NCBI GenBank assembly: GCA_004195035.1
Contig: SGBD01000003.1
Location: forward strand, 62,001 to 126,000
Source of the DNA: Candidatus Acidulodesulfobacterium ferriphilum
Lineage (GTDB): Bacteria; SZUA-79; Acidulodesulfobacterales; Acidulodesulfobacteraceae
Direction: 5' to 3'
Length of the DNA: 64,000 bases
The notes under the pieces are model-generated. The model ran no database searches, was not told the origin of the DNA, and saw only the letters and a list, made by a program, of their open reading frames with translations. Below, in pieces: positions 1 through 64,000 of the stretch; the first letter of the stretch is position 1; the number at the start of each line of letters is the position of its first letter. The position numbers and the translations under genes are program-made.

Positions 1-170
1 ATAATTATTTTGAAAAGCTTGGAAGATCGCACTGTGTGGATGAAGATGATAAGCTTGTGGTATCTGTTTTAAAAAACTTTATTATCATGGAGCCAACCGT
101 CTATACCGTTGATAAAGATATTAAAAAATTTATTTCTTATAATAAGCCTGTTTATTTAAGATGTATTTAG
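1..170 (+). CDS. C-terminal fragment of an unidentified protein
   Basis: The window opens inside a reading frame (codons from base 3) that stays open for 55 codons and stops with TAG at 168-170. The visible tail includes the stretch VVSVLKNFIIMEPTVYTVDK and ends YLRCI. I do not recognise the family from this tail. It reads in the same direction as the heptosyltransferase that starts 65 bases later, so it probably belongs to the same surface-glycan gene set. The function is open. Confidence 0.5.
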   Translation, partial: NYFEKLGRSHCVDEDDKLVVSVLKNFIIMEPTVYTVDKDIKKFISYNKPVYLRCI

Positions 171-235
171 TAATGGTTCAAATGCAATTTATTCTCTGCG
201 GCATTAATTTATACAGAAGGATTTAAAGGACTTAT

Positions 236-1171
236 ATGAATAAGATACTTGTCGTAAAAATGGGTTTATCGGAAACTCTTGATAACGAAAGAGGAAAAAC
301 AGTAAGCCTTGGAGATGTGTTAAGATGCACGGTTATTTTAGAACCTTTAAAAAAGACCTACCCAAGTTCTTCTATAGCATGGCTTGTTTCAAACGAAGCA
401 TTTCCATTGCTTAAAGATAATTCCGATATTGATAGAATTATGGTCTGGGACGAATTTATGCCTTTTGCATTAATGCGTGAAAGGTTTGATATGGTAATAA
501 ATCTCGAAAAAATTAACGGTGTAAGTGCTCTCGCCGATATGATGGATGCCCCAGAAAAGCTGGGTTTTAGATTTAATCCTTCAACAGGGGAATTTGATAC
601 ATACCTGAGGTCGTTTAGAGCTAAAGAGTACATTGTGGAAAAAAATAATAATGGGAAAAGAACTATCTGGCAAGAGGTTATATTGTCTATGGTTGGCTTT
701 GAATGGAAAAACCAAGAGTATTCTTTGGGATATAAACCAAAAACTGAAGAAAAATATACCGTAGGCTTAAATTGGAAAGTTGGAACAAAGTGGCCAACTA
801 AAGGTGCCAGTGAATCTTGGTGGAAGAAACTCGGGTCCGCTTTAGAAAGTAAAAACATAGATTATTCCTGGCAACAGGGCATGAGTAACCTTTATGAATA
901 TATGGATTGGATAAACAGCTGTCAGGTTCTTATCACCAACGACAGTTTAGGGTTACATCTGGCTTTGGCATTAAAAAAGAAAATCGTTGCTTTGTTCGGC
1001 GCAACAGATCCTTCCGAAGTTTTCATGTATGGAAGAGGAAAAATCGTTATTCCTAAAGCAGAATATAATTGTTTTTCTTGTTATAGCCCTGTTTGCGACC
1101 AAAAAATGAATTGCATGGAACTCATGGATATTAAAGATGTCATAAATAATGTTATCTTATTTCTCGATTAA
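236..1171 (+). CDS. Glycosyltransferase family 9 (ADP-heptose:LPS heptosyltransferase-like)
   Basis: A 311-residue protein of the GT9/heptosyltransferase family, which moves heptose from ADP-heptose onto lipopolysaccharide core or related glycans at the inner face of the cytoplasmic membrane. The N-terminus reads MNKILVVKMG, the Rossmann start usual for GT9. The C-terminal half carries the family signature TNDSLGLHLALALKKKIVAL followed by FGATDPSE (about residues 237-265), the donor-binding loop that precedes a small aromatic or proline residue. Four cysteines cluster near the end (CFSCYSPVCDQKMNC). Length is slightly under the usual 330-350. The ATG at 236 is preceded by an AAAGGA ribosome site. 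It sits at the head of a rightward glycan gene run. The acceptor cannot be told from sequence. Confidence 0.88.
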   Translation: MNKILVVKMGLSETLDNERGKTVSLGDVLRCTVILEPLKKTYPSSSIAWLVSNEAFPLLKDNSDIDRIMVWDEFMPFALMRERFDMVINLEKINGVSALADMMDAPEKLGFRFNPSTGEFDTYLRSFRAKEYIVEKNNNGKRTIWQEVILSMVGFEWKNQEYSLGYKPKTEEKYTVGLNWKVGTKWPTKGASESWWKKLGSALESKNIDYSWQQGMSNLYEYMDWINSCQVLITNDSLGLHLALALKKKIVALFGATDPSEVFMYGRGKIVIPKAEYNCFSCYSPVCDQKMNCMELMDIKDVINNVILFLD

Positions 1172-1210
1172 AATTGATTTTATTAAATTATATTATTGAA
1201 GGGTGATACG

Positions 1211-2287
1211 ATGTCCGATAAATACATGATGTCCGGCCATAAGCTATATTGGCACCTTGATAAAGTCCTTGGTTGGCTTAACGGGGAAAAGCAAGTTCCT
1301 TTGCATATGGATATAGGTATAGCAAAAGGTTGTGATATATCATGCGTATATTGCTATGGTGTAACGCAGGGCAGGGCTGGTAAGAATATTTATATACCAA
1401 AAGAACCGCTTGTAAACTTTATGAAAGATGCCGCAGAGGTTGGGATAAAATCAATAGCAATAACGGGGGAAGGAGAACCCACTTTAAATCCGCACTTAAC
1501 GGAAGCGCTTATAATCGGTAAAAGGGCTGGGTTAGATATAGGGTTGGCAACATGGGGTGGCAATATAAAAGAAAATGAATTGGAAGAAATCGCTTCCAGT
1601 CTAACATGGGTAAGATTTAATATAAGTGCGGCAGATAGCGTTAGTTATAAAAGAATACACAGGACAGCGGAAGAGAATTTCGATAGGGTTATCGGCAATA
1701 TTAGAAAAATGGTCAACATCAAGCATGCTAAGAATAAAAATATAACCATAGGACTTCAGATGGTTACAATGCCGCATTATGCTAATGAAGCCTTAAAACT
1801 TGCCCAACTAGGGAAAGAACTTGGCGTTGATTATCTGGAGATAAAACATTGCAGTGATACCCATGACGGCAAGTTAAATGTTCAGTTTGACGAATATGAT
1901 AAAGTATTAGATATACTTAAAAAGACTGAAGAAATAGGGGATGATGAATACAGCATAATTGTTAAATGGGATAAAATCGTTAAGAAAAAAGAAAAAAGAT
2001 ACAATATTTGTCATTGTGCAGGCAATTTTATGCTAAGGATGTCCGGTAATGGTATAGTTTATCCATGTGCCCAATTTTATGATTGGAGAAGCGAAGAGTT
2101 TGCCATAGGCAATATAATGGAGAGGTCATTTAAAGACATTATCTACAGCAAAAGATACACAGAAGTTCTTGAAAGAATTTTAAATTTAGATGTTCATAAG
2201 GAGTGTTATTCAGGATGCAAAGAAGATGCCATAAATGAATTTTTATGGATGTTAAAGCACCCTCCGGAGCATATAAATTTTATATAA
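1211..2287 (+). CDS. Radical SAM protein with SPASM-type C-terminal domain
   Basis: A radical SAM enzyme of 358 residues. The iron-sulfur cluster motif CDISCVYC (CxxxCxxC) lies near residue 42, and GEGEPTLNPH gives the following glycine-rich SAM-contacting strand. The C-terminal part (about residues 265-350) has further cysteines (CHCAGNF, YPCAQF, CYSGC) arranged like a SPASM auxiliary-cluster domain. A TTG at 1196 would extend the frame, but GAAGGG at 1199-1204 lies 6 bases before the ATG at 1211, which makes 1211 the better start. Members of this group modify peptides or sugars. Next to heptosyltransferase and GT2 genes a sugar-modifying role is possible, but this is inference. The substrate is unknown. 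Confidence 0.82.
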   Translation: MSDKYMMSGHKLYWHLDKVLGWLNGEKQVPLHMDIGIAKGCDISCVYCYGVTQGRAGKNIYIPKEPLVNFMKDAAEVGIKSIAITGEGEPTLNPHLTEALIIGKRAGLDIGLATWGGNIKENELEEIASSLTWVRFNISAADSVSYKRIHRTAEENFDRVIGNIRKMVNIKHAKNKNITIGLQMVTMPHYANEALKLAQLGKELGVDYLEIKHCSDTHDGKLNVQFDEYDKVLDILKKTEEIGDDEYSIIVKWDKIVKKKEKRYNICHCAGNFMLRMSGNGIVYPCAQFYDWRSEEFAIGNIMERSFKDIIYSKRYTEVLERILNLDVHKECYSGCKEDAINEFLWMLKHPPEHINFI

Positions 2288-2378
2288 TTTATTTAGAGTA
2301 TGTTATGCTAATAAACTTATTCTGTAAAGATGAAGCTATTTCTCGTAATTATAAATAAATATCTATATATACTTTTAC

Positions 2379-3455
2379 ATGTCAAAACGCATGAATCCGG
2401 CAGTATCAATCGTTATTGTTAATTACAATGGTAAAGATTATATCGATAAATGTATATTGTCCATATTGTCTTCAATAGAAACTTATTCGGATTTTGAACT
2501 TATTATTGTTGATAACGGTTCAAATGATGGGACTGTTGCATTTATCAGAAGCAAATATGAAATATTTTTATATATGATTAAGTTTGTTGAACTGAATCAA
2601 AATTATGGTCCTGCAAGGGCAAGAAATGAAGGAGTAAAAATAGCCTCTGGTAAATATATAGGTTTTTTGGACAACGATACTATTGTTGATAAAAATTGGA
2701 TATTAGCGGGTGTAAGAAAGTTCGAATCAAATAATAAAATAGGGGTAATCCAGTGTAAATTACTGCTCATGGATGAGCCTAATAAAATTGATTCTATTGG
2801 AGAATGGATAGGGAGAAATGGTTTTTTAATCCAAATAGCACCGGTAGGTTCGCCCGATAATGAAGAGTATAATAAAGAATATAAGATATTATCGGCAAAA
2901 TCGGCAGGAATGTTTATCAGAAAAGATGTCTTTGACACTATTGGCGGATTTGATGATGATTACTTTATATATATGGAAGAAACGGATTTATGTTGGCGTG
3001 TTTTATTAATAGGTTATGAAAATATATTCCTGCCCGATTCGATAGTATTCCATAAATTTGGCACAAGTTCGGTGATACTTGGGAAAGATAAAATTAATTA
3101 TGCTTTGAAATTCCATGGTACTAAAAACTACATCTTGACATTGCTAAAAAATTTAAATTCTTTAAATTTGGTTTTTATTGTGCCTATACACATATTATTA
3201 TGGATTGGCCTTGCATATTTTGGCTTAATTTATAAGAGAAAATTGGCTTTTTTTATATATATACATAAGGGAATTTTATGGAATGTAGTTAATATTTTAA
3301 AAACATTTCAAAAAAGAAAATCTATCCAAAAAGTGAGAATTATAAGCGATAAAGATATTTTTTACGCTTTGATGAAAAAAAGAAGTTTTTTTTACTATGT
3401 CAATAAGGTTCTATCAAATAACAATATAGGAAATTCAAAAAGTTATTTTGAATAA
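2379..3455 (+). CDS. Glycosyltransferase family 2 (GT-A fold, rhamnosyltransferase-like)
   Basis: A 358-residue GT2 enzyme. The N-terminus has the GT-A nucleotide-sugar fold: SIVIVNYNGKDYI, then IVDNGSNDGT, and the DXD-type metal site GFLDNDTIV near residue 95. The acceptor-side EETDLCWR motif typical of WbbL/rhamnosyltransferase-like GT2 members follows near residue 197. After the catalytic domain comes a hydrophobic segment (about residues 255-295) that could sit in the membrane, followed by a basic tail. There is no clear Shine-Dalgarno before the ATG at 2379, and an in-frame ATG at 2391 is an alternative start. It is likely to act in assembly of the surface glycan built by this locus. Confidence 0.85.
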   Translation: MSKRMNPAVSIVIVNYNGKDYIDKCILSILSSIETYSDFELIIVDNGSNDGTVAFIRSKYEIFLYMIKFVELNQNYGPARARNEGVKIASGKYIGFLDNDTIVDKNWILAGVRKFESNNKIGVIQCKLLLMDEPNKIDSIGEWIGRNGFLIQIAPVGSPDNEEYNKEYKILSAKSAGMFIRKDVFDTIGGFDDDYFIYMEETDLCWRVLLIGYENIFLPDSIVFHKFGTSSVILGKDKINYALKFHGTKNYILTLLKNLNSLNLVFIVPIHILLWIGLAYFGLIYKRKLAFFIYIHKGILWNVVNILKTFQKRKSIQKVRIISDKDIFYALMKKRSFFYYVNKVLSNNNIGNSKSYFE

Positions 3456-3543
3456 TTTAGCGTTATGGAGCCGGAATATTAATGTTTTCATCATTTAAAG
3501 TAAAACGGGCACAATAAAAATTGGATCAGGATTTTTTTCATAC

Positions 3544-4992
3544 ATGAAGATACTTTTTGTAATACCTCGTTTGAAGTCAATGTATGGCGGAACGGTGGAA
3601 AGGCCTGGGCATCCGCATGTTGGAGTCGCATACCTTATCTCATGGTTAAAAAAGAATAATGTTAAAATAGATATATTTGATGATGGATTGCAATCTAATG
3701 AAAAATTAGAGAATAAAATTAAAAATTCGAATGCCGATTTAATCGGTATCACGATGTTCAGCTATTGCTACCAGAGTGGGTATGATATCATAAACTTTAT
3801 TAAAAGTAATACAGAAATCCCTTTGGTGGTTGGAGGTGCTCATGTATCAAGCACTAAAAAGCAAATATTGGAGGAAACTGAAGCCGATTTTGCAATCAAA
3901 CACGAAGGTGAAAAGACGCTGCTTGAATTAATAAGATATATCTCTGCAAACAGAAGCGACTATGAAAATATTGACGGTTTGATTTGGAGATATAACAATG
4001 AAATAATCGAGAATAAAGACAGAGAATTTTTAACTTCGAAAGAATTAGACGAACTGCCATTTCCAGATTACGAGGCATTTGATATTGAGGAATATCTTTG
4101 TTACCAGACAAGAACACTGCCTCTAATTACTTCCAGAGGTTGCCCTTATGAATGTAATTATTGTTCCGTAAAACTCTCAATGGGAAGAGGGTTTCGCTAC
4201 CGTAATGCCCAGAATGTTTTCAATGAACTAAAATACTGGCATGATAAAAGATGGTCCAGTTTTGAAATTAATGATGATTGCTTTACCATGAACATGCATA
4301 GGGCAAACGATATTTGCGATATGATAATTAAAAGTGGAATAAAAATAAAATTTTCTTTATATAACGGTATTAGAGTAGATCGTGTAAATTATATTCTTTT
4401 AAGTAAGATGAAAGAAGCTGGGTGTATTTTTCTTTCATTCGGATGTGAATCTGGAAATAATGACATATTAAAAAAAATTAAAAAAGGGATAACAACACAG
4501 CAGGTTTTTCAAGCTTCGGAATGGGCATATTCCCTCGGTATCAGTCATAGCGTTAATTTTATTATAGGCCATACAGGAGATACCTTTAAGACCGCTTTAG
4601 ATTCAATTAATTTTGCCAAAAGCCTGCCCTGCAATTTTGTTAATTTTTACAATTTAATTCCTTATCCCAACACAATTGCGTATGCTTGGGCAAAAGAGAA
4701 TGCAAAATTTATAGTTGATGAAAATGATTATCTAAAATTAGTATCATATAGAGATAATACGCCGATATTCGAGACCGCTCAATTTACAAAAGAAGATAGA
4801 ATGAAAATTACAAAGATTGGTTTTGATTTGTATGAAAAAAAAGTTTTAGAATTCAGATTAGGAAAAATTATCGGATTAATAACATATTATTTTACGAGAG
4901 TTTCCATTTTTCATAGAATTGCCGTTAAATTAATAGGGTTTAAAATTGGCTGGAAATTTTTTGTTTTCTTATCTCGCAAATCGAGGATGTAA
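3544..4992 (+). CDS. B12-binding domain radical SAM protein
   Basis: A 482-residue class B radical SAM protein. Residues about 20-130 form the cobalamin-binding Rossmann domain (HVGVAYLISWLKKNNV, DLIGITMFSYCYQSGYDI, VVGGAHVSS, HEGEKTLLEL). Residues about 195-400 form the radical SAM barrel with the cluster motif CPYECNYC after LITSRG. The usual B12 lower-ligand DxHxxG motif is not evident, as in many members of this group. Such enzymes methylate unreactive carbon or phosphorus or rearrange substrates. In a glycan or lipid locus the likely target is a sugar or lipid, but that is inference. It ends 9 bases before the next gene, so the two are probably co-transcribed. Confidence 0.85.
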   Translation: MKILFVIPRLKSMYGGTVERPGHPHVGVAYLISWLKKNNVKIDIFDDGLQSNEKLENKIKNSNADLIGITMFSYCYQSGYDIINFIKSNTEIPLVVGGAHVSSTKKQILEETEADFAIKHEGEKTLLELIRYISANRSDYENIDGLIWRYNNEIIENKDREFLTSKELDELPFPDYEAFDIEEYLCYQTRTLPLITSRGCPYECNYCSVKLSMGRGFRYRNAQNVFNELKYWHDKRWSSFEINDDCFTMNMHRANDICDMIIKSGIKIKFSLYNGIRVDRVNYILLSKMKEAGCIFLSFGCESGNNDILKKIKKGITTQQVFQASEWAYSLGISHSVNFIIGHTGDTFKTALDSINFAKSLPCNFVNFYNLIPYPNTIAYAWAKENAKFIVDENDYLKLVSYRDNTPIFETAQFTKEDRMKITKIGFDLYEKKVLEFRLGKIIGLITYYFTRVSIFHRIAVKLIGFKIGWKFFVFLSRKSRM

Positions 4993-5001
4993 ATATTTAT
5001 T

Positions 5002-7632
5002 ATGAAGCAGAAAAACAAAATTTCCTATCTATTTGGAATTAGCAGGTTTATTTCTGATAATTATCCTATATCAGTTTTCTTTTGCTTATCATTCGTGCCA
5101 TTATTATGGTTTTACAGAATAAATTATCCCGTGGGTTTTGGCGATACAGGTTTCACTTTTTTCTTCTATAATCCAGGATATCTTTCTAAAATTTATTATT
5201 ACTCTTGGCAGTCTTCTAATATGGGGCAAAGATTTAACGGAATATGTCTCGCATTCCTTGCATTTATTTTTTCCATTTTATTTAAAATAATTAAAAATTA
5301 CAAAATCATACAAGAAATTTTATATATTCTTAATATTTTCATTTCTTTATTATTTTTTTATAAATTAAGCAGACTATTATTTGAAAATTTAAAGGATAAT
5401 AAAATAATTTCTTTTTTTGCCGCTATTTTTTACGTTTTTAATATTTATTTTATATTATTTTATTTATCTTATGGTTTTGGCGGTAATTTTATTATTTTTT
5501 ATTCATCTTTTTTGCCTTTATTTTTATATTTTTTCCTAAAAGGAGTGAAATCATTTAAATTTATCTACATTATAATTGTTTCATTACTTTTTTTGTTTTT
5601 TTCATTTATATTTAATTATGAATTCCCATTAATTCCAATATTTCTTTTAGCTTTATTTCTTCTTTTTCGGGAGATGTACCAAAATTATTTTAATAATGAA
5701 CTTAATGTTGGGAAAATAATTAAATATTTATTTTTGATGATTTTGTTTATAATCTCTTTAAACGCTTATTGGATGATATATTTTTTTAGATCAATCTCGC
5801 TTCGCTATGGTATAGAGTCTAACCTCTATGGAAACTCCGGCTTCGGTGGAATATTTCAGATGTTTTCATCAATAACTAACCTATTTTCGATTTTTCGCAA
5901 TTTTTATTATAGGCATTCATACTTTATAATTGATGACCCAGTGAGATATTTTAATTTTTTGCATTATTATTTTAAATCTTTTTTTATTATTTTAGGCATA
6001 TTTATTACTTTTGTTATTTTAATAGCAATAATTAAAAACGGCAAAAACCTGATAAGTATCTCCCTAATTTATATTTTAGGCGTATCCATGATTTGTTCTG
6101 CCAGTCATCCTTTTCCCAGTCTTAAATTTAAAATATTAAGCGGCATGCCATATTATAGCTCTTTCTCAAATTCTTATATTTTTTTTATCTTTGTTATATT
6201 TTCTGAATCAATCTTATCAGGATTTGGAATATTTGCCATATATAGTTTTTTAAAAAGTACTATTAGCAATTTCTTTATAAAGATATTTTTAATCTCCTTA
6301 ATAATGATTTTGATTTATGTCATTTACCCATTTCCGCTATGGAGTGGTTCGAAAATTTACAGCACAAAGTTCAAATTAAAGGGCCATAATGGTGCAATGA
6401 TGGTTAAGATTCCAACCTATTACGACAATGCTGCAGATTATTTTCGAAAAAAAAAGTTAGATTATACTCTAATGAGTTTTCCGATCTTACGTTACGGTTA
6501 TTCCTCATTTAACTGGAAATACGGCTATTATGGGGCGTCATTTATGTATATTTTATTCAGGCATTCTATATTTTACAATACATATCTCGATATGTTGCCC
6601 CAGTATAGCATTTATGCTTCTTCTCAAAATAATAATTTTGTTTCATTTTCGAAAATGAGCGGTATTTTTTCCATTAGATATATCATAGTTAACAAAGATG
6701 AGTATGTACCAAAATATAATTCGGTCTATTTTAATAGAAAATTTTTTCTAAAACCTGTCCCGCTTAGCCAATTTTTAAGCGTATTGAAAAACAGTAAAGA
6801 TTTCAGATTTGAAAAAAGATATGGCTTGTTATCATTATACAAATCAAGCGGTAAATATTACTTAAATAGGATATGGATATCCAGAAACATCATGGTAATA
6901 AAAAATAATGGTACAAACACATTTGGTAATTATTATAAATATTCCGGCTTTATCCCTTTTATCCTTTCATCTCCAAGGTATAATATTAGAACTTCCATTA
7001 TATTTTATAACAAGAATAAAACAAAAAAGGTTCAGCGTTTTTTAGAAAAGAAAATTATTAGGAAAGTATATTATGATTTTGATAATAAAGTAATTGATGC
7101 AAGAACGATTAAATTTAATAAACCTCCGAAAATTTATTTTAAAGAAATTAATCCCGTAAAATATATAATAGCGATAGATAAAGTTAAGAAAAATTTTTTT
7201 ATTAATTTAAATGAAAAGTTTTCTCATTATTGGAGGATTTATCCTGTACCTTATTTCGGCATGCAAACTGAAATAAACCGCAATGTTATCAGGAAATATA
7301 TCTCAAAGGATTATAATGGTACTATACAGGATGAAAATTTGCCCTCAGGGCATATATTGCAGACTTTATTGTTAAAACCAGTAAGTGAGAAAGACCATTA
7401 TTTCACTAACGGATACGCTAACGGTTGGTGGATAAGTTTAACCGGTATAAAAAATTTAGGGGAAAGATATTATAAAAAAAACAAAGATGGAACCATAGAT
7501 ATTGAATTTATAATAGGATATTGGCCTCAAAGATTAATATATATAGGAACCATAATATCGACAGTTACAATCACATTTTTTATTATATATTTAATTTATA
7601 ATCTTTTAATTAAGATAAAAAATAGAGATTGA
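5002..7632 (+). CDS. Large multi-spanning membrane protein, GT-C-like
   Basis: An 876-residue protein with about 11-12 hydrophobic segments between residues 18 and 460, a long hydrophilic domain (about 470-845) and one final membrane helix followed by a basic tail (IKIKNRD). This layout resembles GT-C glycosyltransferases and YfhO-like membrane proteins, which use a polyprenyl-phosphate sugar donor and work on the periplasmic face. No family signature is certain. The sequence is extremely rich in F, I, Y, N and K, reflecting strong AT bias. It follows the B12 radical SAM gene by 9 bases and precedes the next gene by 13, so it is part of one transcription unit. Confidence 0.65.
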   Translation: MKQKNKISYLFGISRFISDNYPISVFFCLSFVPLLWFYRINYPVGFGDTGFTFFFYNPGYLSKIYYYSWQSSNMGQRFNGICLAFLAFIFSILFKIIKNYKIIQEILYILNIFISLLFFYKLSRLLFENLKDNKIISFFAAIFYVFNIYFILFYLSYGFGGNFIIFYSSFLPLFLYFFLKGVKSFKFIYIIIVSLLFLFFSFIFNYEFPLIPIFLLALFLLFREMYQNYFNNELNVGKIIKYLFLMILFIISLNAYWMIYFFRSISLRYGIESNLYGNSGFGGIFQMFSSITNLFSIFRNFYYRHSYFIIDDPVRYFNFLHYYFKSFFIILGIFITFVILIAIIKNGKNLISISLIYILGVSMICSASHPFPSLKFKILSGMPYYSSFSNSYIFFIFVIFSESILSGFGIFAIYSFLKSTISNFFIKIFLISLIMILIYVIYPFPLWSGSKIYSTKFKLKGHNGAMMVKIPTYYDNAADYFRKKKLDYTLMSFPILRYGYSSFNWKYGYYGASFMYILFRHSIFYNTYLDMLPQYSIYASSQNNNFVSFSKMSGIFSIRYIIVNKDEYVPKYNSVYFNRKFFLKPVPLSQFLSVLKNSKDFRFEKRYGLLSLYKSSGKYYLNRIWISRNIMVIKNNGTNTFGNYYKYSGFIPFILSSPRYNIRTSIIFYNKNKTKKVQRFLEKKIIRKVYYDFDNKVIDARTIKFNKPPKIYFKEINPVKYIIAIDKVKKNFFINLNEKFSHYWRIYPVPYFGMQTEINRNVIRKYISKDYNGTIQDENLPSGHILQTLLLKPVSEKDHYFTNGYANGWWISLTGIKNLGERYYKKNKDGTIDIEFIIGYWPQRLIYIGTIISTVTITFFIIYLIYNLLIKIKNRD

Positions 7633-7645
7633 TGAAAATAGGAAA

Positions 7646-10144
7646 ATGGGAATAGATAAAAAAATAATAGAAGACATAAAAAATATTGGTTTTAAAATGG
7701 AAAAAATTTTATTCCATATTTGGGGCAATAAATCAAGATTATTTAAATGGGCGCTGATTATACTTGGATTGTTTATTGTATATAGGGTTTATAAAATAAT
7801 AACCCGCCATAAAGTTACGAGGAGCCTGCCTGTTGTCAATAAAACAATTTCAATAAAAAAAACGGGATATTATAAGCTCGGAGTCTATTTAAATATTAAT
7901 AAAAAATATTTTTCTGAAAGAAATATAATAGCTAATATAGTATTTAACAATGGAAAAAATAAAAATACTGAAAATATTTTATTGCTAAAATCGTTAGGAA
8001 GCGATTTATATTATTATTACGGCAATGTAAATATAAACGGCATTAAAAAGCATAAATTCAATAAGCTGATTTACAAGCATTTAAGATTTGCTTCAGCGAT
8101 ATCAAATTTTAAAAACGGAGATAGCCCCTTTTTTCTTTTCTATATAAATTTTGCCCCCAACAATAAACTCGAAAGAATACTTTATACCCCGATAAATATT
8201 CCTGCGGCTAATATATTTTACAGCCATATTATTACCGCAAAAATAAGAAATAACGGCTATATAAAACTTATTAGTTCTCCTGCCGATAAAAAGCCTGAAA
8301 TTAAAATAAATAAATCTATTTATTTTTATCCTAATTACACGATTATGGGGACAGTTAATAATATTAAAGCCGTATTTGAATATAAATATAAAGGTAAAAA
8401 ATTTTTTAAAAGTATCGGCATATACAGCGGCGAGCTAATAAACATTTACAAAATGTTAAAAAACAAAAAAAATAAAGGAAACGATATTAAACTAATTAAA
8501 GTTAATTTTACTTATAAAAAGATTAAAAACAAAAAGGGGAGCATCAAATTTACCGGTTCGGAACTAATTGAGCCGGATATTTCATCGTTTGAAAGGATAT
8601 TTATGAATTTTATTTTTAAAAAATATTTTATAGATTTTATGCAACATAGCGCGGCGTTTAAAAAAGAGCTAAAAAAACAGATAATTAAAGACAGAAAAGA
8701 ACTTATTCCGCCTAAAACGGTTAAAAAGAACTTTATTAATAATACGGTAAAGAAGATTTTTCTTATTGATTATAATACAAAAATAGCACATATATCTTAC
8801 ATTCACAATAAAATCGTGAGGGCTTTTTATCGGTTTATTTATAGGCATTATGTGCATAAACGTAACTTGGCTGATTATATAACAACTTTATTTCATCATA
8901 AAAAAATATGGTATAAGAATATTCTTATACCTATAAAATCTGATTCAATTAAATTAAAGGTTATTTCGGAACCGAATACTGCCCGAAATAAAAAAACCGC
9001 TTATTTCTTAATAAACTTTAAAAATATTAAATTATATAAATATTTTACGAATGATAAAGCAATATTGAATAGAATAATATATAAAGAAAAAGAAGCAAAA
9101 AATAAAGATAAATTTATTTTAAGAGGCAGTAATGACGACTACTGGTATGGTAAACAATATTATAGAAATTATCCTGAATTGCATAAAATAAAACTATTTA
9201 TATTTAACAAAAAGCCAGAGGACATTAAGTCCTATTTTTATTTTAACGGTTTGCCGAAACCTTATCCTAAAATTTTAATTCTTAAATCAAATAATGATTA
9301 TCCATTATTCGACATATCTATTATATCTATGCCGTATAATTATAATAATACTTTAAGCATTATAAAAAAATACAATAAAATAGGACCATATAATTTTTTT
9401 AATAAATCATTGGTTCTAAGCGAAAATTATAAAATTGTTAATATAAAGGAGAAGGAGAAGGAGAAGGAGAAGGATTATGTATTATTAGATAAAAACTATT
9501 ATTCCCGAATATCTTCGCAGAATAATTTAAATAAAATTATTATTCTTAAGATTAAAAGCTTAAACATAAGAAATTTCCGAGATGTTTTAGTAAAATTTTA
9601 CTCAAATAAAAAATTAAAGGACATTAGAAAATTTATTAAATTGAAAGCAATCATCTTGGATAACTGGGATATTAAAAGACAAATTGTTTTACCTGTTAAG
9701 GTTATAAGCCTGAACGGGAGCAAATATGCTAAAATTTATCTAACCGGGAGTAATTTAAAGTACAAATTATTTGATATAAACGAAATTAATTTAAAGGCTA
9801 TGCCTAAAAGAATAAGCAGATTTAATCTTTACGAGTTTAAACAGATTCATTTTAAAATTGTCGGAAATAGCATAACGTTTTTTAATTTTAAAAAATCAAA
9901 TGAAACTCTGCTAAAATATATAATTAAAACTCCTTTGATTAGTTTAAAAAATGAAAAGACAAAATTTCTTTCATTGCGGAAGTTTATAAAAAATGAACAA
10001 CAATTCAATGATTTATTTAAAAACGGCGGCGGCTGGATTTATAAAAAAATATATCTTAAAAAGGGCATTTATTATATTGGTTCATTAAAAAATAATTTAT
10101 TCCAAATAGAAATGTTTACTTTAGAGAGGTCGAATGCGGAATAA
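7646..10144 (+). CDS. Unknown 832-residue protein with one N-terminal membrane anchor, Lys/Ile/Asn-rich
   Basis: I do not recognise this family. The protein has a short cytoplasmic start, one membrane helix (about residues 34-52, ALIILGLFIVYRVYKI) and then about 780 residues without further clear membrane segments, so the bulk is probably periplasmic or extracellular. Composition is dominated by K, I, N and Y. Residues about 603-612 are a KE dipeptide run encoded by a hexanucleotide microsatellite. The C-terminal part (GGGWIYKKIYLKKGIYYIGS) looks like a beta-rich domain. It lies between the GT-C-like protein (13 bases upstream) and a small membrane protein whose start it overlaps by 11 bases, which suggests the three form one complex. 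Confidence 0.6.
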   Translation: MGIDKKIIEDIKNIGFKMEKILFHIWGNKSRLFKWALIILGLFIVYRVYKIITRHKVTRSLPVVNKTISIKKTGYYKLGVYLNINKKYFSERNIIANIVFNNGKNKNTENILLLKSLGSDLYYYYGNVNINGIKKHKFNKLIYKHLRFASAISNFKNGDSPFFLFYINFAPNNKLERILYTPINIPAANIFYSHIITAKIRNNGYIKLISSPADKKPEIKINKSIYFYPNYTIMGTVNNIKAVFEYKYKGKKFFKSIGIYSGELINIYKMLKNKKNKGNDIKLIKVNFTYKKIKNKKGSIKFTGSELIEPDISSFERIFMNFIFKKYFIDFMQHSAAFKKELKKQIIKDRKELIPPKTVKKNFINNTVKKIFLIDYNTKIAHISYIHNKIVRAFYRFIYRHYVHKRNLADYITTLFHHKKIWYKNILIPIKSDSIKLKVISEPNTARNKKTAYFLINFKNIKLYKYFTNDKAILNRIIYKEKEAKNKDKFILRGSNDDYWYGKQYYRNYPELHKIKLFIFNKKPEDIKSYFYFNGLPKPYPKILILKSNNDYPLFDISIISMPYNYNNTLSIIKKYNKIGPYNFFNKSLVLSENYKIVNIKEKEKEKEKDYVLLDKNYYSRISSQNNLNKIIILKIKSLNIRNFRDVLVKFYSNKKLKDIRKFIKLKAIILDNWDIKRQIVLPVKVISLNGSKYAKIYLTGSNLKYKLFDINEINLKAMPKRISRFNLYEFKQIHFKIVGNSITFFNFKKSNETLLKYIIKTPLISLKNEKTKFLSLRKFIKNEQQFNDLFKNGGGWIYKKIYLKKGIYYIGSLKNNLFQIEMFTLERSNAE
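9446..9474 (+). repeat. In-frame hexanucleotide microsatellite (GGAGAA)n
   Basis: Four full copies of GGAGAA plus a partial copy lie inside the 832-residue membrane-anchored protein and encode a KEKEKEKEK run. The unit is two codons long, so slippage would change the length of a charged linker without shifting the frame. Confidence 0.85.
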
Positions 10145-10526
10145 TATCGCTTTTTTAATTATAAATTTAATTGGAGCGGTGTTTGCCGTTGATTTAATCG
10201 TTAGAGTATCAAACGGCTATGTAGGGTTTGGTTTTCAATGGCTCGGAATAATTGTAGTCGTATTGTATTCATTGTGGATAAGGTATTTCATCAGGGAAAA
10301 TATCTTAAATAAAATAAAGTTTTTCAAATACGGCGGGATATCCAGACCTTATATGGCGGCGGCGATGTTTTTTTTATTCGTTGCAATGATATTCGACTTG
10401 TCGGGAAAGGAAAGGGTTGCCAACGGTTTTGCAATTATTGTTTATTATTTTTTAATTGAAACCGTTATTATTGAAATGATAAACATTAGGAAAAAAGAAA
10501 ATACGGAAGAAAAGGAGGACGCTTAG
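10134..10526 (+). CDS. Small integral membrane protein, four predicted helices
   Basis: A 130-residue protein with four hydrophobic segments (about residues 3-22, 27-48, 62-82 and 88-115) and a charged C-terminal tail (INIRKKENTEEKEDA). No family is recognised. It starts at an ATG with GAGAGG just upstream, inside the last codons of the preceding 832-residue protein (11-base overlap), and ends 3 bases before the DUF2079 gene, so it is tightly coupled in translation. The arrangement suggests an accessory subunit of the membrane glycan machinery encoded around it. This is inferred from context only. Confidence 0.7.
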   Translation: MRNNIAFLIINLIGAVFAVDLIVRVSNGYVGFGFQWLGIIVVVLYSLWIRYFIRENILNKIKFFKYGGISRPYMAAAMFFLFVAMIFDLSGKERVANGFAIIVYYFLIETVIIEMINIRKKENTEEKEDA

Positions 10527-10529
10527 GTT

Positions 10530-12062
10530 TTGCCGGCAATGAATCCAGACAGCAGGTTTATCAGGCTAAAAGAAATGTTTAAAAATAACCTTACCCCTTT
10601 AATATTTTGCGTTTTATATACCGCAATATTTTCTATCGCCACGATTTTAAGATACGAAACATTCAATGCGGCGATAATGGACCTTGGCGCCGAAATGCAC
10701 GAACTGTTTCTTATTTCCAGAGGTTATCTTTATTTTTTTAATGCTAACGGGAGTTTAAGCAATGTAAGTGTTTTAGCGGGATATTTCGAAATTCTTTACA
10801 TCCCGTTAGGGTTTATTTATAAAGTCATCCCGCATGTTTCTTTTTTTCTGATTCTGCAGTCGTTTCTCATCGGGATAAGCGCATTTCCTTTTTATTACAT
10901 AAGCAGGGATTTGCTCGGAAATAAATGGGGATTTATAGGACCGCTCCTTATTCTTTTTAACCCCCAAATACATACCGGAAATATGGACGATTTCCATATT
11001 TCGGTTTTTTATGTTTCGTTTATAAGTTTTGCTTTATATTTTGCTTTAAAAAGAAGGATATTTCTTTTATACCTGTTTTCCTTTTTAGTTTTGGTTACTA
11101 AAATGGATTCTTTTATCTACCTAACGTCTATAGCCGTTTTTATGTTTATTCTCGACTATAAAAAGAAACATGTATTTATAATGTTAACCGTTGCATGGGC
11201 ATACGGTTTTTTCACCCTGTTTTTATTGCCTCATATTCAAGGAAACTTAACAGGGGGATGGGCGGCAGGCACCGATCACCCCGTGTACTTAATACTTACA
11301 GAGGGCATTAAATATCTTAAGGCGTTTAATTTAGTTGGTTTAGCTTCCACCGTCGTCAGTCCTTTGTTCCAAAATATCAAATATAATTTCAGGTTTTTGT
11401 TGTATTTGCTTGCCGCTCTGGGCTTTATGCCGTTATTTTCAAAAAAAATGCTAGCGGTTACGGTTCTGCCTTTGCTTGTCTGCTGGTTAGTCAGCTTTTA
11501 CCCAAATCATTTTTATTATTATGAGCCCTTTCTTATCTTTCAGTATTCGTATTTTACCGTTCCTTTTTTTGTATTAGCCGCGATTTACGGATTGAAAAAC
11601 GTATCCGGTTTTATAAGCAAGTTGAAAGTTGGATTTTTAAGAGAGCGTTTTAATATAATTTTTGCGGTATCGATACTAATTTTAACGGTCTTGATTCAAA
11701 ATTATTCGTCTATTTCGAATTTCGGTTTATTTAACATATTTAACATGCAGAATTACGAGTATAAAAACGGTATGCACCCCGGAAGCCTTCGTAAAGCTTT
11801 TGAAGCGATAAAATCGGAATATTCCGTTTCGGCTTCTAATTTTATAGGCTCGCATTTATACAAAAGGTATTTTATTGCATTATTTCCCGACGACATTAAT
11901 CATGTAGATTACATCGCATTTTCAACATGTTACTTTATTCCCTACAATAAAAAAAGAGACCTTAAGTTATTAAATACATTTGATACCCTTAAAAATTCAG
12001 GGCGATATAATGTTGTTTATAAAAAGGGGTGTAATACGATTATAAAACTTAAAACAAGATAA
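10530..12062 (+). CDS. DUF2079 family membrane protein
   Basis: A 510-residue polytopic membrane protein that matches the DUF2079 group: an early FNAAIMDLGAEMHELF segment, then FPFYYISRDLLGNKWG and the loop LFNPQIHTGNMDDFH, followed by about ten more hydrophobic segments and a soluble C-terminal part. DUF2079 proteins resemble GT-C glycosyltransferases such as the PMT/ArnT type, in which a first-loop acidic residue is catalytic. Function has not been shown. An AGGAGG site at 10513-10518 favours the TTG at 10530 over the ATG at 10539. It closes the rightward surface-glycan unit and converges on the flippase gene. Confidence 0.8.
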   Translation: MPAMNPDSRFIRLKEMFKNNLTPLIFCVLYTAIFSIATILRYETFNAAIMDLGAEMHELFLISRGYLYFFNANGSLSNVSVLAGYFEILYIPLGFIYKVIPHVSFFLILQSFLIGISAFPFYYISRDLLGNKWGFIGPLLILFNPQIHTGNMDDFHISVFYVSFISFALYFALKRRIFLLYLFSFLVLVTKMDSFIYLTSIAVFMFILDYKKKHVFIMLTVAWAYGFFTLFLLPHIQGNLTGGWAAGTDHPVYLILTEGIKYLKAFNLVGLASTVVSPLFQNIKYNFRFLLYLLAALGFMPLFSKKMLAVTVLPLLVCWLVSFYPNHFYYYEPFLIFQYSYFTVPFFVLAAIYGLKNVSGFISKLKVGFLRERFNIIFAVSILILTVLIQNYSSISNFGLFNIFNMQNYEYKNGMHPGSLRKAFEAIKSEYSVSASNFIGSHLYKRYFIALFPDDINHVDYIAFSTCYFIPYNKKRDLKLLNTFDTLKNSGRYNVVYKKGCNTIIKLKTR

Positions 12063-12076
12063 ACATGGATAACCCT

Positions 12077-13495
12077 TTATTTTGACGCCATAAAGGTTTT
12101 AATTTCGTTTAAATCTTTTTTAGTAATAGTTTTTAATACCAGAGATAAAATAAAATAAACAGCCGCTCCTATAATTATACTTAAAATCAGACCTTGATTT
12201 AATATAATTACAATAATAGCCATTAAACTTGCGGATAAAACGACCTTTATTAAATTTAACAAATTAATTTCCATTTTTATCTGGCTTTTAGTTATAAAAA
12301 TGAGTAAAAGCATAACCACAAGCTCGATTGACAGGAATAAAATAGCGGCGCCGTAGATTCCAAAATATCTTATTAATAAATAACCGGATATAAGTCCGTA
12401 TAATGAGGATAATAAACCGACTTTAATAATGCCTGTTTTTAGGTTTTTTACCGTTAAATATCCTATCATAATTGAGCCTAAAGTGCCAAAAATTATGGAA
12501 ATAGCCATAATTTTCAAAAGATGTGCAACAAATATAAATTTTATCCCTAAAATTAAATTTATTAAATTATGACTTATAGCGAAAATTCCAAAACTTGCCG
12601 GTATTGCAAATGTATAGCCAAATCTTAATAATTCATTTATTATATTCTTTTCTTTATTAATATCTTTATTGTTTACAACGGATTTAATCACGGGCAGGGA
12701 AGCATTTGACATTAAGTGAAAAAGCGTAAAAATAAAAAAAATAAATTTATATGATATATAGTAATAGCCTATATCTTTATTTGTATTAAAAATTTTTAAA
12801 AATATAATAGGAAGAGATCCGTATATAAAAAACAATCCAGACATAATTCCAAACGGCAGCCCTTTTTTTAATGTTATCCAAAATTTATTTAAACCGAATC
12901 TGAATGAAGCGATAAATTTTCTTATATATAAGAATTGAATTAAAGATATTATAAAATTTGAACCTAATAAAATTATTGCGGCGAGAAAATAATAACTTTT
13001 ATCTAAAACCAGCAAATATAATAAAGTTATATAAAGCGTTTTTCCTATTAAATTTGAAATTGAAAACAAAAAATTTTTTTCAAGTCCGGTTATAGCCCAA
13101 CTTACCGAAATGGAATTAATCAGCGGTAAAAAAGCAAATACATAAAGTATTTCTTTTTGAACATGGCCGAATTTTAATATATTAACTAAAAACAGTATAA
13201 CTATAAAGGAAAATGTTGATAAAATTATGTTTGCCGATACAATATTATTAACAATAAAATTTACATTTTCTATATTATTTGAAACTTCTATCATCCCGTA
13301 TTGCGATAAACCTAAGTCTGCAAATATAATAAAATATTGAACAAATGTTAAGCCGAAGGCAAAATCGCCGTAAACGGAAGAGCCTAATCTTTTGATGATA
13401 ATAATATTAATTAAAAGAGAAAATATTATTATTATAATCCTGGATAAATAGAGAAATCCAAGATTTTTTATAAATCTTTGTTTATTCGATATCAA
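12077..13495 (-). CDS. Oligosaccharide flippase family protein (Wzx-like)
   Basis: A 472-residue protein made almost entirely of hydrophobic segments (about 12-14), with the N-terminal layout of polysaccharide-export flippases of the MVF/MATE superfamily (NLGFLYLSRIIIIIFSLLIN, LGSSVYGDFAFGLTFVQYF). Such proteins move undecaprenyl-linked oligosaccharides across the cytoplasmic membrane. It is the last gene of a leftward set (hddA, hddC, GT2-GT4 fusion, flippase), so it probably exports the heptose-containing unit those genes build. It converges with the DUF2079 gene, with 14 bases between the stop codons and no obvious terminator. Confidence 0.85.
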   Translation of the reverse strand: MISNKQRFIKNLGFLYLSRIIIIIFSLLINIIIIKRLGSSVYGDFAFGLTFVQYFIIFADLGLSQYGMIEVSNNIENVNFIVNNIVSANIILSTFSFIVILFLVNILKFGHVQKEILYVFAFLPLINSISVSWAITGLEKNFLFSISNLIGKTLYITLLYLLVLDKSYYFLAAIILLGSNFIISLIQFLYIRKFIASFRFGLNKFWITLKKGLPFGIMSGLFFIYGSLPIIFLKIFNTNKDIGYYYISYKFIFFIFTLFHLMSNASLPVIKSVVNNKDINKEKNIINELLRFGYTFAIPASFGIFAISHNLINLILGIKFIFVAHLLKIMAISIIFGTLGSIMIGYLTVKNLKTGIIKVGLLSSLYGLISGYLLIRYFGIYGAAILFLSIELVVMLLLIFITKSQIKMEINLLNLIKVVLSASLMAIIVIILNQGLILSIIIGAAVYFILSLVLKTITKKDLNEIKTFMASK

Positions 13496-13517
13496 AATTC
13501 AACCCATTTTGATTAAT

Positions 13518-15674
13518 TTATGGCTTATTTAAATCTAAAATATCTAAAAAAATGTTTTTAGCCGTTTCTTTAAAAAAATGTTTTTTAATATAAGCCGTTT
13601 CTTTTTCGCTCATTAATTTAAACAGCGATTCACTGTTATATATCTTTATTACTTCAGCCGCAAATTGTTTTGCATCGTCTATCGGTTTTATTGTTTTTTG
13701 GATGTCCGGCATGCCTTCGATTCCAAAAGATGTTGACACAACGGGGACTCCGTAATACATAGCTTCGACGGTTTTTCCTTTAACGCCCGCCCCATATCTT
13801 AAGGGTATTATTGCAATTCTTGCGTTGCCGTATAAATTTTTTAATTCTTTATCGTCCACATAGCCTTTAATCATAATGTTATGTCCGTTATCCATATTCC
13901 TTAAGATATCAGGCGGATTAGATCCGGCTGAAATGAGCCTCGCATCTTTTATATTTTTTATTATTAAAGGAAAAATTTCTCTTAAAAACCATAAAATTCC
14001 GTCAACATTCGGGGTATGATTAAACCCCCCTACGAAAAGAATATCTTTTCTTTCGGTAAAGTCTTTATTTGTTAAATTAAAATTATCATAAAAGAAAGGC
14101 GGAACAACTTTTGTTTTTTTGCCGGATGAATTATTATCTATAATAATTTTTTCATTAATGCTGGGTGTCAATATTAAGTCGGCTTTATTAAATACACTAA
14201 ATTCTATTTTTTTCCATTTTTCGGATTCTTTCAGTATGGCAGGTTCTTTTTCCGTTTCATATCTCCTAAGCCCTCTTATATAATGTAAATCATGTCCATA
14301 ATACAGCACCTTGGCTTTTGAACAGGTTTTAATCAAATCCATATATTTTACGGCTATATCCGGGCGGCTCAGAAGCGCGAAATCAAAATATTTTGCGTTT
14401 TCTTTTATCCACTTCTTAAAGTTGTTATAATAGTATTTGCCGTATAAGATTTCTATGCCCATATTTTCTAATTTTTGGGCGTATATCGCATCATATCGGA
14501 AGTCGTCGGGCATAAATTTAACATTTAAACCTAACTCGCAAAAAAGTTCCAGATATTGATATATCGTTTTTGAACCCGCGTCCTGGTCCGGCGTCGGAAT
14601 GCGATGGTCTATGATTAAAATAGTTTTTTTATTAAAAGACCTGTCCCTTGCCAAAAAAAAATCCTTATCCTTGCTAAAATGTTCTTTTTCTAAGATTTTG
14701 TTCCATTTTTTATAAAACGCTTTTTTATTGGCAAGTAAATGAGGCGCGTTATTGCCGTGGGAAATATTTTCAAAATGAACTATTGTCGATTTAGGTTGAT
14801 AAAGAACTTTATAGCCATGCTTTCTCGCTTCAAATGCCAAATCCGAATCCTCATAATAACTCGGAGCAAACCTTTCGTCAAAACCGCCGATATCATCCCA
14901 CAATTTTTTTTTAATCATTATTGAACATCCTGAAACATAATCAACTTCTTTTATGTAATTATACCGGTATTTCTCAGGTTCATCGCCGTTGCCGTAACTT
15001 GCCGACGACCCGTCTTTCCATATTATTCCGCCTGCTTCTTGAAGAATGCCGTTTGGGTATATAATTTTAGAACCTACAATACCTATTTTTTCATCGCTTT
15101 CAATTAATTCTAAAAGATATTTTAAATAATCGGATTGAATATTGGTATCGTTATTTAACAGCAATATGTATTTCCCGTTTGCAAACTTAGACGCGTTATT
15201 GCAATTTTTTAAAAACCCGATATTTTTTTTATTTCTGATTATTTTTATGTTTTTAACATAAGTTTCAATATTTTTAGTTTCATCGGTCGAATTGTCATCG
15301 GCAACTATTACTTCATAAGGAATATCTTTAATATTTTCCATTAAGGAATTTAAACAGGAAAAGGTGTAATCCAATTTATTATATACGGGAATAATTATTG
15401 ATACCGAGGGGTCTTTGAATATGGGAAAATCAAAATGTTTTTCTCCGAAATCTTTAATATTGTAAGTTTTTATATCAATTTTTTTTAAATCTGAATCTTT
15501 AGCAAGGAAAATAATCAGTTTATTTTTTATTACTTGAAAATCCCCTCTTTTGAGATACTTATATGAATTTTTTATTTTTAATAAAAATTTTTTAGGATTT
15601 AATATTATAAAAGATATAAAACTACTGAAAGTGTTTATAAATTGTTTTGATTTATCTAATATTTTAAATTTCAT
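13518..15674 (-). CDS. Two-domain glycosyltransferase (GT2 + GT4 fusion)
   Basis: A 718-residue fusion. Residues about 85-330 form a GT2 domain (SIIIPVYNKLDYTFSCL, VADDNSTDET, DXD-type LLLNNDTNI, and YYEDSDLAFEARKHGYK). Residues about 350-715 form a GT4-like domain (LFVGGFNHTPNVDGILWFL, IIPLRYGAGVKGKTVEAMYY, GVPVVSTSFGIEGMP). Such fusions add two sugars in succession or make a repeating disaccharide. A basic N-terminal stretch of about 80 residues precedes the GT2 domain. It lies between hddC and the flippase in one leftward unit, so a heptose is a plausible substrate. Confidence 0.85.
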   Translation of the reverse strand: MKFKILDKSKQFINTFSSFISFIILNPKKFLLKIKNSYKYLKRGDFQVIKNKLIIFLAKDSDLKKIDIKTYNIKDFGEKHFDFPIFKDPSVSIIIPVYNKLDYTFSCLNSLMENIKDIPYEVIVADDNSTDETKNIETYVKNIKIIRNKKNIGFLKNCNNASKFANGKYILLLNNDTNIQSDYLKYLLELIESDEKIGIVGSKIIYPNGILQEAGGIIWKDGSSASYGNGDEPEKYRYNYIKEVDYVSGCSIMIKKKLWDDIGGFDERFAPSYYEDSDLAFEARKHGYKVLYQPKSTIVHFENISHGNNAPHLLANKKAFYKKWNKILEKEHFSKDKDFFLARDRSFNKKTILIIDHRIPTPDQDAGSKTIYQYLELFCELGLNVKFMPDDFRYDAIYAQKLENMGIEILYGKYYYNNFKKWIKENAKYFDFALLSRPDIAVKYMDLIKTCSKAKVLYYGHDLHYIRGLRRYETEKEPAILKESEKWKKIEFSVFNKADLILTPSINEKIIIDNNSSGKKTKVVPPFFYDNFNLTNKDFTERKDILFVGGFNHTPNVDGILWFLREIFPLIIKNIKDARLISAGSNPPDILRNMDNGHNIMIKGYVDDKELKNLYGNARIAIIPLRYGAGVKGKTVEAMYYGVPVVSTSFGIEGMPDIQKTIKPIDDAKQFAAEVIKIYNSESLFKLMSEKETAYIKKHFFKETAKNIFLDILDLNKP

Positions 15675-15704
15675 GCGTTAGTTTATTAAACCAATTTTTT
15701 AAAA

Positions 15705-16442
15705 TTATATAAAAAAATGCTTAAGAATAGCCTTAGCCCGTTCGTAATCTTCAGGCACTCCAATATCTATGAAACAGCCGTTAAAATTAATGCCGTAGAA
15801 TTTGCCGCAACCATAGTATCTTTCTATAATATCTTTCTCAAAAGAAAAAGGATAAGAATTTTCTATATTATCTAAAAAAGATTTGTTTAAAATATAAATT
15901 CCCCCATTGATAAAGCCCGACATAACATGGCCATGACCTTTTTCGAGGAACTTCATAATTTTGTCGGTTATGTCTATTTCTATAAAACCGTACCTGTCTG
16001 AATTTTCCATTTTTTTAAGGGCAATCGTTAAGGCGGAGTTTTTATTTCTATGAAATTCGTATAATTTTTTAATATCGATATTAAAAAAGGTGTCCCCGTT
16101 TAATATTAGTATTTCATTATCCCCGCCAAATTTATTTATTGCATTTTTTATAGCTCCGCCCGTGCCGAGCGGCTTATCCTCTATTGCATATTTCAGGTTT
16201 AAAATTCCGTATTTATTTCCATAATAATCTATTATACGCTCGTGCTTATAACCAACCGATAGAATCAATTCTTCGATGCCCGCGCCCTGATTTAAAATAT
16301 AATCGAATAAGTAAGATAGAAAAGGCTTTCCGTTGATATCGGCCATAGGCTTAGGGATGTCGCTAATAACGCTTCTAAGCCTTGTGCCGAAGCCGCCGGC
16401 AAGGATTAATGCTTTTTCGGGTATATTAATTATATTCGACAT
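15705..16442 (-). CDS. hddC: D-glycero-alpha-D-manno-heptose 1-phosphate guanylyltransferase-like nucleotidyltransferase
   Basis: A 245-residue sugar-1-phosphate nucleotidyltransferase with the NTP-binding start ALILAGGFGTRLRSV, the KPM box (ISDIPKPMADINGKPFL), LGTGGAIKNAI and the metal-binding LILNGDTFF. HddC makes GDP-D-glycero-alpha-D-manno-heptose from the 1-phosphate. The assignment rests on its position 45 bases downstream of a clear hddA homologue. Sequence alone would also allow another hexose- or heptose-1-phosphate nucleotidyltransferase. Length and motif order fit the family. Both heptose genes precede the glycosyltransferase and flippase genes in the same direction, which gives a pathway from sugar activation to export. 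Confidence 0.8.
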   Translation of the reverse strand: MSNIINIPEKALILAGGFGTRLRSVISDIPKPMADINGKPFLSYLFDYILNQGAGIEELILSVGYKHERIIDYYGNKYGILNLKYAIEDKPLGTGGAIKNAINKFGGDNEILILNGDTFFNIDIKKLYEFHRNKNSALTIALKKMENSDRYGFIEIDITDKIMKFLEKGHGHVMSGFINGGIYILNKSFLDNIENSYPFSFEKDIIERYYGCGKFYGINFNGCFIDIGVPEDYERAKAILKHFFI

Positions 16443-16487
16443 ATTGTTAAATTTAGTAAGGATAGAATCTAACGGCGTTCACTTTTA

Positions 16488-17513
16488 TTAAATTTTCCAG
16501 CTTAATGCTCCATGATTAGAAAAAAGAAATCTTCTAAATTCTCCTTGAAACCTTTGAAGCGAATTTATCACATCGTATCTTGCATTTTGGGGGCAGTAAA
16601 GCATCATAAACCCGCCGCCGCCGGCTCCGGATAATTTTCCGCCCAAGGCGCCGGCCTTTTTCGCGGCTTGGTATATTTCGTCTATAACGGGATTTGTTAT
16701 TTCATTCGTCATTTTTTTCTTATACTTCCACCCAAAATCTAATATTTCTCCTAATTCGTTTAGATTGCCTTTGAGGAGGGCTTCTTTCATCAACACTGCC
16801 TGCTCTTTAAGCTTATGCATAGCTTCTATGGATTTTTTATTTTTGTCGTTGACATTTTTTATCTGGCTTGCGATTATTTCGGAAGACAGTCTCGATGTTC
16901 CGGTATAAAATAGCAGTATGTTGTTTTCAAGCTCGTTTATATATTTCTGTTTAATGCGCAAAGGATTTACTATAACCTTGCCGTTGCCGTAAAATTCCAT
17001 AAAGTTGAAACCGCCGAACGCCGCCGCATAATGATCCTGTTTTCCGCCCGTCATGCCGATATCTATTCTTTCTATTTCGTAAGCGAGATGGGACACATCG
17101 TATTCGCCTAAGGGGAGGTTCAGCCATTCGGCAAAGGCGCTCAATATTGCAACAATAAGCGTAGAAGAAGAGCCAAGCCCTGAGCCTGGGGGAACATCTA
17201 CATATGTGGTAAGTTTAAATGCCAACGGCTTTTTTGTAAAATCTCTTACAATTCTGTTATATACACCCTTTAAAAGGTCCAGATTGCCATCTATATCCAA
17301 TTTTTTAGTTAACGGAATTTCTATAAGTTTATTGCTATCTACGGAGTTTAAGACGATTTTATTATCCTTATCGAGGGGTTCGATAGCAGCGTAGGCGAAC
17401 ATAGTAACGGTAGCATTTAAAATCATACCGGAATAAATGTCGCAATACGGACTTACATCTGTCCCGCCTCCCGCAAGACCTAATCTTAATGGAGCTTTTG
17501 AACGAATAATCAT
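16488..17513 (-). CDS. hddA: D-glycero-alpha-D-manno-heptose 7-phosphate kinase (GHMP kinase)
   Basis: A 341-residue GHMP kinase beginning MIIRSKAPLRLGLAGGGTDV, the sequence characteristic of HddA-type heptose kinases, with the ATP loop PPGSGLGSSSTLIV near residue 107 and the C-terminal glycine motif GGKLSGAGGGGFMML near residue 295. It phosphorylates sedoheptulose-derived heptose 7-phosphate at C1 to give the 1,7-bisphosphate. Removal of the 7-phosphate (GmhB) and isomerisation (GmhA) are also needed. Neither gene is visible in this window. It is the first gene of the leftward unit, divergent from the membrane protein at 17630, with 116 bases between them. Confidence 0.88.
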   Translation of the reverse strand: MIIRSKAPLRLGLAGGGTDVSPYCDIYSGMILNATVTMFAYAAIEPLDKDNKIVLNSVDSNKLIEIPLTKKLDIDGNLDLLKGVYNRIVRDFTKKPLAFKLTTYVDVPPGSGLGSSSTLIVAILSAFAEWLNLPLGEYDVSHLAYEIERIDIGMTGGKQDHYAAAFGGFNFMEFYGNGKVIVNPLRIKQKYINELENNILLFYTGTSRLSSEIIASQIKNVNDKNKKSIEAMHKLKEQAVLMKEALLKGNLNELGEILDFGWKYKKKMTNEITNPVIDEIYQAAKKAGALGGKLSGAGGGGFMMLYCPQNARYDVINSLQRFQGEFRRFLFSNHGALSWKI

Positions 17514-17612
17514 GGTTTTGGTTTTATTTATAATTTAAGATTAACATGTTAAAGATAAAAAATAAAGGCGCAATATTAAAATTTTAATAATTTTTCGATT
17601 GCCCTATTAAAA

Positions 17613-17623
17613 TTTGGTATAAT
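17613..17623 (+). promoter_or_regulatory. Extended -10 promoter for a probably leaderless transcript
   Basis: TATAAT at 17618-17623 is preceded by TG plus one base (extended -10). The -35 region is weak (TCGATT 17 bases upstream). Only six bases separate the -10 hexamer from the ATG at 17630, so transcription would start at or next to the start codon and no Shine-Dalgarno could be used. Confidence 0.6.
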
Positions 17624-17629
17624 TTTATA

Positions 17630-19432
17630 ATGAAAAAATCAAAAAATCTTACCGCGAAAAAATCAAAAAACACTGCATTGTTGATTAATATATCGGTGTT
17701 TTTTATATATTTAACTGCTTCGGTTGTTCTGTTCGGCTTTCCCGCGCTTTTAGCGCCAAAAACACGATTTATCGGCGCGAGCGCAGACTCGACTCTTTTT
17801 ATTTGGCTTTTAGAGTGGTGGCCTTATGCGTTATCGCATCACTTAAACCCCTTTATGACGGCGTATATGTGGGAACCGCAGGGCATAAAAAGCCTTTTAT
17901 GGATAAATGCGATACCCGGTCTAAGCCTTTTATTTTCGCCCGTAACGCTTGTATTCGGACCGATAGTATCCAACAATGTAATAGCCGTTATCAGCCCCGC
18001 CGTTTCGTCTTTTTTCGCCTACCTGCTCATAAAATACCTGACGAAATCGCCGTTAGCCGCCGCCTTTGGCGGCTACTTTTACGGATTTTCTCCTTACGCT
18101 TTTACCAATGTGGACATGAATCTTTATTTTATCTGTTTGATTCCGCTATTGATTTATTTATTTTTCCTTGGCTTAGATAATAAAATCAATAAATTATTTT
18201 ATATAGCCGCAACATCGATATGTATAGCTTTAGAATTTTTAATTTCCGCCGAAATATTTACCACAATGACATTCTTTGGCTTTTTAAGTCTTATAACGGG
18301 ATTATTTATATTCAAAACCGGTCGAAGAAGACTCGCCGGCTTTATTCCCTATGTATCGGTAAGCTACCTCATATCTTTTATCTTGATAAGCCCTTTCCTT
18401 TACAACATGATTTCGACGATACGATATGCCCCGAAATATCCATTAAGCGCCATGCTGTATTCTGTAAATTTAATAAATGTGGTAATACCCGCGCCTATTA
18501 TTTTTATCGGCGGAGGTTTATTTGCGGGCACGGGCTTTAAACTAATGCAGGATATTTCCTATATGGGGATTTTTATTATTTTACTTTTGATATTTTATAT
18601 GAAGGATAACCTGAAAACGCAAGCCGGAAAGTTTTTAATTATTATGTTTTCCGTTGTTTTTATTTTTTCGCTTGGTCCTTATCTTCATATAATAAATGTT
18701 AATGCCGGTTTGCCATTGCCGTGGTTTATTTTTTACGGGATGCCTTTAATCCAGAAAGCCGTGCCGATAAGGTTTATGTTGTATGCTTACTTATTTATAA
18801 GCATCATTGTGGGATATTTTGTCTCGCAATCGAGTAAATCCGGCAAAAAAATTAAGATAATGAGCTACTCCGTTGTTTTTTTATCTATTTTGTCGATTAT
18901 CCCGACTCAGTATTTTTTCGAGTCAGATACCCATACGCCAAAATTTTTTTTAAACGGCGTTTACAAAAAATACTTAAAAAGAGGTTCGAATGTATTAATA
19001 ATTCCGTTTTCCAATGACGGCTATTCTCTTGCATATCAGGCGGAAACGGGATATTACTTCAAATTGGCGGGGGGTTATTATGACTTTATTCAGGGGTCAT
19101 ATACACGGAATCCGGTATTTAATATCTTAATAGGGGACAGGGGCGTAAAAAAGGCCGGCAACTGCGATAAGTATGCGTTAAAATATTTTCTTGCCTCTCA
19201 TAGCGTTCATTATATAATTATAATAAGAGGCAAAATGTCCAACATGGCTAATTACAATATGTATCACCCATATGAATCATTTAAAAATTTAGTCGGCGTT
19301 TTAAATTTAAAACCGAAAATGATAAACGGGGTAGCATTGTATAATGTTCATAAAAGATTGCTCGAAAATAAAGGAAAGATTTATAAAGATTATGTGAAAT
19401 ATTGCAAAACTAAAACTTTAAGAACTAAATAA
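17630..19432 (+). CDS. Polytopic membrane protein, GT-C glycosyltransferase-like
   Basis: A 600-residue protein with a basic N-terminus (MKKSKNLTAKKSKN), about 11-12 membrane segments over residues 17-430 and a soluble C-terminal domain of about 170 residues. The first large loop (TRFIGASADSTLFIWLLEWW) holds acidic and aromatic residues in the position where GT-C enzymes carry their catalytic acid. The layout resembles the GT-C-like proteins earlier in the window. The donor would be a lipid-linked sugar, acting at the periplasmic face. This is inferred from topology. The GT4 gene follows by 9 bases. The promoter suggests a leaderless mRNA. Confidence 0.68.
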   Translation: MKKSKNLTAKKSKNTALLINISVFFIYLTASVVLFGFPALLAPKTRFIGASADSTLFIWLLEWWPYALSHHLNPFMTAYMWEPQGIKSLLWINAIPGLSLLFSPVTLVFGPIVSNNVIAVISPAVSSFFAYLLIKYLTKSPLAAAFGGYFYGFSPYAFTNVDMNLYFICLIPLLIYLFFLGLDNKINKLFYIAATSICIALEFLISAEIFTTMTFFGFLSLITGLFIFKTGRRRLAGFIPYVSVSYLISFILISPFLYNMISTIRYAPKYPLSAMLYSVNLINVVIPAPIIFIGGGLFAGTGFKLMQDISYMGIFIILLLIFYMKDNLKTQAGKFLIIMFSVVFIFSLGPYLHIINVNAGLPLPWFIFYGMPLIQKAVPIRFMLYAYLFISIIVGYFVSQSSKSGKKIKIMSYSVVFLSILSIIPTQYFFESDTHTPKFFLNGVYKKYLKRGSNVLIIPFSNDGYSLAYQAETGYYFKLAGGYYDFIQGSYTRNPVFNILIGDRGVKKAGNCDKYALKYFLASHSVHYIIIIRGKMSNMANYNMYHPYESFKNLVGVLNLKPKMINGVALYNVHKRLLENKGKIYKDYVKYCKTKTLRTK

Positions 19433-19441
19433 AAAAAATAA

Positions 19442-20695
19442 ATGATGAAAAAATCTTTGCTTGTGGATATACAAAAATGGACGGAAGAACCCAACTGGGG
19501 TATTCCTGTTTTTACCTATAACTTAATAAAAAATTTTATCTCCTTAAACGAAGAAAATAAAAAAGCCGGCGCGGAATATCTCAATTTGTATTTTCTTCAG
19601 GATACCGTGAGGGAAAAACCGGAATACGATAAGGGTAAAAAAACAATTAACAAATACAAGGAGCTTTCAAAACATTACATTGAAAAAGTCGGAATTTTAA
19701 GAAGCGGAGCCGATTATACATACAATAAATTGAAGAAATTTAAGCTTAACGGAATATATAACGGGCAAACAAAGAAAGGAGGGAAAGGAGAAAAATTTGA
19801 TGCGATATATTTGCCCAACGCCGGATACTATTTCCCCCCTTTTAAAGCAGACAAGATAATTGCAACGATTCACGATATAGCCGGCATTGACAGAGCCAAA
19901 AATAAGAGTTTAAATTTTAGGAATTACCTCAGGCTTTCGGAGAGGAAACGGGTAGAATCTGATTCATTGGCTAACATAAAAAGGTCGAATATTATAACGA
20001 CTGTTTCAAATTACACCAAATCAAGGCTTATTGATTTATTAAACATAGACGAAGGCAAGATTAAAATTATTCCGAATGGCGTAGATATGAATATATTTAA
20101 GCCAGTCGAAGACGGAGGCAAAGGTAAAGATAAAGTAAAGGAATATCTGAAAAACAGGCATAATATCGAAAAGCCTTTCATACTTTATGTAGGAGCTATC
20201 CAGCCGAGAAAAAACATTAAAGGTCTTCTTAACGCTTACATTTATTCAGAGCCGCTAAAAAAAAATTTTGACATGGTAATCGTGGCTGGACAGATTTGGC
20301 AAAGCGGAGAAGAACTGAAATTGATATCGAAATATTCGGATAATATTCACCTGATCAGAAATGTAAGGGTGGAAGAATTGCCGCTATTTTACAATGCAGC
20401 GGAAGTTTTTATATATCCGTCTTTTTATGAAGGATTCGGGACACCGCTGCTTGAGGCGTTTGCGTGCGGGACGCCCGTGGCTGTGTCTGACAGGACTTCT
20501 TTGCCGGAGGTGGGGGGCGAAGCCGCTGTATATTTTAATCCTTATGAAATAGACGATATAAGGCAAAGTCTGGAAAGCCTGATTTTTGATGATGAATTAA
20601 AGCGCCGGTTGATAAAAAATGGGTTTGCAAGAGTTAAGGATTTTACATGGGAAAAGGCGGCAAAAAAACTTTTAGAGATTGTGGAATTAAACTAA
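19442..20695 (+). CDS. Glycosyltransferase family 4
   Basis: A 417-residue GT4 enzyme. The C-terminal Rossmann domain has FILYVGAIQPRKNIKGLLNA, then the retaining GT4 E-x7-E motif in FYEGFGTPLLEAFACGTPVA followed by SDRTSLPEVGGEAAVYF. The N-terminal half contains a long lysine-rich insertion (about residues 45-115), not typical of the core fold. It is translated from ATGATG just 9 bases after the stop of the GT-C-like gene, so the two are co-transcribed and presumably act on the same surface glycan. Sugar and acceptor cannot be named. Confidence 0.88.
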   Translation: MMKKSLLVDIQKWTEEPNWGIPVFTYNLIKNFISLNEENKKAGAEYLNLYFLQDTVREKPEYDKGKKTINKYKELSKHYIEKVGILRSGADYTYNKLKKFKLNGIYNGQTKKGGKGEKFDAIYLPNAGYYFPPFKADKIIATIHDIAGIDRAKNKSLNFRNYLRLSERKRVESDSLANIKRSNIITTVSNYTKSRLIDLLNIDEGKIKIIPNGVDMNIFKPVEDGGKGKDKVKEYLKNRHNIEKPFILYVGAIQPRKNIKGLLNAYIYSEPLKKNFDMVIVAGQIWQSGEELKLISKYSDNIHLIRNVRVEELPLFYNAAEVFIYPSFYEGFGTPLLEAFACGTPVAVSDRTSLPEVGGEAAVYFNPYEIDDIRQSLESLIFDDELKRRLIKNGFARVKDFTWEKAAKKLLEIVELN

Positions 20696-20794
20696 GCAAT
20701 TATATAATTAAATTAACGGATTTTCAAAACAAGACCGGGTGAGCAAGACAGGGTGAAGCAAGGTCGGAGTGAGATGGAGGAGAAAAAACTATAA

Positions 20795-21487
20795 ATGTCA
20801 AAAAAAATATTTGATATGTTTTCTTCCATTGCAGGCGTATATGATATTATGGGGCATTTATTCAGTTTCGGGATTGACGGATTATGGCGGGAAATGACCG
20901 CAGGAGAGGCTTTGATAGAAAAAGACGGCTATAAAATACTCGATGTGGCAACGGGCACCGGTTCTATTGCAATAGATATTGCCAAAAAGGCAAAAAAGGC
21001 AAAAAAACAGGTCGAAATTACGGCCGTGGATTTCAACGAAGATATGCTAAAGATAGCCGAAAAAAAAATCGATAAAAGAAAGATTAACAATATACGCGTT
21101 AAAACAGGGGATGCCATGAAACTTGACGAGCCCGATTGTTATTACGATGTCGTTACGGCAGGATTCTTACTCAGGAATGTCGATGATACGAAAGTTTTTG
21201 CGGAAGAGCTTAAAAGAATTTTAAAAAAAACCGGAAAATTTATATTGCTGGGAATGGGAAAGCCGCAAAACAAACTGTTAAATATGTTTTTTAAGACATA
21301 CTTTTCTATTATAAGATTGGCCGGTTCCTTAATCGATAAGAGGGCATACCGCTGGCTTACATACAGCATAATGGCATTTGACAGGGATAAGATGTTAAAC
21401 ATATTAAAAGACAAAGGGTTTAAGGATTTAAAAATTAAAAACCTGCCGTTTCATATCGCTTTTATAATAACGGGTATAAAGGGTTAA
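20795..21487 (+). CDS. ubiE: UbiE/MenG-type C-methyltransferase
   Basis: A 230-residue class I SAM-dependent methyltransferase. The N-terminal family signature FSSIAGVYDIMGHLFSFGID followed by GLWR matches UbiE/MenG. The SAM site is ILDVATGTGSIAIDIA near residue 48, and VTAGFLLRNVDD is the post-II segment. UbiE/MenG methylates the quinone ring in ubiquinone or menaquinone synthesis. Which quinone is made cannot be read here, though menaquinone would suit an anaerobe. A GGAGGAG site precedes the ATG. The glycosylase gene begins 4 bases after its stop, so the two are co-transcribed. A lysine-rich AKKAKKAKKQ stretch near residue 67 is unusual. Confidence 0.85.
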   Translation: MSKKIFDMFSSIAGVYDIMGHLFSFGIDGLWREMTAGEALIEKDGYKILDVATGTGSIAIDIAKKAKKAKKQVEITAVDFNEDMLKIAEKKIDKRKINNIRVKTGDAMKLDEPDCYYDVVTAGFLLRNVDDTKVFAEELKRILKKTGKFILLGMGKPQNKLLNMFFKTYFSIIRLAGSLIDKRAYRWLTYSIMAFDRDKMLNILKDKGFKDLKIKNLPFHIAFIITGIKG

Positions 21488-21491
21488 ATAC

Positions 21492-22148
21492 ATGAATTTG
21501 CTAAACAGAACCTTTTTTACCGGAGATAATGTCGAAACGATAGCGCGGGAACTTTTGGGCAAGTTTTTATTTACCGATACCTTTGAAAGCGGTCTTACAG
21601 GGGGGATAATTACGGAGGTAGAGGCTTATTTGGGAACAAAAGATATGGCATCCCACGCTTATAACGGCCGCCGTTCCAACAGAAACGAATCTTTATATAA
21701 AGACGGAGGAATAGCTTATGTCCATTTGTGCTATGGAATCCACAAGATGTTTAATATCGTAACTAATAAAGCGGGCATTCCGCAGGGGGTTTTGATAAGG
21801 GGGCTAATCCCCGTTTACGGGATCGATATTATAAGGGAAAGGAGGGGCGGCGGCAGTTTTAAATCTTTTAAACAGGATAACAATTTGGCTATAGGGCCGG
21901 GCAATTTAACCAAAGCTCTTGGAATCGAAATGAGGCATAACGGTGTGTTAGTCTGTCCGGATGACGCCGTAAAAAACGGGGGCAATTTGGATTTAGAAAT
22001 TTTTATCGAGGATAGAGGCATAAAAGTTGACGAAAATATGATAATTACGAGTCCGCGCGTAGGGGTTGATTATGCCGGAGAATGGGCAAAAAAGCCTTTA
22101 AGGTTTCATCTGGACGAAAGATTAAAATTTATTGAACCGGCCAAATAG
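21492..22148 (+). CDS. mpg: DNA-3-methyladenine glycosylase (AAG/Mpg family)
   Basis: A 218-residue base-excision-repair enzyme that removes alkylated purines such as 3-methyladenine. It shows the family blocks ARELLGKFL, ITEVEAYLG, DMASHAYNGRRSNRN, AYVHLCYGIHKMFNIVT, GVLIRGLIP and GPGNLTKALGI. The glutamate in EVEAY is the catalytic residue in the family, and the tyrosine in YVHLCYGIH lies in the intercalating and base-pocket region. Length is normal. It follows ubiE by 4 bases, with no functional link evident. A MITE-like repeat begins 43 bases after the stop. Confidence 0.92.
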   Translation: MNLLNRTFFTGDNVETIARELLGKFLFTDTFESGLTGGIITEVEAYLGTKDMASHAYNGRRSNRNESLYKDGGIAYVHLCYGIHKMFNIVTNKAGIPQGVLIRGLIPVYGIDIIRERRGGGSFKSFKQDNNLAIGPGNLTKALGIEMRHNGVLVCPDDAVKNGGNLDLEIFIEDRGIKVDENMIITSPRVGVDYAGEWAKKPLRFHLDERLKFIEPAK

Positions 22149-22190
22149 CGCGATACGCAATAATTGAGACCAAAAGAAATAATAACCCCA

Positions 22191-22369
22191 AATCCTGCGT
22201 TAGAAAATATTTAAATGTTTCTTTTATACGTAAATTCTGGATTCCTGCCTGCGCAGGAATGACAATACGGGAATTTAACTTTTCACCCAACAGTCGTCAT
22301 TCCCGCGAAAGCGGGAATCCAGATTTAACATAGCTTTTGAGTATATAATGTAACTTCTAATGCAGGATT
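22191..22369. repeat. MITE-like element, copy 1
   Basis: About 179 bp bounded by imperfect 15-bp inverted ends (AATCCTGCGTTAGAA and its near complement). Inside lie two dRS3-like palindromes in opposite flank orientation (ATTCCTGCCTGCGCAGGAAT and ATTCCCGCGAAAGCGGGAAT). The body is non-coding. The same plan recurs at four other places in this window. Confidence 0.75.
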
Positions 22370-22385
22370 AAGGAATAATCTCGGC

Positions 22386-22431
22386 CTTGACAAGGATGTT
22401 TTGTTAATGGTAAAATACAAACCAGTCGGTA
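22386..22431 (+). promoter_or_regulatory. Promoter with TetR-type half site for the DsrE-like gene
   Basis: TTGACA at 22386-22391 and TAAAAT at 22410-22415 are separated by 18 bases. ACCAGTCGGTAT follows the -10 immediately, where a bound repressor would block initiation. The half site AGTCGGTAT (22423-22431) closely resembles the 3' arm of the hairpin after the nearby TetR gene. TetR control of this promoter is inference. Confidence 0.55.
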
Positions 22432-22487
22432 TGTAGAAAACTAAAATAACTTAATCGTTTAACAAATTAAAAAAGGCGGAGGTTTTT

Positions 22488-22838
22488 ATGGCAAAAGCAA
22501 AAGCTTTAATTATTATCCTTTCCGGGGCTGACAGTCCGGTAAAGGTAAAATTAGGTCTTAATGTTGCATGGAGAACAAAGAACAGCGGTGCATTCGAAGA
22601 TGTTAAGGTTATATTTTTCGGGCCGGGAGAAGATTTTATCGCAAAAACCGACGATAAAGAGATTTTAGAGGCATACAATCAGGTGCTTGCAAACAATATC
22701 ATGCCCCAGGCATGCGTGGCTATTGCCGAAGGATACGGCATTGCTCCTATATTAACGGATAAAAAAATAGAACTTGTTCATGCGGGACAGGCAATTGCGG
22801 GTTTTATGGCCGACGGCTACCAGCCGTTGACATTCTGA
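22488..22838 (+). CDS. DsrE-like family protein
   Basis: A 116-residue DsrE/DsrF-like alpha/beta protein: AKALIIILSGADSPVKVKLG, then DVKVIFFGPGEDFIA, NIMPQACVAIAEGYGI and HAGQAIAGFMADGYQ. DsrE relatives bind sulfur or act as small sulfur-relay subunits. A conserved cysteine is present (about residue 76, PQACVA), in the region where sulfur-relay members carry their active cysteine, but the protein stands alone without dsrF/dsrH. It has a strong GGAGG site, its own promoter and a TetR-type half site upstream. The tetR gene lies 154 bases downstream. A role in thiol or sulfide response is possible but unproven. Confidence 0.75.
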   Translation: MAKAKALIIILSGADSPVKVKLGLNVAWRTKNSGAFEDVKVIFFGPGEDFIAKTDDKEILEAYNQVLANNIMPQACVAIAEGYGIAPILTDKKIELVHAGQAIAGFMADGYQPLTF

Positions 22839-22858
22839 TGCAAAATTAAGTATGCCTT

Positions 22859-22958
22859 AAATCACCGTTAGAAATGTCTTTTTCTGGATTATCGCGAAAG
22901 CGTTAATCCAATTTTTATTATATGTTTAAGCAGTTTTAATAATTTCTAACGGTGATTT
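22859..22958. repeat. MITE-like element, copy 2 (short form)
   Basis: About 100 bp with perfect 16-17-bp inverted ends (AAATCACCGTTAGAAAT). Only one degenerate internal palindrome remains (GGATTATCGCGAAAGCG). Its ends match copy 4 at 32581-32747. It sits between the DsrE-like gene and the TetR gene. Confidence 0.8.
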
Positions 22959-22992
22959 TTAGATGTATTTATTTTTATAAGCGGGTGATAAG

Positions 22993-23580
22993 TTGTTAAA
23001 AAGAAGTGAGATTTTGGATGCCGCATATAACTTGCTGCTTAAGAAGGGTTACGAGGATACGAGCATTCAGGATATAATAGACAAAATAAACGCCACTAAA
23101 GGCTGCTTATATTACCATTTTAAGTCAAAAAGAGACATTGCCGTTGCCGTAATTCAAGAGATAATAATGCCAGCGTATATAAATACATGGGGCGGCGTAT
23201 ATAAAGCTAAGGATCCCATCGGCGAGATTTGTTTTGTCGTCGATAAGGTTTATGACCAAAAGGCAAAGGAGATTGCCCAAACTGGATGTCCCGTCGGAAA
23301 CCTTGTGCTTGAACTTTCGTCCAAGGATAAAGTTCTATCAAAACATATAAACGAAATAATGATTTTATGGCAATCCTTTATTGAAAAAGCCATCGAAGCC
23401 GCTAAAACTTCCGGTATAATCGGACAGGATTTAAATGCAAAAAACATATCAGGTTTCGTGGTAGGTTCGTTCGAAGGTTGCATTATGCTTTCAAAATCTT
23501 CCCACAGCAAAGCAGTTTTAGAGGATTGTTTTTCCACGCTGAAAGATTATCTTAATTCTTTAAGAGTCAATAACCCATAA
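22993..23580 (+). CDS. TetR/AcrR family transcriptional regulator
   Basis: A 195-residue TetR-type repressor. The N-terminal helix-turn-helix reads RSEILDAAYNLLLKKGYEDT then SIQDIIDKINATKGCLYYHF, with the family FKSKRDIAVAV helix after it. The C-terminal ligand domain is alpha-helical and resembles the TetR_C group with a conserved GCPVGNLVLELS stretch. Translation probably begins at TTG 22993, preceded by GGGTGAT. It lies downstream of the DsrE-like gene, whose promoter carries a possible operator, so it may regulate that gene. The ligand is unknown. Confidence 0.88.
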   Translation: MLKRSEILDAAYNLLLKKGYEDTSIQDIIDKINATKGCLYYHFKSKRDIAVAVIQEIIMPAYINTWGGVYKAKDPIGEICFVVDKVYDQKAKEIAQTGCPVGNLVLELSSKDKVLSKHINEIMILWQSFIEKAIEAAKTSGIIGQDLNAKNISGFVVGSFEGCIMLSKSSHSKAVLEDCFSTLKDYLNSLRVNNP

Positions 23581-23604
23581 AAATGGATTCCCGACAAAAT
23601 ATAA

Positions 23605-23680
23605 AAATACCGACCAGGTCCGGGTTATTAATGACTAACGTGCTTAAAGTTAAGCATTAAATAGGCCTGAGTCGGTATTT
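23605..23680 (+). promoter_or_regulatory. Long stem-loop after the TetR gene
   Basis: A 14-bp stem (AAATACCGACCAGG at 23605-23618 with CCTG-A-GTCGGTATTT at 23666-23680, one bulged A) encloses 47 bases that include a 7-bp hairpin (TGCTTAA/TTAAGCA, 23641-23656). There is no T-run, so it is not a classical terminator. It may be a structured RNA end, or a double TetR operator because AGTCGGTAT recurs at the DsrE-like promoter. The rest of the gap to hsp20 shows nothing else. Confidence 0.5.
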
Positions 23681-23844
23681 CCTACACTCGCTGTTTTTTC
23701 GATCATCGCGTCAGATGTTTTAGTCTTTGTTAAAGAAGCAAGATACCATACCTATGTTATCCGGTTTCACATTATCATTATCAAGTTTCTAAATCAGCTT
23801 AACCAAAGTTCATGTGATATATACCGGAATCGCATATCAAAGCA

Positions 23845-24279
23845 TTATTTAACTTCTATAGCGATAGGCTTTGCCTCGGCTGCTTTCTTCAGGGTAACTT
23901 CCAGAATGCCGTCCTTCATAGATGCTTTTGCCGAAGATGCATCAACATCGGAAGGAAGCTCGATACTTCTATAAAATGAGCCGCATTCAATTTCCTTCCT
24001 GTAATAGTCTTCTTTCTTCTCTTCTTTTTCCGTCTTATGCTTGCCTCTTAATATGAGTTTATTTTCGTGAGCCTCAATTTTAACCTCGTCTTTCGAGATT
24101 CCGGGAAGCTCGGCTTTTACGATTATCATGTCTTCCTTTTCTAATACATCGACGGCCGGCTCCATTAGCCCGGGCTCACCCCATATTCTTTTGACGCTTG
24201 TCGGAAAAAAATCCGAAAATAACTTTTCAAAATCGCTTCTAATGTTGCTGACAGGATCCCAAATAGAAACATTAGCCAT
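23845..24279 (-). CDS. Hsp20/alpha-crystallin small heat shock protein
   Basis: A 144-residue small heat shock protein, an ATP-independent holdase that forms oligomers with unfolding proteins. The alpha-crystallin domain spans about residues 42-135 (AVDVLEKEDMIIVKAELPGI, KIEAHENKLILRGKHK, YYRKEIECGSFYRSIELPSD, MKDGILEVTLKKA). The N-terminal arm (DPVSNIRSDFEKLFSDFF) is typical, and the C-terminal PIAIEVK carries the I-x-I-type anchor. A GGAGGTGG site precedes the ATG. No CIRCE or clear sigma-32 promoter is visible upstream. Confidence 0.93.
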   Translation of the reverse strand: MANVSIWDPVSNIRSDFEKLFSDFFPTSVKRIWGEPGLMEPAVDVLEKEDMIIVKAELPGISKDEVKIEAHENKLILRGKHKTEKEEKKEDYYRKEIECGSFYRSIELPSDVDASSAKASMKDGILEVTLKKAAEAKPIAIEVK

Positions 24280-24484
24280 AATACTACCACCTCCAATCTT
24301 TAATTTCTTTTCGTTTTACTTTTTTATTACGTTGTTTAGGGCTTATCACCCTCTTTAGTTTTATTTATCTCTTTACATCCCTTTCTACTTTAATAATACC
24401 ACAGTTTTTATCATTTTCAAGTAGCCGTACAAAATATTTTAAGCAGTTAATATAATTGCGCCTTGACAAGGCGTCCTTTGAATC

Positions 24485-24512
24485 TTGACAATTTTTTGCC
24501 AAGGTGTATAAT
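24485..24512 (+). promoter_or_regulatory. Sigma-70 promoter upstream of tRNA-Pro(GGG)
   Basis: TTGACA at 24485-24490 and TATAAT at 24507-24512 are 16 bases apart. Transcription towards the tRNA would pass through the paired stem-loop at 24527-24575 before the mature 5' end at 24617, giving a leader of about 100 bases. Confidence 0.7.
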
Positions 24513-24526
24513 TTAACTACGCTGGT

Positions 24527-24575
24527 ATTTTTGTCCACATCAAAGGCGTACTTTGATAAGCTCATGGACAAAAAT
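24527..24575 (+). ncRNA. Structured leader element (two nested stems) before tRNA-Pro
   Basis: ATTTTTGTCCA (24527-24537) pairs perfectly over 11 bp with TGGACAAAAAT (24565-24575). Inside, ATCAAAG (24539-24545) pairs over 7 bp with CTTTGAT (24551-24557). The element lies between a good promoter and tRNA-Pro, so it should be transcribed. It could be a processing signal for the tRNA precursor, a small RNA, or a decayed mobile-element end. It does not match a riboswitch class that I know. Confidence 0.45.
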
Positions 24576-24616
24576 ATCGCGTACGCGGGAATGGTATTAA
24601 CATAACTTTCTTATAT

Positions 24617-24693
24617 CGGGACGTGGCGCAGTTCGGTAGCGCACCTGCATGGGGTGCAGGGGGTCGCAGGTTCAAATCCTGTCGTCCCGACCA
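24617..24693 (+). tRNA. tRNA-Pro (anticodon GGG)
   Basis: A 77-base cloverleaf including encoded CCA. The acceptor stem is CGGGACG/CGTCCCG. The D arm reads GCGC..GCGC. The anticodon stem CCTGC/GCAGG encloses the loop ATGGGGT with GGG at positions 34-36. The T arm is GCAGG-TTCAAAT-CCTGT. It is preceded by a promoter and a stem-loop leader. Confidence 0.95.
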
Positions 24694-24824
24694 TTCAAAA
24701 ACCTTGTAATATCTGACACTTAAGCCTGAAAACATGATAAATAAATTCAAAAAACAGGGGCGGGATGCCATGTTTCTTAATATCCAGGTATAATTGTATT
24801 TATTATATTATAAGGAGATGCTTT

Positions 24825-25763
24825 TTGGATAACATTGCGGTTTTATCGCTTAATCCTGCCTTGGATGTATCGTATAAAATTCAAAAGTTAGTTGACGACG
24901 AAAAGGTCCATTCGTTTGAAACGAGGTTTGATCCGGGCGGAAACGGAATAAATGTCGCGCGGGCGCTCAAAAAGCTTAAAATAAAAGCTTCCACATGCTG
25001 CGTTTTGGCGGGAGAAATCGGCAAGCTGATTTCGAACATTCTTACGGAAGAGTTAGACGACCCTCATTTTATATGGGAAAATGGTGAAACAAGGATAAAC
25101 TGCGTGATTCAGCAAAGCGATCCCGTCTCTCAATACGAAATAAACGGTATGGGTCCCGTTATGGATTTTTCCGTTCTCGACAGGCTGGAAGAAGACCTTT
25201 ATATGTACTCCAAGAATGGTCTCGCCGTGCTTACGGGATCGTCTCCGCTAAATATCACTTACAATATATATTATATATTATGCACCCGCCTGAAAAATGC
25301 AGGCATAAAATGCCTTGTTGACGCCGACGGGGCATTATTAAGCAGCGCCGTCAAGGCGAAGCCTTTCATAATTAAGCCTAATATACATGAACTTGAAAGA
25401 TTGGTAAAAAGAAAATTAACTTCAAATTTTGAAATTGCTTCCGTAGCTTTAGACCTTCATAATTTTGGTATCGAATATGTATTTGTATCCCTCGGCTACA
25501 AAGGGGCTATAGTCGCGTCGAATGAAGGGGTTTTTTACGCGGCGGCTCCCGCGGTTTCCGTAGTTTCGAGAGTCGGGGCGGGCGATTCGATGGTTGGAGC
25601 GATTTTAAGCGTGATTGTAAAAGGGGGAAGTTCGGCAGAAGCTTTAAAGCTTGGGATTGCCTGCGGATCCGCAACCGTTCAAATGCCCGGAACGGAGCTT
25701 TTTACAATGGAATTAGCGGATAAACTATCGGGTGCTATTAATATAGAAAAGATAGATATTTAA
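24825..25763 (+). CDS. PfkB-family sugar kinase (1-phosphofructokinase/LacC-like)
   Basis: A 312-residue ribokinase/PfkB kinase. The N-terminus (VLSLNPALDVSY) and the sugar-binding PGGNGINVARALKKL match the 1-phosphofructokinase/tagatose-6-phosphate kinase branch. The catalytic block SRVGAGDSMVGAILSVI (near residue 245) contains the base aspartate and anion hole. An AAGGAG site at 24812-24817 sets the start at TTG 24825. Longer forms begin upstream without a ribosome site. A TATAAT lies at 24789-24794. It is followed after one base by a GT4 gene, so an unusual phosphosugar is possible, but a glycolytic phosphofructokinase role is equally open. Confidence 0.82.
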   Translation: MDNIAVLSLNPALDVSYKIQKLVDDEKVHSFETRFDPGGNGINVARALKKLKIKASTCCVLAGEIGKLISNILTEELDDPHFIWENGETRINCVIQQSDPVSQYEINGMGPVMDFSVLDRLEEDLYMYSKNGLAVLTGSSPLNITYNIYYILCTRLKNAGIKCLVDADGALLSSAVKAKPFIIKPNIHELERLVKRKLTSNFEIASVALDLHNFGIEYVFVSLGYKGAIVASNEGVFYAAAPAVSVVSRVGAGDSMVGAILSVIVKGGSSAEALKLGIACGSATVQMPGTELFTMELADKLSGAINIEKIDI

Positions 25764-25764
25764 A

Positions 25765-26973
25765 ATGAAAATCCTTCATATAATTTCCTCAAGGGGCTGG
25801 GGCGGGGCTGAAAACAGCGCTATTTACCTTGCAAAAAAGCAGATAGAAAAGGGGCATAAGTCGGTCTTTTTTATTCATTCATTAAACAAAAAAATGAGAT
25901 TTTTATTGGAAAATAACGGCGTGCCTTATTATAAGGTATTCGACCCCGAGAGAAAAAATGTTTTTGCGATAAAAAGAATGATAGACATATGCAAAAAGGA
26001 AAATATAGATGTTATACATACGCATTTGGGAACAGGAAATTATATTGGCGTATTAGCGGGCAATTATCTCGGCATACCTGTTTTAAGCACAATTAACATA
26101 TTTAGCGGTTATCCATACTATGCGTTGGCGAACAAATTATGTTTTTCGAGCGCCGCTTTAAAAGATTATTTCGTTAAATATTTTTCCGATGAAGAATATA
26201 AAAATTATAAGCCGGCTTATATCGAAAAAATAATAAATAATATTTTCGGATTCAAATATAGCCCGAAAGGTATAGGCGAAATTGAAGGCAAGATGGACAT
26301 ATCCTTCGAGAGGATAGATGAAGGCGGGTTTATAGATTATAGCCATACCGCAAATGTAAATGACGATGAAACTTTTTATAACAGGTTTAAAAATTTTTTT
26401 AATATTGGAATTACCGGACGGGTAACGGAGCAAAAAGGGCAGATTTATTTCGTAAAGGCCGCGGAACTTTTGTTAAAGGAGAAAAATTCGGATGTCCTGC
26501 GGCATTCAAAGCCTTTGATGTTTCATATCGTCGGCAGCGGGAATGATGAAAAAAAATTAAAGAAGATGGTAAGAAAAATCGGGATTGAAAGCAGTTTTAT
26601 GTTCTGGGGTTATCAAAGCGATGTAAGAAAATTCGTAAGCATGTTCGATATTGCCGTTTCTTGTTCGCTAAACGAGCCGCTCGGCATTAATAATATGGAG
26701 TATATGTTTATGAAAAAGCCGTGCATCGCGACAAACGCGGGCGGTATTCCCGAGGTTTACGGCGATACGAATATTATAATTCCTCCAAAAGATGAGGTAA
26801 GACTCAAAGAAGCCGTAGAAACCTATATCTCCAGTCCAAAATATATGGAGGAAGAGGCGTTTAAAGGCTTTGAGAGGGCAAACAGGCTTTTCAGGTCGGA
26901 CATTTCGGTAAATAAGATTATAAGTATGTATGAAGATATAATTGAAAGACCTCCGGTTGTAACAAAAATTTAA
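25765..26973 (+). CDS. Glycosyltransferase family 4
   Basis: A 402-residue GT4 enzyme with the donor-domain start MKILHIISSRGWGGAENSAI and the acceptor-side IDVIHTHLGTGNYIGVLAGN. The C-terminal Rossmann domain contains GITGRVTEQKGQIYFVKAAE, FHIVGSGNDEKKL and SCSLNEPLGINNMEYMF, the family E-x7-E region, followed by KKPCIATNAGGIPEVYGD. A central insertion (about residues 150-200) is not typical. It is co-transcribed with the PfkB kinase (1-base gap). Its last codons overlap the first of the tandem Pho-box half sites that serve the next gene. Confidence 0.87.
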   Translation: MKILHIISSRGWGGAENSAIYLAKKQIEKGHKSVFFIHSLNKKMRFLLENNGVPYYKVFDPERKNVFAIKRMIDICKKENIDVIHTHLGTGNYIGVLAGNYLGIPVLSTINIFSGYPYYALANKLCFSSAALKDYFVKYFSDEEYKNYKPAYIEKIINNIFGFKYSPKGIGEIEGKMDISFERIDEGGFIDYSHTANVNDDETFYNRFKNFFNIGITGRVTEQKGQIYFVKAAELLLKEKNSDVLRHSKPLMFHIVGSGNDEKKLKKMVRKIGIESSFMFWGYQSDVRKFVSMFDIAVSCSLNEPLGINNMEYMFMKKPCIATNAGGIPEVYGDTNIIIPPKDEVRLKEAVETYISSPKYMEEEAFKGFERANRLFRSDISVNKIISMYEDIIERPPVVTKI

Positions 26974-27012
26974 CATAACCGTAATAAAACTGTAACATTC
27001 AAATGATAAAAT
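26957..27012 (+). promoter_or_regulatory. Tandem PhoB (Pho box) sites and -10 of the MFS gene
   Basis: Four 7-mers, TTGTAAC, ATTTAAC, CCGTAAT and CTGTAAC, start at 26957, 26968, 26979 and 26990. Each is separated by four bases (AAAA, ATAA, AAAA), which is the 11-bp repeat layout of PhoB boxes. TAAAAT at 27007-27012 lies 10 bases after the last one, where PhoB replaces the -35 element. This predicts induction by phosphate starvation. Confidence 0.7.
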
Positions 27013-27111
27013 AATCAAAATATTATAGTAATATTAAAATTTTGATTTGCGAAGCAGTTTTTGTTGCAGGCGTTAAGTTAAATTAAAAAATTCATTAAAC
27101 GGAGGGCTTTT

Positions 27112-28545
27112 ATGGAAGCTAAAAAAGATCTTAGAAATGACCTGTTAGACAAGGTTGATGAGGTTGACCTTGTTCGCCATCATTTTAGGACGATGTTTAC
27201 GGCGGGGATGGGATTTTTTACCGACGCGTATGACCTTTTCATTATCGGCGTAGTTATTGCGCTTTTAACGCCGATATGGCATCTTGACACATCCGAAATT
27301 GCGTTGCTCGGCAGTTCGTCGCTTATTGCGGCAGCCGTCGGGGCGTACTTATTTGGAAGATTAGCCGATATTTTTGGGAGAAAGGCAATTTATGGATTAG
27401 AGGTTATCATTCTGACGATAGGGGCAATAGGTTCCGCATTCTCACAGGATATTACCCAGCTTATAATCTGGAGGATTGTTTTGGGTTTGGGCATCGGCGG
27501 GGATTATCCTATAAGCGCAATAATTATGAGCGAATACGCAAATAGAAAGGACAGGGGCAAGCTCGTGTCTATGGTATTTTCTCTTCAAGGCATCGGTTTG
27601 ATTGCCGGTCCTATGGCCGCCATACTTATTTTGATGATGGGAGTTCCGCATGATGCTGCGTGGAGAATTCTTTTGGCGCTCGGTGCAATTCCTGCGGCAA
27701 GCGTTATATATTTAAGAAGAAAAATTAAAGAAACCCCCTATTATAGCCTTAATGTCAAAGGAGATACTAATAATACCGTTGCGGCCATCAATGATATTAC
27801 CGGAACTAAAATTAAAGTTGACGACAATAAGCATAGCAATGGAAACGGGGTAAAATTAAAAACAAAATGGCATGATTTATTTAAATACCCGAACAACTTG
27901 AGGCTGCTTGGAACCGCTGGAAGTTGGTTTTTATTAGATTGGGCATTTTATGGAAATTCTATAAGCTGGCCGTTAGTGATGAAATCCGTCATTCCAAATG
28001 CAACCTTTATTCAGGGTCTGGCGTTATCTACCATTGTGTTTGTGGTATTTGCGGCCCCATTTTATTGGCTTGCGGCTTTTAGCATGGATAAGCTTGGAAG
28101 AAAATTTATTCAGATACTTGGTTTTCTCGGTATGGCAATATGTTATTTAATAATTTCTTTGACAAGTTTTGCCGGTTATATGCTTATCCCGGCCATGTTC
28201 GTAATGATATTTGGCTTAAGCTATGTTTTTACTGAATTCGGACCTAATGTGACGACATTTGTTTATCCGTCAGAGGTTTTTCCCACTCCTGTCAGGGGTT
28301 TTGGCGATGGAATATCCGCGGGAACAGGAAAATTTGGAGCATTTCTCGGGACCCTTTTGTTTCCGTTTTTAATGATGACCATAAAAGTCCAGGGAACATT
28401 TATGGTTCTTGTCATAATATCTTTTCTGGGGGCGATTTTGACAGCCTTTGCTTTGCCTGAGCCGAAAGAACAATCTTTAAGGGTTGTCAGCGAAGAAGAA
28501 AAATACGCTGAAGCAGATAATTCGGCAGTTCCCCATAAAGCTTGA
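27112..28545 (+). CDS. MFS transporter, phosphate:H+ symporter (PHS) type
   Basis: A 477-residue major facilitator with 12 predicted helices. The first helix region GMGFFTDAYDLFIIGVV, then GRLADIFGRKAIYG, GLGIGGDYPISAIIMSEYAN and the second-half SMDKLGRKFIQILG are characteristic of the Pho84/PHS branch, in which the conserved aspartates take part in phosphate and proton transport. An insertion of about 45 residues between helices 6 and 7 forms the cytoplasmic loop. A GGAGGG site precedes the ATG. Phosphate as substrate is further supported by the Pho-box array upstream. A related organic-acid or sugar MFS cannot be excluded. Confidence 0.85.
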   Translation: MEAKKDLRNDLLDKVDEVDLVRHHFRTMFTAGMGFFTDAYDLFIIGVVIALLTPIWHLDTSEIALLGSSSLIAAAVGAYLFGRLADIFGRKAIYGLEVIILTIGAIGSAFSQDITQLIIWRIVLGLGIGGDYPISAIIMSEYANRKDRGKLVSMVFSLQGIGLIAGPMAAILILMMGVPHDAAWRILLALGAIPAASVIYLRRKIKETPYYSLNVKGDTNNTVAAINDITGTKIKVDDNKHSNGNGVKLKTKWHDLFKYPNNLRLLGTAGSWFLLDWAFYGNSISWPLVMKSVIPNATFIQGLALSTIVFVVFAAPFYWLAAFSMDKLGRKFIQILGFLGMAICYLIISLTSFAGYMLIPAMFVMIFGLSYVFTEFGPNVTTFVYPSEVFPTPVRGFGDGISAGTGKFGAFLGTLLFPFLMMTIKVQGTFMVLVIISFLGAILTAFALPEPKEQSLRVVSEEEKYAEADNSAVPHKA

Positions 28546-28559
28546 TTTATTAGCAAGCT

Positions 28560-28721
28560 CAAAATTGCCGATAGAAATCTTTGAAACTGTTTCGACATAT
28601 TATAAATTCTGGATTCCTGCCTACGCAGGAATGACAATCCCTGAATTTAACTTTTCATCCAACAGGCGTCATTCCTGCGTAGGCAGGAATCCAGAAAAGA
28701 AATTTTATATCGGCAATTTTG
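28560..28721. repeat. MITE-like element, copy 3
   Basis: About 162 bp with inverted ends CAAAATTGCCGATA...TATCGGCAATTTTG and two internal palindromes based on ATTCCTGCCTACGCAGGAAT. It belongs to the same terminal-repeat subfamily as copy 5 in the island. It begins 14 bases after the MFS stop codon, and its right end contributes to the promoter of the next gene. Confidence 0.8.
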
Positions 28722-28746
28722 GGAGCAAGGCATATTGTGCTATAAT
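28719..28746 (+). promoter_or_regulatory. Promoter of the PHP gene, -35 partly within the MITE end
   Basis: TTGGGA at 28719-28724 and TATAAT at 28741-28746 are 16 bases apart. The first three bases of the -35 hexamer are the last bases of MITE copy 3. Confidence 0.5.
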
Positions 28747-28764
28747 TTGAATTAAGGTTAAATT

Positions 28765-29493
28765 ATGAATTCTTTAAAAATAAATCAGGCGCTTTATTCA
28801 AAAGCCGATACGCACATTCATACGAGTTATAGCGACGGGACGAGTTCCCCCGAGGACATCGTAGAAGCCGCCGCAGGAAAGCTTCGGGTAATTGCTATCA
28901 CTGACCATAACAGGATTAAGGGGGCGCTTAAGGCAAAGGAATATGCCCTAAGGAACAACTTTCTCGAGGTGGATGTTATAGTCGGAGAAGAGGTTTCGAC
29001 AAAAAACGGACATGTTATAGGTCTTTTTTTAGAAAAAAAGGTTATTCCGGGTAAAACGGCTATGGAAACTATAGATGAAATACATATGCAGGGTGGGTTG
29101 GCGATTGCCCCTCACCCTTTTTATTTTGTATCTTACGCCGAAAAGGGGCATAAGCCCATAAGAAAAATGTTAATGGATTTGGATTTTGATGCAATAGAGG
29201 TTATTAATAATTCAAGCACATTTTCGATTGTTTCCAATGCCGTAACTTCTTTGGTAAATGTTTCGATAGGGCTTGCGCAGTTAGGGGTTAGCGATGCGCA
29301 TACGCGTGAATTTATCGGCAAAGGATATACAAGATTTACCGGTAAATCAGCCTTAGATTTAAAAAACCAGATTAAAGAAAAAAGGGTAACCGCTCATTTC
29401 AGCCATTATTCTTTGCCTGAACTAAAGCTTAACACTTTGCAGACATTTAAATCGCTGTATCTTTATTTGCTCAATAAAAGGGAAAAGGCTTAA
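28765..29493 (+). CDS. PHP domain phosphoesterase
   Basis: A 242-residue PHP-superfamily metal-dependent phosphoesterase. The four PHP motifs are visible: ADTHIHTSYSDGTSS, AITDHNRIKGA, VGEEVSTKNGHVIGLF, APHPFY, and the late GVSDAHTREFIG, all of which supply His/Asp ligands for a two- or three-metal site. Relatives such as the TrpH/RNase AM group act on nucleotide or oligonucleotide phosphates. Others are DNA-polymerase-associated proofreaders. The protein is a stand-alone single domain of ordinary length. An AAGG site lies a few bases before the ATG. Confidence 0.85.
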   Translation: MNSLKINQALYSKADTHIHTSYSDGTSSPEDIVEAAAGKLRVIAITDHNRIKGALKAKEYALRNNFLEVDVIVGEEVSTKNGHVIGLFLEKKVIPGKTAMETIDEIHMQGGLAIAPHPFYFVSYAEKGHKPIRKMLMDLDFDAIEVINNSSTFSIVSNAVTSLVNVSIGLAQLGVSDAHTREFIGKGYTRFTGKSALDLKNQIKEKRVTAHFSHYSLPELKLNTLQTFKSLYLYLLNKREKA

Positions 29494-29516
29494 GCACGAT
29501 TTAAGGGCGATTTTTA

Positions 29517-29545
29517 TTGACAGTCTTTTTATAAATATATATACT
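29517..29545 (+). promoter_or_regulatory. Strong sigma-70 promoter of the kdp operon
   Basis: TTGACA at 29517-29522 and TATACT at 29540-29545 are exactly 17 bases apart. The predicted start near 29552 places the riboswitch and its terminator in a 5' leader of roughly 385 bases before kdpF. Confidence 0.8.
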
Positions 29546-29604
29546 GCATTAAAATGATGACTCGCGTGGATATATCCATATGGTCGTTCTTTGACAATTA
29601 AATG

Positions 29605-29735
29605 CCTAATCCCGCAATATTTGCGGGAGCGGAGGAACCGTTATTTTGGGGCCAATACTTTCTTAAAGAAAGCAAGGGATTACTCTTTATTCCTAGCCCG
29701 GCAGCTAACTTCGTAAGCTATTAAAGGGATTCAAA
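29605..29735 (+). promoter_or_regulatory. c-di-AMP riboswitch (ydaO/yuaA class) upstream of kdp
   Basis: The leader holds the conserved cores of the ydaO/yuaA aptamer in order: hairpin CCCGCAA/TTGCGGG (29611-29627), then GAGCGGAGGAACCG (from 29628), GGGGCCAAT, AAGGGATTACTC, and the long conserved block CCCGGCAGCTAAC-TTCGTAAGC (29697-29718). This class binds c-di-AMP and usually represses potassium uptake or osmoprotection genes. Here it precedes kdpFABC, a textbook target. An intrinsic terminator at 29843-29877 would serve as the expression platform, with c-di-AMP favouring termination. The exact 3' boundary is approximate. Confidence 0.9.
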
Positions 29736-29842
29736 TATATTAGTTTATATGTATTGCCGGCATTAATCGCCGTCGCAATTCATTCTTATCGTTATGTCGT
29801 TTTTTAGTAAATATTTTATTTAAATTTAGACAAAAACACTTT

Positions 29843-29877
29843 AATAGCCGGGGCAATTTCCTTCGGCTATTTTTTTT
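29843..29877 (+). terminator. Intrinsic terminator in the kdp leader (riboswitch platform)
   Basis: AATAGCCG (29843-29850) pairs with CGGCTATT (29864-29871), and the stem runs into a tract of T residues to 29877. It lies between the c-di-AMP aptamer and kdpF, so it probably controls read-through rather than ending an upstream gene. Confidence 0.85.
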
Positions 29878-29935
29878 GCAAATTTTTCCATGCTTTACAT
29901 GCTCTAAAATATAAAATTAAAATGAGGATTCTTTT

Positions 29936-30022
29936 ATGATCGAAAATACTATTCTTTTAATAATCTTGGCAATCGTGTTAGCGTATCTTTTTTATGTTCT
30001 TATTTATCCTGATAAATTTTAA
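29936..30022 (+). CDS. kdpF: K+-transporting ATPase subunit KdpF
   Basis: A 28-residue single-helix peptide, MIENTILLIILAIVLAYLFYVLI followed by YPDKF. The hydrophobic helix and the aromatic-acidic tail fit KdpF, the lipid-like stabilising subunit of the Kdp P-type ATPase. Its position ahead of kdpA supports this. It begins at the ATG 58 bases after the terminator T-tract. Confidence 0.85.
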   Translation: MIENTILLIILAIVLAYLFYVLIYPDKF

Positions 30023-30037
30023 TAGCGGAGGACATGT

Positions 30038-30124
30038 ATGCTTAGTTCACTGTTTGTTTTATTAGTTATCGGCATAATGTATGCCGTGTTATGGTTTTTG
30101 GTAGATTTTTTGGAAAAGATTTAA
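30038..30124 (+). CDS. Second 28-residue membrane peptide between kdpF and kdpA
   Basis: A single-helix peptide of 28 residues (MLSSLFVLLVIGIMYAVLWF and then LVDFLEKI) starts 15 bases after the kdpF stop. GGAGG at 30027-30031 sits 6 bases before the ATG, an excellent ribosome site. A second small gene between kdpF and kdpA is not part of the standard kdpFABC operon. It resembles KdpF only in size and in having one helix. It could be a KdpF duplicate or a separate regulatory micro-subunit. Confidence 0.65.
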   Translation: MLSSLFVLLVIGIMYAVLWFLVDFLEKI

Positions 30125-30166
30125 AAATAATAATAATTTAGAAAATGATGGAGAGGTGAAAATTAT

Positions 30167-31888
30167 ATGACTGCTACGGGTATATTGCAAATTATTATCG
30201 TACTTTCGGCGATAATTTTGGCTGCCGTTCCTTTAAGTAAATATATGGCGCATATTTTTAACGGGGAAACAACCTTTTTAGATAAGATAATAAATCCAAT
30301 AGAAAATATTACATTTAAATTTCTTAAAGTAAATGAAAAAGAACAAATGGACTGGATAGGTTACCTAAAGGCAGGGCTGATTATCAATTTTTTTATGCTT
30401 GCAATTGTTTTTCTCGTACTAAGGTTTCAAAATTATCTTCCGTTTAACCAGATGCATTATAAAGGCATTACATGGCCGCTCGATTTTAATACTGCTATAA
30501 GCTTTATTACCAATACTAATTGGCAAAATTATGCAGGCGAAGAGACCCTGTCAAATTTTTCGCAGATGTCTTTAGTATTTTTACAGTTCACATCTGCCGC
30601 AACAGGGCTTGTTTTTTTAATAGCGTTTATAAGAGGATTAATAAGGACGCAGGCAAAAAATGTCGGCAATTTTTATATAGATTTTACAAAAACCGTCTAT
30701 AGAATTTTTATTCCCTTAGCCGTTATCTTTGCCATAGTTATGCTTTTTCTGGGTTCCCCCCAGACCTTTACGATGCAAAAGGGCGTGGTTAATATGACGG
30801 GGGCAAAGCAGTATCTTTCCATGGGTCCTGTCGCCTCGATGGTTTCCATCGAAAACCTCGGAACTAACGGAGGAGGTTTTTACAATGCAAACGCGGCACA
30901 GCCTTACGAAAATCCAAGCCCTTTTACTAACGCCCTGATAATATTTATGATGAGCGTTATTCCTGTGGCGATTTTTTTTATGTACGGGATAATGATAGGC
31001 AACAAAAAGCATGCCTTGACCCTGTTCCTTGTCGCTCTCACACTTTTGACGGTATGTATATTTGCCGTATATCATCAAGAAGCCGCCGGCAATCCTTTTA
31101 TGGCAAAATTAGGAGCCGACGTTAAAGTCTCAAAGTATAACCCGGGCGGAAATATGACAGGCAAAGAGGAACATATCGGCATTGCGCAAAGTTCCTTATT
31201 TGCATCGGCCACCACGGCATTTACCACCGGAAATGTGAACAGCGCTCATGACAGCTATATGCCGCTATCCGTTATGGTTCTTTTAGGCGAAATGATGTTA
31301 AATCTTATATTTGGAGGAAAAGGGGTCGGTTTATTAAATATGCTGACCATGGTTATTATCGGCGTATTCATTGCAGGCCTTATGGTTGGAAGAACGCCTG
31401 AGTTTCTGGGGAAAAAAATAGAGGCAAAAGAGGTTAAACTTGCAACTTTAGCTATGTTTGCCCATGCTTTTATAATAATAGTTCCTTTTGCCGTTGCCCT
31501 TTCGATTCCCGCAGGTTTAGCAGGAGCATTTAACCCTGGTCCGCATGGATTCAGCGAAATTTTATACGCCTTTACTTCTACGGTTGCAAACAACGGCTCG
31601 GCAATGGCCGGGTTTAGCGGAAACACGCTTTTTTACAATATAATTTTGGGTCTTACGATATTTTTTGGAAGATATGTCCCGATAATCTGCCAGGTGGCAA
31701 TAGCAGGTTCTTTAATTAAAAAGAAAAGCACTCCCGAATCTTTGGGAACATTTCCTGCCCATGGGCTGCTTTTTTATTCGGTTGTAATGGGGACAATAAT
31801 TTTAATCGGGGCATTAACATTTTTTCCGGCCCTTGCTTTAGGTCCTATTGCCGAGCATTTTGCGCTTATGGAAGGACATCTTTTTTAA
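30167..31888 (+). CDS. kdpA: Potassium-transporting ATPase subunit KdpA
   Basis: A 573-residue, ten-helix channel-like subunit of the KdpFABC complex that selects and binds K+ on the outside. It resembles the KtrB/Trk superfamily, with four pore-loop repeats. The best preserved selectivity-filter segment is NLGTNGGGFYNANAAQPYEN. Others are AATGLVFLIAFIRG, FTTGNVNSAHDSYMP and TSTVANNGSAMAGF. Length is close to the family norm. A GGAGAGGTG site precedes the ATG. kdpC follows by 34 bases, so the common order A-B-C is changed. Confidence 0.97.
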   Translation: MTATGILQIIIVLSAIILAAVPLSKYMAHIFNGETTFLDKIINPIENITFKFLKVNEKEQMDWIGYLKAGLIINFFMLAIVFLVLRFQNYLPFNQMHYKGITWPLDFNTAISFITNTNWQNYAGEETLSNFSQMSLVFLQFTSAATGLVFLIAFIRGLIRTQAKNVGNFYIDFTKTVYRIFIPLAVIFAIVMLFLGSPQTFTMQKGVVNMTGAKQYLSMGPVASMVSIENLGTNGGGFYNANAAQPYENPSPFTNALIIFMMSVIPVAIFFMYGIMIGNKKHALTLFLVALTLLTVCIFAVYHQEAAGNPFMAKLGADVKVSKYNPGGNMTGKEEHIGIAQSSLFASATTAFTTGNVNSAHDSYMPLSVMVLLGEMMLNLIFGGKGVGLLNMLTMVIIGVFIAGLMVGRTPEFLGKKIEAKEVKLATLAMFAHAFIIIVPFAVALSIPAGLAGAFNPGPHGFSEILYAFTSTVANNGSAMAGFSGNTLFYNIILGLTIFFGRYVPIICQVAIAGSLIKKKSTPESLGTFPAHGLLFYSVVMGTIILIGALTFFPALALGPIAEHFALMEGHLF

Positions 31889-31922
31889 TCTGCAATTTAA
31901 TTTTAATTTTTTGGGGCGACTT

Positions 31923-32561
31923 ATGTTAAACGATTTTTTGAAGTCGATAAAATTAGCTGTCTGGTTATTTATATTATGCTCCGTTGTGTACACATTTTTT
32001 ATATGGGGCATAGGGAAGATTTTTTTTCCGTTTCAGGCGGGGGGGAGTATAATCTATAAAAATTCTAAGCCTATAGGCTCTTTATTAATCGGCGAGAAAT
32101 TTAACTCGCCGTATCTATTTAATTCCAGACCGTCGAGCGCAGGCATAGGCTACCAGGCCGATGCGTCATCGGCTTCCAACTATGGACCGACGAATAAGGA
32201 TTATATCGATGCCGTCAAGAAAAGGATTAAAAGGTTCTTGTCGGAAAATCCAACCGTCAAAAAGGGCGAAATTCCAGTTGATTTAGTAACAGGTTCCGGT
32301 TCAGGGTTAGATCCGTTTATCTCCGTCCTTGGCGCCCTTACGCAGATTACAAGGATTTCGAAACTAACGGGAATTAATCGAAACAGGCTAAGGGAACTTG
32401 TAGAAAGCAATATATCTTATAGAGATTTCGGGATATTTGGAACGCCGGGAGTAAATACGGTAAAACTAAATTTAAAATTAGCTTCATTATTAAAAAGTGT
32501 TAACCCAAAGATTTACGATAAGGTTTTTAGAGGGCTTGTAAATACCGGAAATAAAAATTAG
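31923..32561 (+). CDS. kdpC: Potassium-transporting ATPase subunit KdpC
   Basis: A 212-residue KdpC with one N-terminal membrane helix (about residues 9-35) and a periplasmic domain. The motifs GSLLIGEKFNSPYLFNSRPS, SNYGPTNKDYIDAV and DLVTGSGSGLDPFIS match the family. The usual DPHIS histidine is phenylalanine here (DPFIS), a change in a well conserved spot. A longer open frame starts at 31848 inside kdpA, but ATG 31923 with GGGGCG a few bases upstream gives the normal N-terminus. KdpC stabilises the complex and is reported to raise ATP affinity of KdpB. It lies directly after kdpA, and kdpB follows 237 bases later beyond a MITE. Confidence 0.93.
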   Translation: MLNDFLKSIKLAVWLFILCSVVYTFFIWGIGKIFFPFQAGGSIIYKNSKPIGSLLIGEKFNSPYLFNSRPSSAGIGYQADASSASNYGPTNKDYIDAVKKRIKRFLSENPTVKKGEIPVDLVTGSGSGLDPFISVLGALTQITRISKLTGINRNRLRELVESNISYRDFGIFGTPGVNTVKLNLKLASLLKSVNPKIYDKVFRGLVNTGNKN

Positions 32562-32580
32562 TCAAAAATTAAAAATATAA

Positions 32581-32747
32581 CCTTAAATCACCGTTAGAAA
32601 TTTATCTTTCTGGATTCCCGCTTTCGCGGGAATGACTTTGCGAGTATTTGGCATTTAACCCAAAGGGTGTCCCAACCCGCTTCAGCGGGAATCCAGAATT
32701 TGCTATATGTTAAAGCAATTTTAATAGTTTCTAACGGTGATTTAAGG
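32581..32747. repeat. MITE-like element, copy 4, between kdpC and kdpB
   Basis: About 167 bp with perfect 20-bp inverted ends (CCTTAAATCACCGTTAGAAA). Two internal palindromes are present, ATTCCCGCTTTCGCGGGAAT and a degenerate CCCGCTTCAGCGGG. It has no coding capacity. It lies inside the kdp operon, where its folded RNA could affect read-through to kdpB. Confidence 0.88.
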
Positions 32748-32798
32748 TATGAATAATGTTAATTAATTAAATAAATAAAATAAAAGAGGTGTGTGAAT

Positions 32799-34850
32799 AT
32801 GCCAAAGCAAGATTATTATGTATCGGCATTTAACAAAGAAATATTGGTATCGGCTATATGGGAATCTTTTAGAAAGTTAAATCCTAAGGTTATGATTAAA
32901 AATCCGGTTATGTTCGTTGTCGAAATCGGGTCGGTTATAACTGCCGCCATTTTTTTAAAAGATGTTTTTTTCCATGATTTTAAAGATATAGCTTTTATAT
33001 TTCAGATAACTTTATGGCTCTGGTTTACGGTTTTATTTGCAAATTTTGCCGAAAGTATCTCTGAGGGCAGGGGTAAGGCTCAGGCGGAGAGTTTAAGGAA
33101 AAGTAAAACCGAGGTCATCGCAAGGTTAATTCATCAAACAAGCGGGAAAGAAGAAAAGATAAAAGCCTCATTGCTTAGAAAGGGCGATATTGTTGTTGCG
33201 GAGGCGGGCGATATTATACCTGCCGATGGAGAAATTATCGAAGGCATTGCTTCGGTTGACGAGTCTGTGATAACGGGTGAATCCGCGCCTGTTATAAGGG
33301 AAAGCGGCGGGGATAGAAGCGCGGTTACGGGGGGAACAAAGGTGCTTTCCGATAAAATATCGATTAAAATAACATCTAATCAGGGGGAGGGCTTTATCGA
33401 CAAGATGATAAGCTTGGTCGAAGGAGCTTCAAGGCAGAAAACCCCGAATGAGATTGCCCTGAACATACTGCTAGTCATGTTTACCGCCCTTTTTTTAGTC
33501 GTAGTTGCGGCTATAGAACCTATGGCTCACTATTTTAATGGAAATATCTCTCCCGTTATACTTGTTGCCCTTATCGTGTGCTTAATTCCGACAACAATCG
33601 GAGCGCTATTATCGGCAATAGGCATATCGGGTATGGACAGATTAGTTAAGCACAATGTTATAGCTATGTCAGGAGCATCGGTTGAGGCAGCGGGAGATGT
33701 AAATACACTTCTTTTGGATAAGACGGGAACTATCACATTCGGCAATAGAATGGCCGTTAATTTTATTCCGGCCAAAGATGTCAATATAAACGATTTAGCG
33801 GATTATTCCCAGCTCTCGTCGTTATCCGACGAAACCCCCGAAGGAAGGTCTATCGTTACTCTGGCAAAAAAATACGGGCTAAGAGGCAGGCATATCGATG
33901 AAAAAAATGTGAATTTTATTCCTTTTTCGGCATTAACGAGAATGAGCGGGGTAGATATATTAGATAAAAAAGAAAATATAAGAAAGGGCGCCGTTGATTC
34001 CGTTATAAGGTTTATTGAACAAAACGGCGGCGTCGCGGAAAAGTCTATTACCCTCGCGGCCAATAATATTTCCAAGCAGGGAGGGACGCCTCTTGCCGTT
34101 GCCGTAAACGACAAAATACTTGGAATAATACATTTAAAAGATGTAGTCAAGGGCGGGATTAAAGAAAGAATCGATAGTTTAAGAAAAATTGGCATAAAAA
34201 CGATAATGATAACGGGCGATAATGCTCTTACCGCAAAAGCCATAGCCGATGAGGCAGGTGTCGATGAGTTTGTTTCCGAAGCTACGCCCGAAACCAAGAT
34301 GGATATAATTAAAAAAGAGCAGGCATTGGGGAAGCTAATCGCTATGACAGGGGATGGAACCAACGACGCGCCGGCTTTAGCCCAGGCCGATGTCGGCGTC
34401 GCTATGAACACAGGCACTATGGCCGCAAAAGAGGCGGGAAATATGATAGATCTTGACTCAAACCCGACGAAACTTATAGAAATAGTCGAGACCGGAAAAC
34501 AGCTTCTTATAACAAGAGGTTCTTTAACGACATTTTCTATCGCAAACGATCTGGCGAAATACTTTGCTATAATACCTGCTATGTTTGCGCCTATAATGCC
34601 GTGGCTTGCCCCGTTAAACATAATGGGTTTGTCTTCGCCGCAATCCGCAATACTTTCGGCCGTTATATTCAATGCCGTTATAATAATAATATTAATACCG
34701 CTCGCCCTGAAGGGTGTGAAATACAGGCCTGCGGGGGCGTCTGCTATTCTAAGAAGAAACCTGTTGATTTACGGGCTTGGCGGAGTAATAGCCCCTTTTA
34801 TCGGCATTAAAATAATAGATATAATAATTACCTATTTACATTTCATTTAA
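32799..34850 (+). CDS. kdpB: Potassium-transporting ATPase ATP-binding subunit KdpB
   Basis: A 683-residue P1A-type ATPase, the catalytic subunit of KdpFABC. Visible motifs are the actuator [13 protein letters not shown], the phosphorylation site [13 protein letters not shown] with the phosphorylated aspartate, the nucleotide-domain [28 protein letters not shown] and the hinge [20 protein letters not shown]. The C-terminal helices ([20 protein letters not shown]) are KdpB-typical. AGAGGT at 32785-32790 fits the ATG at 32799 better than the GTG at 32793. It is placed after kdpC instead of between kdpA and kdpC, and separated from it by a MITE. Confidence 0.97.
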
Positions 34851-34902
34851 GTTATTCGGGCGTTTAAAATTAATTATGTAGTATAATATTTAATAGATAA
34901 CG

Positions 34903-35121
34903 ATGCTTACGGCATACGGCACATTTGTAGTTGCATTAATGGTGTTTTTTTATGCTCTTGAACCGAGAGGCCGTATTTATACTTTTTTATTTGCCCTATC
35001 CTGTATAGCTTCCGCTTTATATGGGTTTTTGGCGGGAACATGGCCGTTCGGGATAGCAGAAACTATCTGGGGCATTATTGCTTTTAGGAAGTGGATTAAC
35101 CGCGTCAAAGAACAAAATTAA
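34903..35121 (+). CDS. Small conserved-looking membrane protein (two to three helices)
   Basis: A 72-residue protein with hydrophobic segments at about residues 4-19 and 27-45 and a third around 47-62. The segment FLAGTWPFGIAETIWGIIAF then RKW looks like a widespread uncharacterised bacterial family that often ends in that tryptophan-rich block. No function is known to me. TATAAT at 34886-34891 lies 11 bases before the ATG. It lies between kdpB and the short kdpD, so it may respond to the same signal, but its homologues in general are not tied to Kdp. Confidence 0.7.
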   Translation: MLTAYGTFVVALMVFFYALEPRGRIYTFLFALSCIASALYGFLAGTWPFGIAETIWGIIAFRKWINRVKEQN

Positions 35122-35149
35122 GGTAAAAAAATAAAAAAGGTAGCAAAGA

Positions 35150-36310
35150 TTGAAAATAGAATATAACCGGCCTTCCGCAGAGTCGATACTTAACAGGATA
35201 AAATATTCGACCGAAGAATCCCAAAATATCTTCAGGGTTTATCTAGGGTCGGCTCCCGGGACGGGCAAAACATATATGATGCTTGAAGACGGCAATTATT
35301 TGCGTGAAAACGGCATCGATGTCGTTATAGGCTATATTGAAACGCACGGAAGAAAGGAGACGGCGGACGAGATTAAAAAACTTGAAGTTGTTCCGAGAAA
35401 AAAAATATTGTACAAAGGCAGTGAATTTGAAGAGCTCGATGCCGATGCCGTTATTGCAAGAAAGCCTGCCATTGCCTTAATAGACGAACTTGCCCATAAT
35501 AATATTCCCGGGTCCAAAAATTTAAAAAGATATCAGGATGCCATCGAGATTTATAAATCAGGCATAAGCGTGTTCACCACTTTAAACATATTTCATCTTA
35601 ATTCGATAGCCGAAAAGGTCGAGGCGGAGCTCAGGGTTAAAGTCAGCGAAAGAGTTCCTGATTATATATTAAACTATGTTACGGAAATAATTAATGTGGA
35701 TATTCCCGCCGGAGAACTTATAAACAGGCTGAAAGCAGGTAAAATTTATTCTAAGGATAAAATTCCGGTCGCGCTGGAAAACTTTTTTAAACTCGAAAAT
35801 CTTTTGGTATTAAGGGAACTTGCCTTAAGAACCATTGCCGATGAGCTTAGCACGCAATCAACAGAAATCGGAAATCCCGAGGAAAAACTTGAATTGAAAT
35901 CCAATGAAAGGGTTTTAGTTTTAATAAGTTCCAACCCCGATTCGGCAAGGCTTGTAAGAATAGGTTCAAAACTTGCGGGGAGGCTTAACGCAAATCTTTA
36001 TGTTCTCCACATAAACTTAAAAAACAGGGATAAGAATAAACCTGAAAACTATGATCAGGCGCTTGCGAGAAATATTTCCATAGCCGAAAACCTTGGAGCC
36101 GCCGTTTTTAGTTTCCAGGCAAACGATGTAGTATCGGGAGTTATAGATTTTGTTAAAAGTAATAATATTGCCCATGTCGTTATAGGCGCTACAAATGAAA
36201 AAGTCGGTTTCATAAATAAACTTTTTAAAAAGAGTATAGTAAACAAATTAATAGACAGCCTTCCCGATGTTTCTTTCCATGTCGTTCCAACCGCTTCCGC
36301 AGGGGTTTAA
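35150..36310 (+). CDS. kdpD: Short KdpD: KdpD N-terminal and Usp domains without histidine kinase
   Basis: A 386-residue protein equal to the cytoplasmic N-terminal half of the sensor KdpD. Residues about 7-215 form the KdpD domain with Walker A GSAPGTGKT (33-41) and the acidic strand IALIDELAHNN. Residues about 245-380 form a universal-stress-protein domain (ERVLVLISSNPDSARLVRIG, ending HVVIGATNEKVGF). The four membrane helices, GAF and kinase domains of full-length KdpD are absent, and no kdpE is in the window. In other bacteria the Usp domain of KdpD can bind c-di-AMP. TTG 35150 is preceded by AAGG. Truncated KdpD proteins are known in cyanobacteria. Here it may act directly on KdpFABC. 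Confidence 0.85.
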   Translation: MKIEYNRPSAESILNRIKYSTEESQNIFRVYLGSAPGTGKTYMMLEDGNYLRENGIDVVIGYIETHGRKETADEIKKLEVVPRKKILYKGSEFEELDADAVIARKPAIALIDELAHNNIPGSKNLKRYQDAIEIYKSGISVFTTLNIFHLNSIAEKVEAELRVKVSERVPDYILNYVTEIINVDIPAGELINRLKAGKIYSKDKIPVALENFFKLENLLVLRELALRTIADELSTQSTEIGNPEEKLELKSNERVLVLISSNPDSARLVRIGSKLAGRLNANLYVLHINLKNRDKNKPENYDQALARNISIAENLGAAVFSFQANDVVSGVIDFVKSNNIAHVVIGATNEKVGFINKLFKKSIVNKLIDSLPDVSFHVVPTASAGV

Positions 36311-36443
36311 CCGGGGGCAGGTTTATACCTTTATTAATTATGTATGATACGTAATTTAATTACAATTTATGAAATCCAATAAAAATTCGTGTTATAATTC
36401 TTAATATAAATTATAAATATAATATGAATAATATATATATAAC

Positions 36444-38996
36444 ATGAATGATACGAATGATACCCGCAAAACCAAAACATCCGGATATGCTAAAGAAACA
36501 AAAACAATAAACGGCGTCATAAAAAGGGTCGTATTTCAAAATATGGAAAGCGGCTTTACGATTTTTAATATTTTTTCGAACGGCAAATTTATAACTGCAT
36601 CCGGCGCATTTTTTGACAAGCCTGTAATAGATTCAAAAATAAAATTGAAAGGGGAATTTACGCACCATAAAAAATACGGCTACCAGTTTAATTTCACAGA
36701 GTATGAAATTTCGCTGTCAAATACAAAAACGGCAATAATAGAATATTTATCGTCGAATATTTTTAAAGGGATAGGAAGGGTTATTGCAGGCGAGATTTAT
36801 GAAAAGTTCAAAGAAAAAACATTGGACATAATAGACAACGAACCGGAAAAACTTAAGAGCGTCAACGGAATAGGCGCAGTTAAACTCGCCACGATTTTGG
36901 AAGGGCTTAAGGAAAGTTACGGTTTAAGAAATGCCGTAATGTTTTTTAAACCGCATCAGTTCAGCGATTACCAGATTAAAACCATTTATAATCAATTTAA
37001 AGATAAATCGATTACGATTGCAAAAGAGAACCCTTATTTATTCACCGAAATAAAGGGAATAGGGTTTAAGAAAGCCGATATTATGGCAGAAAAGTTGGGG
37101 ATTCAAAGGGATGACCCCAACAGGGCTAAAGAGGCTGTCAGGTATATTATTAATCAGATTTGCGAAAATTCGGGAAACTGTTATGTTTACTACAAAGATA
37201 TAAGAGACGGAATAAAAGAAATAATAGATGATTTGGAGGAATTTAATCTAAAAAATTATTTAAACGATTTGATAAAAGAAAAAAAGATTTTATTGGATTT
37301 TAAAGAAGCTCCAGGGCTTCAATGCTTCACCGGCTTTGAAGCCTTAGATTTAACCGATGTTAAAGATGATAACCAGATAAATTATATAAAAATATATCTC
37401 CCCGTTTATTATTATTGCGAACTGGGCGTGGCCAAAGAGTTGAAAAGAATTGCAGGAAACAATGTTTATTTTGCGGGTAATGAAAATAAAATCCTATCCG
37501 TAGAAGATTTGGATAGAAATCTTCTACGGGAGGGCGGGCAGAGCGAAAATAAAATATTGCTTACGGAAGAGCAAAAAGTTGCAGTATTAAACGCCTTAAA
37601 ACATAAAATTTCCATCATATCGGGGGGGCCGGGCACGGGAAAATCCACAGTGATAAGGACTATCGTAAACTTATATAAAGGGAAAAAGACGGCGCTCACT
37701 TCTTTGTCGGGGAAAGCGGCGCAAAGGCTTTCTGATATAGTAAATTCGGGATATAAGGAATATGCAGGGAGCGGCGCCGATATATCGACTATTCACAGGC
37801 TTTTAAAGGCGCAGTACGACAGGCAGACCAACGAATCTTTTTTTACTTACAATAAAAATAATAAACTTCCGCACGACCTTATTGTTATAGATGAAATGAG
37901 CATGGTTGATATCGTTATTTTTTACAATCTGTTAAAGGCCGTAAAAGACGGTGTAATTTTGGTTTTGGTAGGCGATGTGAATCAAATACCGTCGGTCAGT
38001 CCGGGAGATGTTTTGAGAGACTTGATATATCCCGATGCGGGTTATCCGCATAAAATCAATGCATTTTTTCCCGTAACATTTTTAACGAAAGTATTTAGGC
38101 AGAATGAAGGCGGACTGATAAATTTAAATGCCCATAATCTTTTAAACAACAAAAGGTTTATAACTTCAGGAAATAGCAACGGCAAAAGCGGAAGTACCGC
38201 GGACGTAAGCGACAGTTCATTTATAATTAAATATAAAAGGGAGTACGATGCGGCTTCCGAGGGGAAAAATGAACTTTTAAAAGATTTTATTGAATTTGTC
38301 AAAAGGGTTAGCGGTAAAAGAATTAATAATAAAACAGGCAATGTTGAAAATGCGGACACAGCTATTCCGACAAGGATTTTTGACGATATTCAGATTTTGA
38401 CTCCTATGAGGAAAGGGGATTTGGGGTATTTTAATTTAAACAATATATTGCAGAATATATTCAATCCGATGCCCGTACCCGCGGCTGCCGAAGATATTTT
38501 TATTTGCAACGGCGTCCAGTTTAGATTATACGATAAGGTAATACAGAAAAGAAATAATTACGACCTCGATGTGTTTAACGGCGATACGGGCTATATAATT
38601 AGTATCGATTATACGGCAAAAAGTTTAACCGTTGATTTTTCAAATTATGGGAATTTTGGGGATTTTGCCAAAGATAAGAATATGGCCGAAAGCGAAGCTA
38701 AAAAACAGGTTAAATTTGATTTTTTAGATGTTTATGATAATATTTCGCTGGCATACGCTCTTTCGATTCATAAGGCTCAAGGCAGCGAATTTAATAATGT
38801 GATTATATTATTTCATCAGGCACACTATTTGATGTTAAAGAAAAATTTATTATACACCGCTATTACCAGAGGAAAGAAAAATGTTGTTATTTTTGGAACA
38901 TTTAAGGCATTTAGTATTGCCATGAGATCTAAGGAAGAGATTAGAAATTCGGGACTAGGGGATAGACTTTTGGATGAATTTTCGGCTATAAATTAA
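36444..38996 (+). CDS. recD2: RecD2-type ATP-dependent DNA helicase
   Basis: An 850-residue 5'-3' superfamily 1B helicase of the RecD2 (YrrC) kind, which works outside RecBCD. The N-terminal OB-like region (about 20-100) is followed by helix-hairpin-helix segments (KGIGRVIAGEIYEKF, KSVNGIGAVKLA, TEIKGIGFKKADIMAEKLGI). Walker A is ISGGPGTGKSTVIRT near residue 395, with downstream motifs DLIVIDEMSMVD, LVGDVNQIPSV and the C-terminal ALSIHKAQGSEFNNVII and YTAITRGKKNVVIFG. Length is slightly above typical. It has roles in repair and recombination. A TATAAT at 36393-36398 may be its promoter. Confidence 0.93.
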   Translation: MNDTNDTRKTKTSGYAKETKTINGVIKRVVFQNMESGFTIFNIFSNGKFITASGAFFDKPVIDSKIKLKGEFTHHKKYGYQFNFTEYEISLSNTKTAIIEYLSSNIFKGIGRVIAGEIYEKFKEKTLDIIDNEPEKLKSVNGIGAVKLATILEGLKESYGLRNAVMFFKPHQFSDYQIKTIYNQFKDKSITIAKENPYLFTEIKGIGFKKADIMAEKLGIQRDDPNRAKEAVRYIINQICENSGNCYVYYKDIRDGIKEIIDDLEEFNLKNYLNDLIKEKKILLDFKEAPGLQCFTGFEALDLTDVKDDNQINYIKIYLPVYYYCELGVAKELKRIAGNNVYFAGNENKILSVEDLDRNLLREGGQSENKILLTEEQKVAVLNALKHKISIISGGPGTGKSTVIRTIVNLYKGKKTALTSLSGKAAQRLSDIVNSGYKEYAGSGADISTIHRLLKAQYDRQTNESFFTYNKNNKLPHDLIVIDEMSMVDIVIFYNLLKAVKDGVILVLVGDVNQIPSVSPGDVLRDLIYPDAGYPHKINAFFPVTFLTKVFRQNEGGLINLNAHNLLNNKRFITSGNSNGKSGSTADVSDSSFIIKYKREYDAASEGKNELLKDFIEFVKRVSGKRINNKTGNVENADTAIPTRIFDDIQILTPMRKGDLGYFNLNNILQNIFNPMPVPAAAEDIFICNGVQFRLYDKVIQKRNNYDLDVFNGDTGYIISIDYTAKSLTVDFSNYGNFGDFAKDKNMAESEAKKQVKFDFLDVYDNISLAYALSIHKAQGSEFNNVIILFHQAHYLMLKKNLLYTAITRGKKNVVIFGTFKAFSIAMRSKEEIRNSGLGDRLLDEFSAIN

Positions 38997-39054
38997 AAAG
39001 GGCTTGCTATTACAGAAATAAGGTTAAAATATAACTGTTTTACTTTTAGCCATA

Positions 39055-39600
39055 ACTGGCGGAGAGAGAGGGATGAGCGTCCAAGGACGCTAAAAGCGGC
39101 GAACCCTCTGACGCCCTTCGGGCTTACGGGTTCGAATCCAACTACCCTTAATTAAATATCCGACTTAGCTTATATAGCGTTTTAACTGGCGGAGAGAGAG
39201 GGATGAACTTTCCTTTGGAAAGTTTTAAGCCGTTCGAACTTCCTCTTGCGGGCTTCGCCCTTCGAGGGTTCGAATCCCCATTGCTTTACTTTATTTTCTT
39301 ATATTCCGTATATTGCGTTTTAACTGGCGGAGAGAGAGGGATGAACTTTCCTTTGGAAAGTTTTAAGCCGTTCGAACTTCCTCTTGCGGGCTTCGCCCTT
39401 CGAGGGTTCGAATCCCCATTGCTTTACTTTATTTTCTTATATTCCGTATATTGCGTTTTAACTGGCGGAGAGAGAGGGATGAACTTTCCTTTGGAAAGTT
39501 TTAAGCCGTTCGAACTTCCTCTTGCGGGCTTCGCCCTTCGAGGGTTCGAATCCCCATTGCTTTACTTTATTTTCTTATATTCCGTATATTGCGTTTTAAC
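39055..39600. repeat. 138-bp tandem array built on the 3' end of tRNA-Ser
   Basis: Units begin at 39055, 39185, 39323 and 39461, and the true tRNA starts the fifth at 39599. The last three intervals are exactly 138 bp and near-identical, and the first is 130 bp and diverged. Each unit starts ACTGGCGGAGAGAGAGGGAT, the complement of the tRNA-Ser 3' end including CCA. It then has a variable hairpin (AACTTTCC/GGAAAGTT, or GCGTCC/GGACGC in the first unit) and a T-arm-like GGGTTCGAATCC on the plus strand. The repeat length is a multiple of three, so one frame is open across it, but this is not taken as a gene. Confidence 0.9.
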
Positions 39601-39695
39601 TGGCGGAGAGAGAGGGATTCGAACCCTCGGTACATCTATTAGGATATACATTCGCTTAGCAGGCGAACGCCTTCGACCAGCTCGGCCATCTCTCC
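39601..39695 (-). tRNA. tRNA-Ser (anticodon GCT)
   Basis: A 95-base class II tRNA read leftwards: acceptor GGAGAGA/TCTCTCC with discriminator G and encoded CCA. The anticodon stem TTCGC/GCGAA encloses loop CTGCTAA (GCT at 34-36). It has a long variable arm and T arm GAGGG-TTCGAAT-CCCTC. Its 3' end is repeated in the tandem array directly downstream. Confidence 0.95.
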
Positions 39696-39779
39696 ATTAT
39701 TTAGATAGTGTATTTTATAATATAACATTAAAGGAGTTATTATTCAAGTATAATTAGCCTCGCTAACTTCCTATTTTTA

Positions 39780-41009
39780 TTATAAAAATATTGTGTCTTC
39801 CTTGAATCCGGTTTTTAGAAAAAGAAGGATATAATCTCTTAAATGGCGGGTGATCAAGAAATTATGCTTTACATGGTTATGTCCGTTTTTACCTAATTGT
39901 TTGGCATATTCGGGATTCTGAAGCAGTTGCTTTACATATATCGCTGTTCCCTCTATTGTTCTCGATAAAAGACCTGAGTATTTGTGCGTGATTTGAAGAG
40001 GTATCCCGCCCACCGCCGATGCGACGACGGGTTTTGATTTCCAGAGGCTTTCCGATACGGTTAAGCCGAAGCCTTCCTTTATGGATTTTTGCAATATAAC
40101 GGTTGACGCCCTTTGCAAAGCATTAATTTCAATATTACTTGTCGGGGGAAGGTTTAAGACATGAATATCTTTATCGTCTCCCGCTTTTGCGAGAACCTCG
40201 TTGAAAACCTCTATCCCCTCAGGGTCGTCCGTTGCCCCTCCGCCTGCCAAAACAAGCTGGCAATCCACATATTTTTTTGCAAGCCTGTAAACATCGATTA
40301 CTCCAAGCGGGTCTTTCAGCCTGTCAAACCTTGAGATTTGGGTTATTATTTTTTTCTCCGGATCTATTTTAAATCTTTCTAAAACCTCGTTTATTGTTTC
40401 TTTCGGTATCTCTTTATTTTTATCCGATAACGGATCTATCGATGGAGAAATTAATATTTGGGGTATCCTGAGTTTTTTAGCAAAAAGCGGAGATGAAAAA
40501 ACCGAATAATCGTATTTCTCGATAAATTTTTTTAAAAAATTGAATGTTTTTGTATTTGCCGAACTTAAATCTATGTGGCATCTCCAGATAAATTTTTTAT
40601 CTTTATAACCGGGTTTCTTCTTAATTTTAATCAGCCCGATTGGTTGAGGGTCATGTATGAAAATAATATCCCCATATAAATTCATCTCTTTTAAATTTTC
40701 ATCGGTAACATCTATGAAATGTTTAAACTCGCTTGCAGAAATATCTTCCTCGATTCCGTGCAGGGAGTTGTGGATCTTTTTGGTCACCTCGAAAAATTTT
40801 TCTCCGCCTTTTATAAAATCCCATCTTGCATCAACCCCTAATTCCTTTAAAAGCGGGATCATTCTATTGAGAATTTCGGCAACGCCGCCGCCGACAGCCG
40901 TTGAATTTATATTTTGAATAATCTTGCCGTTTAGATAGGATGCTAATTTCTGAACTTCCTCGATTGTTTCATTGCCGACAATATCGGTATAATCGCTTAT
41001 TGAATTCAT
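39780..41009 (-). CDS. treT: Trehalose synthase TreT-like (GT4)
   Basis: A 409-residue GT4 protein with the TreT hallmarks: INSTAVGGGVAEILNRMIPL near the start, RWDFIKGGEKFFEVTKKIHN, FIHDPQPIGLI, and IWRCHIDLSSAN. The catalytic C-terminal block is VILQKSIKEGFGLTVSESLW followed by KSKPVVASAVGGIP. TreT joins a nucleotide-activated glucose (ADP- or UDP-glucose) to glucose and gives trehalose, an osmolyte. The neighbouring DUF5752 gene (45 bases upstream, same strand) is a frequent companion of treT in other genomes. It fits with the osmoregulation theme set by the kdp operon. Confidence 0.88.
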   Translation of the reverse strand: MNSISDYTDIVGNETIEEVQKLASYLNGKIIQNINSTAVGGGVAEILNRMIPLLKELGVDARWDFIKGGEKFFEVTKKIHNSLHGIEEDISASEFKHFIDVTDENLKEMNLYGDIIFIHDPQPIGLIKIKKKPGYKDKKFIWRCHIDLSSANTKTFNFLKKFIEKYDYSVFSSPLFAKKLRIPQILISPSIDPLSDKNKEIPKETINEVLERFKIDPEKKIITQISRFDRLKDPLGVIDVYRLAKKYVDCQLVLAGGGATDDPEGIEVFNEVLAKAGDDKDIHVLNLPPTSNIEINALQRASTVILQKSIKEGFGLTVSESLWKSKPVVASAVGGIPLQITHKYSGLLSRTIEGTAIYVKQLLQNPEYAKQLGKNGHNHVKHNFLITRHLRDYILLFLKTGFKEDTIFL

Positions 41010-41054
41010 TTTAATTTAATTTTTAAACTTACAAAACATTTATAAACATACAAG

Positions 41055-41789
41055 CTATAAATAATTTTCCGTTAACTTGATAATAGATTCCTTAAGCCTG
41101 TCCATAGTAAGAGTATATGGGTCAAGATTCGATATTTTATAAGCTAAATCGGGAAGTTTGAGTTCATCTCCAATCCAGATGGAAAAATCGTTTGCCTTTG
41201 AATTTAACCTGAAATGTGCCTCAAAAAAGTGGTAATAAATAGAAAAAATTGTAATATTACTCAGAATATTATGAAATTCGGATAAAGTATATGCCTCCCT
41301 GCCTGTATCCATTGCAAATGTTATTGCTTTCATAAAATTAAATCTTTCATCCATCTCAACCCGTCTGGTTCTCCCATTTTTAGCAATAAATGCACCTATT
41401 TTTTTTATTATTTCATTTTTATATTCATTAGTTGTACTATAATCAAAAATGTCGATACTTGCTATTTCTTCCCCTAATAAATTTTCGCCGAGCCTGTTAG
41501 TAATCCAGTAGGCAAAGTCATTAGGCGAGGAGGGAATAATATAATGATGCTGCATCAGGTAATGGTGGGTGTGATAGTAAATAATAGAATCATCGGCATT
41601 TTTTATGCCTTCAAGGAGACCTTTTAAGTTGACGGCATAAATTCCCGTAAGCTCCGGCAGGGTTAATCTTGTGTAAAATTTAAACGGATAATCCGCTCTT
41701 ATTTCAGTCGGCTTTGTTTGGCTAAAGCCCTCTGAAAGCGAATATGCGGATTCGGGTTTTAAGACCTCGTTATTGCCGTTCAGGCGCAT
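41055..41789 (-). CDS. DUF5752 family protein
   Basis: A 244-residue soluble protein. YPFKFYTRLTLPELTGIYAV, YYHTHHYLMQHHYI, NDFAYWITNRLGENLLGEEI and the late IYYHFFEAHFRL fit the DUF5752 family, which contains many conserved histidines and aromatic residues. The biochemical role is not known. Association with treT suggests a part in trehalose metabolism or its regulation. It is the first gene of a leftward pair with treT. Confidence 0.75.
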   Translation of the reverse strand: MRLNGNNEVLKPESAYSLSEGFSQTKPTEIRADYPFKFYTRLTLPELTGIYAVNLKGLLEGIKNADDSIIYYHTHHYLMQHHYIIPSSPNDFAYWITNRLGENLLGEEIASIDIFDYSTTNEYKNEIIKKIGAFIAKNGRTRRVEMDERFNFMKAITFAMDTGREAYTLSEFHNILSNITIFSIYYHFFEAHFRLNSKANDFSIWIGDELKLPDLAYKISNLDPYTLTMDRLKESIIKLTENYL

Positions 41790-42001
41790 TTTATTTTAGT
41801 TTATTTTTTCTCTTTTTAGGGTATAATAAAAAACAGAAAAAGATTTAAATTTTGGTCGATTTATATGGCATCATATAAATAAAAAACAGCATAAAATATA
41901 CATTATTAATCAATGATAATACCTAATAGCCTTGATTGTCAATAAAAATAAAAACATAAAAATAAAAAATAAAATTTAAGGACTAAACAGATACTAAACA
42001 G

Positions 42002-42901
42002 ATGGAAACGCTTGAGAGGATTAAGTTAATATATTCTTTTACCGATGAAGATGCATCGAATTTGCGTTACTTAAGCGCTATAATGAAATCGAATGCTAAC
42101 GATTTTATTTCCGGCGTTTATTCATTCATTTCTAATTTTCAAGATTTTAGCAAATTTTTACCTGACGACGAGATAAAAAACAGGCATCGGGAAAAACTTA
42201 AATCATGGTTTGCCGGTCTTTTTTCGGGAACATACAGCAATGAATATCTAAGGCGGCTTAAAAGAATCGGAGAGGTTCACGCGGATATAAAATTACCTTC
42301 GCATTATGTCAGCGCGACGATGAATTATATAAGGAATTATATACACGATATTATTCTTAAAAATTTTCAAAATCTGGATAAAAACAAAATAGACGAGTTA
42401 ATTGTCTCGGTAAATAAAATTCTTGATATAAACTTAGATATTATTATCAGTTCTTATATCGATGAGGGTAAATTCTACATAGCCGCAACAAAATTTGAAA
42501 CAAAGATTGTCAAGTTCAGTTCAAAATTTTCTTATATACTTGATTTAGCGCTGATAGTATCCTTAATAATCGCAACGATTATGGTTTTTTTATTATTCGT
42601 ATTTGAGATTTATGATCTTGCGTTTGCCGGCGGCAATTTCGAAACCACGGTTATAGATATATTAGGCGCAATGTTAATTATTTGGGCGATAAGGGAGCTT
42701 CTGGAGGAGGAAGTTAAAAAGCTTCAGGGGCATAAGTTTGCTTTAAGCGCTTTTATCGGTCTTGCGATGGCCGCTTTATTGCGGAAGATTTTGATTTTTA
42801 CCTTAGCGCCTCATAAATCGACAGAGGTTGCCATCCTCGGTTTTCTTGTTTTGGTTTTGGGTATTGTGTACTGGCTTATGAATAAAAGCCCTAAATCCTG
42901 A
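42002..42901 (+). CDS. Protoglobin domain fused to a PsiE-like membrane domain
   Basis: A 299-residue fusion. Residues about 5-160 are a protoglobin/globin-coupled-sensor fold with the heme-ligand signature RLKRIGEVHADIKLPSHYV, where the histidine in GEVH is the likely proximal ligand. Residues about 175-295 hold four hydrophobic segments with IIWAIRELLEEEVKKLQGHK and a late PHKSTEVAILGFLVLVLGIV, which resembles PsiE (phosphate-starvation-inducible). A heme gas sensor tied directly to a membrane module is unusual. Oxygen, NO or CO could be the ligand. It stands alone between the divergent DUF5752/treT pair and tRNA-Pro. Confidence 0.75.
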   Translation: METLERIKLIYSFTDEDASNLRYLSAIMKSNANDFISGVYSFISNFQDFSKFLPDDEIKNRHREKLKSWFAGLFSGTYSNEYLRRLKRIGEVHADIKLPSHYVSATMNYIRNYIHDIILKNFQNLDKNKIDELIVSVNKILDINLDIIISSYIDEGKFYIAATKFETKIVKFSSKFSYILDLALIVSLIIATIMVFLLFVFEIYDLAFAGGNFETTVIDILGAMLIIWAIRELLEEEVKKLQGHKFALSAFIGLAMAALLRKILIFTLAPHKSTEVAILGFLVLVLGIVYWLMNKSPKS

Positions 42902-43240
42902 ATGAATTCGCGCGGACACCATACGGGAAGTCCTGACCTATCTAATTATCCTTTTTTTTAAGAATCGGGTCAAATCCTTTAAATCCAATTCTGCCGTATC
43001 TTCATTAACTAATTAACCGGTCCTGCATAATAAATCGTAAAAATAAAAAATATAAAAATATTATACTGCATCATTATACTGCATCCAGAAACCTAAAGAG
43101 AGCTATATTATGCCGATTTCAAAATGTGAAGACGACATCAGGTTTATCTGCGGTTAAAAAATGAACGCATAGAATTAAAGTACGGACAAATCGGTAATAT
43201 ACTATTTTCACGGAACTATGCCGTTATTAAAGAAAAAATA
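42902..43240. other. Gene-poor stretch upstream of tRNA-Pro(TGG)
   Basis: No supported gene is seen. The stretch is AT-rich, with a short direct repeat (TTATACTGCATC, twice near 43070-43090) and no clear hairpin or riboswitch. Confidence 0.5.
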
Positions 43241-43269
43241 TTGCTAATTTTATTTATATTTGGTAAAAT
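43241..43269 (+). promoter_or_regulatory. Promoter of tRNA-Pro(TGG)
   Basis: TTGCTA at 43241-43246 and TAAAAT at 43264-43269 are 17 bases apart, with TG upstream of the -10 (extended type). The tRNA begins 34 bases later. Confidence 0.65.
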
Positions 43270-43303
43270 CGCTAAATATTTACTGCAATATTTAATTTCT
43301 TTT

Positions 43304-43383
<80 letters not shown>

Positions 43384-43512
43384 AAAACCGCAGTATTTAA
43401 GCCTTTCAAAACAATATCTTATCTTGACATAATTTCTAAATATTGATAGAATTTAATCAATTTTAACGAATTTTGCATACAAAAACGCATACAGTTTTTA
43501 CGGTAAATTAAT

Positions 43513-44559
43513 ATGAGAATTTACAAACGCGGACAGGTTTACTGGTGCGAGTTCAGGCTTGACAATAAGCATTATCAATATTCCTGCAAAACCAAAGATA
43601 AAGAAATAGCAAAAGAAGTGGCGTCCGCCATTCATGCCGATATGATAAGAAACAGGTTTAATATACCGGCTAAAAATGCGGGCAAATATATCTTTCGTGA
43701 TATTTTCAAAGAATATATCGAAAATCAAAACGTTTCTATAAAGACTAAAGAAATAAGAACTACCGCCGCTAATCATTTCTTGCCGGTATTTAATAATTCG
43801 GATATTAAAAATATTTCCGCCGCCGATTTAGAGAAATACCAGTTTATAAGAAAACTTGAAGTATTATCTATGCCAAAAAATACAGGCAAAAGAGAACAGG
43901 ATATAAGTTTCAGGTTAATTAATATCGAAATTGCTACGCTGTATAATTTATTCAATTATTGCATCAAGAAAAGTTATATCGATAAGAACCCGGCGGCTGG
44001 CATTAAAAAACTCAACGAACTATCCCGCCTGAAAACTTTATCCGACCAAGATATTAATAAACTTATCGCCGGAGCTACGAATAAACTTACAAGGGATTTA
44101 ATAACTTTTCTTATTTATAGCGGCTGCCGCAAAGGCGAAGCATTAAATCTTAAATGGGACGACGTGGACTTGCAGAACGACGTAATAGCGATTAAGGGGA
44201 CCAAAACGAAATACGACCGCTATGTTCCTATAAGCAAGCCGCTGAAAGAGCTGTTAAAGGCGATAGAGAAAAATCAAGACTGTTTATATGTATTTAATAA
44301 TAGCGGGGCCAAAATCGGCAATTTCAGAAAATCGTTTATGACCGCCTGCAAGAACGCAGGATTCAAAGATTTAAGAATCCATGATTTGCGGCACGTTTTC
44401 GCTTCAAAAATGGTAATGGGCGGGACGAGCCTTTATATTACGGGCGAGCTATTGGGACACAGGACCACGCAGATGACGAAACGGTATAGCCATTTGGTAC
44501 CGGAGACGCTTAGGAAAGCGGTTGACGATGTGTGGGGTAAGGACGATAAAAAAGGTTAA
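43513..44559 (+). CDS. Tyrosine recombinase/integrase of the tRNA-Pro element
   Basis: A 348-residue phage-type integrase. After an N-terminal DNA-binding part (YKRGQVYWCEFRLDNKHYQY and a SAM-like helical domain to about residue 165), the catalytic domain shows the first arginine in SGCRKGEALNLKWDDV, the H-x-x-R box HDLRHVFASKM, the second box LLGHRTTQMTKRYSHL with the nucleophilic tyrosine, and a conserved lysine in KGTKTKYDRYVP. It sits next to attL and reads away from the tRNA, the usual arrangement. It should catalyse integration and excision at the 52-bp repeats. Confidence 0.95.
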   Translation: MRIYKRGQVYWCEFRLDNKHYQYSCKTKDKEIAKEVASAIHADMIRNRFNIPAKNAGKYIFRDIFKEYIENQNVSIKTKEIRTTAANHFLPVFNNSDIKNISAADLEKYQFIRKLEVLSMPKNTGKREQDISFRLINIEIATLYNLFNYCIKKSYIDKNPAAGIKKLNELSRLKTLSDQDINKLIAGATNKLTRDLITFLIYSGCRKGEALNLKWDDVDLQNDVIAIKGTKTKYDRYVPISKPLKELLKAIEKNQDCLYVFNNSGAKIGNFRKSFMTACKNAGFKDLRIHDLRHVFASKMVMGGTSLYITGELLGHRTTQMTKRYSHLVPETLRKAVDDVWGKDDKKG

Positions 44560-44619
44560 TGTTTTTATACCTACCTTGCCGTTTCCGAGCCTTAAAACGC
44601 AAATTTGAAAGGATTTATA

Positions 44620-45021
44620 TTAAAGCTTAGTCAAACTAAAAGTGGAATTTTTATAATTAACGGTGAGAATAAAATTACTTAGAAAACTTTTAACCCCTAA
44701 TAATACGACATGTAAGTTTGGCATGAAATCTATCAATACGTTCTCAATTTCTATGCTGTCCGTTTTAAAGCATAATGTATGCGCATAAGCGGTAGTTGCG
44801 CCATTGCCGGTGCTAATTGTTTTGCGAATACCGGCTTGTAAATTATGACCCAGTAACGGAGCGTATTCAGCGGGAATCGCACATTCATCGGCGCCCGTAT
44901 CGATTAAGCCATATACTTTTACGGATAGTTTTGTATGCGGATTATGAATTGTAACCGGTAACCACGGTCGGGCTATATCGTTATCGTTAAATTTTGTAAA
45001 AGGAATATCGGCGGCGGTCAT
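44620..45021 (-). CDS. Retropepsin-like aspartic protease
   Basis: A 133-residue single-domain protein of the clan AA pepsin/retropepsin-like kind. The active-site triad is LIDTGADECAIP, where D-T-G is the catalytic motif, and HVVLLGVKSFL matches the second-loop ILG-type strand. Retropepsins work as homodimers, one aspartate per subunit. Bacterial stand-alone versions of this size are common but little studied. Its start overlaps the stop of the 62-residue gene by one base, so the two are translated as a pair. Confidence 0.8.
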   Translation of the reverse strand: MTAADIPFTKFNDNDIARPWLPVTIHNPHTKLSVKVYGLIDTGADECAIPAEYAPLLGHNLQAGIRKTISTGNGATTAYAHTLCFKTDSIEIENVLIDFMPNLHVVLLGVKSFLSNFILTVNYKNSTFSLTKL

Positions 45022-45209
45022 CAGTATATCTGCACCATATCCTTAACTGGAATGAATGTAATGACGGGTTCTTTATAACCTTCCCGTTGCGCTTCATCGT
45101 AAGCTTCTTTCGGACTATCGCCTGAACCGATTACCGTAGAGTCTTCAAAACTTTTCAATGCCACATATTTTCCTGCAAGGTCGTTATTTTTAATTAAAAC
45201 CTGTATCAT
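45021..45209 (-). CDS. Small DUF5678-like partner of the retropepsin
   Basis: A 62-residue protein (LAGKYVALKSFEDSTVIGSG, DSPKEAYDEAQREGYKEPVI) resembling small DUF5678-like proteins that are often encoded next to retropepsin-like genes. It overlaps the protease gene by one base (TGATG-type junction), and an AGGAG-like site lies before its ATG. The role is unknown. The fixed pairing and location on a mobile element suggest a two-component module, possibly substrate and protease or a control pair. Confidence 0.7.
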   Translation of the reverse strand: MIQVLIKNNDLAGKYVALKSFEDSTVIGSGDSPKEAYDEAQREGYKEPVITFIPVKDMVQIY

Positions 45210-45293
45210 TTTTACCTCTCCTAAAAATTAATTGCTTTATATTCTAAAATATAGCACTATACGGAAAGATAATCAAGTTATGTTCTCTACCTT

Positions 45294-45454
45294 CAATTTG
45301 CCGATAGAAAATTTTAATTTTGGATTCCTGCCTACGCAGGAATGACTTTGCAGGTTTTTAGGTCTTCACCCAACGAGTGTCATTCCCGCGTAGGCGGGAA
45401 TCCAGTGTTTATTTAATTTTAAAGCCATTTTAACGGTTTCTATCGGCAATTTTG
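45294..45454. repeat. MITE-like element, copy 5, inside the island
   Basis: About 161 bp with inverted ends based on TTGCCGATAGAAA / TTTCTATCGGCAA and two internal palindromes (ATTCCTGCCTACGCAGGAAT, ATTCCCGCGTAGGCGGGAAT). Same subfamily as copy 3. The remaining bases to 45735 hold no supported gene. Confidence 0.82.
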
Positions 45455-45735
45455 GGAACTGAATTTATACTGCCAGGGTATCTTAAAAGTACTAATCGGG
45501 AATTGGAATAGAAAGGCTTTTGTTTCTTTCCTCCATAATAAACTTATAGTATTTTCCTTAATATTTACATTCCTGTTCTCATAACCGAAGCTCCGCTCAT
45601 ATTTACCGTTCCAGTGAATACTCCTTTTGTGAATACTCCGGTCAAAGACATGTTATGCGAGTGGCCGTAGATAAATCTCGCAACCGACCTTCTTGCTCGG
45701 ATTAAGGAGTGTTTAATTTACTTTCTTTTTGATAG

Positions 45736-46890
45736 TTATTTTTCTACTTTTTTCTTTTTAAAATAAATAAATCCGCCGATACCGCCGATTAAAACAATAA
45801 CAGCAACGACAACGATATCACTAAAATTTGCTATTGCTGGTTTTGAGATTAAGACATATCCTTGATATTTTTCATAATTAACAAGATTTGTCCCAAAAAA
45901 ACTTTTTTCGGAATAACTCTTTTTATAATCATTATTTTCATAATAATAAATAAATCTTTTTGCATAACTGTTAGAATATGGCTTTTTGCTTGTCACCGCT
46001 AAATATTCAATTTTTGCGGTGAAAGGGTGCTTTTTAGCAAGTTTAGCAATTGTTTGTCCTTTAATTAAAGTATTATATAATGCGGATTGTATATTTTTAG
46101 GATTAGACATTGCAAAATTATTAAGCCCTGATGTTCCATTTATGGCTAAATTACTATCGGCGTTTTTTATATAACTATCGATATTTTTTACAGTTCCTGC
46201 AATTTTCATATATTTATAGTTAATTAAGTTGGCAGTGGCGTTTGTAATTGGTGTGAAAATAGTTATTTTCTGGGAAGTTTTAGGATTGGTAGATAAAATA
46301 TATAATTGCATAAGCGAATCTATCGCTTTAAAGTTATTTTGCCGATAATAATGCATTAACATTAAAGCGCCCGCCAAAACATGGTTGAAGCCGCCCGTAG
46401 TTATGGTAAAGTTTTTGCCGAGAAAGTGACAAAAACTTAGGTCATAATTAATATTAACCGGGTTTGACGACGATAATTCCTGTGACATAGTTTTTGCGAT
46501 ATCGTTAGCGTTTTCGCTTTTAGCGGGTTTATGGCTTCCTATATTTATTCCTGTTATTTCTGGTATAGATATCCCCATTTTATTATCTATCTTATCTATG
46601 AGTTTCTTGGAAACGGCCTTAGATTCATTAACGGAATGGATTATTTGTTTATAATTAGAAACAGTTACCGGCAGACCCTCTATGCCGGTAATAGCAGAAT
46701 AAGGCATATTATTTACATATTGATTAAGACTGCCGTTCATATTCCAATAAAAGTATATTTTTATACCCCCCGCCATAGCGACGCACGATCCGTTTGTGCA
46801 ATTTTCATTAATCTCTATCGCATTAGCGGCTTTGTTGATAAAAACGAACAAACCGAAAAATAATAATAATGTAATAGCAAGTTTTTTCAT
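45736..46890 (-). CDS. Exported protein with C-terminal membrane anchor, unknown function
   Basis: A 384-residue protein with a Sec signal peptide (MKKLAITLLLFFGLFVFINK, cleavage probably after AANA). A middle domain has no recognisable family: two early cysteines in NCTNGSC, a later FCHFLGKNFT, and many N and K. A C-terminal helix (IVVVAVIVLIGGIGGFIYF) is followed by the basic tail KKKKVEK. This gives a type I topology with the bulk outside. AGAGG lies before the ATG. The reading frame stays open for 83 codons upstream of the ATG, discussed separately. It is part of the leftward island cargo. Confidence 0.7.
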   Translation of the reverse strand: MKKLAITLLLFFGLFVFINKAANAIEINENCTNGSCVAMAGGIKIYFYWNMNGSLNQYVNNMPYSAITGIEGLPVTVSNYKQIIHSVNESKAVSKKLIDKIDNKMGISIPEITGINIGSHKPAKSENANDIAKTMSQELSSSNPVNINYDLSFCHFLGKNFTITTGGFNHVLAGALMLMHYYRQNNFKAIDSLMQLYILSTNPKTSQKITIFTPITNATANLINYKYMKIAGTVKNIDSYIKNADSNLAINGTSGLNNFAMSNPKNIQSALYNTLIKGQTIAKLAKKHPFTAKIEYLAVTSKKPYSNSYAKRFIYYYENNDYKKSYSEKSFFGTNLVNYEKYQGYVLISKPAIANFSDIVVVAVIVLIGGIGGFIYFKKKKVEK

Positions 46891-47139
46891 ATTTAATAAC
46901 CTCTTTTCTTCATTTTCTGTTAAATTGCCAGTATGTTCTGATTCTTCGTCTATTATTTCGTATTTTTCGGGGAATTCTTTTTGCGACTTGGCATAACCGT
47001 CCGCAAAACCTTTATTATAACCATTACTATAATATATTGCGGAGTTATCGTCTATACCGAGTATGCCGGCTACGAATCGCTTTTTAGCTGCATGGTTTTT
47101 ATGAAAAAATAATATAATTTTACCTCTACGAACTACCCA
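46891..47139 (-). pseudogene. Possible decayed small gene or unusual-start ORF upstream of 46890
   Basis: In frame with the next protein, 83 codons without a stop follow TGA at 47140-47142 but contain no ATG, GTG or TTG. The translation looks protein-like (KKRFVAGILGIDDNSAIYY, NKGFADGYAKSQKEFPEKYE). AGAGGT near 47125 stands before an ATT/ATA-rich stretch. It may be a gene that has lost its start, an N-terminal domain begun at a rare codon, or chance. The other bases to 47248 hold nothing clear. Confidence 0.35.
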
Positions 47140-47248
47140 TCAATAAATTAATAGACTTTCCGTTTTAACGATATGTCGTTTTTTTAAACTTAATAGCGAA
47201 GTTATTCGGCTTTAATATTTATTTTTAAAAAGAGAGAATTATCGCCGG

Positions 47249-47986
47249 TTAATTAATATTGCCAAAATGCCATATTAGAGGAACATTTAAAAAATTTCTA
47301 TTGTGGGATACGCCATTACCTGCTGTCGAAGAATAATAATGGAGACTAATTCCTCTTCCCGATTCAATATCCGCATTAGCCATCTTTGCCGATAATGTAT
47401 TTTTATAAGAAACATAAATACAACTCGCCATTATACCAAAATTATTGGAATTAACGACCTTATTATGATAAATTATTGATGTTACGTTTGGATTTGCTCC
47501 ATAGCTAATCAAAACTCTATAGACAATCTTTAAATTATTAACTGCTGCCATAAATATAGGGGTAACGTAATGAATGGATGTTGCAGAAATGAAACATCTT
47601 TTTTTGTACTCGGAATTAGCAGTAACGGTTCCCTGATGATTAGGTTTTAGATGTTTATTATATTTAAAAGCGATATATATTATTTCTGCCGCTACCTTAT
47701 CGTTTTGTTTAGATGCTCCGGCTATTAAATGTAAAACATCGTGATTTGTGGTTATTTTTGAGGCTTGATTAGGATGCTTTTTAAAAATTAAAAGCAAAGC
47801 ATTAAAATTATGGTTGTGATAATAAAGTTTAAGAGCGTCCGGAACATTTTTTGGTATATTAATCGGCTGATTTGATATTATCTTTCCAAAACCGCTAAGA
47901 ACCCCTGCATAAGTATTGTTTAACGAAAAACAAGTTAGCAGTAAAAGAACAGGTAAAAGTATTAGTAATAATTTTTTAGTTTTCAT
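47249..47986 (-). CDS. Exported ankyrin-repeat-like protein
   Basis: A 245-residue protein with a signal peptide (KKLLLILLPVLLLLTCFSL, ending near NTYA). The middle contains ankyrin-like helices, best seen in VTPIFMAAVNNLKIVYRVLI then SYGANPNV and weaker in NFNALLLIFKKHPNQAS and DVLHLIAGASKQ. Ankyrin repeats bind other proteins. AAGGAG lies 5 bases before the ATG at 47986, so the GTG two codons upstream is less likely. The C-terminus is glycine/serine-rich. It is probably periplasmic or secreted. Function unknown. Confidence 0.7.
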   Translation of the reverse strand: MKTKKLLLILLPVLLLLTCFSLNNTYAGVLSGFGKIISNQPINIPKNVPDALKLYYHNHNFNALLLIFKKHPNQASKITTNHDVLHLIAGASKQNDKVAAEIIYIAFKYNKHLKPNHQGTVTANSEYKKRCFISATSIHYVTPIFMAAVNNLKIVYRVLISYGANPNVTSIIYHNKVVNSNNFGIMASCIYVSYKNTLSAKMANADIESGRGISLHYYSSTAGNGVSHNRNFLNVPLIWHFGNIN

Positions 47987-48059
47987 AAGCACTCCTTGAT
48001 TTTAATTTGTTTAATAATATCATATTTATAAGTTATGCGTATGTCCCTTAAATTTAATA

Positions 48060-48257
48060 TTATGATCGCAAATACTTCCATCTTGCGAAAGAATTATAAG
48101 AACTAACACAACGTCCATATATCCTTACTCTGTAAAAATAGGCTGGAGAGTAAAAGGATTGTGTCCTGTAATGAGCATTCAGGAGTCCGCCCCTTGTATA
48201 TGGGCTCGGAACACCTAATTTTTTTAATTTATATTTAACTATTTTTACAAAAGACAT
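48060..48257 (-). CDS. Small basic tyrosine-rich hypothetical protein
   Basis: A 65-residue frame beginning MSFVKIVKYKLKKLG, rich in K, R, Y and S. AGAGGT lies 9 bases before the ATG, the main support for translation. No family, signal peptide or helix is recognised. It fills the gap between the ankyrin-like and the 149-residue exported genes and has the same direction. It may be spurious. Confidence 0.4.
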   Translation of the reverse strand: MSFVKIVKYKLKKLGVPSPYTRGGLLNAHYRTQSFYSPAYFYRVRIYGRCVSSYNSFARWKYLRS

Positions 48258-48347
48258 GGGTAATACCTCTATATATCTTTTGTCCGCATTATGTTTAAAC
48301 TATATAAAAAATAAATCTACCTTAATAAATCTGGTAAATTTTATTTA

Positions 48348-48797
48348 TTATTTCCAGATATAATAATCTTTATTGGCAATTGAAATGGCTTTATCGACAG
48401 CAAAATAATTTGCTTGTAATTCAGCCTGAGATAGCGTGTCATTTTTAAAAATTGATTTTAATTTTCTGTCTGGGATAGTGCCTCCGTATATTGCATCCCA
48501 CTCCTCCGTGTCGTGATATGTATGCGTAACGAATACCGATGCCGTAACAAAATAAACGCCGTTAGCGTTTTTTCCGGTTGTTGAAATTATAAAAGTATAA
48601 TCTTTACCGCTATTATCCGCCCTTTGGATATTTGTAAGTTTTTTATTATGAAATAATTCATATGCCGTTTGATGTTCTATTGATTTTTCAGGGATATTTT
48701 TTGAATTTGTATGACCAACGTTAAAAACAACTTTTGCAGATGCTAAAGAAGGTATTGCAAGAACAAATAAAGCTAAAAATAAAATAATTCTTTTCAT
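48348..48797 (-). CDS. Exported hypothetical protein, 149 residues
   Basis: A signal peptide (MKRIILFLALFVLAIPSLAS, cleaved probably after ASA) is followed by a small domain with alternating beta-strand-like segments (KVVFNVGHTNSKN, YTFIISTTGKNANGVYFVTA, SVFVTHTYHDTEEWD). No family is recognised. The lack of cysteine and the size suggest a periplasmic or secreted domain. It lies 71 bases downstream of the large TPR gene on the same strand. Confidence 0.68.
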   Translation of the reverse strand: MKRIILFLALFVLAIPSLASAKVVFNVGHTNSKNIPEKSIEHQTAYELFHNKKLTNIQRADNSGKDYTFIISTTGKNANGVYFVTASVFVTHTYHDTEEWDAIYGGTIPDRKLKSIFKNDTLSQAELQANYFAVDKAISIANKDYYIWK

Positions 48798-48868
48798 TTT
48801 TTTACCTCATTAAATAAAATTTATTTTAAGTTTAAAAGATACACTTATCGCTTATTTAGATATTTTAA

Positions 48869-51298
48869 TTAAAATGAATTTTTTAATTTTTTTATAAAGC
48901 TATTAACTTCCGCTTGATTTATTAAGATAGGCGACGATAAACCGGAGTCAAACATATTTAAAAGAACGCCATTACTCCCGTATGTAAATATAGACTGATT
49001 TCGGTACGTGAAAATTTGTATGCCGCCCATTACGTTTATTTCTAAAGATGCGCATTTTTTATTATATTTTATATTTTTAATTAAATTTGTTCCTAAATAT
49101 GTTATTTTTTTAAAATTACAGAATGCGTCTGGAGGAATATTGATAACCCCATCCGTGCTTCTTCCTCTTGCATTTATCTTAATGTCTATATAGGCTGGCT
49201 GAATTTTATGTAATCTATTAAACCATTCAAAAATCGCCACTTTACCGTTTTTTGCAAACAATTTCTTTACGACGTAGATAGCTTTATCGACATTTGCCTC
49301 GTCGGTGAGCTTATACGAATACGACACATATCTGCCGTTAAAAGAACTATTCACAACATAAACAAAAAGTTTTTCAATCTGATTTACAGGTTTTTTTACT
49401 ATTCGGTTATTCCCATTGGATATAATCATTATATAATTAGGCTTTCCCCTTTTAACATTTATTATAGAATTGACATATTTATAAGCATAAACGGAGTTAG
49501 CCAAATTCGTCTCTTTATTTTCGCCTTTTATTTTATTTTCCAAGGAAAGGCAATATTTTGCGCCAGATACATCCTTTGCGTCTTTATATAGATTATAAGC
49601 TTTAGAATAATAAATAACGGATTTTTTATCGTTTTTCAAATGTTTATATAAATAACCTAAATTCTGATAACCGTACGCCAAATCATAATCTACGTCTTTT
49701 TTATTGCCCGCTTTTTTAGCTAAAGACATGCCGTTGATTATGTATTTTTTTGCTTCATTGTATTTTTTTAATTTTATATAAGAGTATCCCGCATTTAGAA
49801 TATTCATTGAAGCCCCTGCGTAATTTTTTATGCCGCTGTCTATAATAAATGCTTTTTTATCGTAATCTATCGATTTAGGATAATTTGAAATGTCAAAATA
49901 CAAAATGCCTATTACGTTATATTCGTGAGATAAAGACTTTTTGTCTTTTAGCAAAGAGGCATATTGCTTTGAATAATATATATCTTTTTTATAATTTTTT
50001 TCGTTAGAATATATTGTTTTGATGAACCATAAATCGCCAATTTCGTCATTGATATTGTGAAGTTTTTTAGCCAGTGTTAGAGACTTGTTCAAATAAAATA
50101 ACCCTTCCTTATAATTTTTAATACGGGCATAATCTCCGCCTATCCAGTTATAGATTTGCGCCTGATTTGCATTGTTTGCCGCAAAAGGAACCGCTTTTTT
50201 GAACTCTTTAATAGCGGACGAATAATTCTTTAAACCATGAAAAGCTCTTCCGTAGCAAAAATAGGCATGAAAACTTTTAGGATAATTATTAACTGCTCTT
50301 TTGCCGGCTATTAAGGCAAGTTTGTAACTATGTTTTATTAAATCGTTAAAACATGCGTAAATAATATTGTTTTTAACCTGAGTTTGAATATTGCCTTTTA
50401 TTTTATTTATCATAGAAAGGCAATGCTGGGCACCCGAACTGTCCCCGCTTATTATAAACATTTTATAAGCTTTTTCGTAATACGCCAAAGACCTCTTGTT
50501 ATTTCCTTTATTCCTATAAAGCCTGCCTAAGTATTTATATCCTACCCCAGTCCACTCTTTATTTCCTATTTTTTTCTCCATTAAAAGACCTTTTAGTATA
50601 TATTTTTTTGCGGGAATATAATTTTTATCTAATGTATTTAGCCAGCCGAGATTTAAAAAATCCGAAGCAGTTCCGTAATAATCGCCTATACTTTCATTTA
50701 AATTTAGAGCTTTAGCCTCGTATCTTATAGCTTCGGGATAATTATTCATTTCGGCATAAACCATTGCTATATTATTATAACTTATAGCCTTTCCTTTTTT
50801 GGTTTGACGCAGTGCCAAAGATTTTTTATCGTAAAGCAGGCTTTTTTTATATTTGCCTTCGTTTTTATAAATTGAAGCGATATTACCGATATCGGCAGAT
50901 TCACCGCTTGTATCATTTAGTTCTCTTGCAAGTTTTAACGACCTGAAATCATACATTAAGGCGTCTTTTTCGTCCCCGACCGAGTCAAACGTTAAACCTA
51001 TCCAGTTATAAACCAAATCAAGCCTATTTTTATCGTTTGCAAGGGGAATAGCCCGCTTAAAATCGTAAAGCGCGGGTTTGTATAAGCCGAGATGAACATC
51101 TGCTTCTCCGAGACATAAATGCGCGTAAAAACTTTTAGGATGGTTATCTACCGCCCTTATTCCCCAAGACCTTGCCGTTTTAAAAGCCTGAGCGCTTATA
51201 TGGTCGAAACACTCGTTTACGGAATAAGGAGATGCATAAGATTTAACCGAAAAGGTTAATAAAATAAGTAGGGATAAAAATAAGATTTTTTTCAACAT
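48869..51298 (-). CDS. Large exported TPR protein with two repeat arrays
   Basis: An 809-residue protein with a signal peptide (KKILFLSLLILLTFSVKSYA) and two blocks of tetratricopeptide repeats, about residues 25-300 and 315-600. Each block opens with the same element: CFDHISAQAFKTARSWGIRA in the first and CFNDLIKHSYKLALIAGKRA in the second. This shows an internal duplication of about 290 residues. Repeats such as YYGTASDFLNLGWLNTLDKN and NRSLAYYEKAYKMF-like helices follow, and each block ends SGAQHCLSMINKIKGN / SGAKYCLSLENKIKGE. The last 200 residues are a separate non-TPR domain. TPRs mediate protein contacts. Probably periplasmic or surface-exposed. Confidence 0.82.
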   Translation of the reverse strand: MLKKILFLSLLILLTFSVKSYASPYSVNECFDHISAQAFKTARSWGIRAVDNHPKSFYAHLCLGEADVHLGLYKPALYDFKRAIPLANDKNRLDLVYNWIGLTFDSVGDEKDALMYDFRSLKLARELNDTSGESADIGNIASIYKNEGKYKKSLLYDKKSLALRQTKKGKAISYNNIAMVYAEMNNYPEAIRYEAKALNLNESIGDYYGTASDFLNLGWLNTLDKNYIPAKKYILKGLLMEKKIGNKEWTGVGYKYLGRLYRNKGNNKRSLAYYEKAYKMFIISGDSSGAQHCLSMINKIKGNIQTQVKNNIIYACFNDLIKHSYKLALIAGKRAVNNYPKSFHAYFCYGRAFHGLKNYSSAIKEFKKAVPFAANNANQAQIYNWIGGDYARIKNYKEGLFYLNKSLTLAKKLHNINDEIGDLWFIKTIYSNEKNYKKDIYYSKQYASLLKDKKSLSHEYNVIGILYFDISNYPKSIDYDKKAFIIDSGIKNYAGASMNILNAGYSYIKLKKYNEAKKYIINGMSLAKKAGNKKDVDYDLAYGYQNLGYLYKHLKNDKKSVIYYSKAYNLYKDAKDVSGAKYCLSLENKIKGENKETNLANSVYAYKYVNSIINVKRGKPNYIMIISNGNNRIVKKPVNQIEKLFVYVVNSSFNGRYVSYSYKLTDEANVDKAIYVVKKLFAKNGKVAIFEWFNRLHKIQPAYIDIKINARGRSTDGVINIPPDAFCNFKKITYLGTNLIKNIKYNKKCASLEINVMGGIQIFTYRNQSIFTYGSNGVLLNMFDSGLSSPILINQAEVNSFIKKLKNSF

Positions 51299-51315
51299 AG
51301 TTCCTCCATATTTAT

Positions 51316-51954
51316 TTAAAATGCGCCGCTCTGCGATTTTGCTTTTTTAGCTATTTTATTTTCTTTCTGTTTATGCAGTTCATAAAGAAACCTGCGGTAG
51401 TTTGGAATATTTCTCAGATTAAGATAAACGGATGTGGAAGGCCAGCCTCTAAATATTTTAATCTCTTCGTTAGAGCCGAAATACCAGTATGCCGTTACGT
51501 CTCCGAGATTATAATTTCCGTTTATGCTCTCAGGCTTGCCGTATTTATCGGATACCATGGTTATTACGCGTTTAACAAGTTTGGTATTCATAAAAGCAGG
51601 AAAAACGTATTGGGCGTTTGCAAACCTGTTGTTTTGGGTATAACAGACGTAGAGTTTGGAGGCTCCGGCAAGTTGGCCGTTTACTTTATAGCTGTCGCAG
51701 AAATAATTAGAACCTGCGTTAATAGGAGTAAGTCCCGCTTTTTTAATTGCGTTCTCAAGAGTTTTTCTATCCGGATTCAGCAAAGACACGTTAAACAGCT
51801 TTAACCGGCCGGAGGTTTTGACTTTAGTTTTCGTTAAAGTATTAGGTTGATTTGCGTTCTTATTGGAATTAGAATTTTTGGAACACGAAGAAAGGGAAAT
51901 GGGGATAAAAATTACTAATGCCGCTAAAATAAAAAATAATTTGTAGGTTTTCAT
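51316..51954 (-). CDS. Lipoprotein of unknown function
   Basis: A 212-residue protein with a lipoprotein signal (MKTYKLFFILAALVIFIP then ISLSSCS), whose lipobox cysteine is residue 24. An asparagine-rich linker follows (SNSNKNANQPN). The mature domain (VSLLNPDRKTLENAIKKAGL, SNYFCDSYKV, LYVCYTQNNRFANAQYVFP) contains two cysteines that could form a disulfide. No family is known to me. It ends 17 bases before the TPR gene starts in the same direction, so the two may be co-transcribed. Confidence 0.72.
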   Translation of the reverse strand: MKTYKLFFILAALVIFIPISLSSCSKNSNSNKNANQPNTLTKTKVKTSGRLKLFNVSLLNPDRKTLENAIKKAGLTPINAGSNYFCDSYKVNGQLAGASKLYVCYTQNNRFANAQYVFPAFMNTKLVKRVITMVSDKYGKPESINGNYNLGDVTAYWYFGSNEEIKIFRGWPSTSVYLNLRNIPNYRRFLYELHKQKENKIAKKAKSQSGAF

Positions 51955-52289
51955 TAAACGTCCTCCTAAAGATTTTTTTATTTTACTAAAATTAGTTATT
52001 ATTCCTTATTTTGACTCAATATTTGTCTTGCCTCCAGCTTTTATGATTATTATTTTATCAATTTTTTGCCGATAAACTTAAAATATTTTAATAGCCAAAA
52101 ATCATTATTATAATGTTTTCAAATGAGTTTTTTCTGGCTATACTCTAAATCCCGCCTTTTATAAAAATTTTACATTTTATTTCTTATATTTTTCATTATT
52201 GTATGACAAATTAAATTAAGTATTATTTTATTTATCTACAAATTTAAAAATCTTTAAAACCCACTCCGGCAGCCATAAAGCCTTTGGCT
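51955..52289. other. Gene-poor spacer inside the island
   Basis: About 335 very AT-rich bases. No supported reading frame, hairpin or repeat is seen. It probably contains the promoter for the leftward lipoprotein-TPR unit. Confidence 0.4.
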
Positions 52290-52556
52290 TTATAAACGCC
52301 CGTCCCCGTATATCGCCTCTAACTTTATTCCATTCAGCACATATACGAATACCGTCCCGACGTAAGCCCCCGTCTTTGCTATTACCTTATATCCGTAATA
52401 ATTAGCGGTCGCTTTGCCGTATTGTCTTGCTTCCGCTATTACATTATTTATAACAGGTTTAATACCGTTTGGCAAGTTATTCCAGCCCGCCATATTGGTA
52501 TTTTTAACCCTTGATACATTACCGGAGCATATCTTGTAATTTTCGATAGCGCCCAA
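52290..52556 (-). CDS. Short hypothetical protein, possibly truncated pilin-like
   Basis: An 88-residue frame from a TTG, GAIENYKICSGNVSRVKN and later TGAYVGTVFVYVLNGIKLEA. The frame is open 17 codons further upstream (reading HKAHAGLSETCILGAIENYK) but lacks a better start. The C-x-x-x-GAIExY pattern resembles the region after the helix of type IV pilin-like proteins, so this could be the rest of a truncated pilin-like gene. That is a weak inference. Confidence 0.35.
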   Translation of the reverse strand: MGAIENYKICSGNVSRVKNTNMAGWNNLPNGIKPVINNVIAEARQYGKATANYYGYKVIAKTGAYVGTVFVYVLNGIKLEAIYGDGRL

Positions 52557-52646
52557 TATGCAGGTTTCGGAAAGCCCTGCGTGCGCCTTATGATGCTTAT
52601 CAGTTTACAGCCCGACATAGTCGTCGTTATCGGTATGGCGTTATAG

Positions 52647-52672
52647 GTATAGGCTCCGTTCCGAGCCTATAC
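52647..52672. repeat. 10-bp perfect hairpin downstream of the primase fragments
   Basis: GTATAGGCTC (52647-52656) and GAGCCTATAC (52663-52672) form a perfect stem with a 6-base loop. It lies just after the stop of the 105-residue primase fragment. No T-run follows on either strand, so a terminator is uncertain. Confidence 0.6.
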
Positions 52673-52691
52673 GGTCAAATTTAAAAGAATT

Positions 52692-53009
52692 TTAAAGCCG
52701 AGCAGAAGCATTTTTCAGCGTTCTTGAGAGATAATCCTCGATATGCCCTTTTTTTCTTATCACAATATCCGGGCTATATTGCATAATTGCTTTTTTGATG
52801 TCATTGGGATTAAATCCTTTCAAGATTGCATATTTGGCGGCTTTGAAATCAATGGCGGATATATCGCTTGTATTGCCGCCATCATAGACTTTTTTAATAT
52901 ATTTGTAGCAACCGGTATTACCCGCCTTTTTTCTCCCTGCCTGTAAGGCGGGGGGTGTGGCTATATGTCTTTCAGGTAATTCTATTAAACCGTTTTCGAT
53001 ACCTTGCAT
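52692..53009 (-). CDS. C-terminal fragment of a RepB-like primase
   Basis: A 105-residue frame whose second half (DFKAAKYAILKGFNPNDIKK, then AIMQYSPDIVIRKKGHIEDYL) matches the helical C-terminal region of plasmid RepB/MobA-type primases. The frame can be read upstream of the ATG as RQEYIDRIMQGIENG until a stop at 53034-53036. This overlaps the end of the neighbouring primase domain in another frame. It therefore looks like the second part of one gene broken by a one-base shift near 53021-53036. Confidence 0.65.
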   Translation of the reverse strand: MQGIENGLIELPERHIATPPALQAGRKKAGNTGCYKYIKKVYDGGNTSDISAIDFKAAKYAILKGFNPNDIKKAIMQYSPDIVIRKKGHIEDYLSRTLKNASARL

Positions 53010-53017
53010 AATTCTGT

Positions 53018-53557
53018 CTATATATTCTTGCCTTTAGAACATACTTTATTAATCCCGATATTTAACTTAACAAATGGATATAATCCGCCATTTAAATATT
53101 TCAATTTCCGGTTCGTGAAGCCTGCAAGTCTGAAAAAATGCGATATATCGGTAGAGTTGGGATCTCCGCCGTAAAATTCTGTAAGTCGCCTTGATATAAA
53201 AGTTTGCAGGTTCTTATCAATTTGGTTATCGGATAATTTTATAATAGCCTGAAAGTTCACATGTGACGTTTCTAAAAAATAATAAGGTCCAAAACCGTTC
53301 TGATTTAACTTATCTATTACCGCTTGAGAAATATCGTCAAGCAATACATACACGCTCCCCTTGCCTATGGCGGGGGAAAGAAAGATATTGAAGCCGGCGG
53401 CATTAAGATATTTTAAGTAAGATAACGACTTTGGATAGGTTTCGGCCGTCTGGTCTTTTAAAATTTTAATCTCGCCGGTCGAGAAATTTTTAGCTTTTAC
53501 CGTAAATACTGTATCAGGCGGATATAATTTTAATTGCTCAAGTGATTTTTCTATCAT
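53018..53557 (-). CDS. RepB-like DNA primase domain (N-terminal part, frame disrupted)
   Basis: A 179-residue protein resembling the RepB primase domain of mobilisable plasmids: GFNIFLSPAIGKGSVYVLLDDI, then YYFLETSHVNFQAIIKLSDN and DISHFFRLAGFTNRK. The DD pair and the FRLAGFTNRK segment correspond to the archaeo-eukaryotic primase-like active region. An AAGGAG lies just before ATG 53557, and a start at 53605 without such a site is possible. The frame ends KVCSKGKNI, where the next fragment continues in another frame. It suggests that the element once replicated autonomously. Confidence 0.65.
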   Translation of the reverse strand: MIEKSLEQLKLYPPDTVFTVKAKNFSTGEIKILKDQTAETYPKSLSYLKYLNAAGFNIFLSPAIGKGSVYVLLDDISQAVIDKLNQNGFGPYYFLETSHVNFQAIIKLSDNQIDKNLQTFISRRLTEFYGGDPNSTDISHFFRLAGFTNRKLKYLNGGLYPFVKLNIGINKVCSKGKNI

Positions 53558-53598
53558 ATACTCCTTATTGTTAATAGTTGAGAAATTTTTCCCGAGTA

Positions 53599-54042
53599 TT
53601 AACATTCAGAATTGCTTATTGTTAATACTTTGGACAAATTGTCCAAACTGTTAGCATTTAGAATATCTTTAGCTTTTTCTATTCCTTTATCGGTTAATTG
53701 AATACCATGCCAGAACGAATGTTCGCCTTCGTATGTTTCTATATATCCGGTTATTTCTAAATCCCGTAAAGAGCGGCCTGTGGCGACTTGATATTTATTA
53801 ACATCTCCTTTAAATCTATAAATAGAACAGCAAACAGGATTAGTTTTACACCCGAAAAAATCTAATAGAATTTCCTGTCGAAACAGATATTGCCAGTAGA
53901 AATTTGTTTTGTCTTGCAATTTATCTTTGCGCCAGGCCCAGTTATTCAGGATTGTTAAATTAGAGTTATCATATAGAATTGTCTTTTTGTAACAAGTTGT
54001 AAGAATCCATTTTTGAAGCTTTGAAAATCTTGTTTTATTCAT
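53599..54042 (-). CDS. Small protein with winged-helix-like C-terminal half
   Basis: A 147-residue protein starting MNKTRFSKLQKWILTTCYKK. The C-terminal half (YQVATGRSLRDLEITGYIET, then IQLTDKGIEKAKDIL) looks like the recognition helix and wing of a winged helix DNA-binding domain. An open frame extends upstream through a poly-G tract to 54117, but ATG 54042 with a G-rich site about 10 bases upstream is more plausible. It precedes the primase gene and slightly overlaps the longer primase start, so it may control the replication genes. Confidence 0.6.
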   Translation of the reverse strand: MNKTRFSKLQKWILTTCYKKTILYDNSNLTILNNWAWRKDKLQDKTNFYWQYLFRQEILLDFFGCKTNPVCCSIYRFKGDVNKYQVATGRSLRDLEITGYIETYEGEHSFWHGIQLTDKGIEKAKDILNANSLDNLSKVLTISNSEC

Positions 54043-54217
54043 AATTTTAATACCCCCTATTCCGTGAATTTTTACTTTTTTTTTTGGGGGGGGGGATGAC
54101 CCCCCGCTACTCAACATGCAACAATTATCAGCAACATCAATAACGCCAAATTCTAAAATTAAGTTTCATACTATATATATGGTTTTTTTTCACGTACTGA
54201 AAATTTTATGTATTTTT

Positions 54218-55147
54218 TTATTTACCAATGTAGGCACGAGAAATAGTTTCTCGTGTGTGTCCCAGCTCTGGAGCTATTGTTTTACAGGCATTATGATACA
54301 ATTCTTTTTGATTTGCGTCCATTTTGGCATATTTTATACCACCTGCGGCAGGGGCGGTCATGCCCGTTATTTTATAGTATCTAAAGTGCGCATATTCATG
54401 TCTTAAACCGTGGGGATGTGCCTGATCTCCGTCTATTTTTTTAAGAGATGTAAATGTTCTATCTATCAAACCCCTTGTCTGTTGAATATTGCCGGTAATT
54501 TTATAATCTTTAACTAGTTCTTTTACTTCTTTTACCGTCGCGCCGCCGTCATGCATTTCGAACTCCCGATAATTGCCATTTTTAGTCCACGCCGGCATAA
54601 GGTAAATTTTGCCATTTTTAGTAATATCCCGTCCGTGAACCATTGCCCATGTTGCTTTTAGGGCTTCGTCTTTGCGAAAGCCATAGCTTTCCATTAGTTT
54701 GACTGACGCTTGAACTTCTATGGGTCTATTACCGATGTAATCTTTTGCTTTTTCTGAGAGAGAGTAAGACTTGTCTGAATTTGAAGTATTTAGAATATCC
54801 CTGCCCGAACCGATACCTAACTCGCCGTTATTAATTTTATAAAGAGTGTTGCCGGCTTCTTTCATGATGTGCCGTAAGGCCGTCATTTTGTTTTGCATTG
54901 TTCCTATATCGTAGGCTTTCGCAGTTTTCCAATATTCAACCAAATTTAGCATATCAGTTTTTGCGATCTGCGAAGGGCTTTGAAATTTTGTGTTGACTTT
55001 GTAGCCCATTTCTTTGAAATCTTTAGCGATTAATACTGCTTCGTCTCGAATATTAAAAGAAGTTTTATCGCTAAGTTTGTGAAAATCATCATTTAGTCTC
55101 GTGTTAATTTTGCTTGCGTACCATACCATTGAATTTTTTAGACTCAT
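54218..55147 (-). CDS. Phage-type integrase (Phage_int_SAM_2 / Integrase_1 type)
   Basis: A 309-residue tyrosine recombinase distinct from the one at attL. The N-terminal core-binding part (SPSQIAKTDMLNLVEYWKTA, NKMTALRHIMKEAGNTLYKI) and the catalytic part (SYGFRKDEALKATW for the first arginine, HPHGLRHEYAHFRYY for H-x-x-R, ELGHTRETISRAYIGK with the tyrosine) match the integrase-domain proteins found on integrative conjugative and related elements. AAGGAG lies 7 bases before the ATG. A second recombinase in one element may serve dimer resolution, excision, or mark a nested element. Confidence 0.85.
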   Translation of the reverse strand: MSLKNSMVWYASKINTRLNDDFHKLSDKTSFNIRDEAVLIAKDFKEMGYKVNTKFQSPSQIAKTDMLNLVEYWKTAKAYDIGTMQNKMTALRHIMKEAGNTLYKINNGELGIGSGRDILNTSNSDKSYSLSEKAKDYIGNRPIEVQASVKLMESYGFRKDEALKATWAMVHGRDITKNGKIYLMPAWTKNGNYREFEMHDGGATVKEVKELVKDYKITGNIQQTRGLIDRTFTSLKKIDGDQAHPHGLRHEYAHFRYYKITGMTAPAAGGIKYAKMDANQKELYHNACKTIAPELGHTRETISRAYIGK

Positions 55148-55745
55148 TTTTTTCTCCTTCTTTTCCCCTTGGGGGGTGTGTCTATTTTAGGCAAAACTCT
55201 TCCGACGGTCTTTTTGCCTTGGCCGGTAAAGGTGGTTGGTTTATTTTAAATCCTATAAACCGAAGGTTGAGTTTAAACTCGGACAGATTTTTTTACGGGA
55301 ATCTTGTAACCCAGCAGACTTTTATAGTGTCCGCATAACTATTTGCTGTCCGTTTATCCAAGTTTGCGCTATTAAAAAAATACCTTTTACAGGTATTAGC
55401 GTTCTTACGGTATGGATAATAGGGGACGGACTCCCTGATATGATGACATTCTGGTTCAATTTTATTTCTGTCAAAAATAAAATTATAGACGTTGAAAATA
55501 CCGTCATTTTTTTTAATATCTCTTTGAAAGTAGGTTTTATCTTGTTTTTATAAACTCGCTTCAGTATTTTTTATTTTCGCTTCTGCTCAAAAAAAAATAC
55601 TTAAGCTCGTTTAGTTTTTTAAGGTGGTTTTTGCTGGCTTCAGTCTTGCTGTTTTTGCCTGTTTTTTTCTACGAAAAAAGAGCGGCAAAAAGAGCGCAAG
55701 CCTTACGGCGCAAAAACTAATCTGTCAGGGTTTTGGACAGGGGAG

Positions 55746-55774
55746 TTTTGTGGCGAAACTGTTTCGTCACAAAA
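55746..55774. repeat. 13-bp near-perfect inverted repeat, 3-base loop
   Basis: TTTTGTGGCGAAA and TTTCGTCACAAAA pair over 13 positions with one G-T wobble. It lies in the large non-coding region near attR. Confidence 0.7.
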
Positions 55775-55892
55775 TAAGGTAATAGATAATAAATTCTCTA
55801 TGATAGTTTTAAGGTAATTTAGGCAGAATTTGCCTATAAAAGATAAGATAATTTTTATTGATTATGAGACGAAACCATCCGTGAAATAAACG

Positions 55893-55926
55893 ATAAATTT
55901 TATCAAGAAATAAAGATAAAATTTAT
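55893..55926. repeat. 12-bp perfect inverted repeat with 10-base spacer
   Basis: ATAAATTTTATC (55893-55904) and GATAAAATTTAT (55915-55926) are exact complements. Arms about two helical turns apart centre to centre would suit a dimeric DNA-binding protein. Confidence 0.7.
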
Positions 55927-56207
55927 GTTCTAATATAAATACAAGCGGAGTAAAAGTTTTCGGCGTAAGCTGATTATCATAAAGATAACGTTTTCATAAC
56001 TCCGAACTGAAAACGGCATTGCCGATAGTCGTTATAATTAACGATAATATAAATATTAATTATAATATCTCATAAATAAAAAAGGTTGTCAAGAGAAATT
56101 TTTGAACAATCGGAGGGCTTAAAAGGGCAAATACGGGATTCTGGCAATGTGCGCAAATTCACATTGATTTTTTATAAGATTAATTTATAATAAATATTGG
56201 AGGGATT

Positions 56208-56444
56208 ATGAGTATGACTACCGTCATAGTAATAGTTTTAACTGCCGCAGGCGTTATTATCGCCTTTTTTATTCAAATAAACATTAGAATTAAAGACTTA
56301 AAACAAGACTTAAAAGCGGAAATAGATAGTATTAGAAAAGAAATAAGAGACGATCGCAAGGAAATGGGAGACGACAATAAATGTCTTAGAGATTATATTT
56401 TTTCGTATATGAGCGATAAAGCTAAAAAAGAATCCTGCCCATAA
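56208..56444 (+). CDS. Small membrane protein with coiled-coil tail
   Basis: A 78-residue protein: one N-terminal membrane helix (MTTVIVIVLTAAGVIIAFFI) and a highly charged helical tail (RIKDLKQDLKAEIDSIRKEI, then DDRKEMGDDNK) likely to form a coiled coil facing the cytoplasm. An excellent GGAGGG site lies before the ATG. No family is assigned. It is the only rightward gene near the right end of the island and the last before attR. Confidence 0.72.
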   Translation: MSMTTVIVIVLTAAGVIIAFFIQINIRIKDLKQDLKAEIDSIRKEIRDDRKEMGDDNKCLRDYIFSYMSDKAKKESCP

Positions 56445-56732
56445 ACTCTTAAATAACTACATTGAGGGAACTCGCTTTTGACGACAAAAGCTATTCCCTC
56501 AAACTCCCTTAAGCAAAATCGGGAATGTCTTAGAAACCGTGCCAGTCCTTCCATGTGCCTGCTCCCGTTGGTCGCATAGTCCGATTTTTCTTTTTGGCGG
56601 CCATATGATATACTTATATTATCAATTAATATTCCGAAGCCGGGACGGCATTAAAAATACAAAAACGCATACATGTAATTTTTTAGAATATAAATTAATT
56701 AATAAAATCAATAAGTTAAAAAGAGCTATACT

Positions 56733-56784
<52 letters not shown>

Positions 56785-56974
56785 TTCAAGCCTTTCAAGA
56801 TGCATAAAAAAATCAAATTTTATGACTATGCCTAATTTTGTGCCCACATTTTATTTTTCCTTTAGAAACCGCTTATCCTTATTAATTAGTTACTTTTTAT
56901 ACTGGTAAGTATGTTCCGTACCTATCTACCAAAATAAAACATATCAAGGCAAAATAAGGCTGATTTTGCGGCAT

Positions 56975-57493
56975 TTATTTAAGGTATTTATTTAAGCTGC
57001 AATAATCTTCATAAATTTTAAGCCTCGTATTTATAAGGTGCGTTAGAAGCTCTGTTTTTATGCTTTCTATCTGAAATTCGTTAAAAAACATGTTTGCCTC
57101 AAGCCTTCCGTATTTTTTCAGTTTTCTTTCGATAAATATAGTCGGATACCAGAATAAAAAGGCTATCACATTTGCTTCCCTTTCAAGTTCCGTTTCATGA
57201 AATAATGAAAATGGGGATTGATAAAGCGGATTCAAATTATGGTGGTCCAGCAGGAAATGTCCCAACTCGTGCCCTAAAAACAGGGTGAAAATATTTTCTT
57301 CCTTGTCGGGGTTATAATAAATATACCTGTGTTTGTTTAAAACAAAACTCTTCGAGTAGGGAATAGTTTCGTCGATTACGGTAATTATACCTGCATCCTC
57401 GGCAGTTTTGAGTAAATCTTCGGGCAGCATTCTTATTTTATTGAAACCTTTAATTCTAATCTCAAGACCATTAATGATTTTAGTTAAGTTCAT
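56975..57493 (-). CDS. ImmA/IrrE-type metallopeptidase
   Basis: A 172-residue zinc peptidase with the HExxH motif in FLGHELGHFLLDHHN and the third-ligand glutamate region in ETELEREANVIAFLFWYP. The family includes ImmA, which cleaves ICE/phage repressors, and IrrE/PprI. The likely start is ATG 57493, 13 bases after the stop of the XRE gene. A longer form overlapping that gene is open but less likely. The pair fits a repressor-antirepressor switch in which the protease inactivates the XRE partner. Confidence 0.88.
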   Translation of the reverse strand: MNLTKIINGLEIRIKGFNKIRMLPEDLLKTAEDAGIITVIDETIPYSKSFVLNKHRYIYYNPDKEENIFTLFLGHELGHFLLDHHNLNPLYQSPFSLFHETELEREANVIAFLFWYPTIFIERKLKKYGRLEANMFFNEFQIESIKTELLTHLINTRLKIYEDYCSLNKYLK

Positions 57494-57506
57494 AATTGTT
57501 TTATTT

Positions 57507-58112
57507 TTATTTTTTATTTTTGTTAATTTTTCCGGCGTCTTTTTGTATTTTACTGCGCCATTTGGAAATGAAGCCTGTGAACTCATTCCAGAGGGTTTCC
57601 TCTTCAATTTCTTTCCTTATATATTTATCGATTGCATCGTTTGATTCTAAAATGCCGTTAAAGCCCAAGACAGTAAATCTTTCCCCGTTATCGAGAGCAT
57701 AATCGCATGCTTTTTGCCACATAAATCTGGCTCTTTTGATCGAGTTTAGCGGGAAATGGTTAGAATCGGCTTCGGAGGCGACTTTATGGAAATAGCTCTC
57801 GTTATAAAGCATGTCTATTAGTTCCATAATTTTCTTTTTGTCCGCGGCAGGCAAAGCATTATATTTTTCGTAAATATTATCCGAATTATCGCCGAAAAAA
57901 TATGATACCGGAACTTTTAAAACATCCGCAAGTTTAATTAATAACCGGGTATCAGGGAATCTAACCTCCCGTTCAATCATAGAAATATATCCCGAGGTTG
58001 TTTCTATCTCGTTAGCAAGTTCAAGCTGGCTTAACCCTAATTGTTTTCTTCTTTCCTTTATTTTAAGCCCGACAGATTTTACTAATTTATTTTTATTTTT
58101 GCGAATTTTCAT
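57507..58112 (-). CDS. XRE family transcriptional regulator
   Basis: A 201-residue protein with an N-terminal Cro/C1 helix-turn-helix (LKIKERRKQLGLSQLELANE then SGYISMIEREVRFPD, about residues 16-70) and a C-terminal part of about 120 residues without a known fold. It is followed by the ImmA/IrrE gene and is divergent from a second small XRE gene, with a 148-base intergenic region that carries two similar dyads. This is the layout of a phage or ICE lysogeny-type switch, although it lies just outside the tRNA-Pro island. Confidence 0.9.
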   Translation of the reverse strand: MKIRKNKNKLVKSVGLKIKERRKQLGLSQLELANEIETTSGYISMIEREVRFPDTRLLIKLADVLKVPVSYFFGDNSDNIYEKYNALPAADKKKIMELIDMLYNESYFHKVASEADSNHFPLNSIKRARFMWQKACDYALDNGERFTVLGFNGILESNDAIDKYIRKEIEEETLWNEFTGFISKWRSKIQKDAGKINKNKK

Positions 58113-58145
58113 TTTTAGATTTTATTTTTTTATATAAGATAATAC

Positions 58146-58244
58146 AAACACATTTGTTTAATTAATATTTGGCATATTTGTAATTGCGAAAATATAGTTG
58201 ACTTTTACAAAAACAATAGTATTATTTAGATAAACATATTGTTT
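58146..58244. promoter_or_regulatory. Two operator-like dyads between divergent XRE genes
   Basis: AAACACATTTGTTT (58146-58159) and AAACATATTGTTT (58232-58244), each followed by TAATTA or TAAATTA, flank the likely promoter region (TTGACT near 58198). Two similar dyads at the two ends of a divergent control region suggest operators for one of the XRE proteins. Confidence 0.5.
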
Positions 58245-58260
58245 AAATTATGGAGCGGAT

Positions 58261-58464
58261 GTGGGCTTGAAAGAATTAAGGCAGAGTATCGGATTCTCAC
58301 AGACTTCACTGGCAAAAGAACTCGGTATAAGCAAAACGGCTATATCTTACATCGAAACAGGCAGGCGAAGACCACCCCTCGGTATAGCCTTAAGGCTTAT
58401 TATTTTTTTTGGCAGCAAGGGCATAAAACTGACCATAGATGATATTTATCAATCATCCAGGTGA
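58261..58464 (+). CDS. Small Cro-like XRE helix-turn-helix protein
   Basis: A 67-residue protein that is nearly all helix-turn-helix (LKELRQSIGFSQTSLAKELG then ISKTAISYIETGRRRPP). The start is GTG 58261 with GGAG a few bases upstream. It is divergent from the larger XRE gene, as cro is from cI. It probably binds operator sites in the shared intergenic region and autoregulates. Confidence 0.82.
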   Translation: MGLKELRQSIGFSQTSLAKELGISKTAISYIETGRRRPPLGIALRLIIFFGSKGIKLTIDDIYQSSR

Positions 58465-58637
58465 ATTAAAAGAGCCCCTCCGCCGATGTCGTGATGACGG
58501 CCAATCGCCTAATTATTCTTACCACATGCGGAGATACCGTATAGTATAATTGATTATTCCGGCGAGGCATAATCCGGAGTTGAAACCTTTTTGTCTTTTT
58601 TGAGTTTTTCGAGATTAATATAAAAAGTTTTTAAAAA

Positions 58638-58680
58638 ACGGCAAGACGTGACAAGACGGCACAAGACGGGACAAGACGGC
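58638..58680. repeat. Minisatellite of ACAAGACGG-type units
   Basis: About four imperfect copies of GACAAGACGGC in tandem. An overlapping leftward frame is not considered a gene. The remaining bases to the tRNA-Lys remnant hold nothing clear. Confidence 0.6.
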
Positions 58681-58797
58681 GAGGTAAGCCTTGATAATCC
58701 TATATCTTTTGTCTCGTTTTTGTCTTGCCCGCGCACAGTTTTATGATAGTTGGACAAAACTCTAAAATTTTAAAATCAGAAAACCCTTGATTTTACC

Positions 58798-58842
58798 GGT
58801 GGGCTGTCCCAGGATCGAACCGCTGACATACTGATTAAGAGT
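58798..58842 (-). pseudogene. Degenerate 3' half of a tRNA-Lys(CTT)
   Basis: Read leftwards, ACTCTTAATCAG (anticodon loop with CTT), then GGTTCGATCC (T loop) and CAGCCCACC (acceptor 3' strand). The 5' half is absent and the T stem is mismatched. Such 3' fragments are left by tyrosine-recombinase integration at a tRNA gene. The intact tRNA-Lys is not in this window. Confidence 0.6.
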
Positions 58843-58997
58843 AAATCCAATTAAATTTAATTAACATAGTAATAACAAGCAACGGCAGGCAGACGCTTAC
58901 TTTTCTGATTTTTATATTTTACCTTAAATTATCCTCTTTTATAGCATTTTTTAGAAAAATCTTTACCGAAATTTTACCGCAAATTTAAAAGATGTGA

Positions 58998-59003
58998 TAT
59001 AAT
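58998..59003 (+). promoter_or_regulatory. Extended -10 of the hicBA operon
   Basis: TATAAT with TG one base upstream lies 39 bases before the hicB ATG, which has GAGAGG as its ribosome site. No good -35 hexamer is present. Confidence 0.55.
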
Positions 59004-59042
59004 ATTTATTAAAATAATTTCTTATTTCAAGAGAGGTTTACA

Positions 59043-59258
59043 ATGTTTACAAAAGTTTTTACGGCAGTTATACACAAAGAAGGTAATATTTATGTTGCCG
59101 ATTGTCCGGAAGTTTCTACTGTAAGTCAGGGCTATTCGATAGAAGAAGCCGTTGCAAATCTCAAAGAAGCAACAGAATTATATCTTGAAGAATTTCCGCT
59201 TTCGGAAGAAATATCAAAGCCGTTAACTACTACTTTTGAGGTTGCGGTTAATGCCTAA
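59043..59258 (+). CDS. hicB: HicB-family antitoxin
   Basis: A 71-residue HicB-type antitoxin: VFTAVIHKEGNIYVADCPEV, then STVSQGYSIEEAVANLKEAT and LYLEEFPLSEEI. This is the partial RNase H-like fold of the family, and it binds and blocks the HicA toxin. It lacks an extra C-terminal DNA-binding domain, so autoregulation would rely on another element. The stop overlaps the hicA start by 8 bases. The order hicB before hicA is one of the two known arrangements. Confidence 0.9.
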   Translation: MFTKVFTAVIHKEGNIYVADCPEVSTVSQGYSIEEAVANLKEATELYLEEFPLSEEISKPLTTTFEVAVNA

Positions 59259-59475
59259 GTCGTTAAATTTATCCGGCGAAGATGTCATAAATAAACTTTC
59301 AAAACTTGGATTTTTTAGAGACCGCCAGCGTGGAAGCCACGTCGTATTAAAAAAACATACCGATAACGGTGATATAGGTTGCGTCGTTCCATTACATAAA
59401 GAAATAGCCAAAGGCACATTGCATAGTATTTTAAAGCAGGCAAAGATTACTTGGGAAGAATTTATAAGTATATAG
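59251..59475 (+). CDS. hicA: HicA-family mRNA interferase toxin
   Basis: A 74-residue HicA toxin with the double-stranded-RNA-binding-like fold: LSGEDVINKLSKLGFFRDRQ, then RGSHVVLKKHTD with the catalytic histidine, and VPLHKEIAKGTLHSILKQA. ATG 59251 lies inside the end of hicB, which couples translation. A longer frame from TTG 59236 is less likely. It cleaves mRNA when HicB is lost. Confidence 0.9.
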   Translation: MPKSLNLSGEDVINKLSKLGFFRDRQRGSHVVLKKHTDNGDIGCVVPLHKEIAKGTLHSILKQAKITWEEFISI

Positions 59476-59518
59476 ATATTTTCTGTCCTGTATTTAGAAA
59501 TTCAAATTTAATTTTTAC

Positions 59519-59535
59519 TGTCCGCCGGGCGGACA
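59519..59535. repeat. GC-rich 17-base palindrome
   Basis: TGTCCGCCGGGCGGACA forms an 8-bp stem around one central base, 44 bases after hicA. No T-run follows, so its role as a terminator is uncertain. The other bases between hicA and the next gene hold nothing clear. Confidence 0.6.
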
Positions 59536-59731
59536 CCTCGAACACCTTTAAAATCCCTATAATCAATTTTAAGCCGTTTGATTTTAGGTTAATGGTTTTA
59601 TACACCATTGTATTAAGATTGGTTAGATTATATCGGGCAAGACTAACATGAAATTTTAAACGGTTTCTTGAGCCCTAAATTACCTCGTATTGCTTCACTT
59701 CAAAGCACATAAGATTTTATGAAAATTAAAT

Positions 59732-59941
59732 TTAAGCATACATCAGCCTGCCCTTCGGAAGAGGTATTTCTCTGCCGAATTCTTTGGCGGTTTCTATCCA
59801 TTCGTCAATAATTACATGGATATTTTTAACGGCTTCTTCGTAAGTCTTGCCGTCCGCTATGAATCCGTGCAGTTCGGGAACCTCGGCGATAAAACTGCCG
59901 TCTTCTTCGCTCCAGTATATTATTATTTCGTATTTAGGCAT
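59732..59941 (-). CDS. Orphan HicB-like protein
   Basis: A 69-residue HicB-family protein (PKYEIIIYWSEEDGSFIAEV, then PELHGFIADGKTYEEAVKNI) of the short UPF0150-like type. No hicA-like gene adjoins it. It could be an antitoxin whose toxin was lost, or a solitary regulator. It converges towards hicBA. Confidence 0.82.
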   Translation of the reverse strand: MPKYEIIIYWSEEDGSFIAEVPELHGFIADGKTYEEAVKNIHVIIDEWIETAKEFGREIPLPKGRLMYA

Positions 59942-60144
59942 TGTAATTTCCTAAAGCTTTAATTTATATTTTAAAATTATATTTCTAACCTGTCCAGTTA
60001 AAAACGAACAAGGCGTCCAGTTAAACCGAAATACGCATCCGGTACCTTTTTCTGTTGCTATAGAATTTTTATGCCGGTTATGGTCTTATTACAAAAAAAG
60101 CTCACACAGGACTTAAACGAATATTTCGTAAATTAAAAATATGA

Positions 60145-60150
60145 TATAAT
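60145..60150 (+). promoter_or_regulatory. Extended -10 for a probably leaderless MNT transcript
   Basis: TATAAT preceded by TG and one base. The ATG of the nucleotidyltransferase gene begins only six bases after it, the same spacing as at 17618-17630. No ribosome site fits between them. Upstream, the 11-mer GTCCAGTTAAA occurs twice (near 59992 and 60014), perhaps a mobile-element end. Confidence 0.55.
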
Positions 60151-60156
60151 AATTTT

Positions 60157-60489
60157 ATGGAAAAGATAGCAGACAAAAACGTTGATATTGCAAAAAAAAT
60201 TATTACGGAAGAAGTTGAAAAAGCCGGCTATCAGGTTGACAGGATAATTTTATTCGGTTCCAGAGCAAGAGGGGATTATAAGGAATACAGCGATTATGAT
60301 TTATTTATTATATTAAAGCAAAATATACCTCATGATGTTGAAAATAAATTATTTGTAGCTTTCAATAGAAGAATGAATAAATTAAATATAGATAACGATA
60401 TAATAATAACTTCTTCAGGCGAACTTAAAAAAAATAATAACGTCGGAAATATCACTTGCTACGCTCTTAAATATGGAGAGGCCGTATGA
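60157..60489 (+). CDS. MNT-type nucleotidyltransferase (antitoxin-like)
   Basis: A 110-residue minimal nucleotidyltransferase with the complete active-site signature ILFGSRARGDYKEYSDYDLF (GS-x-ARG-x5-SD-x-D). In MNT-HEPN pairs this protein adenylylates and so neutralises the HEPN RNase toxin. It overlaps the HEPN gene by 4 bases. Length is normal for the family. Confidence 0.88.
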   Translation: MEKIADKNVDIAKKIITEEVEKAGYQVDRIILFGSRARGDYKEYSDYDLFIILKQNIPHDVENKLFVAFNRRMNKLNIDNDIIITSSGELKKNNNVGNITCYALKYGEAV

Positions 60490-60749
60490 ATGAGGAAACC
60501 GTTAATGAGCGGATTAAATATGCCGACGAGAGTTTAAATGCGGGAAAACAGCTTTTTAAAAATAATCCCGATGAATTTAAAACTACAGTATGTTTTCTCA
60601 TGCAGCAGGGAGTAGAGAAATATCTTAAAGCATACTTAGTGTTCAACGACATTGAAATTAACGAAGCTAATAAAAATAAAATTCATAATATTGGAAAATT
60701 AATTAACGATTGCGAAAAAATAGATCCAAGTTTCAATAACCTTATTTAA
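60486..60749 (+). CDS. HEPN domain protein, interrupted by a frameshift
   Basis: An 87-residue HEPN N-terminal part (YADESLNAGKQLFKNNPDEF, then KTTVCFLMQQGVEKYLKAYL and HNIGKLINDCE) ends at TAA 60747-60749. The missing C-terminal part continues in the +1 frame (FKINPEILSNFAVNSRYPF, then TAVSIAEKVKTFINEKI) to a stop at 60904-60906. RYP is a common HEPN feature. A one-base change near 60735-60747 explains this. It may be a real inactivating mutation or a sequence error. Confidence 0.8.
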   Translation: MNEETVNERIKYADESLNAGKQLFKNNPDEFKTTVCFLMQQGVEKYLKAYLVFNDIEINEANKNKIHNIGKLINDCEKIDPSFNNLI

Positions 60750-60906
60750 AATCAATCCTGAAATTTTATCTAACTTCGCCGTAAATTCAAGATATCCATT
60801 TCTCTCTAAAACCATAACATTAGAAGATGAAAAAACAGCCGTATCAATTGCCGAAAAGGTAAAGACATTTATTAACGAAAAAATAAATATTAAAAAGAAA
60901 GGCTAA

Positions 60907-61198
60907 AATTCCAGATCACGGTCATTCTATATAAGGAACGATATGTATAAACATGACGAAAACATTATACCCGACTTTTTCGATTGCCGGTTTACCCCTA
61001 TCACTTCCACGCAAATACAGGCGGGAGTAAGAGAATAAATAAATCTAACACCATTATTTCCCATTATTTCCATTATTTCGACACCATTATTTCTGGTGCA
61101 TTTTTACTCCGCCGATGTGGTGCACTTTTAGATTGCCGTTGACAATTTAACCAAAAGCGGACATTTCTACTTTGCCTTGACAATAAATTTATTTCAAC
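60907..61198. other. Non-coding stretch with short repeats, possible mobile-element remnant
   Basis: No supported gene is seen. The motif ACACCATTATTT and its truncated forms recur near 61045-61092, and GGTGCATTTTTA / GGTGCACTTTTA recur at about 61097 and 61121. The pattern recalls the repeated ends of an insertion sequence, but no transposase is present. Confidence 0.35.
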
Positions 61199-61226
61199 TT
61201 GACTATTTTTAGGGGGCGGGTATAAT
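61199..61226 (+). promoter_or_regulatory. Promoter of the terminal lipoprotein gene
   Basis: TTGACT at 61199-61204 and TATAAT at 61221-61226 are 16 bases apart. The transcript would have an untranslated leader of about 130 bases before the ATG at 61365. Confidence 0.6.
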
Positions 61227-61364
61227 TTAACATAGATTATATAAGGCTAAAATAATAATTATATAATTATACCTATATTTATATGTATTAATTGATGATG
61301 TTTAAATTTATAAATAACCACGTACCGGTATTAAAGTGGCATTAAATTATTTACGGGGGTATGT

Positions 61365-64000
61365 ATGAGATTTAAATTGAATTTAAAACGCTTACGCAAG
61401 ATTTATTTATTAATTGCGCTGCTGATTACTTTTACCGCTACCCCATTTATTTTATCGGGCTGCGCTTCGTCCGGTCAGGGTCAGTCGCCGCTGCAATTTA
61501 ATGGGACATCCATTAACGGGCCGGTGGTGTCTTTCAACTTGACCGGTCCGGTATTTGCACAGACGACGCAACCCTCTAATTTGTGGGGTAGCGTGGTTTG
61601 TCAGGGCATGGATTCAAATCACTTATTGCCGCTGAACTCGCAGTACCAAAGTATAGCTCTACTGCCGGGGGATTTAAGCGCCTCCTTTGGGACATGTTTG
61701 TCGCTTGGGACAGTGAACGCAGGGAGCCTGAAGAATATACAGGTAACAACTCCACCCCCATTAAGCAATGGTAGCAATGTAAACGTTCTGACCGCATACG
61801 ACTTAAACACGACCGTTCCTGTACAGGTGAGCTTTACGGACGACACCTGCCTTACTCAAACTCAAAATTGCTATAATGACTATATGGGTATACATTCTAC
61901 AGGACATTCATATTTAATGGGTTATTATAGTCTTAATTCAACAAAAGAAAACGATCCGTGGTTACTTGGCAACAAGGGCAATTACGTGGTTACTATACAG
62001 GAGTTTATAGACGTCATCCCGTCGCTTCAGCCCGGGCCCTCTCCCTCTATACCACAAAATATTACAACTTGTCCGCAAGGACAGACATGCACAAATGGGC
62101 CGGATGGGCAAATGGGGTATTGGGTGCCCCTTAACGCTCAGACTACTTACCTCTATGGATCGTCAGCTACGAGTTGCGGCAATGGAGACAAGACTTGTTT
62201 AGGGAATGATATTATTAACTCCGGCAATCAGGCCAGTCAAAGGGGGGCGGTCAGTCAAACTCTGGAAATACCGGTTGATTTGTTGCATGCCGCCGCTCTC
62301 AACTACTTAAGGGTGGTTATCACGGGCTATGAGGGCGATACCAGACCATGGCCGGAAGCCGTCTGGCATGAGGGGAATAAGAAGAAGAAAGGATACTGGA
62401 CAAGCCTCAATAATCAGCAAGGATATAACTTCGACACGGGAGTTGCGTGGAACAAAGGACGGATAATAGCTGGGCAGCATTGCGTGAAAACCAACACCCC
62501 TGGAGGTAGAAAAACTATTTGTAATATCATTGACTACGGTTACCATTCTGGAAATCACAACTTTAATTATAGCGTGTTCAGCGAGCCGTTTGCGGTGCAG
62601 GTTGAGCCGATAGCTGTAGTGCAGTTGGCGGCGGTTCCGTACGCTATCGAATACATGCCGCCGGGCAGCAAGAGTTACTTAAATTACTCCGATACGATGA
62701 CCGAAGGCACCCAATTTCAGATTGGCGAGAACGGCGGTGTAAGCAATGCGTCAGGCAGCGTGACAGGGACATGTACCGGCACAAATCTTGACTTCAATCT
62801 TGGAATATTCGGGGTTGGAGGAGGGTTTAAGAATAGCGACCTCAATTGTAATTCAAGTAGTAACTCCAGTGGTACTTCCCAGGGAACTTCTACGGCGGAT
62901 ACAGACTATATTAAAGCTGCATCGACAAATGGAAATAAGATTTATTCCGAAGGCTACATACCGGGTAATTATTTCAAAGAGGCATTCTGGAATGACGTAT
63001 TTGAATTAGATATTGATCAGCCCTATGCCGTGTACGACGACAACGGGAATAGCGTCACCAGGTTTCTCCCTGTAACCGGCTACCCGGATTTAGCCAGCAT
63101 TACTGTAGCCGAATTAGCGGCCTGTGCCGCAGGGGAAACTTCCATAACTATAACCGGCTTAGATGGAACACCACAAACAATAAACCCCTGCCAAGCCGGA
63201 TTTATTGTTGCTAACCCTCCTAAACCTATGTACCTGACGGGGCCGCAAGCTTTATCTCTTCTGTCGTTGGATCCATTTTATCCAACCGGCCAATCCTTCG
63301 ACCCCTCGTCCTCGCCTACATCGTCTAATCCGAACCGTTTCACCATCCCTCAAAACATACCAACGAAAAACTGCGGTCCTTATAATATAACAAGCCAGTT
63401 CTGTGGGACTGAAATTAAGAACAGCACGGAGGTGAGCGGCACAGCAGGTAATCAGACCGGCATTGTAACAGGGGTAACGGTCGCCAACACCAACAAGAAC
63501 GCCTCGGACTGGGATATTAATTTAACGGGCACATATAAATCCGTCAGCGCCGGGGTTAGCGTAGGAGGGACCACGGTCAATATACTGGGCACTAGTAACA
63601 GCTCTGGCGCTCAGATGAACTATTACAATTCCACCACGCTTAGCGTTGAACAAGCGATTACCTTCCAGACCGAAGTGGCCGATTCCAATTATTATATTTT
63701 AATACTATCTCCTTCATCGATTCCCACCCCCTCATATTCGAATTGCGCTGATAACTTCAAAAATAATCTCATCACGCTATATCCTTATCAGGACAACAAC
63801 TTCTCCACCTTGCTGTTCAGGGATCCATGCGCTCCTTCCCCGCCCTTTCCTTTTCATCCCTCTTTAAAGAGGGGAGCGCCGATGCCAAAAATACTAATAC
63901 AGAAGGTATTTCAGGAGAATCCTTACCTTGTTAATGAAATCCTGAAGCGGCGGCAGTGGCAGCGGTCGCAATTCTTGAAGCATCTTAAGGCTGTCGTTCC
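61365..64000 (+). CDS. Very long lipoprotein, 3' end beyond the window
   Basis: From ATG 61365 the frame stays open to the last base, at least 878 codons, with no stop. The N-terminus is a lipoprotein signal: basic start, hydrophobic helix (IYLLIALLITFTATPF) and lipobox LSGC with cysteine 33. The mature part is rich in G, S, N, T and P, with many cysteines that could form disulfides (FGTCLSL, DDTCLTQTQNCYN, TCPQGQTCTN, SCGNGDKTC) and beta-strand-like stretches. No known family is recognised. A G-run (GGGGG) lies before the ATG. Codon use is visibly less AT-rich than in neighbours, which suggests recent acquisition. A palindrome lies near residue 832, after which the sequence becomes basic. 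Confidence 0.7.
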   Translation, partial: MRFKLNLKRLRKIYLLIALLITFTATPFILSGCASSGQGQSPLQFNGTSINGPVVSFNLTGPVFAQTTQPSNLWGSVVCQGMDSNHLLPLNSQYQSIALLPGDLSASFGTCLSLGTVNAGSLKNIQVTTPPPLSNGSNVNVLTAYDLNTTVPVQVSFTDDTCLTQTQNCYNDYMGIHSTGHSYLMGYYSLNSTKENDPWLLGNKGNYVVTIQEFIDVIPSLQPGPSPSIPQNITTCPQGQTCTNGPDGQMGYWVPLNAQTTYLYGSSATSCGNGDKTCLGNDIINSGNQASQRGAVSQTLEIPVDLLHAAALNYLRVVITGYEGDTRPWPEAVWHEGNKKKKGYWTSLNNQQGYNFDTGVAWNKGRIIAGQHCVKTNTPGGRKTICNIIDYGYHSGNHNFNYSVFSEPFAVQVEPIAVVQLAAVPYAIEYMPPGSKSYLNYSDTMTEGTQFQIGENGGVSNASGSVTGTCTGTNLDFNLGIFGVGGGFKNSDLNCNSSSNSSGTSQGTSTADTDYIKAASTNGNKIYSEGYIPGNYFKEAFWNDVFELDIDQPYAVYDDNGNSVTRFLPVTGYPDLASITVAELAACAAGETSITITGLDGTPQTINPCQAGFIVANPPKPMYLTGPQALSLLSLDPFYPTGQSFDPSSSPTSSNPNRFTIPQNIPTKNCGPYNITSQFCGTEIKNSTEVSGTAGNQTGIVTGVTVANTNKNASDWDINLTGTYKSVSAGVSVGGTTVNILGTSNSSGAQMNYYNSTTLSVEQAITFQTEVADSNYYILILSPSSIPTPSYSNCADNFKNNLITLYPYQDNNFSTLLFRDPCAPSPPFPFHPSLKRGAPMPKILIQKVFQENPYLVNEILKRRQWQRSQFLKHLKAVV
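63858..63873. repeat. Perfect 16-bp palindrome inside the lipoprotein frame
   Basis: CCCTCTTTAAAGAGGG lies within the long lipoprotein frame. Downstream of it the composition of the translated sequence changes from S/T/N-rich to K/R/Q-rich. Confidence 0.6.

What the first reader, a model, noticed from the sequence alone, without database searches (positions are those of the whole stretch)
29517..30022. c-di-AMP riboswitch with terminator controls a kdp operon
The leader shows the conserved ydaO/yuaA blocks (GAGCGGAGGAACCG and CCCGGCAGCTAAC-TTCGTAAGC) between a strong promoter and an intrinsic terminator. This class senses c-di-AMP and controls potassium and osmolyte genes, best known in Gram-positive bacteria. 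Finding it ahead of kdpFABC in a Gram-negative-looking genome links c-di-AMP to potassium uptake there and predicts a diadenylate cyclase elsewhere in the genome.
Basis: partly seen in the sequence, partly recalled or inferred. Interest (0 to 1): 0.75.

Follow-up and report, generated by a model that had tools for sequence, protein, structure and literature searches.

The report
Potassium-pump riboswitch with rRNA-type boxA
An uncultured acid-loving bacterium carries an RNA switch, of a kind known to sense the messenger c-di-AMP, in front of its high-affinity potassium pump genes; the same arrangement was reported only from Bacillus-type bacteria in the papers I could read, and here it also carries a signal otherwise seen in ribosomal RNA operons.

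Summary
Rfam's c-di-AMP aptamer model (RF00379) matches 29593-29734(+) at 78.4 bits (gathering 38, E 1.6e-16), between a TTGACA-17-TATACT promoter and an intrinsic terminator (29843-29871), ahead of kdpF-A-C-B and a short KdpD with no kinase part. Relatives place it in Candidatus Acidulodesulfobacteriota. The switch geometry is readable: GCUAUUAAAG at the aptamer's 3' edge pairs perfectly with the CUUUAAUAGC that starts the terminator. Both are invariant in 18 leaders of the family across linkers of 58-405 nt, predicting c-di-AMP-dependent shut-off. Riboswitch control of kdp is known in Bacillus (Wang 2019, who thought it restricted to Bacillales), so the kind is known. New here: the lineage; aptamers with about 165-200-nt peripheral stems that Rfam misses; and GUUCUUUGA[A/C]A, matching the phylum's rRNA-spacer boxA, in 17 of 17 complete leaders and nowhere else in a 304-kb sample of this genome. 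Ligand binding, termination and Nus-factor recruitment are untested.

The parts
29517..29545 (+). sigma-70-type promoter, TTGACA-17-TATACT
   Evidence: consensus scan; TTGACA/TTGACT-type promoters precede nearly all of the other leaders
29586..29599 (+). boxA-like element GUUCUUUGACAAUU
   Evidence: GUUCUUUGA invariant in 17 of 17 leaders; matches the rRNA 16S-23S spacer boxA of the phylum; only match in 304 kb of this genome
29593..29734 (+). c-di-AMP riboswitch aptamer (RF00379)
   Evidence: 78.4 bits, E 1.6e-16; covariation of its helices across 30 aptamers
29683..29689 (+). aptamer loop CUCUUUA, pseudoknot partner of 29722-29728
   Evidence: 6 of 7 pairs show changes on both sides across 30 aptamers
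29717..29726 (+). GCUAUUAAAG: 3' side of P1 plus tail; proposed 5' strand of the antiterminator
   Evidence: perfect 10-bp complement of 29839-29848
29839..29848 (+). CUUUAAUAGC: 5' flank and arm of the terminator; proposed 3' strand of the antiterminator
   Evidence: invariant in 18 of 18 leaders, including CUUU, which lies outside the terminator stem
29843..29871 (+). intrinsic terminator stem-loop, U run directly after
   Evidence: hairpin -12.8 kcal/mol
29936..30022 (+). kdpF
   Evidence: TIGR02115 E 7.6e-5, slightly below its cut-off; position and length fit
30038..30124 (+). 28-aa membrane mini-ORF between kdpF and kdpA, similar in relatives
   Evidence: translation and leaders of relatives; no family match
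30167..31888 (+). kdpA
   Evidence: PF03814 E 2.9e-211
31923..32561 (+). kdpC
   Evidence: PF02669 E 1.9e-59; start codon inferred
32793..34850 (+). kdpB
   Evidence: TIGR01497 1034 bits
35150..36310 (+). short KdpD: KdpD domain plus Usp-like domain, no histidine kinase
   Evidence: PF02702 E 1.3e-78, Usp weak; NF038185 KdpD_non_kinase E 2.4e-105 but below its cut-off; PDB 2r8r and, weakly, 7ji4

Best explanation
The leader is a c-di-AMP-sensing transcriptional OFF switch for the Kdp potassium pump. When c-di-AMP is high (potassium sufficient), the ligand stabilises the aptamer, holding GCUAUUAAAG in P1 and in the tail-loop pseudoknot; the terminator then forms and kdp is not transcribed. When c-di-AMP is low, GCUAUUAAAG is released and pairs with CUUUAAUAGC, the base of the terminator, so polymerase reads through into kdpF-A-C-B and the short KdpD. 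The short KdpD probably adds c-di-AMP control at the protein level. Shown: aptamer, promoter, terminator, genes, cyclase and the mutually exclusive pairings in sequence. Inferred: ligand binding, direction of switching, the role of KdpD.
For: RF00379 hit. Aptamer helices and pseudoknot supported by covariation over 30 aptamers, covariation score 0.386 against 0.210 shuffled and at most 0.200 when slid. Perfect 10-bp antiterminator; 0 of 2000 shuffles of tail and arm reach it. CUUUAAUAGCCG is invariant in 18 leaders although linkers vary from 58 to 405 nt; CUUU is outside the terminator stem. With the tail blocked, the terminator forms with probability 1.00 in all 18. All 18 aptamers found in the phylum lie upstream of kdp. 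One CdaA. No DUF4118 sensor domain of E. coli-type KdpD in any of 30 genomes. The same logic is shown experimentally in B. thuringiensis (PMC6488665).
Against: No experiment. Across the whole aptamer and platform, a 10-nt complement arises in 3.6% of shuffles, so the local test and conservation carry the argument. The antiterminator never varies, so there is no covariation for it. At equilibrium the model favours the terminator in many ligand-free leaders (antiterminator probability 0.01-0.54), so the switch must act during transcription. Three relatives have kdp without the riboswitch.
Confidence: 0.88

Rival explanations
1. The boxA-like element recruits NusB/S10 and other Nus factors to polymerase on the long untranslated leader, guarding it from Rho or aiding co-transcriptional folding, so the riboswitch works in a Nus-modified elongation complex. 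This adds to, and does not replace, the best explanation.
For: GUUCUUUGA invariant in 17 of 17 leaders with variable flanks and, in G018 and G025a, a different spacing to the aptamer (25-26 instead of 16-17 nt), so it is a separate element. Matches rRNA-spacer boxA GYUCUUUGAAAAUU. In 454 kb of family DNA all 29 matches are in riboswitch leaders or rRNA spacers; 1 match in 304 kb of this genome. No convincing match in riboswitch leaders of 24 loci of other lineages, none in riboswitch-less kdp loci.
Against: No Nus-binding data. Its UUCUUU could also pair with the aptamer tail AAAGAG, so it might be part of the switch. The leaders are related by descent.
Confidence: 0.55
2. The UUCUUU of the boxA-like element is instead a third competing partner for the aptamer tail (AAAGAG/AAAGGG), part of the folding switch and not a protein site.
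For: Six-pair complementarity with G-U pairs, read directly from the sequence; tail is AAAGAG or AAAGGG.
Against: Conservation extends past UUCUUU through GA[A/C]A, which is not needed for this pairing and matches rRNA boxA.
Confidence: 0.2
3. The aptamer is a degenerate relic and kdp is constitutive or controlled by an unidentified regulator.
For: Some relatives keep kdp without it.
Against: All core blocks, the pseudoknot, terminator and antiterminator are intact and conserved in three genera.
Confidence: 0.05

Closest known systems
c-di-AMP riboswitch of kdpFABC in Bacillus thuringiensis (Wang 2019, PMC6488665)
   Same: RF00379-type aptamer, intrinsic terminator, kdp operon, downstream truncated KdpD, no full KdpD found
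   Different: Lineage outside Bacillota; gene order F-A-C-B; boxA-like element; some relatives have very long peripheral stems. The paper stated that kdp control by this riboswitch seemed restricted to Bacillales.
Short KdpD as c-di-AMP-activated serine kinase of KdpB (PMC11018627)
   Same: Domain layout KdpD plus Usp, G-X5-GKT motif, Walker B DE and the TGES of KdpB are present in the window proteins; diadenylate cyclase present
   Different: Tested there with Deinococcus geothermalis KdpD, without a riboswitch; tyrosine stands where E. coli KdpD has W39 here; Usp match weak
boxA-regulated non-rRNA genes such as suhB (PMC5725501)
   Same: rRNA-type boxA near the 5' end of a protein-coding transcript
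   Different: No riboswitch there; in suhB boxA represses translation

Membership tests
c-di-AMP riboswitch (ydaO/yuaA, RF00379) | Covariance-model score above the curated gathering score over the full model | tested here: met
   78.4 vs 38 bits, model 1-134 of 134
c-di-AMP riboswitch (ydaO/yuaA, RF00379) | Core helices and long-range tail-loop pairing | tested here: met
   Helix and pseudoknot covariation over 30 aptamers
c-di-AMP riboswitch (ydaO/yuaA, RF00379) | Binds c-di-AMP | not testable with these tools
   Needs in-line probing or ITC
c-di-AMP riboswitch (ydaO/yuaA, RF00379) | Organism makes c-di-AMP | tested here: met
   CdaA gene found; activity not tested
kdp-controlling transcriptional riboswitch (B. 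thuringiensis type) | Aptamer and intrinsic terminator directly upstream of kdpF | tested here: met
kdp-controlling transcriptional riboswitch (B. [quoted passage not shown]
   Short KdpD present, DUF4118 absent in 30 genomes; KdpE and unrelated kinases were not searched
kdp-controlling transcriptional riboswitch (B. thuringiensis type) | c-di-AMP promotes termination | not testable with these tools
   Only structural logic shown
rRNA-type boxA | Matches the boxA of the same organism's rRNA operon | tested here: met
   GYUCUUUGAAAAUU in spacers, GUUCUUUGA[A/C]AAUU in most kdp leaders
rRNA-type boxA | Bound by NusB-S10 | not testable with these tools
   Needs binding assay

The most novel reading that the evidence does not exclude
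A riboswitch that works inside a Nus-factor-modified transcription complex: the kdp leaders of this phylum combine a c-di-AMP aptamer with an rRNA-type boxA, placing a second-messenger riboswitch, and with it potassium uptake in an acidophile, under ribosomal antitermination machinery.
Probability: 0.45. Interest if true: 0.65.

Novelty: new variant of a known kind. Interest (0 to 1): 0.5.

Why it matters
It extends c-di-AMP control of the Kdp pump beyond Bacillota, to acid-mine-drainage bacteria in which K+ uptake by kdp and kup has been proposed to deflect protons (PMC6776010). With the short KdpD, transcription and probably pump activity would both answer to one messenger. The boxA-riboswitch combination, for which I found no precedent in the papers searched, offers a direct test of whether Nus factors help a riboswitch decide.

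Tried and rejected
Whether the absence of Rfam hits in genus g2 means loss of the riboswitch: rejected; both aptamer halves are present with a long extra stem. Whether riboswitch-less relatives instead carry a two-component system in the operon: the ORF between kdpB and kdpD there resembles an outer-membrane porin (by eye, not searched) and no DUF4118 was found. An STnc240 hit at L070 was just the kdp terminator, below threshold. A family tree of KdpA+KdpB shows the riboswitch label needs two changes, with one origin plus losses not excluded. The two founding papers on this riboswitch class (10.1038/nchembio.1363, 10.1128/JB.00450-10) are not held, so kdp cases listed there could not be excluded.

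Full report
The observation. The window holds one c-di-AMP riboswitch aptamer, 29593-29734 on the + strand, full length, 78.4 bits, E 1.6e-16. A sigma-70-like promoter lies at 29517-29545 and an intrinsic terminator at 29843-29871 with its U run. kdpF, a 28-aa mini-ORF, kdpA, kdpC, kdpB and a short KdpD follow. The genome in which the window lies (1.87 Mb, 97.3% complete) has this single riboswitch.

The organism. The closest KdpB relatives with named records (84-88% identity) include Candidatus Acididesulfobacter diazotrophicus, and the genome's phylum has 30 genomes in one family in the set held. NCBI places that genus in Candidatus Acidulodesulfobacteriota. This is a lineage from acid mine drainage, formerly counted with Deltaproteobacteria (PMC6776010), where kdp and kup expression was read as a way to build an inside-positive potential against acid.

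The predicted cyclase. A single diadenylate cyclase is present. It matches CdaA (TIGR00159) and sits in the order folP-cdaA-ybbR-glmM (gene names other than cdaA from the translations, by eye). A cyclase is found in 27 of 30 genomes of the phylum and in all 19 that are at least 90% complete with little contamination.

How the switch is built. Across 30 aptamers from many lineages, the Rfam helices and a 7-bp pseudoknot between loop CUCUUUA (29683-29689) and tail UAAAGGG (29722-29728) show strong covariation; six of seven pseudoknot pairs have changes on both sides. The same tail, with the end of P1, reads GCUAUUAAAG (29717-29726), the exact complement of CUUUAAUAGC (29839-29848) at the foot of the terminator. 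The two structures compete for the same bases. Shuffling tail and arm never gave a 10-bp match in 2000 trials, though anywhere in the leader a 10-nt complement arises in 3.6% of shuffles. In 18 leaders from three genera the CUUUAAUAGCCG block is invariant, including CUUU which the terminator does not need, while the linker varies from 58 to 405 nt. With the tail made unavailable, as in the ligand-bound state, the terminator forms with probability 1.00 in every leader; with the tail free, partial or full antiterminator competes. This is an OFF switch, the same direction as shown in B. thuringiensis (PMC6488665).

Distribution. In the phylum, 16 of 30 genomes hold the pattern of the aptamer's 3' core, 18 places in all, and all lie upstream of kdp. 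Rfam finds only those of genera g1 and g6. Three relatives (G001, G007, G012) have kdp with no aptamer upstream. In the KdpA+KdpB tree the window's operon groups with G025a of another genus, not with its genus-mate G001, which suggests movement of the cassette within the family.

Outside the phylum, 40 further genomes in a sample of 386 have the riboswitch. Of 28 loci read, four have kdpA downstream; others precede genes that look like KimA-type, Kup or Trk potassium transporters (by eye).

A boxA in the leader. Between promoter and aptamer lies GUUCUUUGACAAUU (29586-29599). GUUCUUUGA is invariant in all 17 leaders that reach that far, with variable flanks and, in two, a different spacing to the aptamer. 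The 16S-23S spacer of the same phylum has G[C/U]UCUUUGAAAAUUG, a boxA. In 454 kb of family DNA all 29 matches are in riboswitch leaders or rRNA spacers (several loci overlap, so the places are fewer), and a 304-kb sample of this genome that excludes the rRNA operon has the kdp leader as its only match. Riboswitch leaders of other lineages show no convincing match. boxA elements in front of non-rRNA genes are known (PMC5725501); of six papers holding boxA, NusB and riboswitch, none by title or abstract describes the combination. That it recruits Nus factors is inference.

The protein layer. The short KdpD has the KdpD domain (PF02702), a weak Usp domain and no histidine kinase. In PMC11018627 such short forms act as serine kinases of KdpB that c-di-AMP stimulates. 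The G-X5-GKT and DE motifs and KdpB's TGES are present here (read from the sequence). NCBIfam's KdpD_non_kinase model matches but below its cut-off.

What is known and what is new. The riboswitch class, its use for potassium genes and its use for kdp are known; Wang et al. stated that the kdp case seemed restricted to Bacillales, and the 2024 paper also speaks of Bacillota. Two founding papers could not be read. New in the evidence here are the lineage, the long-stem aptamers missed by Rfam and the boxA-like element. I call it a new variant of a known kind.

Noticed in passing
39171-39618: Tandem repeat, unit 138 bp, 3.2 copies, 99% identical, abutting a tRNA gene on the - strand (39604-39695); the unit contains a T-arm-like GGGTTCGAATCCCC, so it may be a duplicated tRNA end.
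   Followed up: no
30038-30124: 28-aa single-helix mini-protein between kdpF and kdpA, with similar ones at the same place in relatives; no NCBIfam name.
   Followed up: partly
30167-34850: kdp gene order A-C-B in the window and all relatives examined, unlike the usual A-B-C.
   Followed up: partly
L066 3600-4020, L070 9119-9406: c-di-AMP aptamers with a peripheral stem of about 165-200 nt that Rfam does not detect even with relaxed thresholds.
   Followed up: yes
L065 9061-10467, L066 10648-12174, L067 8528-10051: A porin-like ORF lies between kdpB and the short kdpD in g1/g2/g5 relatives; absent from the window's operon.
   Followed up: no
window kdp locus versus G025:C3 and G001: The window's KdpA+KdpB groups with another genus (G025a) and not its genus-mate, suggesting transfer of the operon within the family.
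   Followed up: partly
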